Below are positions 1 to 64,000 of a stretch of 64,000 nt of DNA, one piece after another. Position 1 is the stretch's first letter, and every line of letters starts with the position of its first letter. The notes below the pieces were generated by a model. It saw only the letters and a list, made by a program, of their open reading frames with translations. It was not told where the DNA came from and did no database searches. The translations under genes and the position numbers were made by a program. Origin of the DNA: Halioglobus japonicus (GTDB lineage Bacteria > Pseudomonadota > Gammaproteobacteria > Pseudomonadales > Halieaceae); assembly GCF_001983995.1 (NCBI RefSeq), contig NZ_CP019450.1, positions 1,488,001 through 1,552,000 on the forward strand, given 5' to 3'.

Positions 1-873
<873 letters not shown>

Positions 874-1004
874 GATGCGCTCCATGCTCAGGGTGATCTT
901 GCACCCTGGCCGTGTTGCAGGCAAGAAGCAGGACAGATTTGTGCCTATACTTTGTTCCGGATCATTCCTTGGGGGCGGCGCAGGGGCACTGGCTGACGGT
1001 CACA

Positions 1005-3686
1005 ATGCGAAAACATTATCTGGAAAGCCTCTTCAGTCCCGATGCAGTGGCTATGGTGTGCGATGAAGCGTATGCCACCATCGGCGAACAAGTACTGAAC
1101 AATCTTCGCAGTGGGGCGTTTGCCGGTGCTATTCACCTGGTGACTGCGGGTAAGCACAAACTGGCCGGGTACAAACCCAGAGCTGCCCTAGCGGATCTGG
1201 ACGGCCCGGTGGCATTGGCTATTGTCGCAGCGGGGGCAGAGCATCAAGCCGACATTATGCATGCCTGTGGCGAGATCGGGGTCAAAGCGGTGGTGATCCT
1301 CTCCGGTGGCTTCAGCGAGATGCAGGAGTGCGGCCTGGCATTCCAGAACGAACTGGTCGAAATTGCCCGCCGCTACCACATCGCCCTGGTGGGGCCGCGT
1401 TGCCTGGGCATTGCAAGGCCGCGTAACCATTTTAATGCCACCTCGGCTCGCAGTCCGATTCGCGAGGGCAAGGTGGCGCTGGTCACCCAGTCTGGCGCAT
1501 TTTGCTCGGCCATTCTCGACTGGGCGGATGACGCCGGTTTTGGCTTTTCTGCGGTCGCATCATTGGGGGCCACGTCAGACGTCAAACTCGGCGATGTCCT
1601 CGATTATCTCGCACAGGACCCCCATACCAGCAGCATTCTTCTGTACGTGGAACGCATTACCAATGCCCGGCTGTTCCTCAGTGGCCTGCGCGCAGCGGCG
1701 CGACTGAAACCGGTTGTGGTCATCAAGTCGGGTCGCAACGATGCCGGTGCCCGGGCGGCGGCCAGCCAGATGCAGACTCCCTTGGGGCGCGACGAGGTGT
1801 TTGATGCGGCCATACGCCGCGCTGGCGCTGTGCGTGTCACTATTGTTCATCAGCTCTTTGCCGCCGCCACGATTCTGGCCTCGGGGGCAAGGGTAAAAGA
1901 AGGTCGTCTCGGGGTGGTGACCAACGGCGGAGCACCCGGGGTTATGGCGGCGGATTGGGCCGGTGATGCCGATCTGGCGCTGGCCCAGTTGTCCGATGAC
2001 ACCATGGAGCGATTAAGCGATGCTCTTCCCGACTACTGGACCTGTTCCCACCCGGTAGACATTCTTGGTAATGCCGATGCCGAGCGTTATCAAAAGGTGG
2101 TTGCGGCACTGCTCGATGATCCCGGTGTGGACGGGGTACTGGCGCTACTGACACCGCAGGGCTTTACCGATGCCTCGGCCTGTGCAGACGGCGTGATTGC
2201 AGCCAGCACCAAGGCCCGCAAGCCCGTGCTGGCATCTTGGATGGGGAGCAAGCTGGTGGACGAGGGGCGCAAGAAACTGACCGCAGCGGGTATCCCACAA
2301 TTTATGTCCCCGGAGGCCGGTGTGGATGCCTTCAACTATCTCGCGCGCTATCGGCGCAATCAGCGCGCGCTATTGCAGGTGCCTGAACCCTTATCGGAAC
2401 ACCCCGACCCGGACGTGCATGGCGCCAAGACAATGATTGACCACGCCCTGAGCGAGGGGCGGAGTACGCTGACGATGGCCGAGTCGCGTGCTGTATTGCG
2501 GGCGTTCCATATTCCGGTGTTGCCGAGCATGGTGGCCGCCAGCGCTGCCGAGGCACTCATTGCCGCGGAGAACATCGGCTTTCCCATTGCGATGAAAATT
2601 GTCTCCCCGGACATTGAGCATAAGTCTGAGGTGGGCGGCGTGCGGCTGAATATCAGTGATTCACGGGCCGTGGCGGCAGCGTACGAAGAACTCATGCGCG
2701 ATGTGGCGGATCGCGAGGGTGATGCCCAGCTGTGTGGGGTTTGTATTGAGCCGATGGTGGATCGGCCCCATGCCCGGGAGTTGTTGGTTGGTATCTCCCG
2801 GGACCCGGTCTTCGGGCCGGTTATCCATATGGGGCCGGCTGGCACGGCCGCCGAGGCGCTGGCCGGGAAAACCCAGGTCGCGCTGCCGCCGCTGAATGAC
2901 TTCCTGGCGCGAGAACTCGTTGATCGCACTGCTGTGTCGCACTATCTGCGTCAATTTCGGAAAATGCCGGCGGTTAATATGGCTGCACTCTCGGAGGTCT
3001 TGCAGCGGGTGTCGGAAATGGCCTGTGAACTGCCTGTGATAAGCCGATTTGAAATCAACCCACTGCTGGTCGATGAGGCCAGCGCGGTTGCGGTAGAGGC
3101 GAATATTCATGTCGCGGCGGACAGTCTGGCCACGGATCACTACGGCCACATGGCGATCCACCCGTACCCTGCCGATATGCAAAGTCGCTTGCAGCTGACC
3201 GATGGCGCCGAGATTCTGATGCGCCCGATTCGTCCCGAGGACGGCCGCAGTGAGGAAAATTTTGTCGCCAATCTATCCGCGGAGAGTAAGTACTTCCGCT
3301 TCATGCATGGCCTGGATCGGCTCACGCCCAGCATGCTTGCCCGCTTTACCCAGATTGATTACGACCGGGAGATGGCGCTGGTTGCGATCCAGCAGAACAG
3401 TGCGGGCGAAGACACCTTTATCGGCGTGGTGCGATACGTCACCAACCCTGATGCAAATTCCTGTGAGTTCGCCCTGGCGATCGCCGATGAGTGGCAGTCA
3501 CATGGCCTGGGCCCGCGTTTGATGGAGCGGTTAATCGATATCGCCAGAGAACGGGGCCTGGAAACTATGATAGGCGAGGTGCTGGCCCAGAATGCCCGCA
3601 TGTTGCGCATGTGCAAGCGGCTGGGCTTTCGCGCCCTGCGCAGCCCCGAAGACCCGGAAGTAGTGGAGGTTACGCTTCCTCTGTAA
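1005..3686 (+). CDS. pat: Pat/YfiQ-type protein lysine acetyltransferase (NDP-forming acyl-CoA synthetase-like plus GNAT)
   Basis: 893-residue protein with the full Pat/YfiQ architecture: CoA-binding Rossmann domain (about 1-130), succinyl-CoA-ligase-like domains (about 140-470), ATP-grasp domain (about 490-715) and a C-terminal GNAT domain (about 735-893) with acetyl-CoA loop QSHGLGPRLM. The stretch TQIDYDREMA before the GNAT core is shared with E. coli Pat. In ADP-forming acetyl-CoA synthetases the phosphorylated His sits in an SHTG motif. Here that position is Gln255 (ASQMQ), and E. coli Pat also lacks this His. This favours a protein-acetylating regulator over an energy-conserving synthetase. 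Start chosen at ATG 1005, because the longer upstream frame has no similarity to the family. It overlaps the end of the convergent ybaN-like gene by 17 bp. Confidence 0.88.
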   Translation: MRKHYLESLFSPDAVAMVCDEAYATIGEQVLNNLRSGAFAGAIHLVTAGKHKLAGYKPRAALADLDGPVALAIVAAGAEHQADIMHACGEIGVKAVVILSGGFSEMQECGLAFQNELVEIARRYHIALVGPRCLGIARPRNHFNATSARSPIREGKVALVTQSGAFCSAILDWADDAGFGFSAVASLGATSDVKLGDVLDYLAQDPHTSSILLYVERITNARLFLSGLRAAARLKPVVVIKSGRNDAGARAAASQMQTPLGRDEVFDAAIRRAGAVRVTIVHQLFAAATILASGARVKEGRLGVVTNGGAPGVMAADWAGDADLALAQLSDDTMERLSDALPDYWTCSHPVDILGNADAERYQKVVAALLDDPGVDGVLALLTPQGFTDASACADGVIAASTKARKPVLASWMGSKLVDEGRKKLTAAGIPQFMSPEAGVDAFNYLARYRRNQRALLQVPEPLSEHPDPDVHGAKTMIDHALSEGRSTLTMAESRAVLRAFHIPVLPSMVAASAAEALIAAENIGFPIAMKIVSPDIEHKSEVGGVRLNISDSRAVAAAYEELMRDVADREGDAQLCGVCIEPMVDRPHARELLVGISRDPVFGPVIHMGPAGTAAEALAGKTQVALPPLNDFLARELVDRTAVSHYLRQFRKMPAVNMAALSEVLQRVSEMACELPVISRFEINPLLVDEASAVAVEANIHVAADSLATDHYGHMAIHPYPADMQSRLQLTDGAEILMRPIRPEDGRSEENFVANLSAESKYFRFMHGLDRLTPSMLARFTQIDYDREMALVAIQQNSAGEDTFIGVVRYVTNPDANSCEFALAIADEWQSHGLGPRLMERLIDIARERGLETMIGEVLAQNARMLRMCKRLGFRALRSPEDPEVVEVTLPL

Positions 3687-4059
3687 TGCGATCGCAGTTA
3701 GGGCAGGTGCGCAGGCTGAGCACAACGGTGGCACCAATGGCCATCAGCAAGGCAGTGCCGACTCTCAGGGTGGTGCTCTCCATGGCAAAGGCGATCGACG
3801 CCCCGCCTGCGGCCAGCATGGAGAGAATGGCTATAGCTTTAGAGCGCTGCGAAATGCAGCGCTGCTCTTCCCAGTTTCTGATCATCGGGCCGAACAACTC
3901 ACTGGCCATTAATCGCTGGTGCCATTTTTCCGAGGAGCGGGCAAAGAACCACGCGGCGAGCAAAACAAAGGGTGTACTGGGCAGCACCGGCAGCACAATG
4001 CCGGCCAGCGCTAGGCCAAGAAAAAGAAAGCCCAGTGGTTTGTAGAGTTGGCGTTTCAT
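3670..4059 (-). CDS. YbaN family (DUF454) inner membrane protein
   Basis: 129-residue protein of the YbaN/DUF454 family, at the family's usual length. It opens with MKRQLYKPLGF, followed by a hydrophobic hairpin (about 8-42, with the conserved LPVLPSTPF) and a second pair of membrane segments (about 72-115). The tail carries a CPNC motif. It is convergent with the pat-like gene and overlaps its end, and is divergent from the patatin gene. The function of the family is unknown; an inner-membrane location is inferred from the hydrophobic segments. Confidence 0.8.
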   Translation of the reverse strand: MKRQLYKPLGFLFLGLALAGIVLPVLPSTPFVLLAAWFFARSSEKWHQRLMASELFGPMIRNWEEQRCISQRSKAIAILSMLAAGGASIAFAMESTTLRVGTALLMAIGATVVLSLRTCPNCDRITEEA

Positions 4060-4164
4060 GCGAACGGCATTTCCGGGGGACCAAAACGACTATGCTATCG
4101 CTAATGGCCAGTTCACGCATCCAGGTACTGGTCTTCGACACCAACTTCCAGTAAAACGTAGGAC

Positions 4165-5349
4165 ATGACTGCCAATCACTTGCCCGCCCAGGACCGCACC
4201 GCCCTTGTACTCACTGGCGGCGGCGCCCGGGCAGCCTATCAGGTGGGTGTATTGCGGGCAGCGTCCGAGGTCCTTGAAAAACAAGCTCACAACCCTTTTT
4301 CCATTATTACCGGCACCTCCGCGGGCGCGCTCAATGCCGTCGCGCTTGGGGCGTCCGCCAGTAACTTCCGCCTCGCAGTCAAGAAGGTGGAGGAGATCTG
4401 GAGCAACCTGAGTGTCGATCAGGTGTACCGTTCCGGCTATCTGGACCTGGCGGGTAGCGTACTTCGCCTGCTGGGCTCCCTCTTTCACCGGGGCACCGGG
4501 ATCCGCAAACCCCTGGCACTGCTCGATACCGCGCCACTGGCGGAGTTACTGGCATCGTCGATTGACTTTGACACACTGGAGAAGCGCCTGCGAGGTGGTC
4601 AGCTCGATGCCATTGGTGTCACCGCCTCCAGCTATCACACCGGCGAATCGGTGACGTTTTACCAGAGCGACCTGGATGGCAGTGTTCTATTGCCCTGGCG
4701 CCGCTCCCGGCGTCGCGGAGTGCCGGCAACACTGGGTGTTGAGCACCTGCTGGCGTCGTCGGCGATTCCGGCCATCCTCCCGGCCACGCAGGTGGACGGT
4801 GCCTATTACGGCGATGGTGCCCTGAGGCAGGTGTCACCCATCAGCCCGGCGCTGCACCTGGGTGCCCAGCGGATTATGGTGGTGGGGGTGAGTGGTAATC
4901 CCAGCCATGAGCCGGCCGACGTGCGTGAACCCCATTCGCCTTCGTTGGCTAAGATGATTGGCCACGTATTCAACAGCGCCTTTATTGATGCTCTGGAAAG
5001 CGACATGGAGAACCTGCAGCGCATCAATGAACTGGTGGGCATTGTGCATAATGCCGACCCCAGCGCGGAAACTGGTGAATCCCGGTTGGTGGACTTTCTC
5101 TGCATTAACCCGTCGATTGAGATCGACCAGGTGGCCTCGGATCACCTGCATCGCCTGCCATCGGCCATGCGTACGCTGTTGAATGTCACCGGGGCCACAC
5201 CCAAAGGCGGCGGCACCAGCCTCGCCAGTTACCTGTTGTTTGAGGGGGCTTTCTGTCGGGACCTGATTGAGTTTGGTTATCGGGACGCCCTGGATCAGCG
5301 GGATATGATCGAAGCCTTTTTCCACCCGCAGCCTGAAATCATGCTCTGA
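4165..5349 (+). CDS. patatin-like phospholipase
   Basis: 394-residue patatin-family lipid acyl hydrolase. The oxyanion-hole glycine stretch [14 protein letters not shown] lies at about 16-30. The nucleophile elbow is GTSAG with Ser52, and the catalytic Asp217 sits in GDGALR, giving the Ser-Asp dyad. There is no signal peptide, so a cytoplasmic or peripheral membrane enzyme is likely. Residues after about 260 form the extended C-terminal region common in bacterial proteins of this type. The substrate (phospholipid or other ester) cannot be told from sequence. It is followed 50 bp later by the exosortase gene on the same strand. Confidence 0.88.
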
Positions 5350-5398
5350 CCCCAGCTGTGCTACCATCGGCTCCAGTTTTGTCGTTAGCAGGTGTGAA

Positions 5399-5905
5399 GT
5401 GAACCGGTTTATCGTCGTGTTCGGGGTGGTGCTCGTAACCTTGTTTACCGTGGAGATGCTCAATCCTGTGCAGGAGCATGTCATCGTGCCCTTTACCACG
5501 GGCCTGGCCAAGCTCAGTGCGGCGTTGATTTCGCCGTTTGATGAAAACGTCATCGCCTACGGCAAAATCCTCCAGTTCCAGGACACTGGCTTTGCAGTGT
5601 CGATCGAGGCTGGCTGTAATGGGGTAGAAGCCACTATTGTCCTGATTGCCGCGGTGCTGGCGTTCCCTGCCACCTGGAAACAGCGCTCAGCGGCGATTCT
5701 GCTAGGATTTGTGGCCGTTCAGGTGATGAATATTGCCCGGATTATCAGCCTGTTCTACCTCGGTGACTGGGACCTCGACATTTTCGGCTGGGTGCACCTC
5801 TACCTGTGGCCGGCCCTCATCATGCTCGATGTGCTGGTGGTATTCATCTTCTACCTCCGCTATTTGTCCAATCGCGAGGAAGAGGCCCATGTCGCCGCTG
5901 CCTGA
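5399..5905 (+). CDS. xrtH: exosortase H (XrtH-type transpeptidase-like membrane protein)
   Basis: 168-residue, several-span membrane protein with the exosortase catalytic triad: Cys73 in EAGCNGVEA, Arg114 in NIARIIS and His133 in GWVHLY. The short size and sequence fit exosortase H, whose family substrates carry an IPTL-CTERM type C-terminal sorting signal. The start is GTG at 5399, preceded by an AGG-containing site. It overlaps the next gene by 17 bp, so the two are translated together. No protein in the window shows a matching C-terminal signal, so the substrates must be elsewhere. Confidence 0.85.
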   Translation: MNRFIVVFGVVLVTLFTVEMLNPVQEHVIVPFTTGLAKLSAALISPFDENVIAYGKILQFQDTGFAVSIEAGCNGVEATIVLIAAVLAFPATWKQRSAAILLGFVAVQVMNIARIISLFYLGDWDLDIFGWVHLYLWPALIMLDVLVVFIFYLRYLSNREEEAHVAAA

Positions 5906-6518
5906 GAACCGCCATCTGCGGCAGTTCCTGCTGTTTGTATTTGCGCTCATCATCCCCTGCTTTGCGCTGTGGACGGTGGCGGCGGATATGGTCGCCATGC
6001 CTGTGGTCGGCCTGAGCAATATTATTCTCGGTAACTGGTTCCCCTATGCGGTGGACTCCATTATTTTCCAGAATTCCGATGTGTATCTGCTGACCCAGTT
6101 TGGCGAGGCCGGTGGCCGGCCGGTGCCAGCTGAGCAGTCCGAATATCAGTTCGGTTTCCAGATTAATCCGGCCATTCTGTCGTACTCCTTGCCGTTCTAC
6201 GCCACGCTGCATTTCGCTACCCAGAAAGATGAATACCTCACCAGCTTCCTGGCCGGCGTGCTCATTCTCTATCCCTTCATTTTATTCGGGCTGGTGAGCC
6301 TGTGTATGAAGGACCTGATGGTTAACCTCGGCGCGCTATTTATGGAGCACCCTGGGGTATTCATTCCCAACGGCAATGTGATTGGCCTTCTCTACCAATT
6401 GAATGTGTTGATTGTGCCCACCGTGGCACCCATTGCGGTTTGGGCCTGGCAGAGTCAGAACACCGATTTGTTCACCAGTATTCTGGGAACGCGCCAGGAG
6501 GTCGCTGAAGAGGCGTAA
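5889..6518 (+). CDS. exosortase H-associated membrane protein
   Basis: 209-residue membrane protein starting inside the end of the exosortase gene (ATG 5889). It has a hydrophobic N-terminal span (about 12-35), a central extracytoplasmic stretch and two or three spans after about 130. Proteins of this kind are found next to xrtH, and position and topology fit that assignment. Its exact role in sorting is not known. No catalytic motif is visible. Confidence 0.72.
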   Translation: MSPLPENRHLRQFLLFVFALIIPCFALWTVAADMVAMPVVGLSNIILGNWFPYAVDSIIFQNSDVYLLTQFGEAGGRPVPAEQSEYQFGFQINPAILSYSLPFYATLHFATQKDEYLTSFLAGVLILYPFILFGLVSLCMKDLMVNLGALFMEHPGVFIPNGNVIGLLYQLNVLIVPTVAPIAVWAWQSQNTDLFTSILGTRQEVAEEA

Positions 6519-6653
6519 CGCTGTTATTTTGCCACCGGATTCGGTGTTGCATTTTGGCAAGCAACTGCTACATTTCGGCGCCTTCGGTATCAACCGTAAA
6601 ACGAAAGGGGCACAGACTCCTGTAAAGCACACTTGTCTACAGAGGATTCGTAC

Positions 6654-8936
6654 ATGTTTGAGCCCCGTTTCAGGCTGCGGGCAATTGCCGTCGCAGTCAG
6701 CACCGCCATTCCCTTTTCTGCCTCAGCGCAGGACGCTCGCCCGGTCTTTGAAGAGGTCGTGGTTACCGCCGAGAAACGCACCGAGAGCCTGCAGGACCTG
6801 TCTCAGGCCGTCACCGCGCTCTCTGGCCAGGATCTCGATGAGCGTCAGATCACGTCATTCGTCGATCTCAGTGCCGTCGCACCCGGCGTCAACATCGCCA
6901 AGAACGAAGGCTTCAAGACCGTTATCACCATTCGCGGTGTCGGTAATGAGGCCAACCAGAACGCCATTGCCAACCCCTCCGTGTCTTACCACCTGGATGG
7001 CATTTACGTGGCATCGCCCTACGCTCTGCAGACCGATTTCCTCGACCTGGAGCGTATTGAAGTGCTGCGTGGCCCCCAGGGCACCCTGTTTGGCCAGAAC
7101 TCTACCGGTGGCGCGATCAACGTGATCACCCAGGCGCCCACCCTTGATGAGGTGTACGGTACTGCCGATCTGACGCTGGGTAACTACGACTTGGTCCAGG
7201 CCCGTGGCGCGATTAATGTGCCCATGGGTGACAAAGTGGCCCTGCGTGCCAGTGTCTCAACCAACAAGCACGATGGATTCTCCGAGAACGTGGTTCTCAA
7301 CCAGGATCTGGATGACCGCGACAGCATCTCCGGCCGTGTGCGCCTGCTGATCGAACCTTCAGCGACGTTCCGCGCGCACCTGACAGCGCAGTACTTCGAT
7401 GAAGATGTGAACGGTGCCGCGCAGAAGGGCCTGCTGGATGAAACTCGCGACCCCCGCAAACTCCGTCAGGATTCTCTCGCCGAGTACCAGCTGACCTCTG
7501 AGCTGTACAGCGCGGTGCTGGAGTGGGACCTGGATGCCTTTACCGTGAAGTCGCTGACAAGCTACCAGGACGATGACATCCTGATCCGTCGCGACAACGA
7601 CCGCCACGACCTGGACAGCCTGCCGCCCTTCGCGCTGCTGCCCAGCTTCTATGATGCCGAGACCAACGAGCAGACCACCTTTACCCAGGAGATCAACCTG
7701 ATTTCCGGCGACCCACTGTTCGGCAAGCTGGACTGGGTAGCGGGTGTGTTCTACCTCGACACCGAGGTAGATATCAGCATCCTGGAGCGTCTGGACTTCG
7801 GCTTTGACGGCACCTTCGATCCCTTCACTGTGGAAGATGTATACAATTTCGACGGCGACTTCGGCTTCATCTCCGACTCCAAGCCCGAGCGTGATTCCGT
7901 GTCCGTTTACGGTCAGGGCACCTGGCACTTCAACGATACCTGGCGCGGTGTGTTCGGCCTGCGTTACACCGAAGACGAGGTGTATTCTGAAGTCACCAAC
8001 TTCTATGGTCGCGACGGCACCGACATTCTCGAAGTGGAATCCGACAAGGTCACTGGCCGTGTCGTACTGGAGCATGATTTCGGTGACGCCACCATGGGTT
8101 ACGTCTCTTACACCCGTGGCTTCAAGCCCGGCGGTTCCAACCTGACTTACGGTCGCGAAGATGAAATCGCCCCGATCGTGGTGCTGCCCACTTATGACGA
8201 AGAAGTGGTCGACGCCTTTGAAGTTGGCCTGAAAACCGACCTCGCTGAAGGCCGCGTTCGCCTCAACGGTGCCGCGTTCTACTACGACTACGAGGGCCTG
8301 CAGTACCAGGCGACTGACCCGGAGGTTTTCCAGGGCGGTGTAGGCAACATTCCCGAGTCTGAAATCTACGGCGCCGAGCTCGAATTCGCCGCCTTCCTGA
8401 CCGACTCGCTGGTGCTGGACGCGCGCATGGCCTGGCTGGAAACAGAAATCACCGCCGACCACGACGCCCTCGACAACGTCGCTTCCGACGCGGCCACCAA
8501 CGCATTGCTGGGCCAGGGCTTTGACCTGTTCAGCCCCGAGATCCAGATCGCCCGTGCGGCCGAGATCGCCAACGTCAAAGGCAACGAACTGGCCAAGACG
8601 CCTGGTTTTACCGGTAACCTGGCCCTGAGCCATGACGCTACTCTGGGTAGCTGGGGTGACCTGCGCAGCGTACTGCAGTACACCTACCGCGGTGACTTCA
8701 AGCACCGTATCTTCAACAACGATGTCACTGACTCTGTCGACAGCTACGACGTGATCGACCTGATCCTGGGCTTCCATCCGGCTGATGGCGACTGGCGCGT
8801 CGAACTGATCGGCAAGAACCTCACCGACGAAGACGGCATCAACGCCCGCTTCACCGACGTATTCGGTGTGGGCGCCACTGGTGACGAGCTGATCGCTCCG
8901 CGCCAGTATATGGTGCGCTTTGGCCTCGACTTTTAA
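6654..8936 (+). CDS. TonB-dependent outer membrane receptor
   Basis: 760-residue outer-membrane receptor. A signal peptide ends near Ala25 (FSASA/QDARP), followed by a TonB-box-like EEVVVTAEKR at 33-42. The plug domain shows the standard IEVLRGPQGTLFGQNSTGGAINVIT pattern in pieces, then a long beta barrel ending in RFGLDF with a terminal Phe. ATG 6654 is preferred over an in-frame TTG at 6633, because a GAGGA ribosome site lies 7 nt upstream of the ATG. The style resembles the large set of marine receptors without a siderophore assignment. The ligand cannot be named, and no transporter gene is adjacent. A terminator follows at 8961. Confidence 0.92.
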   Translation: MFEPRFRLRAIAVAVSTAIPFSASAQDARPVFEEVVVTAEKRTESLQDLSQAVTALSGQDLDERQITSFVDLSAVAPGVNIAKNEGFKTVITIRGVGNEANQNAIANPSVSYHLDGIYVASPYALQTDFLDLERIEVLRGPQGTLFGQNSTGGAINVITQAPTLDEVYGTADLTLGNYDLVQARGAINVPMGDKVALRASVSTNKHDGFSENVVLNQDLDDRDSISGRVRLLIEPSATFRAHLTAQYFDEDVNGAAQKGLLDETRDPRKLRQDSLAEYQLTSELYSAVLEWDLDAFTVKSLTSYQDDDILIRRDNDRHDLDSLPPFALLPSFYDAETNEQTTFTQEINLISGDPLFGKLDWVAGVFYLDTEVDISILERLDFGFDGTFDPFTVEDVYNFDGDFGFISDSKPERDSVSVYGQGTWHFNDTWRGVFGLRYTEDEVYSEVTNFYGRDGTDILEVESDKVTGRVVLEHDFGDATMGYVSYTRGFKPGGSNLTYGREDEIAPIVVLPTYDEEVVDAFEVGLKTDLAEGRVRLNGAAFYYDYEGLQYQATDPEVFQGGVGNIPESEIYGAELEFAAFLTDSLVLDARMAWLETEITADHDALDNVASDAATNALLGQGFDLFSPEIQIARAAEIANVKGNELAKTPGFTGNLALSHDATLGSWGDLRSVLQYTYRGDFKHRIFNNDVTDSVDSYDVIDLILGFHPADGDWRVELIGKNLTDEDGINARFTDVFGVGATGDELIAPRQYMVRFGLDF

Positions 8937-8960
8937 GTTGGGCTAAGGTCATCTGAGAGA

Positions 8961-8987
8961 AAGCGTCCTTCGGGGCGCTTTTTTTTG
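8961..8987 (+). terminator. rho-independent terminator after the TonB-dependent receptor
   Basis: A stem AGCGTCC / GGGCGCT (one G-T pair) around a short TTCG-type loop, followed by a run of eight T. It lies 25 bp after the receptor stop codon and is a typical intrinsic terminator on the plus strand. Confidence 0.88.
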
Positions 8988-9017
8988 TCTGGCAGTTTGT
9001 GGGGATCTTTACTCATC

Positions 9018-9130
9018 GGCATAGGAACAGGACGGGGTTTTCGAAACCACTGCTAGTCATCCATGAGCGTTTCGGCGTGCGGCATCCATGCCTCCCGACG
9101 ATTTCGAAAACCCCGCCCTGTCCCCATGCC
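9018..9130. repeat. large imperfect inverted repeat, 29-bp arms
   Basis: Arms 9018-9046 and 9102-9130 are reverse complements with three mismatches over 29 bp, sharing the core CGGGGTTTTCGAAA. They are separated by 55 bp. It lies in the gene-free stretch 8988-9451 between the receptor terminator and the permease. No transposase is nearby. A REP/BIME-like or other extragenic repeat is the likely class (inference). Confidence 0.75.
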
Positions 9131-9291
9131 TAGTCCCGCAGGTAGTCTCGGGGTAGCGATGATTAGATTTCGAAAGTTACACCGACAGCATTAATCGAGG
9201 CAGCGGGTGAGCTTAATTGCAGTCGCAGATAGCTCCCGTCGATAGGTGGGCTGAGTTGAAGGTTAGATTTATTTGATCATTGACAGAGGTG

Positions 9292-9372
9292 TAGAGCTCC
9301 AATTCCGCTTCTGAAATTGTCGGGCGCCATGGATGGCCTTGCAGCGGTTTCAGAAGGTGAATTGGAGCTCTA
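9292..9372. repeat. second imperfect inverted repeat, 25-bp arms
   Basis: Arms 9292-9316 and 9348-9372 are reverse complements with two mismatches over 25 bp; both contain TAGAGCTCCAATTC. They enclose 31 bp. Its sequence is unrelated to the palindrome 160 bp upstream. Apart from these two structures I see nothing in the 460-bp gene-free stretch, and no convincing ORF. Confidence 0.72.
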
Positions 9373-9451
9373 TGCCGGCGGGTCAAGAACCGCACAACAC
9401 TGCGGCTCTCAACGACGGCTTATGTCAAGCCAGTTTGAATAATCTGCCGGC

Positions 9452-10749
9452 CTAAAAGAACGCAAACTTCGCAACAAATATGGTGGTAAGGAACCAGGCT
9501 CCAAATGAGACATCATTGGCCCGGCCAGCAAATACCTTGATGACGGTGTAGCTGATAAAGCCCACCGCAATACCATTGGCAATCGAGAACGACAGCGGAA
9601 TCATGATGATGGTGAGCAGGGCGGGGGTGAGCTCAGTGGCGTCGGAGTAGTCCAGTTGTTCCATGCCCGACATCATCAGCAGTGCCACATACACCAGCGC
9701 GCCAGCAGTCGCATAGGCCGGCACCATACCCGCCAGTGGGGCGAAGAACATTGCCAGCAGGAACAGCAGGCCTACCACGACCGCGGTGAGGCCAGTGCGT
9801 CCGCCGGCGGCGACACCCGCGGCACTTTCCACGTAGCTTGTTACCGGGGCACAGCCGAACAATGCGCCGACAACACTCGAGGAAGAGTCCGCCTGCAGGG
9901 CCTTGTTCATGTTCTGGATTTCACCTTCTTCATTGACCAGGTGGGCGCGGGTGGCTACACCCAGCAGCGTGCCTGCGGTGTCGAACAGGTTCACGAACAG
10001 AATGGCAATCACTACGCTGACCATGCCCACTTCCAGGGCGCCGGCGATGTCTAGCTGCATGAAGGTGGGGGCTATGCTCGGGGGGGCGACACAATGCCCT
10101 GGTATTCCACCAGGCCGGCCACCAGCCCAATGACGGTAATGAGCAGCACGCCCAGCATGATGGAGCCAGGTACCTGGCGGACCGAGAGTCCTGCGATGAG
10201 CAGGAAGCCAAGGGCGCCGAGCAGGGGTTCCGGTTGGGTCAGGTCGCCCAGGGAAATCAGGGTGGCCGGGTTGTCGATGATCAGTCCGGCGCTCTTGAGG
10301 CCGATAAAGCCGATAAACAGGCCGACACCGGCGGCCATGGCCACGCGCAAATCCTTGGGAATACTGTTGAGCATCCAGGCGCGCAGCGGGGTGACACTCA
10401 TGATGACAAACAGGATGCCAGCGATAAATACCGCCCCCAGAGCCACCTGCCAGCTGTAGCCCATCTCGCCGACCACTGTGTAGGTGAAGAAGGCGTTCAG
10501 GCCCATGCCCGGTGCGAGGCCGACGGGCCAGTTGGCGTACAGGCCCATGAAGATACAGGCCAGGGCGGCCGCCAGACAGGTGGCGGCAAAGCTGGCGCCA
10601 TGATCCATGCCGGCTGAAGCCATCATCTGTGGGTTCACAAAGATGATGTAGGCCATGGTAATGAATGTGGTGAGGCCTGCGACCAGCTCCGTGCTTACGC
10701 GGGTCTGGTGGTGCTCCAGTTTGAACAGTCGTTCCAACAGTGCTTGCAT
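9452..10749 (-). pseudogene. NCS2-family guanine/hypoxanthine permease (AzgA-type), frameshifted
   Basis: Purine permease split into two frames. The N-terminal part, 10072-10749, begins MQALLERLFKLEHH and carries TYIIFVNPQ-like and APGMGLNAFF motifs typical of AzgA/GhxP transporters. The C-terminal part, 9452-10060, continues with PSIAPTFMQLDIAGALEVGM. The break is at a run of seven G (10080-10086 on the plus strand, C on the coding strand); one added base joins the two halves into a protein of about 430 residues, the normal length. All membrane spans of the family appear to be present across the two parts. It is either a recent inactivation, a slippery phase-variable tract or a sequence error. 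Confidence 0.85.
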
Positions 10750-10837
10750 AGTGGGCCTGATTACCTGTGCCTGAAAAACCGCAATAGTGTCACAGTCGCC
10801 GATGGCGGGAAAGGCGCGGGGATGGGGAAGGCGGTAT

Positions 10838-11056
10838 TCAGGCGGGCCGGAGATAGCTGAAGCGGGGTTTGACCTCGCCGTCGCGTTCCACGGTTTCCTG
10901 CCACATGGCTAGTGGCCTCACCCACAGGGCGCGTTCACCGTATTGGGGGCGGTAAACTACCAGTGTCTCCTCGGTTTCAGAGTGTGTGGCCAGGCCGATG
11001 AGTTCGTACTCGTTGCCTTTGAAGTGCTGGTAGATACCCGGCTGTGGGTCGCTCAT
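10838..11056 (-). CDS. DUF1653 domain protein
   Basis: 72-residue single-domain DUF1653 protein. It shows the family pattern GIYQHFKGNEYEL near the start, then VVYRPQYG, LWVRPLAMW and a terminal PRFSYL. Members are small beta proteins of unknown function. It lies between the permease and the Crp/Fnr gene, all on the minus strand, with a 20-bp gap to the regulator. Confidence 0.85.
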   Translation of the reverse strand: MSDPQPGIYQHFKGNEYELIGLATHSETEETLVVYRPQYGERALWVRPLAMWQETVERDGEVKPRFSYLRPA

Positions 11057-11076
11057 GGTGTGCCTTTTAACATATG

Positions 11077-11685
11077 TTAATGATGCTCAGGGGTCGCGTC
11101 CCTAAGCTTGCGTTTGATTCGGGAGAGTGAGACAGCATCGATACCGAGGTATGAGGCAATATGGCCCTGGGTGACTCGGTCGCTGAGATCCGGTTCATTG
11201 GCGAGTAGCCATTGGTAGCGTTCTTCAGCATTACAGGTCAGCAGGACCGCCTCACGCTGCTGATTGCGCAAGAAAGCCTCGGTGAGAAACACCCGGTACA
11301 GGCGGGCGATCTGCAGATTCTGATCGGCGGCATCTAGCAGGTCATTGAGATGAAAGCTGATCGCCTCGACAGGCTCCAGACACTCGATGGAGAAGGGTGC
11401 GGCACCGCCGGAAATGGCGGCACTCACGGGGCCGGCGATCTGGCCCGCGCGAATAAAGGATTTGTTGCGTTCTCGCCCTTCCGGCGTGGTGTAGAAAAGG
11501 CGTACCAGCCCCGTGTTAACAACGTACAGGGTGTCGCTGACATCGCCGGCGTGAATCAGGAATTCGCCGGCGTCACAGTTAACCGGGGCCATGCGTGCCA
11601 GCCAGGGTAAATCCGCTGGCAGGTCATGCAGGCCCCAGCGATGCAGCCACTGGTTGCGAGTAGTATTGAAATCCGCTGCGCTCAT
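11077..11685 (-). CDS. Crp/Fnr family transcriptional regulator
   Basis: 202-residue regulator from the start at 11685 (MSAADFNTT). It has an N-terminal cyclic-nucleotide-type beta-roll (about 30-120, with FLIHAGDVSDTLYVV) and a C-terminal winged helix (about 155-195, VTQGHIASYLGIDAVSLSRI). The cysteines for an Fnr-type iron-sulfur cluster are absent, so it is not an oxygen-sensing Fnr. The frame extends upstream to 11859, but that part overlaps the divergent aldolase gene and is rejected. The 40-bp gap to that gene makes regulation of it plausible. Confidence 0.85.
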   Translation of the reverse strand: MSAADFNTTRNQWLHRWGLHDLPADLPWLARMAPVNCDAGEFLIHAGDVSDTLYVVNTGLVRLFYTTPEGRERNKSFIRAGQIAGPVSAAISGGAAPFSIECLEPVEAISFHLNDLLDAADQNLQIARLYRVFLTEAFLRNQQREAVLLTCNAEERYQWLLANEPDLSDRVTQGHIASYLGIDAVSLSRIKRKLRDATPEHH

Positions 11686-11725
11686 GGCAGCAGTATAAAC
11701 CGAACCAAGGTGAAAGGAGATTGAG

Positions 11726-12517
11726 ATGAACGACGTTGCTAACGAAATTGTGATGAACATGGACAAGGCCGAAGATATTCTGGCCCAGCCGGAAGATGTC
11801 GCCGCCATCCGTGTGGATCGCAAGAACAAGCTGGCGGCGGCCCTGCGCCTGTTCGGCAAGTTTGGTTTCGACGAAGGCGTGGCGGGTCACATTACTGTGC
11901 GTGACCCGGAGCACAGCGACCACTTCTGGGTGAACCCCATGGGCAAATCGTTCAAGCAGATGAAGGTGTCCGACCTGCTGCTGGTCAATCACAAAGGTGA
12001 AGTGGTGGAAGGTGAAGGTCTGCTCAATGGCGCAGCGTTTACCATTCACTCCCAGATCCACATGTCCGACCCCTCGATTACCGCAGCCGCGCACTCACAC
12101 TCGGTGTACGGCAAGGCGTTCTCGTCATTGGGCAAGACCCTGGCGCCGCTAACCCAGGACGCCTGTGCCTTCTACGAAGACCACGTGCTGTTCGATGATT
12201 TCTCCGGCGTAGTGCTGGATAACAGCGAAGGCGAGCGTATCGCAGCCGCCCTGGATGGGCGCAAGGCGGCGATTCTGCAAAATCACGGTCTGCTGACCGT
12301 GGGCGAAACCATCGACGCCGCCGCCTGGTGGTACATCACCCTGGAGCGCAGCTGCCAGGCGCAGCTGCTGGCCGAGGCGGCAGGCACCCCCAAACCAATT
12401 GAGCACGATGTAGCGCTGGGTACGCGCGACACTGTGGGCTCGGCGCTCGCAGGCTGGTTCAGCTTCCAGCCGCTGTACGATGTGATTATCGAGGAGCAAC
12501 CAGAGCTGCTTGACTGA
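11726..12517 (+). CDS. class II aldolase/adducin family protein
   Basis: 263-residue protein with the class II aldolase fold. Zinc-ligand regions are visible as GVAGHITVRDPEH (about 53-66), HSHSVYGKAF and ILQNHGLLTVG. A strong AAAGGAGA ribosome site precedes ATG 11726. The family includes sugar-phosphate aldolases and oxygen-dependent decarboxylases; this longer variant, with the catalytic Glu position not obvious, often has no assigned substrate. It is divergent from the Crp/Fnr gene and followed by a terminator. Confidence 0.82.
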   Translation: MNDVANEIVMNMDKAEDILAQPEDVAAIRVDRKNKLAAALRLFGKFGFDEGVAGHITVRDPEHSDHFWVNPMGKSFKQMKVSDLLLVNHKGEVVEGEGLLNGAAFTIHSQIHMSDPSITAAAHSHSVYGKAFSSLGKTLAPLTQDACAFYEDHVLFDDFSGVVLDNSEGERIAAALDGRKAAILQNHGLLTVGETIDAAAWWYITLERSCQAQLLAEAAGTPKPIEHDVALGTRDTVGSALAGWFSFQPLYDVIIEEQPELLD

Positions 12518-12531
12518 TCTTGACGGCAGTT

Positions 12532-12551
12532 CCGGGTTGACAACAACCCGG
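12532..12551. other. perfect 8-bp-stem hairpin upstream of the terminator
   Basis: CCGGGTTG and CAACCCGG separated by ACAA, 14 bp after the aldolase-family stop codon. There is no T run, so on its own it is not an intrinsic terminator. It may protect the 3' end of the message. Confidence 0.5.
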
Positions 12552-12568
12552 TCGCGATTACTCTCTGT

Positions 12569-12594
12569 AAGGCCCTCCGCGTGAGGGCCTTTTC
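12569..12594 (+). terminator. rho-independent terminator after the class II aldolase-family gene
   Basis: Perfect nine-base-pair stem AAGGCCCTC / GAGGGCCTT with a CGCGT loop and a short T run. It closes the aldolase transcript just before phoD. Confidence 0.8.
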
Positions 12595-12612
12595 AATTGC
12601 ACGGAGAAGGTA

Positions 12613-14283
12613 ATGAGCAGAATCAGTCGCCGCAACATTATTAAGGGCCTGTCAGCCACGGCCGTCCTGCCGGTGGTGGGCTGTGCCACGGGGCCGGGAG
12701 CATCCGATATCAATGGGGCCACGTTTTCCCACGGCGTTGCCAGCGGCGACCCCGACCAGAGCAGTGTTGTGCTCTGGACCAGGGTGAGTGGTGCCTCCGG
12801 GCCGGTGACAGGGCGCTGGCAACTCGCCAGTGATCCCCATTTTGCGCAAGTGGTAGCCGAGGGTGACTTCAGCACCGATGCCTCGCGCGACTGGACGGTG
12901 AAAGTGGTGCCCGACGGTTTGTCGGCGGGCGAACGCTTCTACTACCGGTTTAATGTCGGTGACATCTATTCACTGCCGGGACGCACCCGCACACTGCCCA
13001 GCGGCCATGTGGAGCGTCTTGGCCTGGCTGTCGCATCCTGTTCCAACTACCCCTTCGGTTACTTTAATGCCTATGAAGCGATTGCCCTGGATCAACAGGT
13101 CGATCTGGTTCTGCACCTGGGTGACTATATTTACGAATATGGTCCCGATGGTTACGGCGGCGAAAGCGGCGCAGCGCTGAATCGCAATCACCAGCCGCCG
13201 CGGGAGATTCTCAGCCTGGCGGACTACCGCCAGCGCCACGCCCAGTACAAAGCCGACGCTCAATCGCAGGCTATGCACAGCAATCACCCTTTGATTGCCA
13301 TCTGGGATGACCATGAGATTACCAATGACCCATGGATGGATGGAGCGGAAAATCACCAGCCTGAAACCGAGGGCGACTGGACGGCGCGCAAGCAAATCGC
13401 GCTGCAGGCCTACTATGAATGGATGCCGATCCGCGAACCTGGTGCCGGCGGAAATCGGGCAGAGTACTGGCGGCACTTTGGCTACGGCGATCTGGCCAGT
13501 CTGATTACGCTGGAAACCCGGTTGACGGGCCGCAGCGAACAGCTCAACTACGAAGATCATCTGGAACAGCTGCAAACCGCCGATGATGTGCGCCGTTTTT
13601 ATCGCGAGGATTTATGGGACCCTTCGCGGGAGCTGTTATCCGACGCAGGCAAGGCATTCACCGGCGAGGCATTGGCTGAGTCGGTTCAGGCGGGCAGGTC
13701 CTGGCGCATTCTCGGCAACCAGATTCTCATGGCGCGCTGGCTGGCACCGATAATTACCGATCAACAGCTTGCGGACATGGGCGTCGAGCCCGGCACCACG
13801 CTCTATGAGTATGCGCATCGCTTCCGGCCGCTGGGTGAAGCGGGCCTGCCGCTCAACCTCGATGCCTGGGATGGTTATCCCTATGCTCGTGAAACCTTGT
13901 ATGGCATGGCCAGTCAGGCAGGTGCGAACGACCTGCTGGTGTTGACCGGAGATACTCATGCCTTCTGGCAGAACCAGCTGTTTAACGCCGCCGGCCAGGC
14001 GATGGGCGTTGAGATTGGTACTTCTGGTATTACCTCTCCCGGGCCTTTCAGTGGGCTGGGTCCGGAGCAGGCTGCGGCGTTCGATCGGGTATTGGCAGAC
14101 GCCAGTCCGGACGTGCTGTGGACCAGTGGTCAGACCAACGGCTATGTGCGGCTGGTGTTGACGCACGAGGCCGCCACGGTCGACTACATGGGCGTGAGCA
14201 GTGTGGTCTCGCGCGACTACCGCCCCGCCAGTATTCGTCAGGTGCGTATCGAAAAATCCGGCAAGTCGCTTAGTTTCGCCTGA
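12613..14283 (+). CDS. phoD: PhoD-like alkaline phosphatase, Tat-exported lipoprotein
   Basis: 556-residue PhoD-family phosphodiesterase/alkaline phosphatase. The N-terminus carries a twin-arginine signal (SRRNIIKG) and a lipobox-like VVGC at about 24, suggesting Tat export and lipid anchoring. The metallophosphatase core shows LVLHLGDYIYEY, WDDHEITND and LTGDTHAFW, supplying the metal-binding Asp/His ligands of the Fe/Ca-type centre. An AGAAGG ribosome site precedes ATG 12613. It probably releases phosphate from organic esters outside the inner membrane. It is followed by the ECF sigma operon but is separated from it by its own promoter region. Confidence 0.9.
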   Translation: MSRISRRNIIKGLSATAVLPVVGCATGPGASDINGATFSHGVASGDPDQSSVVLWTRVSGASGPVTGRWQLASDPHFAQVVAEGDFSTDASRDWTVKVVPDGLSAGERFYYRFNVGDIYSLPGRTRTLPSGHVERLGLAVASCSNYPFGYFNAYEAIALDQQVDLVLHLGDYIYEYGPDGYGGESGAALNRNHQPPREILSLADYRQRHAQYKADAQSQAMHSNHPLIAIWDDHEITNDPWMDGAENHQPETEGDWTARKQIALQAYYEWMPIREPGAGGNRAEYWRHFGYGDLASLITLETRLTGRSEQLNYEDHLEQLQTADDVRRFYREDLWDPSRELLSDAGKAFTGEALAESVQAGRSWRILGNQILMARWLAPIITDQQLADMGVEPGTTLYEYAHRFRPLGEAGLPLNLDAWDGYPYARETLYGMASQAGANDLLVLTGDTHAFWQNQLFNAAGQAMGVEIGTSGITSPGPFSGLGPEQAAAFDRVLADASPDVLWTSGQTNGYVRLVLTHEAATVDYMGVSSVVSRDYRPASIRQVRIEKSGKSLSFA

Positions 14284-14338
14284 TCTCCCACCATTCATCG
14301 CTGGAATCGCGCGGTTCGTCGCAACCCGCGCCAGCGAA

Positions 14339-14364
14339 GTAACTTTTCTTCTCCCCAGTCGTAT
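14339..14364 (+). promoter_or_regulatory. candidate autoregulated ECF promoter
   Basis: GTAAC at 14339-14343 and CGTAT at 14360-14364, with AAC and CGT separated by 16 bp, the spacing typical of ECF promoters. The predicted transcript start falls at or next to the start codon of the ECF gene, which has no ribosome site, so a leaderless message is possible. Assignment is by eye only. Confidence 0.4.
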
Positions 14365-14369
14365 AGTCC

Positions 14370-14861
14370 GTGAATATGGACAAACAATTTCAACAATGGA
14401 CGATCGCCCACCAGGAGCAGAGCTGGTCAATGGCCCGATTTCTACTCAAGGACGAGGCCGAGGCAGAGGACGTAGTGCAGGATGCATTCATCCGCCTCTG
14501 GCAGCACCGCGACACGCTCTCGGAGGCGCGGGTGAAACCCTGGTTACTGCGTGTAACGCGCAATCTCTGCCTGGATCGACTGCGCCTTGAGCGCCCTCGA
14601 GCAGACTCCGGGCCGGATGAATTGGCCGGGGGGGAAGAGCCGCTTGCAAGTATGCAGCGCAGCAGGGAAGGGCAGGTACTGCAGGCCGCCGTAATGGGCC
14701 TGGACGAACCCTACCGCTCGCTGGTCATCATGCGCGATGTGCAGCAGCACAGTTATGAAGACGTGGCGGCCACGTTGGAATTGAGCCTGCCCCAGGTAAA
14801 GACCTACCTGCACCGGGCGCGAAAAACACTGCGGGAACAACTGACGGAGTTGCGACCATGA
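14370..14861 (+). CDS. ECF-type RNA polymerase sigma factor
   Basis: 163-residue sigma-70 family ECF factor. Region 2 (about 10-75) has SMARFLLKDEAEAEDVVQDAFIRLW in pieces; region 4 (about 105-160) has the helix-turn-helix SYEDVAATLELSLPQVKTYLHRAR. The start may be GTG 14370 or ATG 14376; neither has a Shine-Dalgarno sequence. The stop overlaps the next start in an ATGA, so it is coupled to the anti-sigma gene. The operon layout (sigma, anti-sigma, two DUF4252 proteins) is one seen for this sigma group. Confidence 0.9.
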   Translation: MNMDKQFQQWTIAHQEQSWSMARFLLKDEAEAEDVVQDAFIRLWQHRDTLSEARVKPWLLRVTRNLCLDRLRLERPRADSGPDELAGGEEPLASMQRSREGQVLQAAVMGLDEPYRSLVIMRDVQQHSYEDVAATLELSLPQVKTYLHRARKTLREQLTELRP

Positions 14862-15289
14862 CGGAAAAACCAGACTTGCACAGTGATGAGTGGGAGCAGG
14901 TGCTGCAGCAGGCCCTGGCTGATTTGCCTACCGAGCCTATGCCGGCCAGCTTGCAGAACAAGCTGCAGCGGATTCCCCGCGATCATGCCGAGCGTCACCC
15001 CTGGTGGCGTGCCAGCTGGTTGCGTCCAGCCTTCGCGTTTGGCGTGATTGCCGTGCCCCTGGCTGTGGCGCTCATGGCGCAGCAGCAACAAATTCAGCGG
15101 CAGGAACAGCAACTTGCCCAGGCCCAGCAGGATCTGGCGATCGCGCTGACCTATTTGCAGAAAGCCAATGAACAAGTCGCCAGTCAGATGGCGGCCAGTA
15201 TCGGTTCGGGTGTGGCCCGGCCGGTAACGGACACAACAATCCAGGTGATTGAAAAGCCCCTGGACACTACTCGGGAGTACGAACTATGA
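14858..15289 (+). CDS. putative anti-sigma factor, single-span membrane protein
   Basis: 143-residue protein with an acidic cytoplasmic N-terminus (1-50), one transmembrane span (about 51-70) and a Gln-rich coiled-coil periplasmic region (about 70-110). It contains no cysteine, so it is not a zinc-binding anti-sigma of the HxxxCxxC type. The role is inferred from its position, overlapping the ECF gene, and from topology. It overlaps the next gene by four bases. Confidence 0.72.
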   Translation: MTEKPDLHSDEWEQVLQQALADLPTEPMPASLQNKLQRIPRDHAERHPWWRASWLRPAFAFGVIAVPLAVALMAQQQQIQRQEQQLAQAQQDLAIALTYLQKANEQVASQMAASIGSGVARPVTDTTIQVIEKPLDTTREYEL

Positions 15290-15810
15290 GAACCTTGATT
15301 GCAATTGTTACCAGCTGTTTGATCAGTGTTGCAGCCCTGGCGCAGGACTATGAAAGCATGCCGGGCTATGTGGACTTCGGCACCATGAACGAGATCTACG
15401 GTGAACCCCGGGTGATGATCAATATCGGCGGACCTCTGATGCAGTTACTGTCTGCGGCAGCAGCAGCCTCTAAGGACCCGGAAGCGGCCGCGATTATGCA
15501 GGGACTGGAGGGTATCCGCGTGAATGTCTACGATACGGGCGGTAATCTGGCGCCGGCGCTGGAACGCATGAATCAGGCCAAGACCATCCTGCAGGCCGCC
15601 AACTGGCAGCCCATTGTGCAGGTGCAGGAAGCGGATGAGCAGGTGCAGATGTTTACCCGGGTGAATGCCGACAACATGGAAGGCATGGCCATTATGGTGG
15701 TCAACCAGGAAGAGGCCGTGTTTCTGAACATTCTTGGCAATATCGATCCCGCCCAGGTGAGCAAGGTGATGGAGCAGATTAACGTCGATGTTGACGTCGA
15801 CACGGAGTAA
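15286..15810 (+). CDS. DUF4252 domain protein, secreted
   Basis: 174-residue protein with a signal peptide cleaved near Ala19 (VAALA/QDYES), followed by one DUF4252 domain. The domain shows GYVDFGTMNEIYGEPRV-type openings, a central LEGIRVNVYD strand and a C-terminal FLNILGNIDPAQVSKVM. Family members are exported proteins of unknown function, often encoded with ECF sigma factors. It ends 4 bp before its paralogue, so the two are co-transcribed. Confidence 0.82.
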   Translation: MRTLIAIVTSCLISVAALAQDYESMPGYVDFGTMNEIYGEPRVMINIGGPLMQLLSAAAAASKDPEAAAIMQGLEGIRVNVYDTGGNLAPALERMNQAKTILQAANWQPIVQVQEADEQVQMFTRVNADNMEGMAIMVVNQEEAVFLNILGNIDPAQVSKVMEQINVDVDVDTE

Positions 15811-15814
15811 GGCC

Positions 15815-16336
15815 ATGCATACCTTGAAAATAGCACTGCTATTGGTAATGGTTGCCCTCACCGGCTGCGGTGTGACCGCTCCGCACCGCAACGCCGGTTA
15901 CGCCGATTTCGATGGCCTGTCGATGTGGGATGTCGATGCCACCATGACCCTGTCAATCGGCCCCACGTTGCTCAGCATCGCATCAAACGCCATTGAAGAT
16001 GATCCGGCGACCAAGGCTTTGCTGTGTCAGTTGGATGGTGTACGGGTCAAGCTCTACGAGATCGAGGAAGACCCGATCGCGGTGGCAGAAGACCTGGGTG
16101 AGATTAACGCCCGTCTTAACGAAGATGGTTGGCAGCAAATTATTCTGGTGCGCGAGGAAGGCGAGACGACCTACGTGCTGATGAAAATGGTGGAAGAACG
16201 TATCGCTGGCCTCACCGTACTCACTGCCGACCGCTCCGAGGTCGTGTTGGTCAATGTAATGGGCGAGCTGCAGCCGGAGATGCTCTCGAGCACTATGCAG
16301 GCACTGGATGTCCCTGCACCGCCGATTGATGTTTAG
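15815..16336 (+). CDS. DUF4252 domain lipoprotein
   Basis: 173-residue lipoprotein: lipobox ALTGC ending at about residue 18, then a DUF4252 domain paralogous to the preceding gene (YADFDGLSMWDV, CQLDGVRVKLYEI, VVLVNVMGELQPEM). ATG 15815 is used; the frame runs further upstream but only as overlap with the neighbour. The tandem of one soluble and one lipid-anchored DUF4252 protein behind an ECF pair suggests an envelope-stress or envelope-maintenance output (inference). The end overlaps the convergent gene by four bases. Confidence 0.82.
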   Translation: MHTLKIALLLVMVALTGCGVTAPHRNAGYADFDGLSMWDVDATMTLSIGPTLLSIASNAIEDDPATKALLCQLDGVRVKLYEIEEDPIAVAEDLGEINARLNEDGWQQIILVREEGETTYVLMKMVEERIAGLTVLTADRSEVVLVNVMGELQPEMLSSTMQALDVPAPPIDV

Positions 16337-17076
16337 CCGCTTACAGGTTCCTGGTAGGCATAGTCCAGGAGCCCCAGGTCATTGAGCACACCGTCGAGGT
16401 GTGTCATGGCCTCGGGGCTTGGTCCCGGATAGTCGCCCGCTATGGGCACATTCCCCACATAGCCCATGTCTTTCACACCCTCGGGTGAACTGAAGTAGGC
16501 GATGGCCGCCAGTGAGCGCAGTCCGTCAAATACCCGGGAAATATAGGCGTATTGCAGCTTACTCTCGGCCTCCTCGTAGGCGACGTCATCCAGGATGGCG
16601 CGTTGTTGTTGTGCGCTGGTTGCCAGAAACGACTGGCCTGTGCGGCGCTGGGATTCCTCATCGAACCACACCAGCGCAGACAGGATTTCCGGCCGCGTTT
16701 CCTGCTGCTCGGGGTAGGGCGCGCTGACCCACTCATCGACCAGGTCGACAACACCGGCTTCCGATGCCGAGGGGAAGTCGCCTTCCCGGGGAATCATCAA
16801 GTCGAGTATCGCTGTGGCGAGCTTGCGCTGATGAGGTGTCATGGTGAGAGGCCAGGGCGCCTGGACTGGTGGATTCAGTGTCGGGTCGGTGCCGTAGCCC
16901 TCTGCGGTAATGGGTTGGAGTTGCAGGTCTGGCCAGTTTCCGGCGAGCTTGGCCGCCTTGATCACCGTGGCTTCGCAGCCGGTAATCAGCGGCGTTGTCA
17001 CTGCTGCGGTCACGGCTGCCAGCCATTTCAGCGATTGGCGTCGGGTGATGCCTGGTTCAGGTGTCTCGTGGCTCAT
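16333..17076 (-). CDS. gluconate 2-dehydrogenase subunit 3 family protein (Tat)
   Basis: 247-residue accessory subunit. It has a twin-arginine signal (TRRQSLKWLA, about 11-20) followed by a hydrophobic stretch and a lipobox-like ITGC. The mature part carries the subunit 3 pattern, including ILDLMIPREGDFPSASEAGVVDLVDEW. It overlaps the start-side partner, the GMC oxidoreductase, by four bases (ATGA) and would be exported with it, by analogy with the two- and three-subunit gluconate and sorbitol dehydrogenases. No cytochrome subunit is adjacent. Confidence 0.85.
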   Translation of the reverse strand: MSHETPEPGITRRQSLKWLAAVTAAVTTPLITGCEATVIKAAKLAGNWPDLQLQPITAEGYGTDPTLNPPVQAPWPLTMTPHQRKLATAILDLMIPREGDFPSASEAGVVDLVDEWVSAPYPEQQETRPEILSALVWFDEESQRRTGQSFLATSAQQQRAILDDVAYEEAESKLQYAYISRVFDGLRSLAAIAYFSSPEGVKDMGYVGNVPIAGDYPGPSPEAMTHLDGVLNDLGLLDYAYQEPVSG

Positions 17077-18758
17077 GCTATCGCCCCCTTGTTCAGTTGC
17101 TCAGCCAGCCATGATGCATTGCGCATGGTCAGAGTCATAATGGTGAGCGTGCAATTCTTGTGGGGGTTGGAGGCAAATACGCCGCCGTCCATCACGAACA
17201 GGTTGTCGCAGTCCCAGGCCTGCCCCCACTGGTTGGTGACAGAATCTTTGGGCGAAGTGCCCATGCGCGTTGTACCCACCTCGTGGATAATCTCGCCGCC
17301 TTTTTTGATCGCTTCGGCGGGATCTGGCAACTCGTCTGGCACATCGGCCCCGAGTAGCTTGAAGATATCGCGCGCTGTGGCGAGTCCGTGACGCACCTGG
17401 TTGAGTTCCTGTTCGGACCACTTCCAGTGAAATTTGGCCACCGGAATGCCCCAGCGATCAGTGACCGCATCGTCGATTTCCATATAGCAATCGGCGTTGG
17501 GTACCATCTCTCCACGCAGAGCCAGAGAGATCTGTGATCCATAGTCGAACCTGGCCCGGCGCTTCATCTCCACGCCGTAGCCCTGAAGCTTCTCGGGATA
17601 GTAACCACCGGGCGGTTTGAAACCTGTACTCATCTCAAAGTGATAGCCCCGCGCAAAATCCAGCTCGCCCCTGGCCTGCATATCGTGGCCCCACCAGGGC
17701 AGGAACAGGTGATTGGCTGTATGGCCGTCCTCGTTATAAATGGGGCGGCCTTTCAGTGCGGGAATCACGGCGCTCATATTTGCCCCGGTTGAATCCATAA
17801 GGTTGCGCCCTACCTGGCCCGAGCGGTTGGCCAGCCCCTGCGGGTGTTGCTCACTCTTTGAGTTGAGGAGTATCCGTGCCGATTCACAGGCGCTGGCCGC
17901 CAGAACGACCACGGGTGCGGCGACGGTGCGAGGGGCGCCCGTTTTGCGGTCGATATAGGTGACGGCTTCGGCGCGTCCCTGTGCATCGACCTCGACGGAC
18001 CTGACCATGGCGTCGGTCTGTACAGTCAGTAAACCGGTGGCTTTGGCCATCGGAATGAGCGAAGTCGTGGTCTGGAAGGCAGCGCCGATGGAACAGCCCC
18101 GGCCACACTGTGTTGCCCAGAAACAGGCGGCCCGATCGTCTTTGGGTCGGGTCAGGATGGCGCGATGCATGGGAGCGGCGGGGATGCCCAGCTTGCCCGC
18201 GGCAGCGGCAACTAACAATTCAGGCACGCGCGGTTTAGGCGGCGGCATTAATATGTCGGGAGATGAGTCTGGCATGTCGTCCAGCCCCGTATTCGTGCCA
18301 CACACCCCCACCAGTTCTTCGGTGCGATCGTACCAGGGGGCGAGTTCATCGTATTCAAAGGGCCAGTCTGCCCCGAAACCGTCGCGGCTGAATCCTTTGA
18401 AATCATGGTGAGAAAATCTGAGTGAATACCGCCCCCAATGATTGGTGCGCCCGCCCAGCATGCGCGCTCGCCACCACTTGAACTCGGTATTATCGGCCAT
18501 GGTGTAGGGTTCGCCCGGCACCTCCCAGCCGCCGTCGACTGTGGCATCGTAATAACCGAAGTTCTTGTCTGGCGTGGGCGCACCGCGCAACGGTGCGTCC
18601 GCCGGGGAATTGAACATTGGCGTCTCGGTAACCGGGTCGTAGTCGCGACCGGCCTCGAGCATTAGCACCCGCTTGCCCAATTTGGTCAGGGTGTGGGCTG
18701 CCATGGCACCGCCGGCGCCGGAACCGACTACCACCACATCGTAAGCTTGATCGGACAT
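17073..18758 (-). CDS. GMC family FAD-dependent oxidoreductase
   Basis: 561-residue flavoenzyme from the start MSDQAYDVVVVG at 18758. It shows the FAD-binding VVGSGAGGAMAAH and LMLEAGRDY motifs near the N-terminus and the C-terminal GMC signature GGVFASNPHKNCTLTI with its catalytic His region. It lacks a signal of its own and is probably carried by the Tat-bearing small subunit encoded just downstream. The longer frame to 19031 runs into the divergent neighbour and was not used. The likely role is oxidation of a sugar, sugar acid or alcohol; the substrate is unknown. Confidence 0.88.
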   Translation of the reverse strand: MSDQAYDVVVVGSGAGGAMAAHTLTKLGKRVLMLEAGRDYDPVTETPMFNSPADAPLRGAPTPDKNFGYYDATVDGGWEVPGEPYTMADNTEFKWWRARMLGGRTNHWGRYSLRFSHHDFKGFSRDGFGADWPFEYDELAPWYDRTEELVGVCGTNTGLDDMPDSSPDILMPPPKPRVPELLVAAAAGKLGIPAAPMHRAILTRPKDDRAACFWATQCGRGCSIGAAFQTTTSLIPMAKATGLLTVQTDAMVRSVEVDAQGRAEAVTYIDRKTGAPRTVAAPVVVLAASACESARILLNSKSEQHPQGLANRSGQVGRNLMDSTGANMSAVIPALKGRPIYNEDGHTANHLFLPWWGHDMQARGELDFARGYHFEMSTGFKPPGGYYPEKLQGYGVEMKRRARFDYGSQISLALRGEMVPNADCYMEIDDAVTDRWGIPVAKFHWKWSEQELNQVRHGLATARDIFKLLGADVPDELPDPAEAIKKGGEIIHEVGTTRMGTSPKDSVTNQWGQAWDCDNLFVMDGGVFASNPHKNCTLTIMTLTMRNASWLAEQLNKGAIA

Positions 18759-18867
18759 GGAATTCTCATTAATGTGGGTTTCACCACGCAGTATATAAAT
18801 CTTTGCCCTCCTGGGGTGGTTGCGGTCTGAAAAAAATAACAGCGGCTGCAAGAGATGGAGATCGTGA

Positions 18868-19731
18868 ATGAGAAAAATAACAGGCGCACTCGCGCTGTGT
18901 TTGGGTATGTTCTGGCATATGACTACCGCGGCCCAGGCTCCGATGAATCCTAAAGTAGGCGTGCAACTCTGGTCGGTGCGCGATGCGCTGCAGGCGGATT
19001 TTGCCGGGACATTGGCCGCCCTGGCGGACATGGGGTTTGACGGGGTTGAGTTCTACGGAAATGAATTTGGCCCCTATGGAAGCAAGCCGCTTGCACTAAA
19101 AGCGTATTTGGAAAGTATTGGCCTGGTATCTGCCGGGGCACATGTGTCAGCAGAAGCGCTGGAGCCCGATCAGTTGGCCCAGACACTGGCGTTCCATCAA
19201 CAACTGGGTTCGCCGGCACTGGTGGTGGGCATGGATAAGCGGGCCTGGAATAAGAAGGGGGTTTACGAACTCAGCCGATTACTCAATGCAGCAGCGCAGG
19301 GCAGTCGTGACAGTGGTATTCAAATTGGCTATCACAACCACGACAAGGAGTTTCGCAGCTTTAAAGACAGTACGTTCTGGGATGTGCTGGCGGAAAATAC
19401 CCTCGATGAAGTTGTGCTGCAGCTCGATGTGGGTTGGGCCACCTATGCTGATGTTGATGCCGTCGCCTATGTGCAGAAGTATCCTGGCCGCACCTTCAGC
19501 ACACACTACAAGGTGCACAAACCGCCGTTTAGCCTGAATAAACGACCCTTCGTGGGGGAGGGCGATACAGATTGGCCAGCGCTGCTCGACGCCAACCTCA
19601 CGGACGGCGGCACGGCCTGGTTGCTGGTGGAACAAGAGGCCTATCCCGATGACATGACGCCGCTGGAAACGGTGGCAACGTCATTGCAGGGCCTGCAGGC
19701 GCTTCTGGCGGCACACGAGAATACAGAATAA
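18868..19731 (+). CDS. secreted sugar phosphate isomerase/epimerase-like TIM-barrel protein
   Basis: 287-residue protein with a signal peptide (about 1-22, ending TTAAQA) and a xylose isomerase-like/AP endonuclease 2 barrel. Typical pieces are VGVQLWSVRDAL, GFDGVEFYG, IGYHNHDKEF and the LQLDVGWATYAD strand, which supply metal-ligand Glu, His and Asp. The gene is divergent from the GMC pair with a 109-bp shared region, and secreted members of this family are often found with such oxidoreductases. A role in sugar or cyclitol metabolism outside the cytoplasm is inferred. Confidence 0.83.
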   Translation: MRKITGALALCLGMFWHMTTAAQAPMNPKVGVQLWSVRDALQADFAGTLAALADMGFDGVEFYGNEFGPYGSKPLALKAYLESIGLVSAGAHVSAEALEPDQLAQTLAFHQQLGSPALVVGMDKRAWNKKGVYELSRLLNAAAQGSRDSGIQIGYHNHDKEFRSFKDSTFWDVLAENTLDEVVLQLDVGWATYADVDAVAYVQKYPGRTFSTHYKVHKPPFSLNKRPFVGEGDTDWPALLDANLTDGGTAWLLVEQEAYPDDMTPLETVATSLQGLQALLAAHENTE

Positions 19732-19752
19732 TAACGTAAGGGGAGTGATGCG

Positions 19753-20577
19753 ATGCAAGGCAAAAGAGTACTCATAACAGGTGGCAACAGCGGCATCGGT
19801 CTGGTCGCTGCGTGTGAGCTGGCCGCAGCGGGCGCCGAGGTGATATTGGCCTGCAGGGACAGTGATAAAACTCGACAGGCGTTGGAAGTAATCGGTGCCG
19901 GCGCAGAAATCGCGCCGGTGAATCTGGCGGTAGACCTCGCCAGTCTCGCCAGTGTGCGCGAACTCGCGGCGACATTTCTGGCTCGCTACGATCGCCTGGA
20001 TGTGCTGATTAATAATGCGGGAATCATGCCCGCGGAGCAGGAAATTACTGAAGATGGTTTTGAAATGCAGATGGCGGTGAACCATCTTAGCCATTTTCTG
20101 CTGACACACCTGTTATTGGATTGTCTCAAAGTCAGTGCACCGGCGCGCATTGTGAATGTGTCTTCGATGATGCACAAGAAGGGTGAGATGGATCTGGCGA
20201 CTTTTACCGGATTCCACAAGTACAAGATGCAGGCCGCGTACAGCCAGTCGAAATTGGCTAATATGATGTTCACGGTTGAACTGGCAGAGCGGTTGAATGG
20301 CTCGGGAGTGACTGTTAACGCGTTGCACCCGGGTGCGGTGGCCACGGACATCGTGCGCAGCTTCCCCTGGCTGGTGCGTAAGATCGTGGGGCTGTTGTTT
20401 ATCTCGCCAGAGAAAGGAGCTAAAACCACCATGATGCTGGCTAGTGATCCGGAACTGGAAGGCGTCAGTGGCAAGTACTATGACCAGTGCAAGCTCGCCG
20501 GTTACTCGCCCGTCGCCGACGACAACCTGCAGCGTGACGCATTCTGGGCGGCATCCACCAAGGCAGTCGGTCTCTGA
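19753..20577 (+). CDS. short-chain dehydrogenase/reductase
   Basis: 274-residue classical-type SDR: nucleotide motif TGGNSGIG at about 9-16, NNAG at about 90, and catalytic Tyr163 and Lys167 in YSQSK. The sequence resembles the retinol dehydrogenase/WW-domain-oxidoreductase-like branch (LANMMFTVELAERL, HPGAVATDI). The ribosome site is AAGGGGAG. It starts 21 bp after the isomerase-like gene, probably in the same transcript. The substrate is unknown. Confidence 0.88.
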   Translation: MQGKRVLITGGNSGIGLVAACELAAAGAEVILACRDSDKTRQALEVIGAGAEIAPVNLAVDLASLASVRELAATFLARYDRLDVLINNAGIMPAEQEITEDGFEMQMAVNHLSHFLLTHLLLDCLKVSAPARIVNVSSMMHKKGEMDLATFTGFHKYKMQAAYSQSKLANMMFTVELAERLNGSGVTVNALHPGAVATDIVRSFPWLVRKIVGLLFISPEKGAKTTMMLASDPELEGVSGKYYDQCKLAGYSPVADDNLQRDAFWAASTKAVGL

Positions 20578-20579
20578 TA

Positions 20580-20596
20580 AAGGGGTCTGACCCCTT
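20580..20596. repeat. 17-bp palindrome after the SDR gene
   Basis: AAGGGGTC and GACCCCTT flank a single T, directly after the SDR stop. Short GGGGTC/GACCCC palindromes of this type occur as dispersed extragenic elements in many genomes (general knowledge, not checked here). Apart from this, the stretch 20597-20841 upstream of the lipoprotein gene is gene-free and I recognise nothing in it. Confidence 0.5.
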
Positions 20597-20841
20597 AGGA
20601 CTGGTGCGATATAGTAAGCCGTGATCCAGAGCGCGTCTTGCTTACAAAGCATCCCCGGTCCGCTATAGTAATGCCCTTTCGGCGTCGCGATTGACAATCT
20701 CTACGCAAGCAGAGTTTCGGCAAAACAACCTACGCCAAGCGCGACTCCCCTCCCCGGAGACAAGTGGTAGGGGCGTTAGCCCGATCTAGGAAACTTAAAA
20801 CGGAAAGGGAAACCAAAACCGTACGGAGTTAGCAGTAAAAA

Positions 20842-22920
20842 ATGTATTCAAGGATGATAGTTTTAGGTCTTAGCCTGTCTGTTTTTACGGGATGCAAGAT
20901 CAATATGGAGGCGCCGGAAGGCGGCGGAGTTACAACTGCATCAGGAGACTACTACTGCGAAGCTGGCAAAACCTGCGAGGTCGACATTCCTGACGGAGAG
21001 GCTTGGGCGGGCACCTTTATTGCCCAGCCGCAACCTGGTTACGTCTTCGATAGCTGGCAATCAGGAGGAGCTTGTGGCGGACAATCTGAGCCGTGCTCCA
21101 TCAGTTTGCTCGGTGAACATACAGCGTATGACATCGAGGCCCGCCTTATTCCGATGTTCAGAAAAGCCTCGGGTGGCAAACATGCGGTCACACTGAATCC
21201 GCTGCCAACAAGTGTTTTGATTGACGATGGGCTCTTCGATATCAGAGAGATTGACCATATCGCCGTCGAGGATAACTACTCCACAATCAAGTATTTTGGT
21301 CTGGGCGACACTGACGCCGATGGCAATCCAGAGGTTTTTGTCAGCGGCTGGACAGACGGCGGCTCATACATAGACACCAACGGAGAAGAGCGTCCCGCCA
21401 ATGCCAGGCTGCAGGTTTTTGAAGCGGGTCCCGATGCAACAGAATTGCTGGATGCAAACGAACTACTGGGCCGATCCACCACTGACGGAACCGCGTTCAT
21501 AAGGGTTCACGATTTCGATCGCAATGGGCACGACGACCTGCTGATTATCGGCCACAATGAATCGCCATTCGTTCCGACCGAGAATATATTATTCCTGAAT
21601 GACGGTAACCGGCTTACACCACGTTCTATCGAGCCTGCCATGGCTATGCACGAGGGAAACCTCGCTGACATCAATGGCGATGGCTATACCGACATCATCG
21701 GATCAGCCTATATGTCTAGCTACGACTGGTCCGACGATCCGGCTGCGCCCTTTTCTTATGGCGATGCGGTCATGATCCTGATCAATGATCAGAATGGAGG
21801 CTTCAAAGCGTGGCCACTCAGATTCAACGTCTCAATCGAGGGCAGCGCAGACTTCCAAGAAATCGGTGGACAATGGATACACACGGGTTCGGCCGTAGCC
21901 GCGGCTAACCTCGATGACGACCCGGAGGCAGAACTGGTCATTGTCGATGCATACGACGGAAGCAATGGTGATGTCTCTACAAGCAGCTACGGTAGCAGCT
22001 CAATCATCATAGACAATATTCGTTTTGATAGCAGCCGCGCTTACGGAGACATCAAGCCACTTCCGATACCGTATTTTCACAAGCAAGACAGGTTTAAGGA
22101 CAGTCAATCAAAGTTTCTGTCCTCTGAATTTGGCACCGGGCGCGCGCACGATATACAGGTCGATCTGTTCGATATGGACAACGATGGCGATCAGGACATA
22201 CTCGTTAGCTCGATGCTTTGGAACGATGACTACAAGGAATCTGCCGGCGTACTTCAGTTCCTGCAAAACAAGGGAAATGGCAGGTTTAGCGATATCACCG
22301 ATAAAGCGCTTTACAACTACAACCTCGGCAACCAGGGCGGGCACGACAACCTGCTTATGGACGTGAATGGCGATGGTTTCATTGACATTCTGGCGGTTGA
22401 CGCATCAACGAGGGTAGCCGAGCCGCACGAGTGGACAGGCTGGATCGGTGAGATCTACCGCGTCCCAGATCAAGCCTGGGCAAATGAGGTGCTTATAAAC
22501 ACCGGCAACGGAAAGTTTGTATCGACCCTCTGGGAGGGCTTCGCCGAACTGGACCAGCGCACGGAGTCAATCCTGAAATCCTATGGGCCAACCTATGAAC
22601 CCTACTTTCTGGGCGGCCAAAAATACTTCCCCTATTTGCTGGCTGACGGCCGACTCGGCTTCATCACTTATGGGGTGGCCAATGAACGCGAGTTTTATTT
22701 CGATGTCAGGGCGAACAGTCGGCTACATACCGGGCCAAATGCCACTGACCCATCGCGGCACGGCGCGGCGGGCTATAACGAGTACTACTATCTCACAGAG
22801 AATCCCGATGTCGTAGCTCTGGTGAAGAAGGGCGAATTCGAGAATGGCCTTGAGCACTACCTTGAAATCGGCAAAGCTGAGGGCCGTCGAGCGTTCGCTG
22901 AGGGCGCTGTAGTTCGATAA
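20842..22920 (+). CDS. large lipoprotein with FG-GAP/VCBS-type repeats
   Basis: 692-residue surface or periplasmic lipoprotein. The signal has a lipobox VFTGC (Cys18 if ATG 20842 is used). Residues 25-110 form a Cys-containing module like the divergent InlB B-repeat (CEAGKTC, GYVFDSW, CGG), also present in the lipoprotein at 24017. Five Asp-rich calcium-binding loops follow (DTDADGNPE, DFDRNGHDD, DINGDGYTD, DMDNDGDQD, DVNGDGFID), as in FG-GAP/VCBS beta-propellers. The C-terminus has the YLTENPDVVALVKKGEFENG motif of extracellular proteins. Its base composition is more AT-rich than its neighbours', a hint of separate origin. Binding partner unknown. Confidence 0.8.
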   Translation: MYSRMIVLGLSLSVFTGCKINMEAPEGGGVTTASGDYYCEAGKTCEVDIPDGEAWAGTFIAQPQPGYVFDSWQSGGACGGQSEPCSISLLGEHTAYDIEARLIPMFRKASGGKHAVTLNPLPTSVLIDDGLFDIREIDHIAVEDNYSTIKYFGLGDTDADGNPEVFVSGWTDGGSYIDTNGEERPANARLQVFEAGPDATELLDANELLGRSTTDGTAFIRVHDFDRNGHDDLLIIGHNESPFVPTENILFLNDGNRLTPRSIEPAMAMHEGNLADINGDGYTDIIGSAYMSSYDWSDDPAAPFSYGDAVMILINDQNGGFKAWPLRFNVSIEGSADFQEIGGQWIHTGSAVAAANLDDDPEAELVIVDAYDGSNGDVSTSSYGSSSIIIDNIRFDSSRAYGDIKPLPIPYFHKQDRFKDSQSKFLSSEFGTGRAHDIQVDLFDMDNDGDQDILVSSMLWNDDYKESAGVLQFLQNKGNGRFSDITDKALYNYNLGNQGGHDNLLMDVNGDGFIDILAVDASTRVAEPHEWTGWIGEIYRVPDQAWANEVLINTGNGKFVSTLWEGFAELDQRTESILKSYGPTYEPYFLGGQKYFPYLLADGRLGFITYGVANEREFYFDVRANSRLHTGPNATDPSRHGAAGYNEYYYLTENPDVVALVKKGEFENGLEHYLEIGKAEGRRAFAEGAVVR

Positions 22921-23285
22921 ACAAAAGTCCCACAAACACCGGTTCGGTAAACACACCACAGCGCCAATCTTGTGCCAAGGGTCCTCCAATAGGAGGGCCG
23001 CGTGTTATAAGAAAAAGGCTCCGTTGAAGGGAAATAGCCCTCGGCAATTTCCCATAACAGCTTGCGCTCCTCCATCTCTTCCCAGAATTGAAGATGTCGA
23101 ATTTCTCGCAAGAAATAGTTAATAGAGTTGGTAGCAAGGCCATGCCTCAAGTTTTCAGTGGTATAAAGGGTCGGGAAGAAATCGAGGGCATGGTCGTCCA
23201 GGCGAATGACCAGAAACCGCTCAACCTCGTCGACTATGAGGGTATCTATCTGGCGAATGTGCCGACCGTTTTGGTAAACATAAAA
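22857..23285 (-). pseudogene. possible gene remnant, unrecognised
   Basis: Open frame of 143 codons on the minus strand without a plausible start: it opens right after a TAA at 23286 and its only candidate start is TTG 23150. The translation looks protein-like up to about 22985 (VDEVERFLVIRLDD, NYFLREIRHLQFWEEMEERK) and then degrades into the end of the convergent lipoprotein gene. It could be a decayed 3' fragment. I do not recognise the family. Otherwise 22921-23411 holds only a GGTCCTCC/GGAGGGCC hairpin at 22980-22999. Confidence 0.25.
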
Positions 23286-23411
23286 TTACGCTTAACGGAC
23301 GACACTCCACAAAACCGAAGTGGTTTACAGTTTTTCGCTCAAATCTTAATAAAAGTCGTTTTCTAGCAGGGACTTATGCGATTTGGTGTACAGAAGGTAG
23401 AAACCACCTCG

Positions 23412-23768
23412 TCAAAACGGGATGTCGTCGTCAAAGCTGCCGCCCTGGGATGCAGGGGGCGCGGTATCCGGGTAGTCGTTGGTGATGGGGGCGCTGTCGC
23501 TTGCCGCGGCAGAAATTTTCCAGCCCTGCAGGTTGTTGAAATAACGGCCGTTGTATTCGCGGCCACGAATATCGAAAGTGACTGTCACTTCCTGACCGGG
23601 CTGCAGACTTTCCAGTAGCGCCACCTTGTCCTGCACAAACTCGAGGTTGATATCCTGGGGGTATCGGCCGTCGTCGACGGTCACCACCATCTCCTGCTTG
23701 CGGAAGCCGCTGTCGAAGGTCTTGAGATCCTGGATGAGTTTGATTTTGCCGGTAAGTTCGTAAGACAC
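23412..23768 (-). CDS. DUF3127 protein with SSB-like acidic tail
   Basis: 118-residue OB-fold-like DUF3127 protein (residues 1-85: MSYELTGKIKLI, FRKQEMVVTVDDG, YPQDINLEFVQDK). A flexible Pro/Ala-rich linker and the terminal DDDIPF follow. That tail is the same as the tip of bacterial SSB proteins, which docks repair and replication enzymes. A single-stranded-DNA-related role is therefore likely, but not proven for the family. It stands alone between convergent and divergent genes. Confidence 0.83.
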   Translation of the reverse strand: MSYELTGKIKLIQDLKTFDSGFRKQEMVVTVDDGRYPQDINLEFVQDKVALLESLQPGQEVTVTFDIRGREYNGRYFNNLQGWKISAAASDSAPITNDYPDTAPPASQGGSFDDDIPF

Positions 23769-24016
23769 CCTGATAAATCCGCGTTATTTATGCCAGTACG
23801 TATCATAGCGTTTTTCTGCAGTGCGTTGGCGTTTTTCTCGTGTTCGGTTAGCGCTGCCAGTTGAGTAATTGCTGATTTTATGATCAGGCGTCGACTTTAA
23901 TGGTAACTGGTGATTTTTACTCTGGCCTATGGGCACGGCCGCAGTTAGCATGGCTGTAAAGCGGCATCCAGAGTGGATGATGTCGCTGTGAAACGTAAGG
24001 CACTAGGGCATCGGGC

Positions 24017-24748
24017 ATGAAGACCAGTAGTATGGTCAGGTTGGTATTTGGAGTAGTTGCAGCATTGTTTCTGGCCGGCTGCAAGATCGAAATCTATGTG
24101 CCTGATGGTGGCGCTGTGGTCACGACATCCGGTGATGTCCGCTGCGAAGCGGGCCAAATCTGTCGGCTGGACGTCAACGACTTGTTCTTCGACCAGGTAT
24201 TTACTGCGTTGCCCGCCGAGGGCTTTACTTTTGTGGGCTGGCGAACTCGTGACCGCGGCCTTTGCGGTGGCAGTGTGGAAGCCTGCCATCTCACCACCGC
24301 GGGTATGGAAGGCAATGCGAGCCTGATGGCAGTGCTGGAGTCAGATGAGGTGTTCTATCTGGAGCCAGTCTTTGAGGCCACGGCGCCGTTTCTGCTGCTC
24401 TATGGGGGTGACGAACAACAGTTTTATCTGGGATGTCTCAATTGTCCGGGAACCTTTCTTGATTCAGTGTGCAATGCGAACGGCAACCATGGTGCTGCTT
24501 TAGCCCATTACAGTATCTGGAACGCTGCCGGTGATTTCGGGTCCCTAGTCACCAATTACAGTCCATGGAATATTTTCGCCACCGCCGCTCCGGTCATTCG
24601 CGACACCGACGGACAATTCTACGGTTACCTCACCGCCAACGTCGCCCAGCCAGGCAGAACCACGTTGCCACTGTTGGTGCAGCTCACTAACTACGCTGCC
24701 GATCCGCAGTACTCGTTGCCTGCGGTGAGGGATTGGTTCTGTAACTAG
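24017..24748 (+). CDS. lipoprotein with Cys-rich InlB-B-repeat-like module
   Basis: 243-residue lipoprotein with lipobox FLAGC near residue 22. Residues 25-110 repeat the module of the large lipoprotein at 20842 in the same order: CKIEIYVPDGG, TTSGDVRCEAGQIC, FTFVGW, CGGSVEAC. The remainder (120-243) is unrelated and unrecognised, with two further cysteine pairs (LGCLNCPG, DSVCN) and a terminal WFCN. Export and lipid anchoring are inferred from the signal. Function unknown. Confidence 0.68.
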   Translation: MKTSSMVRLVFGVVAALFLAGCKIEIYVPDGGAVVTTSGDVRCEAGQICRLDVNDLFFDQVFTALPAEGFTFVGWRTRDRGLCGGSVEACHLTTAGMEGNASLMAVLESDEVFYLEPVFEATAPFLLLYGGDEQQFYLGCLNCPGTFLDSVCNANGNHGAALAHYSIWNAAGDFGSLVTNYSPWNIFATAAPVIRDTDGQFYGYLTANVAQPGRTTLPLLVQLTNYAADPQYSLPAVRDWFCN

Positions 24749-24772
24749 CGTACCGAGGCGCCCGTCGCGGAG

Positions 24773-25120
24773 TCAGCCTCGATCGTCAGGCTCGGTGGCG
24801 TTGTGCACGGCCTCGCCGACAATCACATGAATGAGATCGATGATCTTGGCGACGGTTTCCTTGAGCTCAGGATGATCGTAGACCAGGTCGTTAAAGCGAT
24901 GTGCCCGTGTGACCATGCGGCTCATCAGCACCAGTTCACCCTCCGTGAGCACCTTGCCCTGGTCCATTTCATCCTTGACCTTGAGCAGGAAGGGTAAGCG
25001 ATAGCGAACAAAGCGCTCAATAACAACCTGCTCGACGCCATCGTGGTCCAGTTCTTCGTCGCGATGTAACTCGGGAAACTTATATTCTTCTTCAGCGCTG
25101 TCTTCGTCGTCTTCTGCCAC
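24773..25120 (-). CDS. conserved-looking hypothetical protein
   Basis: 115-residue soluble protein with a very acidic N-terminus (AEDDEDSAEEEY) followed by a helical, charged domain (VEQVVIERFVRYRLPFLLKVKDEMDQGKV in pieces). There is no signal or membrane span. I do not recognise a family. Coding bias and the tidy fit between the lipoprotein and the ATP-grasp gene support it as real. Function unknown. Confidence 0.6.
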   Translation of the reverse strand: MAEDDEDSAEEEYKFPELHRDEELDHDGVEQVVIERFVRYRLPFLLKVKDEMDQGKVLTEGELVLMSRMVTRAHRFNDLVYDHPELKETVAKIIDLIHVIVGEAVHNATEPDDRG

Positions 25121-25336
25121 GGTTTATCGCCCTGTGCAATGGGATGCCTGCATCAACCACAGATCAGACAGCGGCCGCTTGCATGGCTGTTGTGCCCCGT
25201 ATGGCGCGCCTTGGCGGTGATAGCGCAGAGCTGGAAAATTGATCAATTTTTGGCTAAAGTGCGCCACCTTGGGCCTCCCTGCGTATACCTGCGTAACCAC
25301 AGGCCCGCTTCTCCCCTGAACTGAGACAAAACTGGT

Positions 25337-26341
25337 ATGAATTCGGCACTTCCAGCGCAACCGCTGCGCGCGGCTATGAACGCCTCTACTCCGAAAGTAT
25401 ATGTGCTGCACGAGCACGACGAATGGACCTCGCACCTGCAGGTCAGGCTCGAGGAATTGGGTGTGCCCTATGAAATGTGGCACCTCGATCAGGGGCTTCT
25501 GGATCTGTCAAAAGCGCCACCTGAGGGCGTGTTTTACAGTCGAATCAGTGCGTCTTCGCATACGCGCGATCACCGCTACGCGCCGGAATTCACCGAAAGT
25601 GTATTGGCGTGGCTTGAGCGCCATGGCCGGGTAGTGATTAACGGCAGCCGCGCTCTGCGCCTGGAAGTGAGCAAGGTTAACCAGTACATGGCGTTGAATG
25701 AGGCGGGCATTGCCACGCCGAGAACACTGGCCGCCGTTGGCAGGGATAACGTGGTTGAAGCGGCCCGACAACTGGGTATGGATAGCTTTATCACCAAGCA
25801 CAATCGCGCTGGCAAGGGGCAGGGGGTACAACTGTTTCACTCCATCGAGGCCCTGGAAGATTATCTCTATAGTCCCGCGTACGATGCCCCGGTGGACGGT
25901 ACCACGCTAATCCAGCAGTACATCAAGGCCCCCACTCCGCACATTATTCGCCACGAATTTATCGGCGGGAAATTTTTCTACGCAGTGAAAATTGATACCT
26001 CAGAGGGGTTTGAACTCTGCCCGGCGGACGCCTGCAGCATCGACACCATGTTTTGTCCGGTGGAGGGGCAGCCCGAGGAGCCCAAAGCCAAGTTTGAAAT
26101 TCTCACTGACTACCACCCTGAATTTATCGACCAATACGAAGCGTTCCTGCAGGCCAACAATATTCAGGTGGCAGGGATTGAAGCGATTGAGGATGACGCT
26201 GGTCAGATCTACGCCTACGACGTAAACACCAATACCAACTACAACTCCGATGCGGAGGCTGTGGCCGAGCGCTACGCCATGTTGCAACTCGCGCAATACC
26301 TGGCTGCGGAGCTGGAGGCGTTGGCGCCCGTTAAGGCCTGA
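25337..26341 (+). CDS. RimK-like ATP-grasp ligase
   Basis: 334-residue ATP-grasp enzyme resembling alpha-L-glutamate ligases. Visible are an N-terminal pre-ATP-grasp region (KVYVLHEHDEWTS), the ATP-binding Lys in FITKHNRAGKGQGV (about 155-168), ATP-grasp strands LIQQYIKAP and the C-terminal metal-ligand stretch AYDVNTNTNYN. Such enzymes join a carboxylate to an amine with ATP. The substrates here are unknown. The start may be ATG 25337 or ATG 25376 (MNASTPKVYVL); neither has a clear ribosome site. Its end overlaps the frame of the next gene on the opposite strand. Confidence 0.78.
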   Translation: MNSALPAQPLRAAMNASTPKVYVLHEHDEWTSHLQVRLEELGVPYEMWHLDQGLLDLSKAPPEGVFYSRISASSHTRDHRYAPEFTESVLAWLERHGRVVINGSRALRLEVSKVNQYMALNEAGIATPRTLAAVGRDNVVEAARQLGMDSFITKHNRAGKGQGVQLFHSIEALEDYLYSPAYDAPVDGTTLIQQYIKAPTPHIIRHEFIGGKFFYAVKIDTSEGFELCPADACSIDTMFCPVEGQPEEPKAKFEILTDYHPEFIDQYEAFLQANNIQVAGIEAIEDDAGQIYAYDVNTNTNYNSDAEAVAERYAMLQLAQYLAAELEALAPVKA

Positions 26342-26892
26342 GCCTTATCGGCCCAGTGCCAAACGGGTGTGACGCGATTATAGAATCCGTCCGCCCAGCG
26401 AGATGCTGGTATGGATACCGCTGCCACAGCCGCGGCCTCCCCAGGAGCTATAGCCGCTGGAGATACCGACGCTGCCGTGGCGATGTCGCCGCGATCACCG
26501 AGTGAAGTCGGGGGTGTATAAACCGTACCGCCGCTGTCGGCCACAGCATCAGTCGCCGCGGCAATATCGTAAACCGATAGCAGCGAAACCCACTGGGAGA
26601 TGTCAGCGGAGGTGGCCAGCTGTGTCTGGTCTATCATGCCGCCGATGGGACGGCCCTGGTTGTAAATCATTCGATAATTGAGGTTGGCGTCGGGCAAGGA
26701 GCGAAATTCCCAGCCCAGTAAAGTCGCGTAAAAACGTTCTGTCTCTGCCGGCGTGTCGGTCAGTAGTTCATGCCACACGATTTTTCCCGCGAGTCGATCA
26801 CTGCCGCTACTAATAGCGGGTACATTGACATCGCTCACGCTGCAGGCTGCCACGGTTAGCAAGGCTGTTAGCGCGCATAGTAATCCGTTCAT
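26272..26892 (-). CDS. VOC-family lipoprotein, C-terminus disrupted
   Basis: The N-terminus has a lipobox-like VAAC at about 17, followed by a glyoxalase/VOC domain (KIVWHELLTDTPAETERFYATLLGWEF, GMIDQTQ, GDRGDIA). After GDIA (about residue 133) the expected second half of the domain is missing. The frame turns into low-complexity Ala-rich sequence that overlaps the ATP-grasp gene by 70 bp. In the next frame a Gly/Ser-rich tail (GSVGISSGYSSWGG) ends at 26378 without that overlap, so one missing C near 26480 could be the cause. It is either a frameshifted gene or a fusion of two remnants. Confidence 0.6.
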   Translation of the reverse strand: MNGLLCALTALLTVAACSVSDVNVPAISSGSDRLAGKIVWHELLTDTPAETERFYATLLGWEFRSLPDANLNYRMIYNQGRPIGGMIDQTQLATSADISQWVSLLSVYDIAAATDAVADSGGTVYTPPTSLGDRGDIATAASVSPAAIAPGEAAAVAAVSIPASRWADGFYNRVTPVWHWADKAQALTGANASSSAARYCASCNMA

Positions 26893-27052
26893 TGATGCTG
26901 TTCCCCCCGGATTGTTGTGTGACCCTCACTATAGGATAGGAAGTGATGGCTCGCGAAATGGGCGGTGGGCTGACGGTTGCATTTTTGATTCGCGGGCTCG
27001 GGGAATTCGTCTATGCTTGAGTGACACTTACCGGTGCAACGGGGAGGAAGTG

Positions 27053-27468
27053 ATGGATATTGTGCAAATGGGTGCCCAGTTATTGTCACAAAAACTGGGA
27101 CTGCAAATTAATGAGGCGACCATTCGGAGTGCGCTAAGCACGCTGTTGGGCGATGGTCAGGGCAATGTTGACCTTGCAGGCCTCGCCAGCAAGATGGCGA
27201 GCAGTGGTGAACTGGGCAACATCGTGAACTCTTGGTTGGGTGACGGTGCAAATTCCCCATCAGCGCAGAGAGCTTGACTGGGTTAATGGGCGAGGGCCCG
27301 ATGGCCGATTTCGCCGGCAGTATCGGTACCGACACCGGCACTGCTGCAAACGGGCTGGCGGAGGTATTGCCTCAGCTGATGGATCAGTCGAGCAGCGGTG
27401 GGGCTCTACTGGAATCTGTTGGCGGCCTGGGTGGGCTGATGGGCGCGGCCAAGTCCTTGCTCAGCTAA
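27053..27468 (+). pseudogene. YidB-like (DUF937) protein, frameshifted
   Basis: GGGGAGGAAG ribosome site, then MDIVQMGAQLLSQKL to NSWLGDGANS (27053-27277). The family sequence continues in another frame as SLTGLMGEGPMADFAG to AAKSLLS (to 27468). Adding one C to the four-C run near 27257 gives NSPISAESLTGLMG, which matches the DUF937/YidB pattern of about 138 residues. The function of the family is unknown. The break is again at a C run, as in two other genes of the window. Confidence 0.72.
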
Positions 27469-27605
27469 TTGGCCGTGAGGTTCAGACCGGCCATCTCCGC
27501 AGGTGATGTTGCCGCGTCCTCATTCCGGGGGAGTTTTCACAGCCGCGCATTGAATCGCAAAATTTGTGCTTTATCTATGCACATGTAGCCGCTATGCTTG
27601 ATTGT

Positions 27606-27626
27606 AAATGAATATTATTCGCAATT
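27606..27626. promoter_or_regulatory. candidate Fur box
   Basis: AAATGAATATTATTCGCAATT closely resembles the gammaproteobacterial Fur site pattern AATGAGAATTATTCGCATT. It lies just upstream of the GGAGG ribosome site of the gene at 27644, where a bound repressor would block transcription. Assigned by eye, not by scoring. Confidence 0.45.
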
Positions 27627-27643
27627 AAGTATTGGAGGTGTGA

Positions 27644-28417
27644 ATGTTGGCGCTGACCAGGACCTGGAAACTGTTGAGTGTTGGCATGTTGGTGGCGCTC
27701 TTTGCCACTCGTGTAAGTGCGAGCGGCGCCGTTGGTGATCACGTTAATGCACTGTCTGAACACGTTGATGAGTACACGGAAGAAGTGGTGTGGCTCATCG
27801 GCAAAATCGACGGCATTATCTCTACCTACGAGACCAAAGGGAGCGCTGCCGCCGGTACCGATGCCATTGTCGATCACTGGGAAGCCGTGGATTTTCATTC
27901 AGCAATAGAAACGCACTATATCCCGCTCTACGCTAGTATCTGGCAAGGGCTATTCGCCGTTAAGACGGCGATGGATGAAGGCAAGCCTGAGGCTGATGTG
28001 CGGGCGGCGCAGGCGTCACTTGAGAGTGTGCTTTGGCAGTCACTGGGCGCGGTAAAGGTCGCAGCGCAATATCAGGAACGCGGCCTGCTGCCTGAGTACA
28101 CAGCGATCTCGGCGGACTCACCCACTGAAACGATTGACGTTATCAAGCAGCGCCTGGATCGGGTCCTCGCGAAGTACGCGGAACAATTGCCTGAGCAAGC
28201 CAGGAATATTGCTACGGCAGCTTATGCCGAACAGTTCGAGAGCATTGAAGATGCGATCGAGAAGCGCGATGCCGAACTAACGGAAGACCTTGAGGTCGAC
28301 TTCAATGTGCGCCTGCCCAAGGCGATCGACGCTGGCGTGTCAGTGGATGCATTGCGCGACTTGGTGCTCGCCATGCAGGCAAAACTGAATCAGGCGAAGA
28401 CCCTCTTAAGCGAATAG
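27644..28417 (+). CDS. secreted helical protein of unknown function
   Basis: 257-residue protein with a signal peptide (about 1-26, ATRVSA/SGAVG); the rest is almost all helix-forming (repeated heptad-like stretches such as VDALRDLVLAMQAKLNQAKTLL). The ribosome site is GGAGG, 5 nt before ATG 27644. The layout recalls the periplasmic helical domain that precedes the permease part in FTR1/EfeU-type iron transporters, but no permease is present and this likeness is weak. A Fur-like box upstream fits an iron-related role (inference). Its end overlaps the convergent oxygenase gene by 12 bp. Confidence 0.65.
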   Translation: MLALTRTWKLLSVGMLVALFATRVSASGAVGDHVNALSEHVDEYTEEVVWLIGKIDGIISTYETKGSAAAGTDAIVDHWEAVDFHSAIETHYIPLYASIWQGLFAVKTAMDEGKPEADVRAAQASLESVLWQSLGAVKVAAQYQERGLLPEYTAISADSPTETIDVIKQRLDRVLAKYAEQLPEQARNIATAAYAEQFESIEDAIEKRDAELTEDLEVDFNVRLPKAIDAGVSVDALRDLVLAMQAKLNQAKTLLSE

Positions 28418-29158
28418 TATTTCCGTACGAATGATGTACTTCACGCCACTGCGGATCTTTTCGCTGGCGTGAACGCAATGCTGGGGGTGAGTGCCGTGGG
28501 GAAAGCACAGCACGGCGCCCTTGGGAGTATGAACGCTGACCACATTGATATCTTCATTGTGAGTGGCTGGTTGGCTCACATCCGATTTGCTCACCAAAAA
28601 CTGTGTCTTTCCCCCTTCATAATCATCGCTGAGAAAGATGAGGTAGGTGAACTGGCTGTACTGGCCGGGATAGGCATCGGCGATGAGTTCGCCGTCAATG
28701 ACGCGGCTACCAGGCCATGCGCCATCGGTGTGAGGGCTGAAGAAGTCACCTGGCCCGTAGCGGTAAAATCGAAAGCGCGCGTTGAGCCCGGTTGGGTGCT
28801 GGCCGCCAACGCTCTCGCTGATCAGCGCCTGGGAGCGCTCCCACAGCGTGCCGTCGATGTGCTCGCTGACAACCCAGTTCATGTTCTCGTTGTGCCGCAC
28901 ATCGTGGGACAGTGATACCGGCGAATCTTCGTGAAACCCCAGTGACTCGGCAATGGCGACAATATTGTCGGCCTCTTGCTCGCTCAGAATATTGAGCAGC
29001 TGGAATGCGCCGGGGACGTCGGGAATATCTACGCGGGTAATGGTTTCGTTTCGCGCGTCTTTATAGGGGTTTACAGTGCCGGGCCTGTCAGTCCAGGTGG
29101 GCATGGGTGTGGGGCTAAAGCCTGTCTCCCACGCGATTACGTATAGGTCGTCCTGCAT
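28406..29158 (-). CDS. 2-oxoglutarate/Fe(II)-dependent oxygenase (prolyl 4-hydroxylase-like)
   Basis: 250-residue protein with a P4H/2OG-Fe(II) oxygenase domain. The iron ligands HTD (in SPHTDGAW) and the distal His in HPQHCVHASEKI are present, and Lys in SGVKYIIRTEI is in the place of the 2-oxoglutarate carboxylate anchor. The barrel strands FRFYRYGPGDFF and YLIFLSDDYEGGKTQF are typical of bacterial P4H-like proteins. It acts in the cytoplasm (no signal). The target residue or molecule is unknown. Confidence 0.85.
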   Translation of the reverse strand: MQDDLYVIAWETGFSPTPMPTWTDRPGTVNPYKDARNETITRVDIPDVPGAFQLLNILSEQEADNIVAIAESLGFHEDSPVSLSHDVRHNENMNWVVSEHIDGTLWERSQALISESVGGQHPTGLNARFRFYRYGPGDFFSPHTDGAWPGSRVIDGELIADAYPGQYSQFTYLIFLSDDYEGGKTQFLVSKSDVSQPATHNEDINVVSVHTPKGAVLCFPHGTHPQHCVHASEKIRSGVKYIIRTEILFA

Positions 29159-29404
29159 TCACATTTCCTATGGCAGTGATTTGCCGCTTGCGCGGCCGAA
29201 GTAGTTTAGCCCAACTGTGACCTGAGGCACTGCGATGTAGTGCGCATCTGATTGCCGAGCAGACGCTGACAACGGTCAGCAAACGCGTGGCAATCTACCT
29301 CATGCTGCCGGGATGGCAAGTAGCGCTGTCGCCTGCCTGGCCCCGAGCAGCCGGCAACCTCCTGGTCGCGTGACCAGGGCAGGCGCTCCTTCATGCACGC
29401 AGCC

Positions 29405-29429
29405 TTTATATTGACACTGTCAATATAAA
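29405..29429. promoter_or_regulatory. perfect 25-bp palindromic operator
   Basis: Twelve-base arms TTTATATTGACA and TGTCAATATAAA around a central C. It sits 48 bp upstream of the HMG-CoA reductase gene and contains the presumed -35 box. Such palindromes are typical of TetR- or MerR-type repressor sites; no regulator gene is in the neighbourhood. Confidence 0.7.
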
Positions 29430-29439
29430 CGGGTATCTT
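29411..29439 (+). promoter_or_regulatory. sigma-70 promoter for the HMG-CoA reductase operon
   Basis: TTGACA at 29411-29416 and TATCTT at 29434-29439, spaced 17 bp. The -35 lies inside the palindrome 29405-29429, so a bound protein would occlude RNA polymerase. Confidence 0.5.
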
Positions 29440-29448
29440 CCGATTAAA

Positions 29449-29467
29449 TGTTGACATCGTCTATATG
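29449..29467. promoter_or_regulatory. second, imperfect operator half-copy
   Basis: GTTGACATCGTCTATAT repeats the TTGACA-NNN-TC-ATAT pattern of the upstream palindrome with a few changes, about 10 bp before the HMG-CoA reductase start codon. It may be a second, weaker binding site for the same regulator. Confidence 0.4.
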
Positions 29468-29476
29468 GAGTAAGCG

Positions 29477-30661
29477 ATGAGCACGAAAATCCCCCGCAGT
29501 AAGGAAAACGACTACACACCGGAGATGATTGCCGAGCGCCAGACATTTCTGGAAGACAAGGCCGGCACTACGCTGCATCACACCAAGGGTTTTACCTTCG
29601 ACCCCGAGAGCATGGCGGGCAACTGTGAACAACTGTTCGGCGTGGCTCAGGTGCCCATTGGTGTCGCGGGCCCGCTGGTGGTAAATGGTGAGCACGCCCA
29701 GGGTGATTTTTACGTCCCAATGGCAACGATCGAAGGTACGTTGGTGGCAAGTTATAACCGTGGTATGCGAGTCATCCGCGAGAGCGGCGGCGTCACCACC
29801 ACTGTTATGGGCGAGGCGATGCAGCGTGCACCGGTATTCATGTTCAAGAATGCGCGCGATGCCCGCGACTTTGGTAACTGGGTTCGCGACAATTTTGCGG
29901 CGATCAAGGCCCAGGCGGAATCCACCACCTCAGTGGGTAAGCTGCTGGAGATCGAGCAGTACCCGGTACACAACATGGTCTACACGCGCTTTGACTACAG
30001 CACTGGCGACGCAGCGGGCCAAAATATGACTGGCGGTGCCACATTCGTAGCCTGTGAGTGGATTCGGGCCAACTACCCCAAGCTGCGCACATACGGTTTG
30101 TCCGGCGGTATGGACACCGAAAAGAAGACATCGTTTGTAAACTCCCTGAAAGGGCGGGGTCGGAAGGTGACGGCGGAAATTACCATCCCTCGCCAAGTGT
30201 TGTCGGATGTACTGCGGACGACGCCTGAGCACTTGCGCAATAGTACCGGTGTGAATACGCTGGCTGCTTTTCTTACTGGCGCATCCAATAACGCGGCACA
30301 CCCGGCCAATGGCCTGGCGGCCCTGTTTATGGCGACGGGCCAGGACATGGCCAACATTGGTGAGGCAAACCAGTGCTCCGTGTACAGCTATGTGAACACC
30401 GCGGGCGATCTCTATTATTCCGTGACACTGCCGGCATTGATTATGGCGACTTACGGTGGCGGTACCGGCCTTGCCACGCAGCGCGAGTGCCTGGAGCTAA
30501 TGGGCTGTTACGGGAAGGGCAAGGCTTACAAGCTGCTCGAAATCGCAGCCGGGTTGGTTGTGGCGGGGGAATTGTCACTTGTCTCCGCCACCAAGACCGA
30601 CAAGGAAACAGGGACCAATGAATGGGTGGACGCCCACGAGAAACTCGGCCGTAACCGATAA
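29477..30661 (+). CDS. hydroxymethylglutaryl-CoA reductase
   Basis: 394-residue HMG-CoA reductase with all four catalytic positions in class-I-like spacing: Glu86 in ATIEGTLVAS, Lys216/217 in MDTEKKTSF, Asp290 in GQDMANIGEANQ and His387 in DAHEKLGRNR. The dinucleotide motif appears as DAAGQNM (usual DAMGMN) and the Gly-rich ATYGGGTGL is intact. The ribosome site is GGAG before ATG 29477. No other mevalonate-pathway gene is nearby; instead it leads an operon with two acyl-CoA dehydrogenases (gaps of 9 and 11 bp). It may reduce, or run backwards to make, an HMG-CoA-like thioester in a degradation route. Confidence 0.88.
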   Translation: MSTKIPRSKENDYTPEMIAERQTFLEDKAGTTLHHTKGFTFDPESMAGNCEQLFGVAQVPIGVAGPLVVNGEHAQGDFYVPMATIEGTLVASYNRGMRVIRESGGVTTTVMGEAMQRAPVFMFKNARDARDFGNWVRDNFAAIKAQAESTTSVGKLLEIEQYPVHNMVYTRFDYSTGDAAGQNMTGGATFVACEWIRANYPKLRTYGLSGGMDTEKKTSFVNSLKGRGRKVTAEITIPRQVLSDVLRTTPEHLRNSTGVNTLAAFLTGASNNAAHPANGLAALFMATGQDMANIGEANQCSVYSYVNTAGDLYYSVTLPALIMATYGGGTGLATQRECLELMGCYGKGKAYKLLEIAAGLVVAGELSLVSATKTDKETGTNEWVDAHEKLGRNR

Positions 30662-30670
30662 GCGAGATCA

Positions 30671-31789
30671 ATGATGAGCAAGGCACAGCAAGCCCCGATG
30701 TTTGACCTGACCCTGAGTGAAGAGCAGCTCATGTTCAGGGATACCCTGCAGCGACTGGCGGACAACGATATGCGGGCTCTGGCAAAGTCCGCGGATGTTT
30801 CAGGCGAGTCGCCGGTCGGTTTCTATGCCCAGGCGGCAGAACTGGGGCTGACCATGTTGCCCATCCCAGAGGCACTCGGCGGTTCGGGTATGGGCCGTAG
30901 CCCGGTGTCCAATGCACTGATTATGGAAGACCTTGCCCGGGGCGATATGTCACTGGCGCTTGGCGCTGTGATGCCTCAGGCTTTCGTTAATACACTGCTG
31001 GACCAGGGCAGTGATGCGCAGCGCGAGCAGTATCTGCCGAAGTTCTGTGAGGGTGTGTTTGTGCCCGCGACGACGGCATTGCTGGAACCCAGGGCGACCT
31101 TTGATCCTGAGCAGCTGGCCTGTACTGCCCGTCGAACCGAGAGCGGTTATGTACTCAACGGTAAGAAATGCATGGTGCCGCTGGGCCTTGACGCCGAATT
31201 GTTGCTGGTGATCGCCAGCGTGGAGGGTGAGGGCGCGGCCGCGTTTATCGTTGAAGGCACGCCTGAGGGCATGACGCGCGCAGCGGAAACCCATATGGGC
31301 CTGCGGTCTTTGCGACTGGCCTCTCTGGAATTCACTGATGTGACACTGCCTGCGGAGTCGATTCTTGGTGCCGGCGAGTTCGACCTGCAGCGGTTTGTCG
31401 ACTTGTCGCGGATAGGCATTTGCGCGCTCGCAGTGGGCGTTGGACAGAGCGTACTCGACTACACCAAGGTCTACGTTAATGAGCGAGAGGCCTTTGGCGA
31501 GCCTATTAGCAACCGCCAATCAGTGGCTTTTAAGGTCGCTGATATGGCGATCGAGCTGGAAGCCATGCGCCTGATGACCTGGCGTGCCGCATCGCTGGCA
31601 GAGCAGGGCAAGGCGTTTCACGAGCAGGCCTATCTCGCCAAAGTTGCCTGTGGTCGATATGCCATGCAGATAGGCACCGACGGCGTACAGTTGCTGGGCG
31701 GTCACGGTTACTGTCGTGAGCACCCGGTGGAAATGTGGTATCGCAATATGCGATCAATTGCCTTGCTTGACGGCGTAGCGAGTGTATAG
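30671..31789 (+). CDS. acyl-CoA dehydrogenase-like protein, catalytic Glu absent from usual site
   Basis: 372-residue acyl-CoA dehydrogenase family member: N-terminal helical domain (FDLTLSEEQLMFRDTLQRLA), middle beta domain and C-terminal four-helix FAD domain with LLGGHGYCREHPVEMWYRNMRSI. The C-terminal active-site loop, usually YEG(T/A) with a catalytic Glu, reads LLDGVAS, so Asp stands in the Glu place. The FAD-binding middle motif is also unusual (LLEPRATFD). It may use another base or act as a non-catalytic partner of the next gene. Start ATG 30671 or the adjacent 30674. Confidence 0.85.
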   Translation: MMSKAQQAPMFDLTLSEEQLMFRDTLQRLADNDMRALAKSADVSGESPVGFYAQAAELGLTMLPIPEALGGSGMGRSPVSNALIMEDLARGDMSLALGAVMPQAFVNTLLDQGSDAQREQYLPKFCEGVFVPATTALLEPRATFDPEQLACTARRTESGYVLNGKKCMVPLGLDAELLLVIASVEGEGAAAFIVEGTPEGMTRAAETHMGLRSLRLASLEFTDVTLPAESILGAGEFDLQRFVDLSRIGICALAVGVGQSVLDYTKVYVNEREAFGEPISNRQSVAFKVADMAIELEAMRLMTWRAASLAEQGKAFHEQAYLAKVACGRYAMQIGTDGVQLLGGHGYCREHPVEMWYRNMRSIALLDGVASV

Positions 31790-31800
31790 GAGGAAGAGCC

Positions 31801-33003
31801 ATGATCCAGCTTGAGTTGTCTGAACAGCACCAGAAGCTTTATGAAAATGTGCGCTTGCTGGCGGAGCACATGATGCGCCCTTACTCGCGCAAATATGACC
31901 GAGAAGAGCACACCTACCCGCAAGAAATGGATGAAGTGGTAAAGCTGCTTGAGGCAGGCAGGTCCGGCGGTTCCGGTGACGCCCGCCAGGAACACCCCGC
32001 TGATGAAACCGTTAACGGTGGCAACATGGGTGCTGTCATTGGTTTGCAGGGGCTTGCCTGGGGCGATCTTGGTTTATTCCTCGGCATGCGCACCAATGGG
32101 CTGGGTAACGCCGCCATTAACGCAGTAGGTACGGCCGAGCAGCGCGAGAAATACGGCAAAAGTTATGCCGCCATGTGTATTACCGAGCCTTCCACGGGCT
32201 CTGATTCGGCCAACATATCAACCACTGCGGTGCGCGATGGTGATGAGTGGGTGCTCAATGGCGAGAAGATTTACGTCACCGGGGGCGAGTTCAGTGACAC
32301 CCTGGTGGTGTGGGCAACCCTCGACAAGTCTCTGGGCAAGGCCGCCATAAAATCCTTTATTGTAGAGAAGGGGACTCCCGGCTGCGAAGTAACGCGCCTG
32401 GAGCATAAGATGGGGATTCGGGCCTCGGATACGGCGGCTATTAGTTTCGTCGATTGTCGTATTCCTATGGAGAACCTGCTGGGTAGCGCCGAAATTGCCG
32501 CAGATGCGGCCGGCCGCAAAAAAGCGTTCGGCGGGGTTATGCAGACGTTTGATAACACCCGCCCGCCGGTAGCGGCTATGGCGCTGGGCATCGGCCGCGC
32601 GGCCCTTGATCTGGCGCGTGAACTGTTAGCCGAAGAAGGTGTGGAGCTGGACTACCGGGAAAAACCCGACAATGTCGGTGCCATCAAGGCAGAGCTTTAT
32701 AAGATGGAAGCCGAGTGGGAAGGCGCTCGTCTGCTAACTCTCAAAGCCGCCTGGATGGCTGACAACAGCCAGCCGAACTCGGTGGAAGCATCGATGTGCA
32801 AGGCGAAGGCGGGTCGCATGGGTAATGAGGTTGCTCTGCGCTGTGTGGAGCTTTGCCAAAGCCTCGGTTACAGCGAGCAACACCTGCTGGAGAAGTTCGC
32901 CCGTGACTCCAAGATCGTTGATATCTTCGAGGGCACGCAGCAGATTCAGCAATTGATTGTGGCCCGGGGGGTGCTGGGTAAATCGTCTAGTGAACTCAAG
33001 TAA
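31801..33003 (+). CDS. acyl-CoA dehydrogenase
   Basis: 400-residue acyl-CoA dehydrogenase with complete signatures: MCITEPSTGSDSANI in the FAD-binding middle domain, GEKIYVTGG, and the C-terminal catalytic Glu in IFEGTQQIQQ. It starts 11 bp after the preceding paralogue behind an AGGAGGAA-type ribosome site, so the two may form a hetero-oligomer, as known for several steroid and branched-chain acyl-CoA dehydrogenases. It introduces a C2-C3 double bond in an acyl-CoA, with electrons passing to ETF. The actual acyl group is unknown. Confidence 0.92.
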   Translation: MIQLELSEQHQKLYENVRLLAEHMMRPYSRKYDREEHTYPQEMDEVVKLLEAGRSGGSGDARQEHPADETVNGGNMGAVIGLQGLAWGDLGLFLGMRTNGLGNAAINAVGTAEQREKYGKSYAAMCITEPSTGSDSANISTTAVRDGDEWVLNGEKIYVTGGEFSDTLVVWATLDKSLGKAAIKSFIVEKGTPGCEVTRLEHKMGIRASDTAAISFVDCRIPMENLLGSAEIAADAAGRKKAFGGVMQTFDNTRPPVAAMALGIGRAALDLARELLAEEGVELDYREKPDNVGAIKAELYKMEAEWEGARLLTLKAAWMADNSQPNSVEASMCKAKAGRMGNEVALRCVELCQSLGYSEQHLLEKFARDSKIVDIFEGTQQIQQLIVARGVLGKSSSELK

Positions 33004-33020
33004 TCGCAGCGAAGCGTAGG

Positions 33021-34322
33021 CTATTCGTGCCTGGTCAGGGTCAGGTCGCTTTGTCTGGAGTGCCCCTGATCCGTCCAGTCTGTCACGTCAAGATGACAGA
33101 TCACCGCCGCGCCATCTAAGGCGTGTGTAGCATTGACGCTCATATGAAAGGTTAGATCGCCCTCGCTTGTTGTGCATGTGTACATGTGGGAGAATTGACC
33201 GAGCTGTCCGCTGATTACATCACGAATCGCGTCGCCGATTAATTTCGCCTCATCGAGCTCTGCATTGTCACAGACCTCGAGATAGTTAACGCCCTCCGCG
33301 ACGCCCATCGACATGGGAGCACCATTGCGTCTCGCGAAACTGTCCCAGGCGGCATTCGTGAAAATAATATTTCCACTGCGATCAATCAGAGCAATATTCC
33401 CGGGCAGTTTGCTGATGACCGCTGCCAGTAATCGATGGCGTCTCACGATACTCATGTCTTGTAGACCGATAATGACGCCAAAGCGGGACTCCTTAGGTTG
33501 CCGATAGGGTGTTATCTGGCAGATCAGGTACCGACCCCGTATGCATTTGATCCTGCGTTCCAACGCCACACCGTGAGTTATGACTTCGCCGATGTCCTGC
33601 TGCAGACCGGGGTAACTGAGTAAGTTTTCCAGCGCCAGGAAATTATCACCTATGTGGTCTTGGTCCAGCAGAAAATACTCTGTGGCAGTGCCGTTGTAAT
33701 CGAGCAGGCGCATGTTCTGATCCAGCAGAATCTTCGCGTCGTTTCCAGTCAGCATCAGGCCACGCCATATGGGCGTGAGCTTTTGCTCCTGATCGGATTC
33801 GGGCTGTTGAGGGCCTACTTCGAACGCTGGACTCCGTTCCAGCTCCTCCTCGAGCATGGCACGGCACAATCTCAAGGCATCATAGTGTTGGGGGGTCAGT
33901 GCTGTAATGGGGGCGCGGCTGGCAATGTTCAGTACACCAATGTTGTGACCGTCCGGCGCCTTGATCGCTTGTCCTATATAGGAGCGAATCTTCATTGGAC
34001 CGGTGACTGAGGTGTTGGTGTGAAAACGTGGGTCTTCCAGGGTGTCTGGCACAATGAGCGGCTCTTCGCTGAGAAGTGCGTGGGCGGCAAAGGCAAAGTC
34101 CCGGGGGCGTTCGCTCCCTTGGTCAACGAAACCTACACTGGCTTTGAACCAGACCCGATCTCGATCGACAAGCGCAAAGGAGGAAACCGAAGCGTCAAAA
34201 ACGATGCCCGCAAGGCGAACTATACGTTCGTAGCGTTCTTCGTTCTGGGTGTCCAGAATGTGCAGCTTATCCAGCGACGCTAGTCTGGCATCCTCGTTGA
34301 TCGGGCGAGCGGGAGTCTTCAT
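33021..34322 (-). CDS. GAF-PAS-PAS sensory protein without recognisable output domain
   Basis: 433-residue cytoplasmic sensor. Residues about 20-150 form a GAF domain of the kind found at the start of many phosphorelay proteins (RIVRLAGIVFDASVSSFALVDRDRVWFK). Two PAS-like domains follow at about 180-290 (AKILLDQNMRLLDYNGTATEYF) and 300-420 (GNIALIDRSGNIIFTNAAWDSFARR). No kinase, GGDEF, EAL or DNA-binding region follows; the chain stops after the second PAS. It would act by protein-protein contact. It is convergent with the acyl-CoA dehydrogenase operon. The 184 bp upstream (34323-34506) hold no gene. Confidence 0.78.
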   Translation of the reverse strand: MKTPARPINEDARLASLDKLHILDTQNEERYERIVRLAGIVFDASVSSFALVDRDRVWFKASVGFVDQGSERPRDFAFAAHALLSEEPLIVPDTLEDPRFHTNTSVTGPMKIRSYIGQAIKAPDGHNIGVLNIASRAPITALTPQHYDALRLCRAMLEEELERSPAFEVGPQQPESDQEQKLTPIWRGLMLTGNDAKILLDQNMRLLDYNGTATEYFLLDQDHIGDNFLALENLLSYPGLQQDIGEVITHGVALERRIKCIRGRYLICQITPYRQPKESRFGVIIGLQDMSIVRRHRLLAAVISKLPGNIALIDRSGNIIFTNAAWDSFARRNGAPMSMGVAEGVNYLEVCDNAELDEAKLIGDAIRDVISGQLGQFSHMYTCTTSEGDLTFHMSVNATHALDGAAVICHLDVTDWTDQGHSRQSDLTLTRHE

Positions 34323-34506
34323 GGGCGGCTTCGCAGATCACAGTTGGTATAGCAAATGGGTGGATACATGCTCGGACATTGTAATTAGGCGCCGGAAGTG
34401 GCCAATCCTTGTTCACCAATTATCAAGATAACGATAGCTCACTATCATCGATATGCAATGTCAGTTCTACGGTGCGTTTTGTTATTAGGTGCCATGGGCT
34501 GCGGGC

Positions 34507-35694
34507 TCAGTGACTTAGGGACCGCTGTATCTGGGTGGCCCAGGCATTGCAGTGGCGATAGCAGGGCTCGTAGTGCGCCTTGGGAATCAGGTAGGTGAGT
34601 TGCTCGAATTCACCGGCTTCGTAATGCGCTACTTCACCGACGACCTGCCCCATTGGCCCGCTCTTATCAAGCAGCGCATCGCGGATCTCCTGATTGAGCG
34701 GTAGTTGGTCGACAAGCTCGTCCATGGGGATTTCTGCGATGAGATCGAGATTTGATAGCAAGCCGGTGAGGAAATAGGTCAGCGGTTGGTCCCTGTCCGC
34801 CATCTCTGCGAGTATCTCGCACATCCTAGCGCGGATCAATGATGCTCGGAAGAGTTCCGTGGGTTGCCCAGGCGCGGTTTCCAGCAGAAATAGGCTTACC
34901 CAGCGCTGCAGCTGCTGAACGCCCAGAAGGTTTACCGCGTGGGCGAGTGAATCCACTTCGCGACTCAGGCTCAGAGCCGCTGAATTGACCATCCTGAGAA
35001 TCTTGAAGGTGAGGCCTGGATCGTTGAGGACGATGGTTTCAATGTCGCTGGCATTGGTGGAATCGTCGCGTAGCGCGCTGAGTAACTGCAGAAGCGTCAT
35101 CCTGTTGTTACTGAGTTGACCACCGCTGGCGCAGTCCGGTTTATCGAGAAGAATTCCGGAGAAGAAGCAGTAGCCGAGTTCCTGGAGGGCCAGGAATTCC
35201 TCATGGCCGGGTACGTTGTCTACAGCTAGTTCAAGGTCGTACTGTTCTGCCACCTGGGCGATTTTTTGGGCGCCCTGTATGCCCTGTGCGCCGTATTGTA
35301 GTTTGATGATGTGGGCTTGCTGCAGCCAGGAAACCGGGGGTGGTGGATGTGCATCAGAGACTTCTAGGGCAAGCCGGTAACCTGCGTCTGCGAGACGTTG
35401 AAACACGTCCTGGATATCGCTGTCCTGGGCTTGCAGGGGGCTCAGAACAGGCACGAACAACTCTGTCGAGAGTCCCGGGGGCAGCGCGCTGGCAAGTTGT
35501 GCCGGCAGAAAGATCGGCGCTGGACGTTGCGCAGGTCCTTCGATGAGATCGCTGTATTCTTCGTTGATCAGTTCGATGGTGGCGAGCCTGGAGTGCCGGT
35601 CCTGGTTGGCTTCGAGCAGTGGTTCGATGGCAGCCAGTTCTAGATCGCTCGCATAAATGGCGCGCATGGCCAGTAGTGGTGCAGAGTCAGGCAT
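34507..35694 (-). CDS. degenerate EAL plus HDOD domain protein (YuxH-like)
   Basis: 395-residue signalling protein from ATG 35694. The N-terminal half is a divergent EAL-like domain without the EAL motif (APLLAMRAIYASDLEL, YCFFSGILLDKPD), so c-di-GMP hydrolysis is unlikely. The C-terminal half is an HDOD domain (ILRMVNSAALSLSREVDSLAHAVNLLG, LLSNLDLIAEIPMDEL). Its ATG overlaps the flgN stop (ATGCCTGA), which ties it to the flgMN transcript; an ATG at 35715 is possible. A role in flagellar or c-di-GMP-linked regulation is inferred from position. Confidence 0.78.
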   Translation of the reverse strand: MPDSAPLLAMRAIYASDLELAAIEPLLEANQDRHSRLATIELINEEYSDLIEGPAQRPAPIFLPAQLASALPPGLSTELFVPVLSPLQAQDSDIQDVFQRLADAGYRLALEVSDAHPPPPVSWLQQAHIIKLQYGAQGIQGAQKIAQVAEQYDLELAVDNVPGHEEFLALQELGYCFFSGILLDKPDCASGGQLSNNRMTLLQLLSALRDDSTNASDIETIVLNDPGLTFKILRMVNSAALSLSREVDSLAHAVNLLGVQQLQRWVSLFLLETAPGQPTELFRASLIRARMCEILAEMADRDQPLTYFLTGLLSNLDLIAEIPMDELVDQLPLNQEIRDALLDKSGPMGQVVGEVAHYEAGEFEQLTYLIPKAHYEPCYRHCNAWATQIQRSLSH

Positions 35695-36148
35695 GGGAGG
35701 ATATATGCGATTCATAGGGTGCCGTGGTGCCTTCAGGACCGTATATCCAATTATGATTGGCGTCGCGAATGAACTCCAGAATGCGCTCATTGCTCAACAT
35801 CCGCTCATGGATCATCAGGCCATTACCCTTGTTTAACTGGCTGACAACGACAGCCTTGTCGTGTAGGTCGTTGAGCAATTGAACTTTCATCAGGCTCTCG
35901 TTATCGGGGGTCGCATCATTCATCGATGCCAAGTCAACTTCTTCCTGAATCGTAGCCAATTGCTCTTCTATCTGAAGCAGTGAATGAAAATAGGTCTGTT
36001 TGCGCTCTGCGATCCTAAGAAGTTGCTCGCCGTCAGGGTTGATCCTGCACAACTCAGAACGCTCTTGGGTAAGAATATCTTCCAGAGCAGTTAACTCGTT
36101 ACATTTGGCACTAAGCGCCTGCAAGGCACTGTCAGATTGCGAATCCAT
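35687..36148 (-). CDS. flgN: FlgN, flagellar export chaperone for hook-filament junction proteins
   Basis: 153-residue helical protein; FlgN family members guide FlgK and FlgL to the export gate. The long coiled-coil body and the conserved C-terminal part (LNDLHDKAVVVSQLNKGNGLMIHERM) match. It begins 3 bp after flgM and is therefore in its transcript. The next gene starts inside its stop region. Confidence 0.87.
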   Translation of the reverse strand: MDSQSDSALQALSAKCNELTALEDILTQERSELCRINPDGEQLLRIAERKQTYFHSLLQIEEQLATIQEEVDLASMNDATPDNESLMKVQLLNDLHDKAVVVSQLNKGNGLMIHERMLSNERILEFIRDANHNWIYGPEGTTAPYESHISSHA

Positions 36149-36151
36149 TGC

Positions 36152-36424
36152 TTACTTTCCTTTGAAGTTGTTGATCAAGCCCTCAGCTATCCTCTCCGGA
36201 TTGATTTGCAAACGTCCTTCGACGATAGCCTGACGTACCTCGTTAACTCTCAGACTGCTGACGTCGAAGCTGGAGTCGCTGAGTTTCTGCTGCAGTTCGC
36301 TGGATAGCTTGGCACTGGTCGAGCCGGTACCGGGAGTACCGCTGCTTAACTCGCGAGCCGGTCCTGCCTTGCCTTGATTGTTTAGGGGTAAGGGCACCGG
36401 TGGGCTGGTGTTGTTAATCTTCAT
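36152..36424 (-). CDS. flgM: FlgM, anti-sigma-28 factor
   Basis: 90-residue FlgM. The N-terminal half is flexible (Pro/Gly/Ser-rich). The C-terminal half carries the sigma-28-binding helices (VSSLRVNEVRQAIVEGRLQI, PERIAEGLINNF). It holds FliA inactive until the hook is complete and it is exported. A well-formed sigma-28 promoter lies 37 bp upstream, so its production is under FliA control. Confidence 0.92.
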   Translation of the reverse strand: MKINNTSPPVPLPLNNQGKAGPARELSSGTPGTGSTSAKLSSELQQKLSDSSFDVSSLRVNEVRQAIVEGRLQINPERIAEGLINNFKGK

Positions 36425-36460
36425 TGTCGCGGCCTCTACATTTAAAGGGTTCTAAAGTGA

Positions 36461-36487
36461 CTATCGGCGAGACTGGGAAAGACTTTA
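36461..36487 (-). promoter_or_regulatory. sigma-28 (FliA) promoter of flgM
   Basis: Read on the minus strand: TAAAGTCT, 11 bp, GCCGATAG. This matches the consensus TAAAGTTT-N11-GCCGATAA at 14 of 16 positions and lies 37 bp upstream of the flgM start. Confidence 0.85.
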
Positions 36488-36526
36488 GGCTATTGCGTTT
36501 GGCGCTCTAGTGGGACTGGTTGCTAA

Positions 36527-37264
36527 CTAGAAACTGACTTTTACCACGCCCTCGGGGCTCAGTCGTCCGGCGAGTAATTTGCTGCCTTCGGTGCGCACAT
36601 TCACCAGGTCGCCGGCGTGACCTTCTTGTAAGGCTTCGCCCCGACCACTGATTCTGAAACCGCTGCCAATAATCTCGTAGAACACTGGCTGGCCACGCCT
36701 GACCAGTAGAGCCTGCTGTAGATAGGCGCGCTTGATAATCCCGCCACGCTCTATATTGCGCGCTGCCATTTTACCAATGGCATCAGATGGTTCTGAAAAT
36801 GTAGATTCGATCATGGATGTCAGCTCGCCCTTGCGGACTTCTAGCATCGCGGGTGTCACCAGCGTGCCCTGCTTGATCGACGTAGTAGCCACCAGATACG
36901 CGCCCTGAACATTGATTTGGGCGGGAAGAAAGACCGTTCGCTCTAGAGCGCCCTGGCATTGCAGGCCCACGAAAAGCCGGCCATTAGCATTGAATTTTTT
37001 GCTCTGCAGAAAGGCAACCGGGTTGGCGCAGTCACTAAGATCGTGGCGACTGGGAAGCAGTGTGGCAGAGACACTGGTGCCGACATGGGCTAATTCCGTC
37101 TCAATGTGCTCTCTAGCAATGGTGCGTGGATCGTTCGCCGGGATGTCCGTTGCGCTCGCAGCCAGCGCGGCTGTCATGGTCATCGCCAGGTAGAAGGAGA
37201 GCGCCACTACACAGGCGATTGCCGAGGAGGCTCTGCCTTTATATATACAAACGGTTGCGCTCAT
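36527..37264 (-). CDS. flgA: FlgA, flagellar basal body P-ring assembly chaperone
   Basis: 245-residue periplasmic chaperone for P-ring protein FlgI. A hydrophobic export signal lies at about 15-38 (ending ALAAS). The mature part includes an SAF domain (VATTSIKQGTLVTPAMLEVRKGEL, about 130-190) and the C-terminal FlgA pattern GQPVFYEIIGSGFRISGRGEAL. It is divergent from flgB. A sigma-28-type sequence lies about 100 bp upstream. Confidence 0.9.
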   Translation of the reverse strand: MSATVCIYKGRASSAIACVVALSFYLAMTMTAALAASATDIPANDPRTIAREHIETELAHVGTSVSATLLPSRHDLSDCANPVAFLQSKKFNANGRLFVGLQCQGALERTVFLPAQINVQGAYLVATTSIKQGTLVTPAMLEVRKGELTSMIESTFSEPSDAIGKMAARNIERGGIIKRAYLQQALLVRRGQPVFYEIIGSGFRISGRGEALQEGHAGDLVNVRTEGSKLLAGRLSPEGVVKVSF

Positions 37265-37366
37265 GGCTGACTACCGGGGCGGTTGATTATGCTTCGCAGT
37301 GTAAGCGCATTAAGTACAGGGAAAGGCTGAGATAGCGACATAAAAATGCCGTTTATCCACGCATTG

Positions 37367-37393
37367 TTATCGGCAGATTCGGCCTAAGCTTGA
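37367..37393 (-). promoter_or_regulatory. sigma-28-type promoter upstream of flgA
   Basis: Read on the minus strand: TCAAGCTT, 11 bp, GCCGATAA. The -10 is a full consensus match and the spacing is exact; TCAAG is the Pseudomonas-type -35. It lies 103 bp upstream of the flgA start, in the flgA-flgB divergent region. Confidence 0.7.
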
Positions 37394-37423
37394 GTCGTAG
37401 TGATGAGTGGTGGGAGAACGGCA

Positions 37424-37846
37424 ATGTACGACAAGCTCAATGCAATGTTTCAGTTTCATGAGCAGAATCTGGGTTTGCGGCACTACAGGCAAACCCTTTT
37501 GGCAAACAATATTGCCAATGCAGACACGCCAAATTACAAGGCGACGGATATCCGTTTCTCCGACGCTTTGTCCAAAGCAACCGACAACTCACATGTTTCC
37601 AGACAATTCGCGCACCCGGTGCGACAAGTAAAGGGACATATAGCACTCGAAACTCCTGTCCAAACCTCGTTCGGAAATAGCGACCTGCTCTATCGTATTC
37701 CGAGCCAGGCCTCGATCGATGGCAACAGTGTGGATATTGATCAGGAGAGAGCGGAGTTTCTTGATAACTCGGTTCGTTATCAGGCAGCGTTGACGCTGGC
37801 CAACAGCTATCTGAAAGGGCTGAGAACAGCCATGCAGTCGGAATAG
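37424..37846 (+). CDS. flgB: FlgB, proximal rod protein
   Basis: 140-residue rod protein, first gene of the rightward flgBCDEFGHIJKL operon. The family opening MYDKLNAMFQFHEQNLGLRH and the signature QTLLANNIANADTPNYKATD are present, with the C-terminal coiled coil ending in LKGLRTAMQ. ATG 37424 is chosen for its GGGAGA ribosome site; the longer frame from 37400 has no family match. FlgB builds the proximal rod with FlgC, FlgF and FliE. Confidence 0.93.
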   Translation: MYDKLNAMFQFHEQNLGLRHYRQTLLANNIANADTPNYKATDIRFSDALSKATDNSHVSRQFAHPVRQVKGHIALETPVQTSFGNSDLLYRIPSQASIDGNSVDIDQERAEFLDNSVRYQAALTLANSYLKGLRTAMQSE

Positions 37847-37878
37847 CGTAATAAGGCAACGGTAGAGAGGTGAGTACG

Positions 37879-38271
37879 ATGTTCTCCATATTTAATATTT
37901 CCAGTTCTGCCCTGGCAGCACAATCTCAGCGCCTGAATGTGGCCGCTAGCAATATGGCCAATTCCGGTAGCGTTGCCGGCCCCGGTCGAGAGCCTTATCG
38001 GGCTCGGCATCTCATCTTCGAAAGTCAGGCTGGCGGCATGGGAGGGGTGCAAACGGTAGGAATTGTGCACAGCAACAAACCGTTTGCCTCAGAGTATCGT
38101 CCCGATCACCCGCTAGCCGATGCTGAAGGCAATATCCGCAAGCCGAATGTGGAGCCGGTCCATGAAATGGTCGACATGATGGCCGCATCCAGATCGTATC
38201 AGGCGAGTGTCGAAGTCATGAATACCACCAAGCAGCTGATGCTCAAGACACTCACTCTGGGAGAGAACTAA
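37879..38271 (+). CDS. flgC: FlgC, proximal rod protein
   Basis: 130-residue rod protein with the N-terminal rod/hook signature (SQRLNVAASNMANSGSV) and the conserved C-terminal EMVDMMAASRSYQASVEVMN. ATG 37879 is preferred over GTG 37870, since the GAGAGG ribosome site overlaps the GTG. Its TAA overlaps the flgD ATG by one base. Confidence 0.93.
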   Translation: MFSIFNISSSALAAQSQRLNVAASNMANSGSVAGPGREPYRARHLIFESQAGGMGGVQTVGIVHSNKPFASEYRPDHPLADAEGNIRKPNVEPVHEMVDMMAASRSYQASVEVMNTTKQLMLKTLTLGEN

Positions 38272-38954
38272 TGCCTATAGCCAGTGTGTATGACAGCAGC
38301 GTTCTTGCCAGTGTTAACCAGACTGATCAGCAGCCCACCCGTGGTGAGGCAGATGCAATAGGAGCGAACTTCATGACATTGCTGGTGGCCCAGCTGCAGA
38401 ACCAGGACCCTCTCAAACCTCTGGAGAATACCGAGCTAACATCTCAACTGGCGCAAATTAATACAGTAAGCGGCATTGAAGAGTTGAACCGTACCTTGCA
38501 GGACATCGACAGCCAGATCAATGCCGGTCAGCAACTGCAGGCGTCTATGTTGATTGGTCGCGGTGTCATGGTGCCTGGTAATACGGTACTGGTGGGGGAT
38601 CAGGGCGTGACCACGCCGTTTGGCATTGAGCTGACAGAGGCGGCGGAGTCGGTGACAGTCGAGATTGTCAGCGAGGCTGGCGAGGTGGTTCGCAGTCTGG
38701 AGCTGGGTCCCATAGAGGCAGGCTTACGGACCTTAAACTGGGACGGCCAGCTGACCAGTGGAGCCCCGGCACCGCAGGGCGCCTATGAACTTCGCGTCAC
38801 AGCACGCGGCACCGGCACCCGAACGGTACCTACTGAATTAACGGCTTTTGCACTGGTTAACGGTGTATCAATCGACCCCTCAGGCGAGCCCTTGCTCGAT
38901 CTTGGTGGGCTTATGGAGCCGGTGTTGTTGAGTGAAGTGAGGCAGATTCTTTGA
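38271..38954 (+). CDS. flgD: FlgD, hook-capping protein
   Basis: 227-residue hook assembly scaffold. The N-terminal part has the family motif NFMTLLVAQLQNQDPLKPLENTE in pieces, and the tudor/Ig-like C-terminal half includes LRTLNWDGQ and GAYELRVTARG. It is required for FlgE polymerisation and then discarded. It is coupled to flgC by a TAATG overlap. Confidence 0.93.
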   Translation: MPIASVYDSSVLASVNQTDQQPTRGEADAIGANFMTLLVAQLQNQDPLKPLENTELTSQLAQINTVSGIEELNRTLQDIDSQINAGQQLQASMLIGRGVMVPGNTVLVGDQGVTTPFGIELTEAAESVTVEIVSEAGEVVRSLELGPIEAGLRTLNWDGQLTSGAPAPQGAYELRVTARGTGTRTVPTELTAFALVNGVSIDPSGEPLLDLGGLMEPVLLSEVRQIL

Positions 38955-38996
38955 TCGAGTAACAGCTGGCAAGCAGGCCAGCGGGAGAACAATAGT

Positions 38997-40178
38997 ATGG
39001 GATTTTCACAAGCGTTAAGCGGTTTGAATGCCGCTGCCACCAACCTGGATGTGATTGGTAACAATGTTGCCAACTCCCAGACAGTGGGGTTCAAGGCCGG
39101 TCGGACGCTGTTTGCTGATGTCTACGCCGGAGCTCAGGCAGGGCTGGGCGTCAAAGTAGCTGCGGTGCAGCAAACATTTACTTCGGGTACGCTGGAGAGC
39201 ACCGGGCGCAATCTCGATGTAGCGATCAGCGGGTCCGGCTTTCTCCGGTTCGACCAGAATGGCCAGACGGTGTATTCGCGCAACGGTCAGCTCAACATGG
39301 ATGCCAATGGCTACATCGTCAATGCCCAGGGTGCGAGGCTCACTGGCTTCCCTGACGGCAAAGTTGGTGGCGACCCGGAAGCTATCTTCATACCCTCTGG
39401 CGGGCTGGAGGCCTCTGCAACCACATCCGTGAGCGCCACGCTTAACCTAGATGCGGCGACGCTAGAAATCGATCGTCTTGGAGTGCCGTTTGACGCGACT
39501 GACGACAGCACTTATTCCTACACGAGTAACGTGACTATTTATGACTCTCAGGGCAACGATTACGCCGCGACGCTGTATTACACCAAAACGGGCGACAACA
39601 CCTGGGAGGTTCGCGTTGGCAGGGATGGAGAGATTGCCACTGCCGCGGGCACGCTTAACTTCGATGCCAACGGCTTGCTCAGCAGTACTGCCGGTCTTGA
39701 CAGTTTTGAGTTCTCTCCCGGTGGTGGTGTTACTGATCTTGATATGGCTCTGCAGTTGGACGGTACCACGCAATTCGGCAATGACTTTGAACTTACTGCA
39801 TTGGGCCAGGACGGATACACCTCGGGCAGTTTGGTCGGTATTGCGATCGACGAGTTGGGTAATGTTGTGGGTAATTACTCCAACGGCCAGACCCGGGTGA
39901 TATCCACTTTGGTCATTGCCAACTTCGCCAATGCAGAGGGCTTGGAGCCTGTGGGTGACAATGCCTGGGCTGAAACGACCTCCTCTGGCCAGCCGATTAT
40001 TGGCGCTCCCGGAGTGGGGCTGGCCGGCACTGTGGCTTCGGGCGTGGTGGAAAACTCGAATGTCGATCTGACCCGGGAGCTGGTTAATCTGATTATTGCG
40101 CAGCGTAATTACCAGGCTAATACCCAGACCATTAAGGTTCAGGATGAAGTTCTCCAAAGTGTGGTTAACCTGAGGTAA
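38997..40178 (+). CDS. flgE: FlgE, flagellar hook protein
   Basis: 393-residue hook subunit. The start MGFSQALSGLNAAATNLDVIGNN and the C-terminal VDLTRELVNLIIAQRNYQANTQTI are the conserved D0 helices; the variable D1-D2 region lies between. The length is near the lower end for hook proteins, similar to enteric FlgE. A GGGAGAA ribosome site precedes the ATG. Confidence 0.94.
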   Translation: MGFSQALSGLNAAATNLDVIGNNVANSQTVGFKAGRTLFADVYAGAQAGLGVKVAAVQQTFTSGTLESTGRNLDVAISGSGFLRFDQNGQTVYSRNGQLNMDANGYIVNAQGARLTGFPDGKVGGDPEAIFIPSGGLEASATTSVSATLNLDAATLEIDRLGVPFDATDDSTYSYTSNVTIYDSQGNDYAATLYYTKTGDNTWEVRVGRDGEIATAAGTLNFDANGLLSSTAGLDSFEFSPGGGVTDLDMALQLDGTTQFGNDFELTALGQDGYTSGSLVGIAIDELGNVVGNYSNGQTRVISTLVIANFANAEGLEPVGDNAWAETTSSGQPIIGAPGVGLAGTVASGVVENSNVDLTRELVNLIIAQRNYQANTQTIKVQDEVLQSVVNLR

Positions 40179-40184
40179 TAAACC

Positions 40185-40925
40185 GTGGATAGAGTGGTAT
40201 ATACCGCGATGAGTGGTGCGCAACAGTCTTTGAATGCGCAGGCAGTCATCAGCAACAACCTGGCAAACGTAGCGACAACAGGGTTTAGAGAGCAACTGCT
40301 TGCGTTCCGTTCAGTGCCGGTAAACGACAACTCTACCCTGGGTAGCCGCGTTTCGGTGATCGCCCAGACGCCGGGCTCCGAGTTTAGACCCGGCCCTGTG
40401 CAGTACACTGGTCGTACCCTGGATATTGCCATGAAAGACAATGCATGGCTGGCGGTGCGTGGCGCTGACGGCACAGAAGCCTATACACGTCGCGGTGACC
40501 TGCAGGTTGATGGCAATGGGCAGTTAACCGCAGGTGGCTTTGTGGTGCTTGGCGATGGCGGTCCGGTGCAGTTACCGCTCGGGGCTGATTTATTCATTGG
40601 TGAGGACGGCACCTTCAGCACGCTCGGCAGCGGTGAAGATCCGGATGCAGTGACCCAGGCAGGTCGACTCAAGCTTGTGGATGCATCCACGGCTGTTTTG
40701 GTCCGTCAGGCAGACGGCCTGTTCAGGCCCAAGACAGGAAGAATGTTACCCGCCAGCGAGGAGGCCAGAATCGCCACTCAGTCGCTGGAGGGTAGCAATG
40801 TAAGTGCCGTTAAAAGCATGGTGGAGATGATGAGCTATGCACGGCTGTTCGAAATGCAGATGCAGGTGATACAGAACGTTGAAAAGAATGATCAGCGTGC
40901 CGCCAACCTGCTGTCGCTGCGCTAA
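40185..40925 (+). CDS. flgF: FlgF, proximal rod protein
   Basis: 246-residue rod protein starting at GTG 40185, 6 bp after flgE. Family pattern: MDRVVYTAMSGAQQSLNAQAVISNNLANVATTGF in pieces, then the characteristic central DIAMKDNAWLAVRG and the terminal MVEMMSYARLFEMQMQVI. It contacts FlgG in the distal rod. Confidence 0.93.
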   Translation: MDRVVYTAMSGAQQSLNAQAVISNNLANVATTGFREQLLAFRSVPVNDNSTLGSRVSVIAQTPGSEFRPGPVQYTGRTLDIAMKDNAWLAVRGADGTEAYTRRGDLQVDGNGQLTAGGFVVLGDGGPVQLPLGADLFIGEDGTFSTLGSGEDPDAVTQAGRLKLVDASTAVLVRQADGLFRPKTGRMLPASEEARIATQSLEGSNVSAVKSMVEMMSYARLFEMQMQVIQNVEKNDQRAANLLSLR

Positions 40926-40945
40926 CACAATAAACAGGTATTAGC

Positions 40946-41728
40946 ATGATCAACTCATTGTGGACATCGAGAACAGGCCTGGAAGCACAGCAGGTACAGA
41001 TGGACGTCATTGCCAACAATTTGGCGAACGTATCGACCAACGGTTTTAAGCGATCGCGAGCCGTCTTCGAGGACCTTCTGTATCAGACGGTGCGCCAACC
41101 TGGCGCAGACGCAACCAGTCAGGACACTATTCCCTCGGGCCTGCAGTTGGGTACCGGGGTAAGGCCGGTGGCTACCGAACGGCTGCACACCCAGGGAAGT
41201 CTGCAGGAAACTGGCAACTCCCGCGACCTGGCGATTAACGGCAAAGGCTTTTTTCAGGTGCTGATGGCCGATGGCAACACCGCGTTTACGCGCGACGGTA
41301 GCTTCCAGGTCGATGAGAACGGTCAGTTGGTAACAGCGTCCGGCTACCCGATTGAACCTGCCATTCTTATTCCGGAGAACGCGCTATCGCTTTCTATCAG
41401 TCAGGACGGCATCGTGTCTGTGGTTACGCCGGGAAATGTGAACAGTAACCAGGTGGGACAATTGTCGATAGCCACCTTTGTCAACCCAGCTGGTTTGCAG
41501 GCCATCGGCGAAAACCTCTTCGTAGAGACGACCGCATCCGGGACGCCAACAGAAAGTAACCCCGGCCTCGATGGCGCAGGTCGTATTTATCAGGGCTTTG
41601 TAGAGACCTCTAACGTGAATGTTGTGGAGGAGATGGTGAGTATGATCCAGACTCAGCGAGCATATGAAATTAACAGTAAAGCTGTACAGACCAGTGACGA
41701 AATGCTGGCTAGGCTCACCCAGCTCTAA
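40946..41728 (+). CDS. flgG: FlgG, distal rod protein
   Basis: 260-residue distal rod subunit, close to the 260-262 residues usual for FlgG. The start [34 protein letters not shown] and end [22 protein letters not shown] are strongly conserved (both shown here as family segments). It forms the driveshaft that passes through the P and L rings encoded by the next genes. Confidence 0.94.
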
Positions 41729-41744
41729 AGCGATGAGATAACAA

Positions 41745-42413
41745 ATGATGAATAGGCACAGTAATACATTGTTGATCGTGTCACTGCTCGTGTCCAGTTG
41801 TGCGCAAGTGCCCGGTAGCCCGCAGCCGGATAACTTTCCCAAGGCTGAAATACAGCAGCCGGAGGCCCCGGTTGCCGATGGATCTATTTATCATGATCGG
41901 GGTGTCTACATGCCCTTGTTTGAGGATCGCCGTCCGCGTCGCCCGGGCGACATCATCACGATTGTTCTTAATGAACGGGTGAGTGCAAGCAAGAACTCTT
42001 CCGCTCAGGCGAGCCGCGAGGGGACTGGTGCACTGGTAACCACTGCGACGCCGGAGGGTCTTGAGGAGTTGAATCGCTGGGGCTTTGATATCTCCGGGAG
42101 TAGTGAGTTTGCCGGTAGTGGTGGCGCCCAGGCCAGCAACCGGTTAACCGGGACGATAACCGTGACCGTTGCCGATGTCCTGATCAACGGCAACCTACAT
42201 GTCGTCGGCGAAAAAAGAATACTGATCAACCAGGGTGCAGAGTTTTTGCGTTTTTCGGGTGTGGTCAACCCCCTTTCAGTGGACGAGGATAATTCAGTGA
42301 GGTCGTCGGAAGTGGCTGATGCCCAAATCGAATACACCGGCAAGGGATATATTTCAGAGGCACAGCGTATGGGCTGGTTGCAGCGGCTGTTCAACAGCGT
42401 TTCACCTTATTAA
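41745..42413 (+). CDS. flgH: FlgH, L-ring lipoprotein
   Basis: 222-residue outer-membrane lipoprotein with lipobox LLVSSC (Cys about 20). Family motifs are GSIYHDRGVYMPLFEDRRPRRPGDI and the C-terminal EYTGKGYISEAQRMGWLQR, each typical of FlgH. It forms the L ring around the rod. ATG 41745 or 41748 may be used. Confidence 0.94.
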   Translation: MMNRHSNTLLIVSLLVSSCAQVPGSPQPDNFPKAEIQQPEAPVADGSIYHDRGVYMPLFEDRRPRRPGDIITIVLNERVSASKNSSAQASREGTGALVTTATPEGLEELNRWGFDISGSSEFAGSGGAQASNRLTGTITVTVADVLINGNLHVVGEKRILINQGAEFLRFSGVVNPLSVDEDNSVRSSEVADAQIEYTGKGYISEAQRMGWLQRLFNSVSPY

Positions 42414-42446
42414 TTCGTCGCTCGCTGAGAGCTGGAGTCGTGCACG

Positions 42447-43571
42447 ATGTATGTTAGTGGCAATGTTTCGATACTGGCGCGCTTGCTGCTGTGTCTGCTG
42501 CTGCTTGTGCATGCCGGTGCCGGTCGTGCAGAGCGCATTGGTGAGCTTGCGGATTTCGTTGGCGTACGCAGCAATGCATTGATCGGCTATGGCCTGGTGG
42601 TTGGGCTGGACGGGACAGGCGACCGAACCATGCAGGCCCCCTTTACGGGTCAAGCATTGGCAAACATGTTGTCTCAGTTAGGTATCTCCATTCCGCAGGG
42701 CGCCAATATGCAGCTCCGCAATATCGCCGCTGTTGTCGTCACTGCTGAGCTCCCGCCCTTTGCGCGTTCTGGTCAGACCATCGATCTCAATGTTTCGTCG
42801 ATTGGCAATGCCCAAAGCCTGCGCGGTGGTTCGCTATTGATGACGCCGCTTAAGGGTGTTGATGGTCTGGTGTATGCCATCGGTCAGGGCAACATTCATG
42901 TCGGTGGTGTTGGAGTAGAGGCCGGAGGCAGCGGCGTTCAGATTAACCAGCTGGCCGGTGGCAGAGTTCCGGATGGCGGTATGGTGGAACGTACGGTGCC
43001 TCTGGATATCGTGGGTTCCGATGGCAGTCTGACCCTGCAATTGAAGCGCCCCGATTTCGACAATGCCCGCCTGGCTGCAAAAAGAATCAATGAGGTTTTC
43101 GACCAGCAGGTCGCCCACCCCGTCGATGGCAGTGCTATCCGTCTGTCGGCACCGGAGCAGCCCGGGCAGTTGGTGAACTTCATGGCGACCATCGAAAATA
43201 TCGAGGTGGATCCGCGCATCGATGACAGCCTGGTAATTGTCAATTCGCGCACGGGTTCTGTCGTGATGAACAGTCGGGTCACGCTGCGACCGGCAGCGGT
43301 CGCCCATGGCAATCTCTCGATTACGATCGATACACGTTATGGGGTTAGCCAGCCTGGTCCTTTTGCAGATGTCGGTCGCACTGTTGTTACACCCGATACA
43401 GAGATTGTCATTGACCAGGGTGAGGGCGCCCTGCATATGATGGAAGGCGCTGCATTGGCAGATGTTGTGAGTGCCTTGAATATTATGGGCGCTTCTCCAG
43501 TGGACCTCATGTCGATACTGGAAGCGCTTAAAGCTGCCGGCTCACTGCGCGCCTCGTTGAAGGTGATCTAA
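42447..43571 (+). CDS. flgI: FlgI, P-ring protein
   Basis: 374-residue periplasmic P-ring subunit. A signal peptide ends near AGAGRA/ERIGEL, followed by the invariant FVGVRSNALIGYGLVVGLDGTGD. The C-terminal SVDLMSILEALKAAGSL-like end is also conserved. Assembly needs FlgA, encoded 5 kb away in the same cluster. Its stop overlaps the flgJ start (TAATG). Confidence 0.94.
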   Translation: MYVSGNVSILARLLLCLLLLVHAGAGRAERIGELADFVGVRSNALIGYGLVVGLDGTGDRTMQAPFTGQALANMLSQLGISIPQGANMQLRNIAAVVVTAELPPFARSGQTIDLNVSSIGNAQSLRGGSLLMTPLKGVDGLVYAIGQGNIHVGGVGVEAGGSGVQINQLAGGRVPDGGMVERTVPLDIVGSDGSLTLQLKRPDFDNARLAAKRINEVFDQQVAHPVDGSAIRLSAPEQPGQLVNFMATIENIEVDPRIDDSLVIVNSRTGSVVMNSRVTLRPAAVAHGNLSITIDTRYGVSQPGPFADVGRTVVTPDTEIVIDQGEGALHMMEGAALADVVSALNIMGASPVDLMSILEALKAAGSLRASLKVI

Positions 43572-44503
43572 TGTCATTGCCTGATGTGACCAGTCAGTAC
43601 GCCCTCGATATTGCCCGCCTAGGCCAGCTCAGCACGGACGCGAAAAATGGTAACTATGAGCGCTCGCTGCGGGAAACTGCCAAGCAGTTCGAAGCGATTT
43701 TCCTCGGTAAGATGCTATCGACAATGCGCGATGCGTATCTCAAGTCTGATCTCGGCCGTAGCAATCACTTGTCGTTCTACGAATCGATGATGGATAAACA
43801 ATGGGCACAGCATCTCTCCGAGCGCGGGATTGGTCTGGCCGACATGTTGGTTGAGCAGCTTACCTACGCCGGATCGACGGTACCCGCGGGCCGAGAAACT
43901 CTGGCTAAAATGCCGTCGCCGCGTGCAGCTTGGCAAGTTCGTTCTATGGGCATGCCTGCCTCAATCCCCGAGCCTGTCGAACCAATAGGCCCGCTGCCGA
44001 TGGATGCTGTGCCAAGCGCAGGGGACGATGGCGAGAGTCCGGATGCCTTCGTGGATCGCATTACGCCCTACGCGCGGTCGGCGGCACGGGAAAGTGGTAT
44101 TCCCAGTGAGCTGATAGTTGCTCAAGCCATTCTCGAAACGGGCTGGGGGCGTCGCAGAATAGAGCGTTCGGACGGTAGTGACGGGCACAATATTTTTGGC
44201 ATTAAAGCCGATCCGCAGTGGCGCGGAGAGCGTGTTACTGTCGAGACGCACGAGTATATCGGTGGGCGTCGTGCCGAGGTGAATGCTCGCTTCAGGGTCT
44301 ACCAGTCTTTGCAGGCAGCGTTTCAGGACTACGCACGGATAATGGGCGAGAGCGACCGCTACGAGAGAGTCAGGGCCGCTGAATCGCTGGACGAGGCTGT
44401 CCAAGCGCTGTCAGAAGCCGGCTATGCCACTGATCCGGCTTACGCCGACAAACTGCGTGCATTAATCGATCAGGGCCTGCGGCCGCGTTCGTCGAGATCC
44501 TAG
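43571..44503 (+). CDS. flgJ: FlgJ, rod-capping peptidoglycan hydrolase
   Basis: 310-residue bifunctional protein. The N-terminal rod-binding domain (about 1-105, with AKQFEAIFLGKMLSTMRDAYL) is joined by a linker to a GH73 beta-N-acetylglucosaminidase domain (about 155-305, with SELIVAQAILETGWGRR carrying the catalytic Glu and HNIFGIKAD). It opens the cell wall for rod growth. The domain pair is the gamma/betaproteobacterial form. Confidence 0.93.
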   Translation: MSLPDVTSQYALDIARLGQLSTDAKNGNYERSLRETAKQFEAIFLGKMLSTMRDAYLKSDLGRSNHLSFYESMMDKQWAQHLSERGIGLADMLVEQLTYAGSTVPAGRETLAKMPSPRAAWQVRSMGMPASIPEPVEPIGPLPMDAVPSAGDDGESPDAFVDRITPYARSAARESGIPSELIVAQAILETGWGRRRIERSDGSDGHNIFGIKADPQWRGERVTVETHEYIGGRRAEVNARFRVYQSLQAAFQDYARIMGESDRYERVRAAESLDEAVQALSEAGYATDPAYADKLRALIDQGLRPRSSRS

Positions 44504-44515
44504 GGAGTGAGAAAA

Positions 44516-44593
44516 ATGTTGGCCAATTTACTCAAGACCCTGCACTTTTGGGCCGATCTAGTAGCAACGGCGGGAAAGGATCCTAATCTATGA
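44516..44593 (+). CDS. 25-codon ORF coupled to flgK, hypothetical
   Basis: Short frame MLANLLKTLHFWADLVATAG... with a GGAGTGAG ribosome site 6 nt upstream of ATG 44516. Its stop overlaps the flgK start in an ATGA. The ribosome site, overlap and position suggest a real leader or small protein that couples translation into flgK, but the ORF is too short to prove by sequence. No similarity recognised. Confidence 0.35.
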   Translation: MLANLLKTLHFWADLVATAGKDPNL

Positions 44594-46212
44594 GCATTTT
44601 TTCCACCGGGCTCAGTGGACTGAATGCAGCACAGGCCGCACTGAACGTCACCAGTCGGAACATCAGTAATGTTTACACGCCCGGATACAATCGAGAACTG
44701 ACCGTTCTTGAAGACTCGGTGGTCAGTGGCGGGGCCAGTGTGTCGGCAATACAGCGACAGTTCAATGCCTTCACAGCTGGCCAGCTCAATCAGGCGACGA
44801 CACGGCTGGAGTTCTATCAGGTCTATGCCACTAATACCTCTCAGATCGATGATCTGTTGGCAGATCAGGACTCGGGACTGTCGGCATTGATGCAGCGTTT
44901 TTTCTCCTCAGTGTCTGACCTCGCCGCTGCCCCCTCTGACCCAGCTGCCAGGCAAGGCGTGCTTGGAGCGGGCAATAGTCTGGCAACGCAGTTTCGCTCG
45001 GTGTCGGGTTTCCTCGAGGATATGGCTCGGGGCATTGATATTCAGTTGGCTCAGGAGGTTGACCTGGTTAACAACAAAGCCGACCTAATAGCGAATCTTA
45101 ATGAACAGATTACGGTGACTCTTGCCCGCACCGGTGAGTTGCCGAATGCGCTGATGAATCAGCGTGACCAGGTGATTGCCGAGCTGAGTGAAATTGTCGA
45201 CACTCGGGTGCTGGTGCAGGGTGACGGTACGTACAGTGTGAGTATTGGCAATGGGCAGCCCCTCGTATCAGGTGACAATGCTTATGAGCTCTCTGTTGTG
45301 GATGCCAGCGATGACTCCAGCAGAAAAGCGATTGGTTATCGAGACTCTGGGGGCAACATCTTGGAACTGGAAGACGATAGTTTTGACGGTGGCCGGATTG
45401 GCGGCTTGCTGGCCTTCCGAAGCGAGGTCCTCGATTCAGCTCGAGACAGTATTGGTCGTCTGGCGGTGAGCGTGGCGTCTGCAGTTAACGAGCAGCATAG
45501 GGCCGGCGTAGATCTCAATGGAGATCCGGGACTAGATTTTTTTGATATTGGTTCTCCCAGTGCATTTGCTAATGATCGGAATGTGGGTACTGCGGTTTTT
45601 TCTGCTGCGTTCGGTGATACCGTCGATCTCACCGGTACCAGCTACGAAATTCGCGTAGTCGATGCGGGAACCGGTGAGTTTTCAATCACCCGCAAAGATG
45701 ATCAGAGCACCACCATGGGCTTTCTCGATGGTGCCAACCAGCTAACGGTGGACGGTGTGGTGCTGACACTGGATGATCCCGGTCTGCTGGCCGATGGCGA
45801 TCGGTATGCGTTACAGCCAACGCGCTTCGCTGCCTCGCAGTTCTCGACAGCGCTAGTGGACATCGCTCAGGTAGCGGCAGGCCAGTCTGCGGCCACGGGT
45901 GACAACCTTAATGCGCTCGCACTGCAGCAGCTGCAGTCGACAGATATTGTTGGCGGCAGTGCCAGCCCTGGTGGGGGCTATGCGGCGATACTTGGCGATG
46001 TTGGCAACCGTACCAATATCGCCCAGATCAATCTCGAGGCCCAGGCGGGTATCCGCCAGCAGGTGCGCAACCTGCAGCAGTCTGAGTCGGGTGTTAATTT
46101 GGACGAGGAAGCTGCCAATTTGGTGCGCTATCAACAGTACTACCAAGCCAACGCAAGAGTGATTGAAGTGGGCACAGTCATCATCGACACCTTGCTTGGA
46201 TTGAGGTCATAG
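44590..46212 (+). CDS. flgK: FlgK, hook-filament junction protein 1
   Basis: 540-residue junction protein. The N-terminal MSIFSTGLSGLNAAQAALNVTSRNISN and the C-terminal GVNLDEEAANLVRYQQYYQANARVI are the conserved D0/D1 parts. It forms the first ring between hook and filament and is delivered by FlgN. An AAAGGA ribosome site precedes it, in addition to the possible coupling with the small ORF. Confidence 0.94.
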   Translation: MSIFSTGLSGLNAAQAALNVTSRNISNVYTPGYNRELTVLEDSVVSGGASVSAIQRQFNAFTAGQLNQATTRLEFYQVYATNTSQIDDLLADQDSGLSALMQRFFSSVSDLAAAPSDPAARQGVLGAGNSLATQFRSVSGFLEDMARGIDIQLAQEVDLVNNKADLIANLNEQITVTLARTGELPNALMNQRDQVIAELSEIVDTRVLVQGDGTYSVSIGNGQPLVSGDNAYELSVVDASDDSSRKAIGYRDSGGNILELEDDSFDGGRIGGLLAFRSEVLDSARDSIGRLAVSVASAVNEQHRAGVDLNGDPGLDFFDIGSPSAFANDRNVGTAVFSAAFGDTVDLTGTSYEIRVVDAGTGEFSITRKDDQSTTMGFLDGANQLTVDGVVLTLDDPGLLADGDRYALQPTRFAASQFSTALVDIAQVAAGQSAATGDNLNALALQQLQSTDIVGGSASPGGGYAAILGDVGNRTNIAQINLEAQAGIRQQVRNLQQSESGVNLDEEAANLVRYQQYYQANARVIEVGTVIIDTLLGLRS

Positions 46213-46230
46213 GCCTCCTAGGAGCATTTA

Positions 46231-47430
46231 ATGCGGATTAGCACCGTAAACATGTATGAGCAGAGTATTGCCTCAATGAACCGGCAACAGGGTGAGCTGC
46301 TTCGCGTCGGTCAGCAGATCGCGACCGGTCGTCGGGTAGTAACGCCCTCGGATGATCCGCAGGCCAGTGCAAAAGCCGTAGGAATTAGCCAGGCCATCGG
46401 GGTTATCGAGCAATACTCCGGCGCTCGAGCGACCGCCCGCAACTCCCTGTCCCAAGAAGAAAGCGTGCTTTCTAGTGTAAGCGATGCGTTATCGGCAGCG
46501 AAAACACTGATGCTGCAGGGTATAAACGGCACCTTGCAGAATGCAGATCGGCTGTCAGTTGCTACCGAGTTGCAGGCCGTTTTCGAAACGGTATTGGGGC
46601 AGGCCAATGCAGCCGACGGCAATGGACGCTTTTTCTTCGGTGGTTTCAACGATGGTGCGCCGCCGTTCTTTGATGACGGGCTGGGCAATATTGTCTATGT
46701 GGGAGACACCAATGAACGCACTCAGCGCGTAGACAACTCACGCTTGATGTCGGTGGCCGACAGCGGCGATCAGGTATTTCTCAGAGTGACCCCGGGCTCC
46801 GGTTATGTGGCCGAGGCTGACTCAGCCAATACCGGCAGTGTGGTCTTCAAGGGGCCGGGTGTGATTGATCCTGCAGATCCTGGCTATGGCGCTAATTTCT
46901 CCGTTGCGTTTGTTGATATGGCCGGTGAGCTAGGCGTGTCGATTAACGGAGCGCCGCCGTCTTTGTACGTAGATGGCGCAGCAATCACCTTTGGCGGCCT
47001 CTCCTTGGAGCTTAGGGGAGTGCCCGAGATCGGCGACTCTATCGACGTCGGGCCTGCTGAAACAATGAATACCGATATCTTCCAAACCTTGAACAAGGCG
47101 CTGGCGGTGCTTCGTCAACCCGTGTCTACAGAAGCTGATCGTGCTGCGCTGAACAATTCCTTGAATACTGTCATGCGAGAGCTGGACAATAGTCTTGACA
47201 ACGTTCTCACCGTACGTGCCTCGGTGGGTGGGCGGCTCAACGAGTTGGATATTATCGACAGCGTGGCGGCTAGTCGTAGTCTCGGGTACCAGACCAATCT
47301 CTCGCAGCTAGTAGATCTTGACTATAACGAAGCGGTTGCTGACTACAGTTTACGCCAGGTGGGTCTGCAGGCGGCACAGCGCTCGTTTGTCGACATCAAC
47401 GGTATGTCGCTATTCGACTATCTGCGCTAA
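46231..47430 (+). CDS. flgL: FlgL, hook-filament junction protein 3
   Basis: 399-residue flagellin-related junction protein. The start MRISTVNMYEQSIASMNRQQGEL and the GRRVVTPSDDPQASAKAV motif identify it, and the C-terminal NYNEAVADYSLRQVGLQAAQRSF-type helix is present (as DLDYNEAVADYSL). It is the last gene of the rightward operon and overlaps the end of the convergent fliR by four bases. Confidence 0.93.
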   Translation: MRISTVNMYEQSIASMNRQQGELLRVGQQIATGRRVVTPSDDPQASAKAVGISQAIGVIEQYSGARATARNSLSQEESVLSSVSDALSAAKTLMLQGINGTLQNADRLSVATELQAVFETVLGQANAADGNGRFFFGGFNDGAPPFFDDGLGNIVYVGDTNERTQRVDNSRLMSVADSGDQVFLRVTPGSGYVAEADSANTGSVVFKGPGVIDPADPGYGANFSVAFVDMAGELGVSINGAPPSLYVDGAAITFGGLSLELRGVPEIGDSIDVGPAETMNTDIFQTLNKALAVLRQPVSTEADRAALNNSLNTVMRELDNSLDNVLTVRASVGGRLNELDIIDSVAASRSLGYQTNLSQLVDLDYNEAVADYSLRQVGLQAAQRSFVDINGMSLFDYLR

Positions 47431-48218
47431 ATTACAACTAATCCGCGTGTCAGCAGAAAGTCAATAAACTCCAGCCCGCGATCAAACACCTCCTCAAGTA
47501 CCGGTTGCAGCCGGGTCATTAGGAGCGCGATTAGTAGAATTCCCAGCCCCAGTGAAATCGGGAAGCCCACCGTGAAAACGGTAAATTGCGGCGCGGAACG
47601 GTTTAGGATTCCCATCGAGAGGTTAATGATAAGCAACATGCACAGTACCGGTAGTGCCAGTAACAGTCCGGTTTTGAAGATCTGCCCGCCAAACATTGCA
47701 AGGGAGTAGAAGCCTTCGGAATTAATCGACAACGCGGCAATGGGAAGCAGTTGGAATGACTGTGCAACGGCGGCAATCAGGAGTAGATGTCCGTCCAGCG
47801 CCACGAATAGTAACAGAGATACGATGTATAGAATGCGGGCGACGATCATCGTGTTGGTGTTCGTGTCCGGCGAAAAAAATGCAGCGAACGCTAACCCCAT
47901 CTGCAGGCCGATAAAATCACCGGCGGCCTGCACGCTCGCAAACACCACGCGCATGGTCGTGCCCATGGCCACCCCGATGATGACTTGCTCAGCGATGATC
48001 GCGGCACTGCTCCAGGATAGCATCGGTACATCCGGTAACGGTGGCAGTGTAGGGGAAACAATGATGGTAAGCACGACGCACAGGCCTATTTTTGCCTGCA
48101 TTGGGATACTTTGATGACCCAGCAGCGGGGCAGATGCCACCAGCCCCGAAATCCGAACAAAGGGCCAGAAGAACTGGGATAGCCACGTCTCCAGCTCTGT
48201 AAAGCTGACTTCCAGCAC
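47427..48218 (-). CDS. fliR: FliR, flagellar export apparatus membrane protein
   Basis: 263-residue export-gate protein with about six membrane spans. The opening ELETWLSQFFWPFVRISGLVASAP and the motifs GEQVIIGVAMGTTMR-like (EQVIIGVAMGTTMR) are typical. It is the last gene of the leftward fliFGHIJKLMNOPQR operon, 11 bp after fliQ. Confidence 0.94.
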   Translation of the reverse strand: MLEVSFTELETWLSQFFWPFVRISGLVASAPLLGHQSIPMQAKIGLCVVLTIIVSPTLPPLPDVPMLSWSSAAIIAEQVIIGVAMGTTMRVVFASVQAAGDFIGLQMGLAFAAFFSPDTNTNTMIVARILYIVSLLLFVALDGHLLLIAAVAQSFQLLPIAALSINSEGFYSLAMFGGQIFKTGLLLALPVLCMLLIINLSMGILNRSAPQFTVFTVGFPISLGLGILLIALLMTRLQPVLEEVFDRGLEFIDFLLTRGLVVI

Positions 48219-48229
48219 TTTCCTACTCG

Positions 48230-48499
48230 CTAGCGGATCATGCTTGGAATGCCCTGGAGTAACTCTGCCGTATAATTGGTAATCAACTGGAGCATATAGG
48301 GTCCGAAAATTAACAGCGTCAGCCCGACGCCGAGAATTTTCGGAATGAATGACAGGGTCATTTCGTTGATTTGGGTGACGGCTTGGAACAAGCTAACGGT
48401 CAGGCCCAGAAACAGAGCCACAAGTAGTGCCGGCGCGGCCAGTAGTACGGCGACCCGCATGCCGGCATAGGCGAGATCCATTACTGATTCGGGTGTCAT
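48230..48499 (-). CDS. fliQ: FliQ, flagellar export apparatus membrane protein
   Basis: 89 residues, the usual length, with two membrane spans. The motif SLFQAVTQINEMTLSFIPKI is nearly invariant in FliQ. It works in the FliP5-FliQ4-FliR1 export gate; its neighbours on both sides are its partners. Confidence 0.95.
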   Translation of the reverse strand: MTPESVMDLAYAGMRVAVLLAAPALLVALFLGLTVSLFQAVTQINEMTLSFIPKILGVGLTLLIFGPYMLQLITNYTAELLQGIPSMIR

Positions 48500-48514
48500 G
48501 GTATGGGAACTCCT

Positions 48515-49255
48515 TTAGGTAAAGCTCATCGCCAGTGAACCGATTAGCAAGTGCCAGCCATCGACGAGTACGAAAAGCATGAGTTTGAAAGGCAACGAAA
48601 TGGTGGCGGGAGGTACCATCATCATGCCCAGAGCCATTAGAATACTGGCGACGACCAGGTCGATAATCAGAAAGGGTATAAAGATCGTGAATCCAATCTG
48701 GAACGCGGTCTTAAGCTCGCTGGTGACAAACGCCGGAATCAGCACAGACATAGGTACGTCAGCCGGGCTGGCAAATTGCTGGTCTCCGGATAACTCAGCG
48801 AATAGCGTCAGATCATTCTCCCGTGTCTGAGCCAGCATGAACCGATGCATTGGGCCTGAGGCGCGACTGATGAATTCCTCGAATTCTATGTCGCCGTTGC
48901 TGAGAGGCTGCCAGGCCTCGTCGTAGATCTGGCTGAGCACCGGCGTCATGATAAACAGGCTCAGAAACAAGGCCATGCCAATCAACACCTGATTGGGAGG
49001 CGCAGACTGTGTGCCCATAGCCGTTCGCAACAGGCTCAGCACGATGATGATGCGAGTGAAACTGGTCATCATCAGCAGGATCGCTGGTAGAAAAGCCAGG
49101 CTGGATAATAGCAGCAGTAACTGCAGATTAATGGACCATGACTGGCTGCCATCGGCCTGCGTATTGCTTGTGAGTCCGGTAATCTGTGCTTCTGCAGCGC
49201 CGCAGAACAAGGCCATTGCAGTGCAGGTGATCGATCTGACAAACGCAGGGCTCAT
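48515..49255 (-). CDS. fliP: FliP, flagellar export apparatus membrane protein
   Basis: 246-residue export-gate protein with a signal peptide (ending [11 protein letters not shown]) and the conserved [30 protein letters not shown] region, here in parts. ATG 49255 is preferred over the adjacent GTG 49258; it overlaps the fliO stop (TGATG). It forms the core of the FliPQR pore. Confidence 0.95.
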
Positions 49256-49665
49256 CACTGTGACTCGCCAGATAGACTCGAGAGGTCAGCGTCGGTGAGT
49301 GTCTCACTGTGAGCGGCCAGCATTCGGTCGAAGTCATGGTCCGTATTGGGGGGCGATAGGGCGTGTCGGTCATGCTTGTGAATGAGCGAGATATTTCCGT
49401 TACTTATGCCCAGCAACAGCTCGGTATTACCTCTGAACGCAATAAGCACCAGACGTTCGCGTGGTCCAAGATGGGTGGTGGCGATCTGCTGCAGAATATC
49501 GTCCTTGCTGCGCGTCGGACGCAGCAACTTGCGCGCCAGCAAGCCCAACAACAAAATCAGCGCTACGACAACGAGTAGCGACAACAGAGTTTGGCCGAGC
49601 ATACTGGCGCCATATAGCGGCTCTACCGCACTGGAATTCAAAGGCGCTGAATCGTCGGTCTGCAT
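49255..49665 (-). CDS. fliO: FliO, flagellar export gate assembly protein
   Basis: 136-residue protein with a short periplasmic N-terminus, one membrane span (about 25-46, [20 protein letters not shown]) and a cytoplasmic domain ([22 protein letters not shown]). ATG 49665 is chosen because it follows the fliN stop by 1 bp; the longer frame to 49887 lies inside fliN. FliO helps FliP assemble. Confidence 0.88.
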
Positions 49666-49666
49666 A

Positions 49667-50218
49667 CTAGCGGTTGAGTTTTTCCACTCGCTCTGTGGGA
49701 GTGATGATGTCGGTAATCCTGATGCCGTATTTGTCTTCGACGACGACGACCTCGCCCTGGGCGATGAGATAGCCGTTGATAAGAATGTCCATAGGGTCGC
49801 CTGCCAGTCCATCGAGTTCGAGCACAGAGCCTTGTGCGAGTTCCAGCAGCTGGCGGATAGATATACGGGTACGGCCCAACTCCACATTGAGCTTGACCGG
49901 GATGTTCATGATGAGGTCCAGCTCTTGTGCCGAACCTTTGGCAGGGCTTGCGCTCAGCGGCGGGAACGCCTCTGCGCTACCATCCCTGACGCTGTGGTTA
50001 TGAGAAGCGGAGCCTGTACCGGGGTCAGCCTTTGGATTCTCTTCGACTTGTTTTTGATCCTGCTCCTGCGTCACACCCTGCTCTGCGAGAGCCGCAGCCC
50101 ACGGGTCTTCCTTTTCTAAGGTCTCATCGGCTGTAGCTGCAATAGTGGCCGTCGCTTCGGTCGAATCGACCAGGGTCTGGTCTGGCGCTTCGAGTGTGTC
50201 TTCGGTTTCGTTAATCAC
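49667..50218 (-). CDS. fliN: FliN, flagellar motor switch protein
   Basis: 183-residue switch protein. The C-terminal 80 residues are the SpoA/FliN domain (IPVKLNVELGRTRISIRQLL, VEDKYGIRITDI). The N-terminal 100 residues are an acidic, Ala/Glu-rich extension not found in enteric FliN (about 137 residues) but common in Pseudomonas-like bacteria. The start is GTG 50218 with GGAG 8 nt upstream. It forms the C-ring base with FliM and FliG. Confidence 0.92.
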   Translation of the reverse strand: MINETEDTLEAPDQTLVDSTEATATIAATADETLEKEDPWAAALAEQGVTQEQDQKQVEENPKADPGTGSASHNHSVRDGSAEAFPPLSASPAKGSAQELDLIMNIPVKLNVELGRTRISIRQLLELAQGSVLELDGLAGDPMDILINGYLIAQGEVVVVEDKYGIRITDIITPTERVEKLNR

Positions 50219-50247
50219 GGTGTTGGCTCCATGAGTATGCTTCCGGG

Positions 50248-51258
50248 CTACCGGGATTCGGTATCCTGTTCAAATTGGTCCTGCGAAATGTTGAGTACTT
50301 GCTTCACTGACAGCGCGCGATGCCCGCCGCGGCTTCCGTAGCCACATTCCAGAATGGGAACACCGTTGACATGCCCAGGGATGGAATCGGGGAGATTCAC
50401 GGGCAGAATGTCGCCCGCTTTCAGGGAAAGAATGCTGCCGATACTGGTCGGTATCTGACAAAAGTCGACAATAAGCTCCACTTGTGACCCTTTGATTTCA
50501 TTCGAGAAACGGTCACGAAATGGAGCTTCGCCTTCCTCCTCATTCTTCTCGACCGGGTTAATCAGGGCATCGCGTATAGGCTCAATCATTGTGTAAGGGA
50601 TGCACACCTGAAACGACATCGTGGAAGCACCTACCTCCAGATGGAAGTTGGTATTTACGATGACTTCATTTGGTGAATTGGTGATGTTGGCAAACTTCAC
50701 CTGCATCTCTGAACGCACGTATTCAACATGAATTTCATAGATCGGGCGCCATGCTTCTACATAGGCTTCGATTGCCAGGTCCAGAAGTCGATGAATAATA
50801 CGCTGCTCCGTGGCTGTAAATTCCCTGCCCTCTGATCGGGTTAGAAACCGGCCGTCGCCACCGAATAAGCTGTCGACCACCAGAAATACAATGTCCGGCG
50901 GGAATACGAAGAGTGCTGTGCCGCGTAGCGGTTTGATGTTGACCAGGTTAATGTTGCTGGGTACAGGGACATTTTTTGAATAAGTGCTGTAGCTTTCAAA
51001 CTTCATAAAGTCACAGTTGATGTCAGCATTGCGTCGAATCAGATTGAACAGGCCCACCCGAAAAAGCCGGGCAAATCGCTGATTGATCATGTCCAGGCCA
51101 TGTAGGCGTTCTTTGATGATCCGCGATTGGGTACGTGGATCGTAGGGGCGGATTCTGGCTTCTACTTCCCGGGAGTTTTCAGCCGATTCTTCATCGCCAC
51201 TGACACTGTTGAGCAGTGCATCGATTTCATCTTGTAACAGTAGATCACTTTCGGCCAT
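50248..51258 (-). CDS. fliM: FliM, flagellar motor switch protein
   Basis: 336-residue C-ring protein. The N-terminal CheY-binding motif LLLQDEIDALL is present, followed by the middle CheC-like domain (with GGDGRF) and the C-terminal SpoA domain ending in VPILECGYGSRGGHRALSV-like sequence. It transmits phospho-CheY binding into rotor switching. Confidence 0.95.
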   Translation of the reverse strand: MAESDLLLQDEIDALLNSVSGDEESAENSREVEARIRPYDPRTQSRIIKERLHGLDMINQRFARLFRVGLFNLIRRNADINCDFMKFESYSTYSKNVPVPSNINLVNIKPLRGTALFVFPPDIVFLVVDSLFGGDGRFLTRSEGREFTATEQRIIHRLLDLAIEAYVEAWRPIYEIHVEYVRSEMQVKFANITNSPNEVIVNTNFHLEVGASTMSFQVCIPYTMIEPIRDALINPVEKNEEEGEAPFRDRFSNEIKGSQVELIVDFCQIPTSIGSILSLKAGDILPVNLPDSIPGHVNGVPILECGYGSRGGHRALSVKQVLNISQDQFEQDTESR

Positions 51259-51270
51259 GACAGGGTCCGC

Positions 51271-51759
51271 CTACTGGACGATGAAATCCTGGAAGTAAAC
51301 GCCGACAATCGAGAGCTCTGGCTGCGGATCTGAGAATGGCTCAGATAGGGCGAGCAGAATTTCATCAGCAACTTGGCTTTTGCCCTCGGCAGCCTTTAGC
51401 TGTTCAGCGCTCTTCTGTGATAGCAAAACCAACATCCTATTATTGATGTCTGGCATGTAGGTGGTAAGGAAATTTCTGGTTGTATCGTCGGAGACCCGCA
51501 GCATAACACTGGTGTAGAGAAGCCTGTCGGTGCTCTTTCCTTGCAGGTTTACGGTCATCGGCCCTACTTTGACAAACAATGGGTCAACGATGATCGCCGG
51601 CTCCGCAATTTTGGATTCATCAGCGTCGCTGCTTCCGAGAGTTAGGTACGCTCCCGCCGCCGCGCCCATAATCCCAACAAGCATCATGGCGACAAGGATG
51701 ATTCGTTTTCTGGATTTTGGTTGCTGTTCTTTTTCGCCGGACTTCTTTTCATCTGCCAT
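51271..51759 (-). CDS. fliL: FliL, flagellar basal body-associated protein
   Basis: 162-residue single-span protein: charged cytoplasmic start (MADEKKSGEKEQQ), membrane span at about 22-43, then the periplasmic FliL domain (VGPMTVNLQGKSTDRLLYTS, FLTTYMPDINNRM) ending in VYFQDFIVQ. ATG 51759 is chosen; the frame to 51861 is an upstream extension with no match. It stabilises the motor and stators. A 101-bp gap separates it from fliK. Confidence 0.92.
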   Translation of the reverse strand: MADEKKSGEKEQQPKSRKRIILVAMMLVGIMGAAAGAYLTLGSSDADESKIAEPAIIVDPLFVKVGPMTVNLQGKSTDRLLYTSVMLRVSDDTTRNFLTTYMPDINNRMLVLLSQKSAEQLKAAEGKSQVADEILLALSEPFSDPQPELSIVGVYFQDFIVQ

Positions 51760-51860
51760 AGCGCCAATCCTTAAGCGTCGATTCTTTAAGTGTAAGTGTT
51801 CAGAGCAGAAGCAATCCGTGGAAAAGAGAGCAATTGAAGCGTCTATTTGCTGCCCCCGCA

Positions 51861-53084
51861 CTATACGTAAATGTTGATGCCGAGAGCGTGTATATGACGC
51901 TCGCTGGTTGCGGTTGGGGCAGTTGCCGATGGTGTGTCAATCAGCCCTCTCAGCTCAGCACTTGGGTGCCTATTCTGAGGTTGTTGCTGATGCGCGCCTT
52001 GTTCAGCCGATATGTCTGTCTCACCAAGCTCGATACCCTGTTCGCCCAATATCTCCCGCAGTTGCGGCAGCGCCTGCTCAATCGATTGCCGCACCAGCGG
52101 CTGGTTACTGAAGAAGCTGAGCTGAGCATGCTGTTCTTTAACATGCATCTCCACCAAAAGCGGACCGAGCTCACGTGGATGCAGCTGGATGGCCACCTGC
52201 TGTTCGCCACTCAGTGTGATGCGACCTAACTGATGGCCCAGGCTAAGCCCCCATTTCTGGCTGCCGAGCGGTGAGGCTATAGCGAGTTGCTGGTTGCTAT
52301 GGGACATGCCTTGTGGGGACGGCGCATGGAGCGTGTTTACGTCTAAACTGGAGGGTGCTGCAGTTGCAAAAAGATTGACGCCATAGTTGCCTAAAGAGGA
52401 TGTAGTCACTGGCGTATGTTTCGGCTCGCTGACTGTATTGATCCCAAGCTCCAATGTGAGTGGTTTGGTCACACCCTGCTCCGTTTGGCTATTCGACTGC
52501 GTCGTGAGCGCTGGAAGTTGCTCTTTTGGATTGGTAGTTGCGAGCTCGCCGCTTGCCCGCCCGATAGCAGGGTTCTGAACCTTGGACATCGTCTCAGGTT
52601 TCACCAGATCAAGCCCCAACTCGCTGCCGCGGATGGATACTTGGATGGCGGGCGGAGCCATTCTCACGCCTAGCTCAATTCCTGCGATTTGACGATCCAC
52701 CGGGCGAGGGCGTTGGGCCATCGCTTCAAAAACTGGCCCGGCAGTTTCGCTCGTCCCCACCAATGACATGTCGCGCGGGATCAGTGCGGTGGCTTGCGAG
52801 TTAGTTATCTGGGTGATCGGGCTGGCGGGGTCTAGAGGCTGAGATGAAAGAATTCCAGGTAGCCAATGTGGTGCCAGCTGCGCCACGTTATAAGTGCTGC
52901 TAGGTTGGATCAGCGCCTCTGGTGTTGTTCCTTGATCCGCAGTCAGGTTTTCGGACACAGCAAGGGAGCGCAGAATGGAGGCAAAGCGACCACTGGTCCC
53001 CTGGGTATTGCCTCCTGGCGTGGCATCAACGGGCAGCGGCGCTGGAGTGGGCGCTGCCATGAGGCTGAGTAGTTCGGCATCCAT
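51861..53084 (-). CDS. fliK: FliK, flagellar hook-length control protein
   Basis: 407-residue protein with a long, low-conservation Gln/Thr/Pro-rich ruler region (about 1-280) and the conserved C-terminal Flg_hook domain (LHPRELGPLLVEMHVKEQHAQLSFFSNQP, about 300-350). The C-terminal domain switches export specificity when the hook reaches length. The operon position between fliJ and fliL supports the call. Confidence 0.9.
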   Translation of the reverse strand: MDAELLSLMAAPTPAPLPVDATPGGNTQGTSGRFASILRSLAVSENLTADQGTTPEALIQPSSTYNVAQLAPHWLPGILSSQPLDPASPITQITNSQATALIPRDMSLVGTSETAGPVFEAMAQRPRPVDRQIAGIELGVRMAPPAIQVSIRGSELGLDLVKPETMSKVQNPAIGRASGELATTNPKEQLPALTTQSNSQTEQGVTKPLTLELGINTVSEPKHTPVTTSSLGNYGVNLFATAAPSSLDVNTLHAPSPQGMSHSNQQLAIASPLGSQKWGLSLGHQLGRITLSGEQQVAIQLHPRELGPLLVEMHVKEQHAQLSFFSNQPLVRQSIEQALPQLREILGEQGIELGETDISAEQGAHQQQPQNRHPSAELRGLIDTPSATAPTATSERHIHALGINIYV

Positions 53085-53104
53085 AGTGTTAGTGCGTCAA
53101 TGCG

Positions 53105-53554
53105 CTAGAGTTCCGATCGCTGCTTGCGTTGATAGAGCGATGTAACGATCATGTCTATCTCCTTGAGTTCACGCTTGTTTTCCTCCTCAATTCGCCGTTC
53201 CTCACGACGAGTGCAGAGCGCATTCAATGACGCGTGCTCGCGAATACTATCTTTCATGTTGAGCATCGATTGCTCAATGTCGCGCTCCTGGCGTTCCATG
53301 GACAAATTTGCGTGTTCAATGGCGCGATCCAGCGACCCAATAAACACTTGATACTCCTGTACCAATTGGAGTGGAGAGCCTTCTATGAGAGCTAGCCGAA
53401 GTTTCTCCCGATACTCGTTGCGGTAAGCGTGGAGCGCATTACACTGTTCCTGTAAATGCGCTTTGGATGCTCGATCGCGTGAGAAACAGGCTGTGTCCGA
53501 GAGCTTCTTTTGCTCGGCTTTGTCTTTTAGATAGTTGACGGCGTCTGTCTTCAT
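53105..53554 (-). CDS. fliJ: FliJ, flagellar export chaperone/ATPase stalk
   Basis: 149-residue, almost fully helical charged protein with long coiled-coil stretches ([31 protein letters not shown]). FliJ forms the central stalk of the FliI ATPase ring and escorts cargo. It overlaps fliI by four bases (ATGA). Sequence conservation is low in this family, so the call rests on position and coiled-coil form. Confidence 0.87.
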
Positions 53555-54969
53555 GGCCTGTCTCCATTGATATGCAATAGCTCGGCGAGTGAATCGTTAA
53601 TAGTGGATTTCTCTGATATGTTCTGCTGCAGGAATGCCTCTACCGCGGGGTAGTTGGCGACTGCGACATCAAGCAGTGGATCGTGACCCGGGCTGTAGGC
53701 TCCCAGGCTTATCAAATCCTGGTTACGCTGATAAATACTGAAGTAGCGTTTTATCTCCAGCGCCCTATCGAGTTGCTCGCGGCCCACCAGCTTGTCCATA
53801 GACCGACTGATAGAGGCCTCCACGTCGATGGCTGGGAAGTGACCGGACTCCGCCAGCTGTCGTGACAATACAATATGGCCATCAAGAATTGCACGGGAAG
53901 CATCTGCTATTGGGTCCTGTAAGTCGTCGGCTTCTGTGAGCACGGTGTAGATGGCCGTCAAAGAGCCCGACCCGGATGCGCCATTGCCCGCCCGTTCGAT
54001 CAATGCTGGCAAACGCGCAAACACCGATGGTGGATAACCTCGGGTCGCTGGCGCCTCGCCCACTGCCAGGGCGATCTCTCTTTGTGCCATGGCGAATCGG
54101 GTCAGCGAATCCATGAACAACAGAACTCGATGACCTGCGTCTCGAAAGTACTCTGCCAGTAGTGTTGCGTAGCTAGCACCGTGCAAGCGCTGGAGGGGTG
54201 AGTTGTCGGCGGGTGTGGCCACCACAACAGCTCGGGTAAGCCCTTCGGCACCAAGGCTATGCTCAATGAACTCCTTGACCTCGCGGCCGCGCTCGCCAAT
54301 CAGTGCCACGATGACTATATCGGCGGACGTATATCGGGCAATCATCCCTAGCAGAACTGATTTGCCTACGCCTGACCCTGCGAACAGACCGATGCGCTGG
54401 CCTTCACCGATGCTGAAAAGAGCGTTAATTGCACGAATGCCGGTATCTATCTGGGCCTCAATTGGTTTACGATCTAGAGGATTGATCGGGGTGGTCGGCG
54501 AGCAGGCATAGCTATCGGGGTGCAGCGGGCCTTTTCCGTCAATCGGATCGCCGAATCCATCTACGACCCGGCCTAGTAAATTCATGCCCACAGGAAATCG
54601 CTTACCCCGATCACAGTGTTCGCTCGGACAATACACTCGGGCGCCAGGCACAAGCCCTTCGATCACTGTGAGTGGCATCAGGAACAGTGTGTCCTTGCCA
54701 AAGCCCACCACCTCCGCTTCCGCCGTTCGAGTGCCGTCGCCCCGGGGATCCACACCCGGCAAATCAATCAGACAGAAACTGCCCAGCGGCAACTGAATGC
54801 CTGTTGCCTCGAGCACCAGTCCAGCAGCTCGCGTTATCCGGCCGCTTTGCTGGTAGCGCGGCAGGTCTTGCAGCCGATTGTTGACACTGACAAGAGTTTC
54901 TCGCCAGCGAGCAAAGTGGCGATTTTCGTATGAGTTCTCTTGAACAGGTGAGTTCATATTGAAGGACAT
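53551..54969 (-). CDS. fliI: FliI, flagellum-specific ATPase
   Basis: 472-residue F1-beta-like export ATPase. The Walker A is [10 protein letters not shown] and the family motifs [16 protein letters not shown] and [19 protein letters not shown] are intact, as is [16 protein letters not shown]. The C-terminal domain is full length. It powers export with FliH and FliJ, encoded on either side. Confidence 0.95.
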
Positions 54970-54980
54970 CGATCAGTGGA

Positions 54981-55727
54981 TTAAGAGACGCCTTGGTCTG
55001 CGCGCTGCCTGACTTTAGTGAAAATCTGTTGCAGGCGCGACTCTAGTGAGGCATCGATGACAGTGTCTGCGGTTCGCACAATGCACCCGCCACGACTGAC
55101 GGCGCGGGAGGGTCTTATTTCCCAGGAGCGCGCTTTGAGTTCGTCAGCACAGTGGGTATTGATGATCTCAACGTCATCAGGATTCATGGTAATCTCGATA
55201 TCTCCACCCAGGTGCAGATTCTCCTGCAGTAGCCCCTCTACGCAACGCCTAATGGTCTCAGGATTGAGCGCAATGCAATCCAGTGCCATGTGATTGCCAA
55301 TAGCCAGTGATAGTTCGATTAACTCGTTGCTTATCGAGGCGCTAGCAGTATCTAGGGCGTTTCTGTATTCGTCGCGCATAGTTTGTAGGGGGCCAAATAC
55401 CGATTGGCGTAGTCGTTCAAGCTCCTGTTCTGCTGCTGCCATGCCTTCTTTGAAGCCCACCGCATAGCCGTCGTCCCTGGCCATGTGATAGCCTTCTTCG
55501 TAGCCTTTGGCTTTGGCCTCTAATCTATTTTTCTCAAGTATGGCTGCGTCATCGGCCGAGGGCTCGTCATCAGTTTTCGCAGTTTCGATTGCGGCTTCGG
55601 CTGCGGGTTCTTCAGGCCGTGCAAGGCTGTCATTTGTGCCTCGGGGGGGATCGAGTAATTCCATTTCCCAGTGTTGCCAGGGCGCTGAGGCGGTAAGTAG
55701 TTCTGTGCGTTCATTCAACTCAGACAT
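54981..55727 (-). CDS. fliH: FliH, flagellar export ATPase regulator
   Basis: 248-residue regulator of FliI. It has an acidic N-terminus, a glycine-spaced helical region (EGYHMARDDGYAVGFKEGMAAAE) and a C-terminal FliH domain (LIELSLAIGNHMA, GCIVRTADTVIDASLESRLQQI). ATG 55727 overlaps the fliG stop (ATGTCTGA), giving coupling. An in-frame start at 55739 is possible. Confidence 0.92.
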   Translation of the reverse strand: MSELNERTELLTASAPWQHWEMELLDPPRGTNDSLARPEEPAAEAAIETAKTDDEPSADDAAILEKNRLEAKAKGYEEGYHMARDDGYAVGFKEGMAAAEQELERLRQSVFGPLQTMRDEYRNALDTASASISNELIELSLAIGNHMALDCIALNPETIRRCVEGLLQENLHLGGDIEITMNPDDVEIINTHCADELKARSWEIRPSRAVSRGGCIVRTADTVIDASLESRLQQIFTKVRQRADQGVS

Positions 55728-56733
55728 AGCTTTCGTCACCGTTGGACAATACTATCTCACCGGATTCAGCCAGGCGCCGAACCAACTGTAGGATATTCTT
55801 CTGCTCTTTCTCCACCGTAGATAGACGCATCGGGCCACGGGCTTCCATGTCCTCGATCAACATTTCGGAAGCCCGTTGAGACATATTGCGAGTAAATTTT
55901 TCGGTCACTGATGCCGGTGCACCCTTTAGCGCCACCGCCAAAGTCGCAGTATCTACTTCTTTTAGAACTATTTTGATCGCCGAGTCGTCGAGGAATTCAA
56001 GGCTTTCAAAAAGGAACATCTCGTCGATAATTTGCTGCATAAGCTCTTCGCTGTAGTCCTTTACGTTCTCGATTATGGATTCCTCTGTAGAAGAGTTCAT
56101 CATATTGAGAATCTCGGCAGCGGTTTTGACACCGCCCATTTTGCTGCGCTTCAGATTCTGGCCTCGTAACATCGAACCGAGCACTTCGGTCAGTGTCTGT
56201 AACGCGGCGGGTTGTACACCACTGAAGGTGGCGATTCGCAGAACTATGTCGTTGCGTTCTTTCTCATCGAAAAGCTCAAGAATGTCTGCAGATTGTCGGC
56301 GATCAAGATGCACGAGAATGGTGGCAATAATTTGCGGGTGTTCTTCCTTGATCATTTCTGCAACGGTGGCAGGTTCAATCAGGTTCAAGGCCTCGATACC
56401 GTTATGAGTGTTCTTGGTCTCGGTTATGTCTTCGATCAGGCTGAGCGCTCGATCTGAACCCAGCACTTTCGTTAGTATGTCCTGTATATGGTCGGTAGAG
56501 GAGACCCCGAGTACGGCAAAGTCCTCGGATTCAGTAAAGAATTCATCTAGGACTTCGGCCACCTCGGTGTGTGATACCTGCGCGACGGACGCCATTTGTT
56601 GAGAGAGTTGTTGAATCTCAACGGCAGACATATGCTTGAGCACGTCAGCGGTACTCTCATTCTCGAGTGAAAGAAGTAATATGGCACTTTTCTGGAGTCC
56701 ACTCATCGAAGAATGGGCGCTAGTTGCTGTCAT
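55720..56733 (-). CDS. fliG: FliG, flagellar motor switch protein
   Basis: 337-residue switch protein. The three FliG domains are present; the C-terminal one bears the charged torque helix (MFLFESLEFLDDSAIKIVLKEVD, TEKFTRNMSQRASEMLIEDME). EEHPQIIATILVHLDRRQSADIL in the middle domain is the EHPQ motif region. It overlaps fliF by 14 bp and fliH by 8 bp. Confidence 0.95.
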   Translation of the reverse strand: MTATSAHSSMSGLQKSAILLLSLENESTADVLKHMSAVEIQQLSQQMASVAQVSHTEVAEVLDEFFTESEDFAVLGVSSTDHIQDILTKVLGSDRALSLIEDITETKNTHNGIEALNLIEPATVAEMIKEEHPQIIATILVHLDRRQSADILELFDEKERNDIVLRIATFSGVQPAALQTLTEVLGSMLRGQNLKRSKMGGVKTAAEILNMMNSSTEESIIENVKDYSEELMQQIIDEMFLFESLEFLDDSAIKIVLKEVDTATLAVALKGAPASVTEKFTRNMSQRASEMLIEDMEARGPMRLSTVEKEQKNILQLVRRLAESGEIVLSNGDESYV

Positions 56734-58486
56734 GTTTCATCCAGTTTCTAACGATCATGGCAATCATTTTCGGATCTTCGCCACCCAAGCGCTGTAGCTC
56801 ACGTAGCTGCTCTGCGTAACTGGCCGATCGGTCTACGCGCTTGAAGGGGATGGAAGCCGCAGGGTCTGTGGTATCGTCACCTACACCGCCTTCGCTTTTG
56901 TTCAATGCGCCTCCCTCAGCTAACGCGGGCGTAGTCTCCGGTGTAGCCTCTATCAGGTGCTTTTTCATTACCGGGCGCACAATCAGGCGGTAGCTAAGCG
57001 CTATCATAATGCCCGCGACCAGGTAGCGTAGGAAGCCGGCAAGCATGTCCAGGTTGGCGGGCTCTCGCCACCAGGGCGCCTCTTCCACGACCGGAACCTT
57101 AACGACTTTGAAGGCGCTGTTTACCACCTCAACACTGTCTCCCCGCTCGGGTGTGAATCCGACTGCCTGCTGGATCAGTCGTGTGATGTTGGTAAGTTCA
57201 GCCTCGCTAAGGGGTTCGTTCGTCTGCTCACCCTGGTCGTTGATACTTTGGCGATGATCTACGACAACGGCGACACTGAGCCTTTCCAGAGAACCACGCG
57301 GATGTTCGATATGGCGTACTGCACGATCCAGTTCGTAGTTCACAATATCGTCGCGTGACAGATTGGACTTGTTGGTATTCCGCCCGGCTGCTGCTTCGCC
57401 GAGGGCCTGGCCATCGGCAGCCTCCGGGTCAAGTTGCTCTGCGACGGGCGGCTCGAAAGTCGGTGCTATGTTAGATAATGCGCCCGGCACGCCCCGAGCG
57501 GCGTCTTCGTTACCTGAAAAATTGGTGCGAGTCTGACTACTGCGAATGGAGGCGCTGTCGCTGCTTTTGTTTGGGCTCCAGGCCTCGGTGGTCTCCTCGA
57601 CGCGGGTGAAGTCGAGGCTGGCGCTAACCTGCACTTTGAAACTGCCCGTGCCAAGAATAGGCTCGAGAATATTCTGCACCCGCTGCTGGTAGCTCGACTC
57701 GACCGTGTGGGTATACTCCAGCTGGGTGTGCTTCAGGCCGTCAATGTCATCCTTGGGTGCTGATAGCAGCTCGCCTCGCTGGTCAACCACGGACACATCT
57801 TCCGCTTCCAGGTCGGCCACCGCACTTGCGATCATTAACGCAATGGCGTTCACCTGGCTCTCTGTCATTGTTCTGCCCGCGTGCAGATTGAGCACCGCTG
57901 AAGCTTTGGCAGGCTGGTTTTGGGAGACGAAAACGGAGCGTCGAGCCATGGCCAGGTGAATCCGCGCTGACTTGACGGGACTCAGCTGTTCTATGGATTG
58001 TGCTAGCTCACCTTCGAGGCCGCGCTGGAAATTGACCTGCTCGGCGAATTTGCTAATCCCGAAGGCTTGATTGTCCATGAGTTCGAAGCCGACTTTGCCG
58101 CTTCGGGGTAAGCCCTGTTCAGCTAGCTCCATCCTCAATCTGTAAACATGCTCGGCGGGGACCAGGATAGCACCGCCGCCTTGACTGATTTTGTAGTCAA
58201 TGCCGCGCTGGTCCAGCGCTGCTATGAGCTCGCCGCCTTCGGCATCACTCAGATTACTGTAGAGCAACTGATAGCTTGTATTAGTCGCCCACAGCGCGGC
58301 CGCGATCATTACGGCAAGAAACGCGGCCGATACAATCAGTAGTGGAACTGTCGAATGATTGGCTGCAAGTCGCTCAAGCGTTGTTTGTGGTTTAGCGGGT
58401 GTGTCTTCGGGAATGACGGCCGGCAGTTGCGCCGCAGGAACCGGCGCGACAGAGACAGGGGTTGCGACAGTCGCTGTATCAGCCAT
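56720..58486 (-). CDS. fliF: FliF, MS-ring protein
   Basis: 588-residue MS-ring subunit with two membrane spans: about 45-65 (VPLLIVSAAFLAVMIAAALW) and near 475-495 (FLRYLVAGIMIALSYRLIV). Ring-building motifs include GRTMTESQVNAIALMIASAV and LERLSVAVVVDH. The C-terminal FliG-binding tail ends in MIAMIVRNWMKHD. ATG 58486 is preferred over GTG 58516. First gene of the leftward fli operon, divergent from fliE. Confidence 0.94.
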   Translation of the reverse strand: MADTATVATPVSVAPVPAAQLPAVIPEDTPAKPQTTLERLAANHSTVPLLIVSAAFLAVMIAAALWATNTSYQLLYSNLSDAEGGELIAALDQRGIDYKISQGGGAILVPAEHVYRLRMELAEQGLPRSGKVGFELMDNQAFGISKFAEQVNFQRGLEGELAQSIEQLSPVKSARIHLAMARRSVFVSQNQPAKASAVLNLHAGRTMTESQVNAIALMIASAVADLEAEDVSVVDQRGELLSAPKDDIDGLKHTQLEYTHTVESSYQQRVQNILEPILGTGSFKVQVSASLDFTRVEETTEAWSPNKSSDSASIRSSQTRTNFSGNEDAARGVPGALSNIAPTFEPPVAEQLDPEAADGQALGEAAAGRNTNKSNLSRDDIVNYELDRAVRHIEHPRGSLERLSVAVVVDHRQSINDQGEQTNEPLSEAELTNITRLIQQAVGFTPERGDSVEVVNSAFKVVKVPVVEEAPWWREPANLDMLAGFLRYLVAGIMIALSYRLIVRPVMKKHLIEATPETTPALAEGGALNKSEGGVGDDTTDPAASIPFKRVDRSASYAEQLRELQRLGGEDPKMIAMIVRNWMKHDSN

Positions 58487-58668
58487 GGAGCGATACCTGC
58501 CCGTACGCAAAATCACTGCCCTGCAGTGGTTTCAGTTTCTGCTCAGTACTCTGCGTTTCGCCCATGCCAACCTCAGCCTCTGGAAGTACGTCCGATACTC
58601 AGGCTTTTTGGTTGACCCGAAAATATCGCACGGTGAGATTATGGCAGGGCTGCCAATAGGCTAAAGCA

Positions 58669-58688
58669 CAATAAAGTCGACTTTATTG
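58669..58688. promoter_or_regulatory. perfect 20-bp palindrome in the fliF-fliE divergent region
   Basis: CAATAAAGTC followed by its exact reverse complement, with near-symmetry continuing a few bases outward. It lies 183 bp upstream of fliF and 74 bp upstream of fliE, so it may be a regulator site serving both. The stretch 58487-58761 holds no other feature I can support; no convincing sigma-54 box was found in it. Confidence 0.55.
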
Positions 58689-58761
58689 CTGCTTATCGCC
58701 CGACTGCCCTCAATCTTTAGAAGCTAGTATGGAATTTGTTATTGTGCAGGGAGCACTGGTT

Positions 58762-59097
58762 ATGGTGACGCCACCAGGCGCGCAGAAGGCGATGCTGTAT
58801 CAAATGCAGCAGTTGTCCATTGAGGCCCGGCATGAGCCCGGCGAAGGTCATGGCGTCAGGCATTCCGTTGGCGAGGCAGGTTTCGCCGATGAGCTGCACA
58901 GCTCTCTGCTACGAATTAATCAGCTGCAGTCTACTGCCCGCGAACAGGCGATGGCTTTCCAGGCTGGCGATTCAGGCTACAGCCTGAATCAGGTTATGGT
59001 GAATTCGCAGAAAGCTTCCTTGGCCTTCGAAGCCGGAGTCCAGCTACGCAACAGGCTGCTCACCGCGTACAAGGAAATCATGAACATGCAGGTGTAG
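58762..59097 (+). CDS. fliE: FliE, flagellar hook-basal body complex protein
   Basis: 111-residue rod adapter that joins the MS ring to FlgB. The C-terminal family pattern is clear: FQAGDSGYSLNQVMVNSQKASLAFEAGVQLRNRLLTAYKEIMNMQV in pieces. ATG 58762 has a GGGAGC site upstream; ATG 58729 would add 11 residues. Unusually, fliE is divergent from fliF rather than upstream of it on the same strand. Confidence 0.92.
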   Translation: MVTPPGAQKAMLYQMQQLSIEARHEPGEGHGVRHSVGEAGFADELHSSLLRINQLQSTAREQAMAFQAGDSGYSLNQVMVNSQKASLAFEAGVQLRNRLLTAYKEIMNMQV

Positions 59098-59174
59098 AGC
59101 ATGCAGTGTGCGGGGGCGCCGGCAACGGCTACTAGTGCTATCAGGCCAATGGTGCTGCTAATCCATGTTTTCAT
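58989..59174 (-). other. ORF start with signal-peptide-like sequence, probably a decayed gene
   Basis: ATG 59174 begins MKTWISSTIGLIALVAVAGAPAHC, which looks like an export signal ending in Ala-His-Cys, behind a GAGGA about 10 nt upstream. After about 25 codons the frame runs antisense through the fliE 3' end, so the body of any protein is missing. It may be a remnant or chance. Confidence 0.2.
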
Positions 59175-59207
59175 CGTGCTAAATCCTCAGGCTATTTGAT
59201 CAATAAT

Positions 59208-59561
59208 TCAAACGCTCAGTTCTTCACGGTGCGCCGCAACACGCAACATTGCTTCACTGGGCATCTGGCGAGTAACTTCGCCGCTGTCGCTTTCGACGAT
59301 CCGGATTCTCACCTGGTCACTGTTCTTAACCAGGTCGAACTGGAGAGTGTACGGGCGCATAACTCCGTTAATGCGCTGCAAGTCACGGTCGCTCAAGGGC
59401 GGGGGCTCTGTTCTCACAGCGAGCGCGCCATAGGCAGCACGATAAGATAGCGTGGCATCATCTATCATTCGCGCACCATAATGCCTGTTCTTACCCTCTG
59501 CCTGCGTGGTGCTGCGGCTGTTATCGGCGCTCATTGTCAATGGGCTGACTGTGATAGACAT
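59208..59561 (-). CDS. flaG: FlaG family flagellar protein
   Basis: 117-residue FlaG-family protein. The C-terminal 55 residues carry the family pattern LQFDLVKNSDQVRIRIVESDSGEVTRQMPSEAML, here in part; the N-terminal half is Ser/Thr-rich and variable. In other bacteria it influences filament length. A strong sigma-28 promoter stands 61 bp upstream, so it is a late flagellar gene. Confidence 0.82.
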   Translation of the reverse strand: MSITVSPLTMSADNSRSTTQAEGKNRHYGARMIDDATLSYRAAYGALAVRTEPPPLSDRDLQRINGVMRPYTLQFDLVKNSDQVRIRIVESDSGEVTRQMPSEAMLRVAAHREELSV

Positions 59562-59621
59562 AGGCCTCTACTCACCCCCTTTTTTTGAGATACTCGTGCT
59601 CTTTGAACACTCACGCCTAGT

Positions 59622-59648
59622 CTATCGGCAGTAGAAATTTCGACTTTA
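59622..59648 (-). promoter_or_regulatory. sigma-28 (FliA) promoter of flaG
   Basis: Read on the minus strand: TAAAGTCG, 11 bp, GCCGATAG. Same spacing and near-identical boxes to the flgM promoter. It lies directly after the stop of the glycosyltransferase gene. Confidence 0.85.
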
Positions 59649-59659
59649 GTACCTTGCCT

Positions 59660-62600
59660 TCAGGCAGGGTCGTGCGCATAGCTTTCCCAAAGCGAGCGCA
59701 AGGCAGCGCGATCGAGGTCTTCACGGACAGTAAACACACCCGCGGTTTCTACCCGCTCCACCAATTCTAGAAACTCTAGGATCGGGTGGTACTGTTCACG
59801 GTTCCAGAAATCATGAATGAATATTCTGGTGCTTGCGAGGTTCGTATTGTGGCGAAGAGTATGCTCTATCGCTCGTGCCGCGCAGGCGACCCGGAAGCGT
59901 CCATCGACCAGAATCAGGTCGAAGGGTTGCTGTAGCTGATGAATGGCGCGACTGTAATCGACGAACAGCTCCGCAAATTTGTTTGAGGTAGGCATACCCC
60001 ACTCGCCGACCTCTCCGATATCGACTGCCACAAGGTGGCAGCGATCTCCCAGCTCGCGCGATAAGGCGTTAACCCACTGCGCATCGCTCTCAACGCCGTG
60101 GACTTCTAGACCAGCTGCTACTGCCCATACGGTGGAACCGCCAGAGCCAAACTCGAAGTAAGACTCGGCAGAAGACAGGCATCGGGCAAACAGCTCCCGT
60201 TCATCCCGCGACATATGTGGTGCGGTGGGGAGATTGAATTCTTTGTCCTGATTTTTGACAGTCCCGGGTCGCACAAAACTTTCCATGGGTGCCTGTTGCG
60301 GATTCTCCATGTGGGCAGCAGCGCGAATGTACCGCTGCGCGAGATCGGGATCAACGCGGTGGATTAACGATGCTGGTAAATCCCTAATATTGAACACATT
60401 GTGCAGTATAAAGCTCAGCGTCAGTAGCTGCTCGATCTGTAGCTTGGCAAGCCTGGCTTCACAGGGCACAAACAGCAAGTCCACCGAGTCTAACTGACTT
60501 GCCGGGAATGCGTTCTGTAGGCCATCGCAGGAACTCACTCGCTGTAAATCAGTAAGACAATGAAGGGTAAAGCCGGATTCCGCTGCGCTGGCGATCAAAT
60601 GAGATAGATCCGGTTGGTGCAGGTAGCGCGGTTGGGTGGGGCAGCGAATTTGTAGAAGCAGAGTAGATTCCAGTGTTTTGCGCCCGTTCTCGAGGATGGT
60701 GAGCGGGTTTCCCGAGGTGTCCAGAATGAGCCAGTCAAGTTGGTTCATGCCCTCAATATCATCCAGCGCCAACGTACTAATAGGCAGGGTCGTAAGTACC
60801 TGTGCAGGGAGTTGCATGGCGCCCGGCAGGGCGTCGGCGGGTAGCGGCTTGCACACACTGCTCCACGCTGGGTCGATGCACGCGTGCAACACACTTGGTT
60901 TGCCGTCACCCAGTACCGTGTGCTGGAACACTTGCACATTTTCGCGGGTGCCATCGTCGTCACTGCGTGGCACGCGGCTGGCGGGATCGAAGCCTATAAC
61001 CTGAAAGGCATTGGTGCTGGCCAGTGCGTCAAAACCTGGGTCAAGCAGTAGTTTGCTGCCGCAATCCATGACCACTATGTGGCGCTCCAGAGACCATACG
61101 AAGTCGGGCTGCACCATACTGTGATTGGGGTCTCTGGGGTTCGGCAGCTCGTTAATCCTGACGCTGGTGAACGTATCTTCATTGGCAAACTGCATTTGCC
61201 CGTTGGGGTTGAAAGACAAGGCAGCCGGGTTTTCGCCTGAGCAATGGCGTTGCCAGATTGCACGCAGCGCGCTATTCAGGTGACGCGCAAAGCGATGCGC
61301 GTCGCAGACGGGCGAGTGTTGCAATTGCTGTCGTAGTGAGCTGCGATAGTGCTCCAGTTTTGGGATATCATTGGCGAGGCCTATTGCGATTCGTCGATAG
61401 TCTTGCCAGTTTCTGGCCACAAGGTTAGCCAAGCCTGCATTGGTTAAGTGCGTTGCCGAGTGGCGCCCTGCGAAAGTAGGTCCAGGTAGAGTGATGACCG
61501 GCACGCCCATGAGTATGGCCTCGCAGGTCGTCAAACCTCCCGAGTAGGGCCAAGGGTCAAGCGCGATATCTACGCGATTGTAGGCCTCCAGAAGTTCAAC
61601 GTGCGGCGATCGACCCTCAATATGAATCCGGTGCTCGTCAATGCCATGGTGCTTGAACATAGCCCGGACCCGTCCACATAACTCTTCAGAGCCGAATTGA
61701 CTGCCCTTGAGGAACAATCGGCTGTGTTCCACAGCCAGCAACAGGCTGGCCCATTGTTCAATGAGCTGCGCATTGATTTTGGTGGGATTGTTGAAACACC
61801 CGAAAGTGATATACCCATTCTCGAGAGCTGGCACGGCGCCAATTGACGGGGTATCCCCTCTGGGGATGTAGCAAATGTAGTCATCGGGGAGACGTATCAG
61901 TTTCTCGGTGTAGAGGTGATCAACCCCTTCAGGCGTCTCTACGTGATCGGTGATCATGTAGTCCATGGCTGTCAGGCCAGTGGTATTGATTTGCCCGCCA
62001 ACCCATTTGACTTGCAACGGCGCGGGTCGCATGGCGATGGTCTTGCAGCGATTGCCCTCGGTATGTCCACACAGGTCGATAAGGATATCTATCCGGTCCT
62101 CTGCAATGCGTTCTGCCAACTCCTCGTCGCTGAGCCTGATGACGGATCGCCATTCATCCGAGCGACGCTGGATGAGCTGTGTGTAGGGATCACACTTGTC
62201 ATTCATGGTGTAACAGTAGAGCTCGATATCCTCCCTGGGCAGGAACTGAAGGCAGGAAGTGATCATCTGCCCCACTGGGTGAATTCGAAACCCTGCTGAA
62301 ATCATGCCAACTCTAATACGGCGATCAGGGTTCTGGTCGACCGTCGCGCGTGGCACGGGAGCTTCTGTCGCAAACAGTGCATCCCAGTTGAGATGGGCCT
62401 GGTGAATAGTCTCAGCGCTCAGATGGGGGTTATAGTGCATTAACAACAAGTGATCGCTTGCCAGAAGGAAATTGGTCGGGTCCAGTTCACGGCTCGCCTG
62501 GATCTTGTTTTCTGCGTCCTCAAAGCGTCCCAGGTTGTAATAGGCGTTGCCCAGGCTGTGCAGCAATATCGCGTTGTCCGGCTCCAGCGCACACAAGCTC

Positions 62601-63175
62601 TCCAGCAGTTCCGCAGCTTCGCCATAGCGAATGGCGCGCAGCAGCAAATTGGCCTTCTTCTTGAGAAAGTCACGATGCTCAGGGTTGCAAAGCAGCGCGT
62701 TATCCAGCAGCTCTATGGCCGCGTCATACTGACTCTTGTCGGCCAGCTCCCGGCAAAGCCATAGCAGCGAAGAAGCGAAATCAGGCTCTATTTCCAGGGC
62801 CCGATGCATCAGTTTGATGGCTTCTTCAGTTCTGCCCTGAGCATGATACACCCTGGCAAGGCTGTTGCAGACTTCGGGATCTTCGCCTTGCAAGCTCGCG
62901 GCGCGGTTCAGTGCGCGTTCAGCTTCATCCAGCGCTCCGTTGCGCAGGAGGGATGATCCCAGTGCTTTCCAGGCGAAACGGCTGTCCGGATAGTGGGCGG
63001 CAAACGACTCGGCCAATTCGAGGCAGGATTGGTTATCGCCGGCCTGATGCAGGTCTACGTACTGCTGCTGTTTCTCTATAGGCACCTGGCCAAAGGCGAC
63101 GTGGTTTACCTCTTGAAGCTTAAGGCGTGCCGATGGCGCGGAAAAAGGTGTGGCCTGGCTAGACTTTTTATGCAT
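59660..63175 (-). CDS. TPR / OGT-type (GT41) glycosyltransferase / methyltransferase fusion
   Basis: 1171-residue cytoplasmic multidomain enzyme just downstream of flagellin. Residues 35-240 form about six TPR repeats. Residues 285-645 are an OGT/SPINDLY-type GT41 catalytic region (GMISAGFRIHPVGQM, and the UDP-site stretch DPWPYSGGLTTCEAILMGVP at 540-559). Residues about 690-935 look like a divergent FkbM-type methyltransferase (VIGFDPAS, LDWLILDTSGNPLTIL). Residues about 1000-1165 are a second SAM-type Rossmann domain (YFEFGSGGSTVW, FDLILVDGRF). The position suggests O-glycosylation of flagellin Ser/Thr plus sugar methylation (inference). GAGG lies 10 nt before the start. Confidence 0.8.
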   Translation of the reverse strand: MHKKSSQATPFSAPSARLKLQEVNHVAFGQVPIEKQQQYVDLHQAGDNQSCLELAESFAAHYPDSRFAWKALGSSLLRNGALDEAERALNRAASLQGEDPEVCNSLARVYHAQGRTEEAIKLMHRALEIEPDFASSLLWLCRELADKSQYDAAIELLDNALLCNPEHRDFLKKKANLLLRAIRYGEAAELLESLCALEPDNAILLHSLGNAYYNLGRFEDAENKIQASRELDPTNFLLASDHLLLMHYNPHLSAETIHQAHLNWDALFATEAPVPRATVDQNPDRRIRVGMISAGFRIHPVGQMITSCLQFLPREDIELYCYTMNDKCDPYTQLIQRRSDEWRSVIRLSDEELAERIAEDRIDILIDLCGHTEGNRCKTIAMRPAPLQVKWVGGQINTTGLTAMDYMITDHVETPEGVDHLYTEKLIRLPDDYICYIPRGDTPSIGAVPALENGYITFGCFNNPTKINAQLIEQWASLLLAVEHSRLFLKGSQFGSEELCGRVRAMFKHHGIDEHRIHIEGRSPHVELLEAYNRVDIALDPWPYSGGLTTCEAILMGVPVITLPGPTFAGRHSATHLTNAGLANLVARNWQDYRRIAIGLANDIPKLEHYRSSLRQQLQHSPVCDAHRFARHLNSALRAIWQRHCSGENPAALSFNPNGQMQFANEDTFTSVRINELPNPRDPNHSMVQPDFVWSLERHIVVMDCGSKLLLDPGFDALASTNAFQVIGFDPASRVPRSDDDGTRENVQVFQHTVLGDGKPSVLHACIDPAWSSVCKPLPADALPGAMQLPAQVLTTLPISTLALDDIEGMNQLDWLILDTSGNPLTILENGRKTLESTLLLQIRCPTQPRYLHQPDLSHLIASAAESGFTLHCLTDLQRVSSCDGLQNAFPASQLDSVDLLFVPCEARLAKLQIEQLLTLSFILHNVFNIRDLPASLIHRVDPDLAQRYIRAAAHMENPQQAPMESFVRPGTVKNQDKEFNLPTAPHMSRDERELFARCLSSAESYFEFGSGGSTVWAVAAGLEVHGVESDAQWVNALSRELGDRCHLVAVDIGEVGEWGMPTSNKFAELFVDYSRAIHQLQQPFDLILVDGRFRVACAARAIEHTLRHNTNLASTRIFIHDFWNREQYHPILEFLELVERVETAGVFTVREDLDRAALRSLWESYAHDPA

Positions 63176-63286
63176 GTTCAGAATACCTCGGGATCATCGC
63201 GGTTTTACTTCAGTCTGCAGTGTAGGCAGGTTGAGCCGTTGCCAATGAGGTGAATAAGACGAACAAAAGGGCTCTTATCGTCAGAC

Positions 63287-63313
63287 AAAAAAAGCCCCCA
63301 ATAAAGGGGGCTT
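63287..63313 (-). terminator. rho-independent terminator upstream of the glycosyltransferase gene
   Basis: On the minus strand: perfect eight-base-pair stem AAGCCCCC / GGGGGCTT with a six-base loop, followed by seven T. It stands 112 bp before the glycosyltransferase start and so must end an upstream transcript. Confidence 0.85.
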
Positions 63314-63401
63314 GGAATTACGGGCGATTTCCCAGGGGAAGGAAAGATAGGAGCCCGTTGACCTAGATGGGTGCAGTTCGCGTCCCCACGCTGACTGCGA
63401 G
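63287..63401 (-). ncRNA. candidate small structured RNA between fliC and the glycosyltransferase
   Basis: A TATAGT -10 (63413-63408, minus strand) with a weak CTTTGA -35 17 bp upstream predicts a start near 63401. The transcript would fold into a nested hairpin (GCAGT/ACTGC outside GCGT/ACGC with a GGGG loop, 63373-63398) and a second long hairpin (ACGGGC/GCCCGT, 63320-63358), and end at the terminator 63287-63313. It has no ORF of note. It could also be a 5' attenuator for the glycosyltransferase gene or a processed 3' part of readthrough fliC message. No known RNA family recognised. Confidence 0.35.
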
Positions 63402-63491
63402 AATTCCACTATAGCCACACCTTGTCTTCTTCAAAGTGCGTATAAACAGAGGAAAAGTACGCTATTTCATCTTTATTATGATCCTACTCCC

Positions 63492-63515
63492 AAAAAACGC
63501 CCCATCAGGGGCGTT
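63492..63515 (-). terminator. rho-independent terminator of fliC
   Basis: On the minus strand: perfect stem AACGCCCC / GGGGCGTT with a TGAT loop and a run of six T, 20 bp after the flagellin stop codon. Confidence 0.9.
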
Positions 63516-63534
63516 GAGTGGAGCCGCGTGACCA

Positions 63535-64000
63535 CTATCCAAGCAGGCTGAGAACAGTCTGTGGGACCTGATTGGCCTGAGCGAGTACCGAGGTGCCTGC
63601 CTGTTGCAGGATCTGGGCTCGGGTCAGGTTTGATACTTCAACCGCATAGTCAGCGTCTTCGATTCGAGATCGTGCTGCAGACAGGTTGGTCGACGTCTCG
63701 GCGAGGTTGGTAATGGCTGATTCAAAGCGGTTCTGTGCTGCACCCAGTTCGGATCGTAATACGTCAACTTGAGTGAGCGCCGCGTCGAGCGTGGCAAGCG
63801 GGTCCGCGGTTAGCTGATTTCCCAGTGAAACCGTGCCATCAGTGGCTATTGTTGCTTCGTAGTAGGCGGTGTTACCGTCTGCGTCATTGCCACTCACCAC
63901 GTAACCGCTGCCGTCCGAATACGCGTAGACATTGGGGTTGGTAAGTGCAGTGATGCCGCTGACGTCAACGCTCACAACGTCATTGTCGGTAATCTGAGTC
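63535..64000 (-). CDS. fliC: FliC flagellin, C-terminal part (5' end beyond window)
   Basis: C-terminal 154 residues of flagellin, open to the window edge ([15 protein letters not shown]...). The D1/D0 region is unmistakable: [56 protein letters not shown], and the terminal [13 protein letters not shown] (each shown in part). The visible D2-D3 end is Gly/Asp/Thr-rich, giving Ser/Thr sites for glycosylation by the enzyme encoded downstream. A strong terminator follows. The promoter is outside the window. Confidence 0.94.

Follow-up and report, generated by a model that had tools for sequence, protein, structure and literature searches.

Can one protein, encoded beside flagellin, both attach a sugar to flagellin and methylate it? 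The question is raised by a gene in the 64,000-nucleotide stretch of Halioglobus japonicus DNA (the window). The frame at 59660-63175(-) is intact, starts with ATG, encodes 1171 aa and lies between fliC and flaG. In order, it carries TPR repeats, a GT41 glycosyltransferase domain, an FkbM-like domain (MID) and, at the C-terminus, a methyltransferase-like domain (CMT). The initial annotation had described TPR repeats, GT41 and two methyltransferase-like domains on one chain directly after flagellin, and this was confirmed: frame and domains were intact, and fliC preceded the gene on the same strand. GC content was 0.555 for the gene and 0.561 for the window, a comparison that gave no compositional sign of horizontal transfer. 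The features were as follows.

63535..64000, minus strand: 3' part of fliC, predicted substrate (domain match; the whole gene is L026:6536-8068, 510 aa)
63292..63313, minus strand: terminator-like hairpin in the fliC-fusion gap (shuffle comparison)
59660..63175, minus strand: TPR-GT41-MID-CMT fusion gene (open reading frame and domain matches)
62435..63079, minus strand: TPR superhelix, residues about 33-247 (Pfam TPR families; helices in the full-length model)
61226..62440, minus strand: GT41 glycosyltransferase domain, residues about 246-650 (PF13844; alignments to SPINDLY, 5djs and OGT)
60446..61090, minus strand: MID, FkbM-like fold with its pattern lost, residues about 696-910 (fold comparison; motif counts in relatives)
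60233..60325, minus strand: linker, residues about 951-981 (full-length model; MID-CMT spacing in relatives)
59663..60232, minus strand: CMT, methyltransferase-like with motifs intact, residues 982-1171 (3cvo match; alignments of relatives)
59208..59561, minus strand: flaG, next gene after the fusion gene (PF03646, E = 7.1e-8)

The glycosyltransferase half and its sugar donor

Pfam scores for TPR and GT41 were far over the cut-offs (PF13844, 166.6 bits vs. 25). The closest solved structures to the GT41 domain were plant SPINDLY (E = 1.4e-91) and 5djs (2.7e-89), which we take to be Thermobaculum OGT, then human OGT (3.9e-60). H299 and K466 aligned with one His and one Lys of human OGT, presumably the active-site residues H498 and K842. 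Among the matches listed, H299 was kept in 115 of 118 aligned GT41 domains (two of the three misses were gaps) and K466 in 118 of 118. By its PF13844 score and the aligned His and Lys, the protein is assigned from sequence to GT41. The TPR-GT41 architecture and both residues are shared with SPINDLY (7y4i, 8dtf), 5djs and human OGT, to which MID and CMT are additions.

Judged by domain content alone, the protein also has the layout of Caulobacter FlmG, N-terminal TPR followed by an O-glycosyltransferase. In the available text on FlmG, the N-terminal part binds flagellin and confers flagellin specificity, and the modification of flagellin is cytoplasmic; the word 'methyltransferase' does not occur in the main text (PMC7591256). 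Because FlmG offers this analogy, the TPR arm is the predicted flagellin-docking part.

The donor appears to differ, as FlmG needs pseudaminic acid according to the same text (PMC7591256), whereas NeuB (PF03102) had no match in the host genome, which is 99.98% complete. As a control, 9 of 14 genomes matched PF03102, Caulobacter included. A nonulosonic-acid donor of the FlmG type was rejected, and is excluded as far as a genome of this completeness allows. SPINDLY uses GDP-fucose, and this donor is also unlikely here, as GDP-mannose dehydratase (gmd) was not found at full score in the host genome (best 50.5 bits vs. 415). RmlB scored 474 bits, and dTDP-rhamnose is a possible donor; two nucleotide-sugar dehydrogenases were over cut-off, and a UDP-uronic sugar is likewise possible. 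GlcNAc derivatives have been suggested for enterobacterial flagellin islands in the portion of the paper available (PMC4875605).

The two methyltransferase-like domains

Both methyltransferase-like domains scored below their Pfam cut-offs, and other kinds of evidence were therefore required for both. Relatives were the 120 listed of 219 matches to query residues 650-1171, so the presence of CMT in them follows from the selection.

For MID, PF05050 reached 13.3 bits and did not pass its cut-off of 22.7; matches at E up to 1 were found in 6 of 22 loci (best 0.039), and one relative, P0053, passed at 26.3. A MID profile searched against PDB sequences returned nothing real (best E = 1.1), and fold comparison alone succeeded. 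It recovered an FkbM fold like that of 2py6 (Methylobacillus flagellatus), an FkbM methyltransferase, while Foldseek by itself placed other methyltransferases ahead. The motif K-x-D-x-[EQ]-G-x-E, which we take to be an FkbM feature, was found in 0 of 120 fusion relatives (matches listed), in contrast to 7 of 7 stand-alone MID homologues, which had it inside the MID match. At the FkbM positions of 122 MID rows (matches listed), Lys was present in 0, Gly in 2 and Glu in 0. Acidic positions were largely kept in the same 122 rows (Asp at 704 in 113, D730 in 121 and D819 in 119, matches listed). The short glycine loop of MID (no later Gly) was considered as proof of inactivity and dropped, since 6 of the 7 stand-alone homologues with an intact pattern share it, and the loop alone is thus no sign of a dead domain.

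The retained fold, the acids and the shared loop would suit a protein in which MID and CMT both work and place one methyl group each at two distinct positions, which is what the initial annotation implied. The pattern loss in all fused relatives listed, and the near-complete loss of the FkbM Lys, Gly and Glu, make this improbable. MID is probably inactive, a candidate family-wide pseudo-methyltransferase, and of the two methyltransferase-like domains CMT alone looks active. The domains are joined by a linker in which residues 958-978 had pLDDT <50 in the full-length predicted structure.

CMT matched 3cvo at E = 7.9e-16 as a single sequence and at 2.4e-25 by profile (the window plus 12 of the 21 loci described below); Methyltransf_24 was not passed (15.9 to 18.6 bits vs. 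26.3). 3cvo is an unfused relative of 202 aa, annotated 'methyltransferase-like protein of unknown function'. Two alignments, one with 13 rows of fused relatives and one with 39 proteins of mostly single-domain length (picked from 120 among the matches listed), gave a conserved set of E-F-G-x-G-x-S-T, a second acid, D-G-R-F-R and H-D-F-x-x-R. E1008, G1010, G1012, G1013, S1014, D1031, D1091, H1121, D1122 and R1126 were each found in 120 of 120 matches listed. Counts over residues 1008-1015 (n = 120 listed) were E 120, F 115, G 120, S 112, G 120, G 120, S 120 and T 117, and those for the second-strand acids (n = 120 listed) were E1029 119 and D1031 120. A glycine-rich loop with an acid after the second strand is the class I SAM arrangement, to which CMT is assigned from these motifs, and the set should fit a working SAM enzyme. 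Loss of SAM-binding residues from both domains, which the initial annotation had proposed to look for, was therefore not seen, as CMT kept its own in all 120 matches listed.

Low Pfam scores for MID and CMT, and the degenerate state of MID, would agree with a GT41 enzyme that acts on flagellin and has a non-catalytic C-terminal half, serving as a binding or regulatory extension. We hold this to be quite unlikely, since the glycine loop of CMT, its second acid and its H-D-x-x-x-R are strictly kept, in the 39 relatives of mostly single-domain length as well. PF21729, the family of plant glucuronoxylan methyltransferases, was considered as kin of CMT and not relied on, as matches were weak and inconsistent (3 of 13 CMT domains, at E = 0.042 or worse; 1 of 40 in a wider set, 0.088), and the family had no match in the host genome.

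The methyl target was approached through the company that CMT keeps. The CMT family was matched at a cut-off of E 1e-10 in 5 of 185 genomes of the class sample, host included. Apart from the host, three of the four (G431, G547 and G393) had CMT amid glycosyltransferase, polysaccharide-flippase, UDP-GlcNAc-epimerase or O-antigen-ligase genes; these are remote matches, given their E values of 7.5e-18 to 2.7e-12, and the ten glycan-type neighbours were chosen by eye, then confirmed with Pfam. The strongest match among the four, G475, was on a 5.6 kb contig. In 2 of the 120 matches listed (P0068 and P0082), of which Pfam covered P0068, a MID-insert-CMT chain lacked GT41 and carried other glycosyltransferases, of GT1/GT2 type. 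Both observations favor a sugar as the methyl target, the genomic company only weakly so over a protein substrate. They count against a scheme in which CMT methylates the flagellin polypeptide (e.g., Lys), with a FliB-like effect, and GT41 glycosylates flagellin independently. That scheme is in keeping with a CMT family that has no assigned function, and with the flagellin methylation islands with FliB described in the accessible part of PMC4875605; we consider it unlikely.

The preferred reading, to which we give a probability of about 0.6, is a cytoplasmic flagellin-modifying enzyme with a docking TPR arm, a sugar-adding GT41 domain, a degenerate MID and a CMT that O-methylates the sugar. 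Substrate, sugar, step order and methylation chemistry are those we infer. The TPR arm would bind FliC ahead of export, and GT41 would move a nucleotide-activated sugar onto Ser/Thr of the variable flagellin region, most likely of UDP or dTDP type (GlcNAc-type, uronic or rhamnose). MID would be retained as a spacer or binding platform, and CMT, with SAM, would O-methylate the added sugar. Sugar attachment to flagellin and a methylation step are therewith probable functions of this one protein. Points against the reading are that CMT falls below its Pfam cut-off and that 3cvo, its close solved relative, has no assigned function.

Flagellin neighborhood and distribution

Genome contigs were scanned with patterns of the fusion protein, and 21 related loci were found, which we assign to Halomonas kin (13), Brenneria (3), and Parahaliea, Zobellella, Mangrovibacter, Idiomarina and Alcaligenes (1 each). 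Adjacency was defined as a flagellin frame end <=250 bp from the fusion frame, using stop-to-stop frames (those of L013 overlap). By this measure flagellin adjoined the fusion gene in 21 of 21 loci, on the same strand in 20, and was divergent in L012. The count includes L018 (Salinicola tamaricis), where the fusion gene is broken over three frames, by sequencing error or as a pseudogene. The initial annotation's idea of a flagellin-modification machine is supported to the extent of a flagellin-linked TPR-GT41 protein whose chain also holds a plausible methyltransferase, in a gene order kept across genera; its pair of methyltransferases is reduced to CMT, which keeps its motifs, and a MID without the FkbM pattern.

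The fused form was found in 4 of 100 genomes sampled from the host's family, host included (two of them, G294 and G318, are probably records met already), and in 4 of 4 a same-strand flagellin lay at a distance of 2.9-3.5 kb from MID. Six further family genomes had a stand-alone MID homologue. A flagellin-family match (cut-off E 0.001) was present in 10 of 10 MID genomes (4 fused and 6 stand-alone) vs. 35 of 90 without MID (Fisher P = 1.8e-4, kinship ignored). Seven other genomes of the same genus had flagellin in two cases and MID in none, and in one of these two (L051) a flaG-like ORF, identified by eye, directly followed fliC with no fusion gene between. From the family and genus counts, the fused gene is sporadic yet tied to flagellin. 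In the order sample, 12 of 293 genomes matched MID, with G271 a stand-alone frame.

Stand-alone FkbM-type MID homologues of ~290 aa (L080:7574-8443, L081:8011-8889, L082:8185-9063 and L083:7930-8781) were found in flagellated relatives and keep the FkbM pattern. No flagellar genes were found within these four stretches, and efflux-type genes adjoin three of the homologues (by eye). The host genome has a second TPR-GT41 gene of 578 aa (G000:C1:3929233-3930969; L027:9234-10970, minus strand), which opens with a Cys-rich SEC-C-like stretch (by eye); its surroundings showed no flagellar gene.

A possible separation of the fusion gene from fliC by terminator-like hairpins counts against the preferred reading, but as 4 such sites were found vs. 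4.1 in shuffles, the evidence for the hairpin at 63292-63313 is weak. Some 170 bases of the window after fliC (63320-63490) are flanked by two terminator-like hairpins, and a small transcript from there is possible. Rfam gave nothing above threshold in the fliC-fusion gap; a single anti-hemB match (19.6 bits vs. 49.5) was taken as chance, and a non-coding RNA was rejected. Against the sigma-28 promoter consensus, no site at >=9/12 was found before the fusion gene, in 63176-63534 on the minus strand. One site (TAAA-N15-GCCGATAG, 11/12 matches) lies at 59622-59648(-), upstream of flaG and past the fusion stop. The interval from fliD to flaG showed no gene for sugar biosynthesis, which also counts against the preferred reading.

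Published fusions and an insertion slot

The initial annotation held that OGT-like enzymes and sugar methyltransferases are usually separate genes. Published fusions do not support this, and the fusion of GT41 and methyltransferase as such was already known, going by the accessible parts of two papers. Enterobacterial flagellin islands, in 194 strains, hold eleven GT41 enzyme types, all but GT41-11 also with methyltransferase domains (PMC4875605, 2016), and the Spy of Erwinia flag-3a is an 1127-aa protein with a methyltransferase domain beside fliC (PMC7526173, 2020). The present protein joins this group by sequence, with SPINDLY/GT41 and a methyltransferase on one chain, and the gene lies beside fliC in the window and beside flagellin in 21 of 21 loci. 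It differs in having MID and CMT, where the published enzymes, in the text available, have one methyltransferase type per protein (cd02440; pfam13649), and in fusing a degenerate FkbM-like domain, where FkbM enzymes are separate genes (PMC4875605, PMC7526173). Aminotransferase and acetyltransferase genes neighbor the Erwinia Spy gene in that text; none was seen at the fusion gene of the window. The available portions of both papers do not mention a degenerate FkbM-like domain or an insertion slot, and 'sulfotransferase' is absent from the main text of PMC4875605. In a literature that was mostly non-subscription, no experimental study of a GT41-methyltransferase fusion was found, and titles and abstract openings gave no mention of the slot or of a dead FkbM domain. 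The degenerate MID may be a novelty, and the slot with its linked sulfate and uronate genes is possibly another.

Domain order was TPR-GT41-MID-CMT in 101 of the 120 matches listed and the same with a MID-CMT gap >130 residues in 13. Among these 120, two of 868 and 860 aa lacked TPR, perhaps through truncation at a contig end, and two had two MID segments (in P0110, one split domain). With the two GT41-less proteins above, 15 of 120 matches listed had an extra stretch >130 residues between MID and CMT. Precomputed annotation called the insert a sulfotransferase or glycosyltransferase in 12 of the 15, all except P0088, P0100 and P0104. Pfam, applied to 5 of the 15, gave Sulfotransfer_4 in P0034, Sulfotransfer_3 in P0069, Glyco_trans_1_2 in P0064 and Glycos_transf_2 in P0068, the last family being below cut-off in P0100.

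ApsK-like (PAPS-forming) frames directly followed the fusion gene in 4 of 21 loci (L010, L016, L017 and L019), and NCBIfam, applied to L010, confirmed the assignment there. L016 and L017 have inserts of sulfotransferase size (paired by organism name with P0034 and P0067), and L010 and L019 do not, so an ApsK-like gene was present at 2 of 2 sulfotransferase-insert loci vs. 2 of 19 others. These neighbors suggest sulfated flagellin glycans in halophiles. UDP-glucose-dehydrogenase-like genes lay directly past the fusion gene in L012, L013, L014 and L022 (4 of 21 loci), about two independent cases, as three of the four are Brenneria; L012 and L013 were over the nucleotide-sugar-dehydrogenase subfamily cut-off and under that of the UDP-glucose equivalog. 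L016 had a weaker, distant match of this kind. Neither type of neighbor was found at the window's own fusion gene.

A broader, tentative reading, which we put somewhat below even odds, is that these proteins are modular one-chain assembly lines for flagellin glycans, with a TPR-GT41 part for flagellin docking and the glycan start, a dead FkbM platform, an exchangeable slot, a CMT methyl cap and neighboring genes that feed the chemistry. A sulfotransferase or second glycosyltransferase would occupy the exchangeable site after the MID platform, and PAPS or UDP-glucuronate-type neighbor genes would supply the variant chemistry. The slot variants would then predict sulfated flagellin, and the reading as a whole sulfated, glucuronylated and methyl-capped flagellins. 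If the preferred reading is true, one protein would combine O-glycosylation and methylation in the cytoplasm in compact form, and the flagellin glycan of many marine and halophilic bacteria would be partly readable from the domain order of a single gene.
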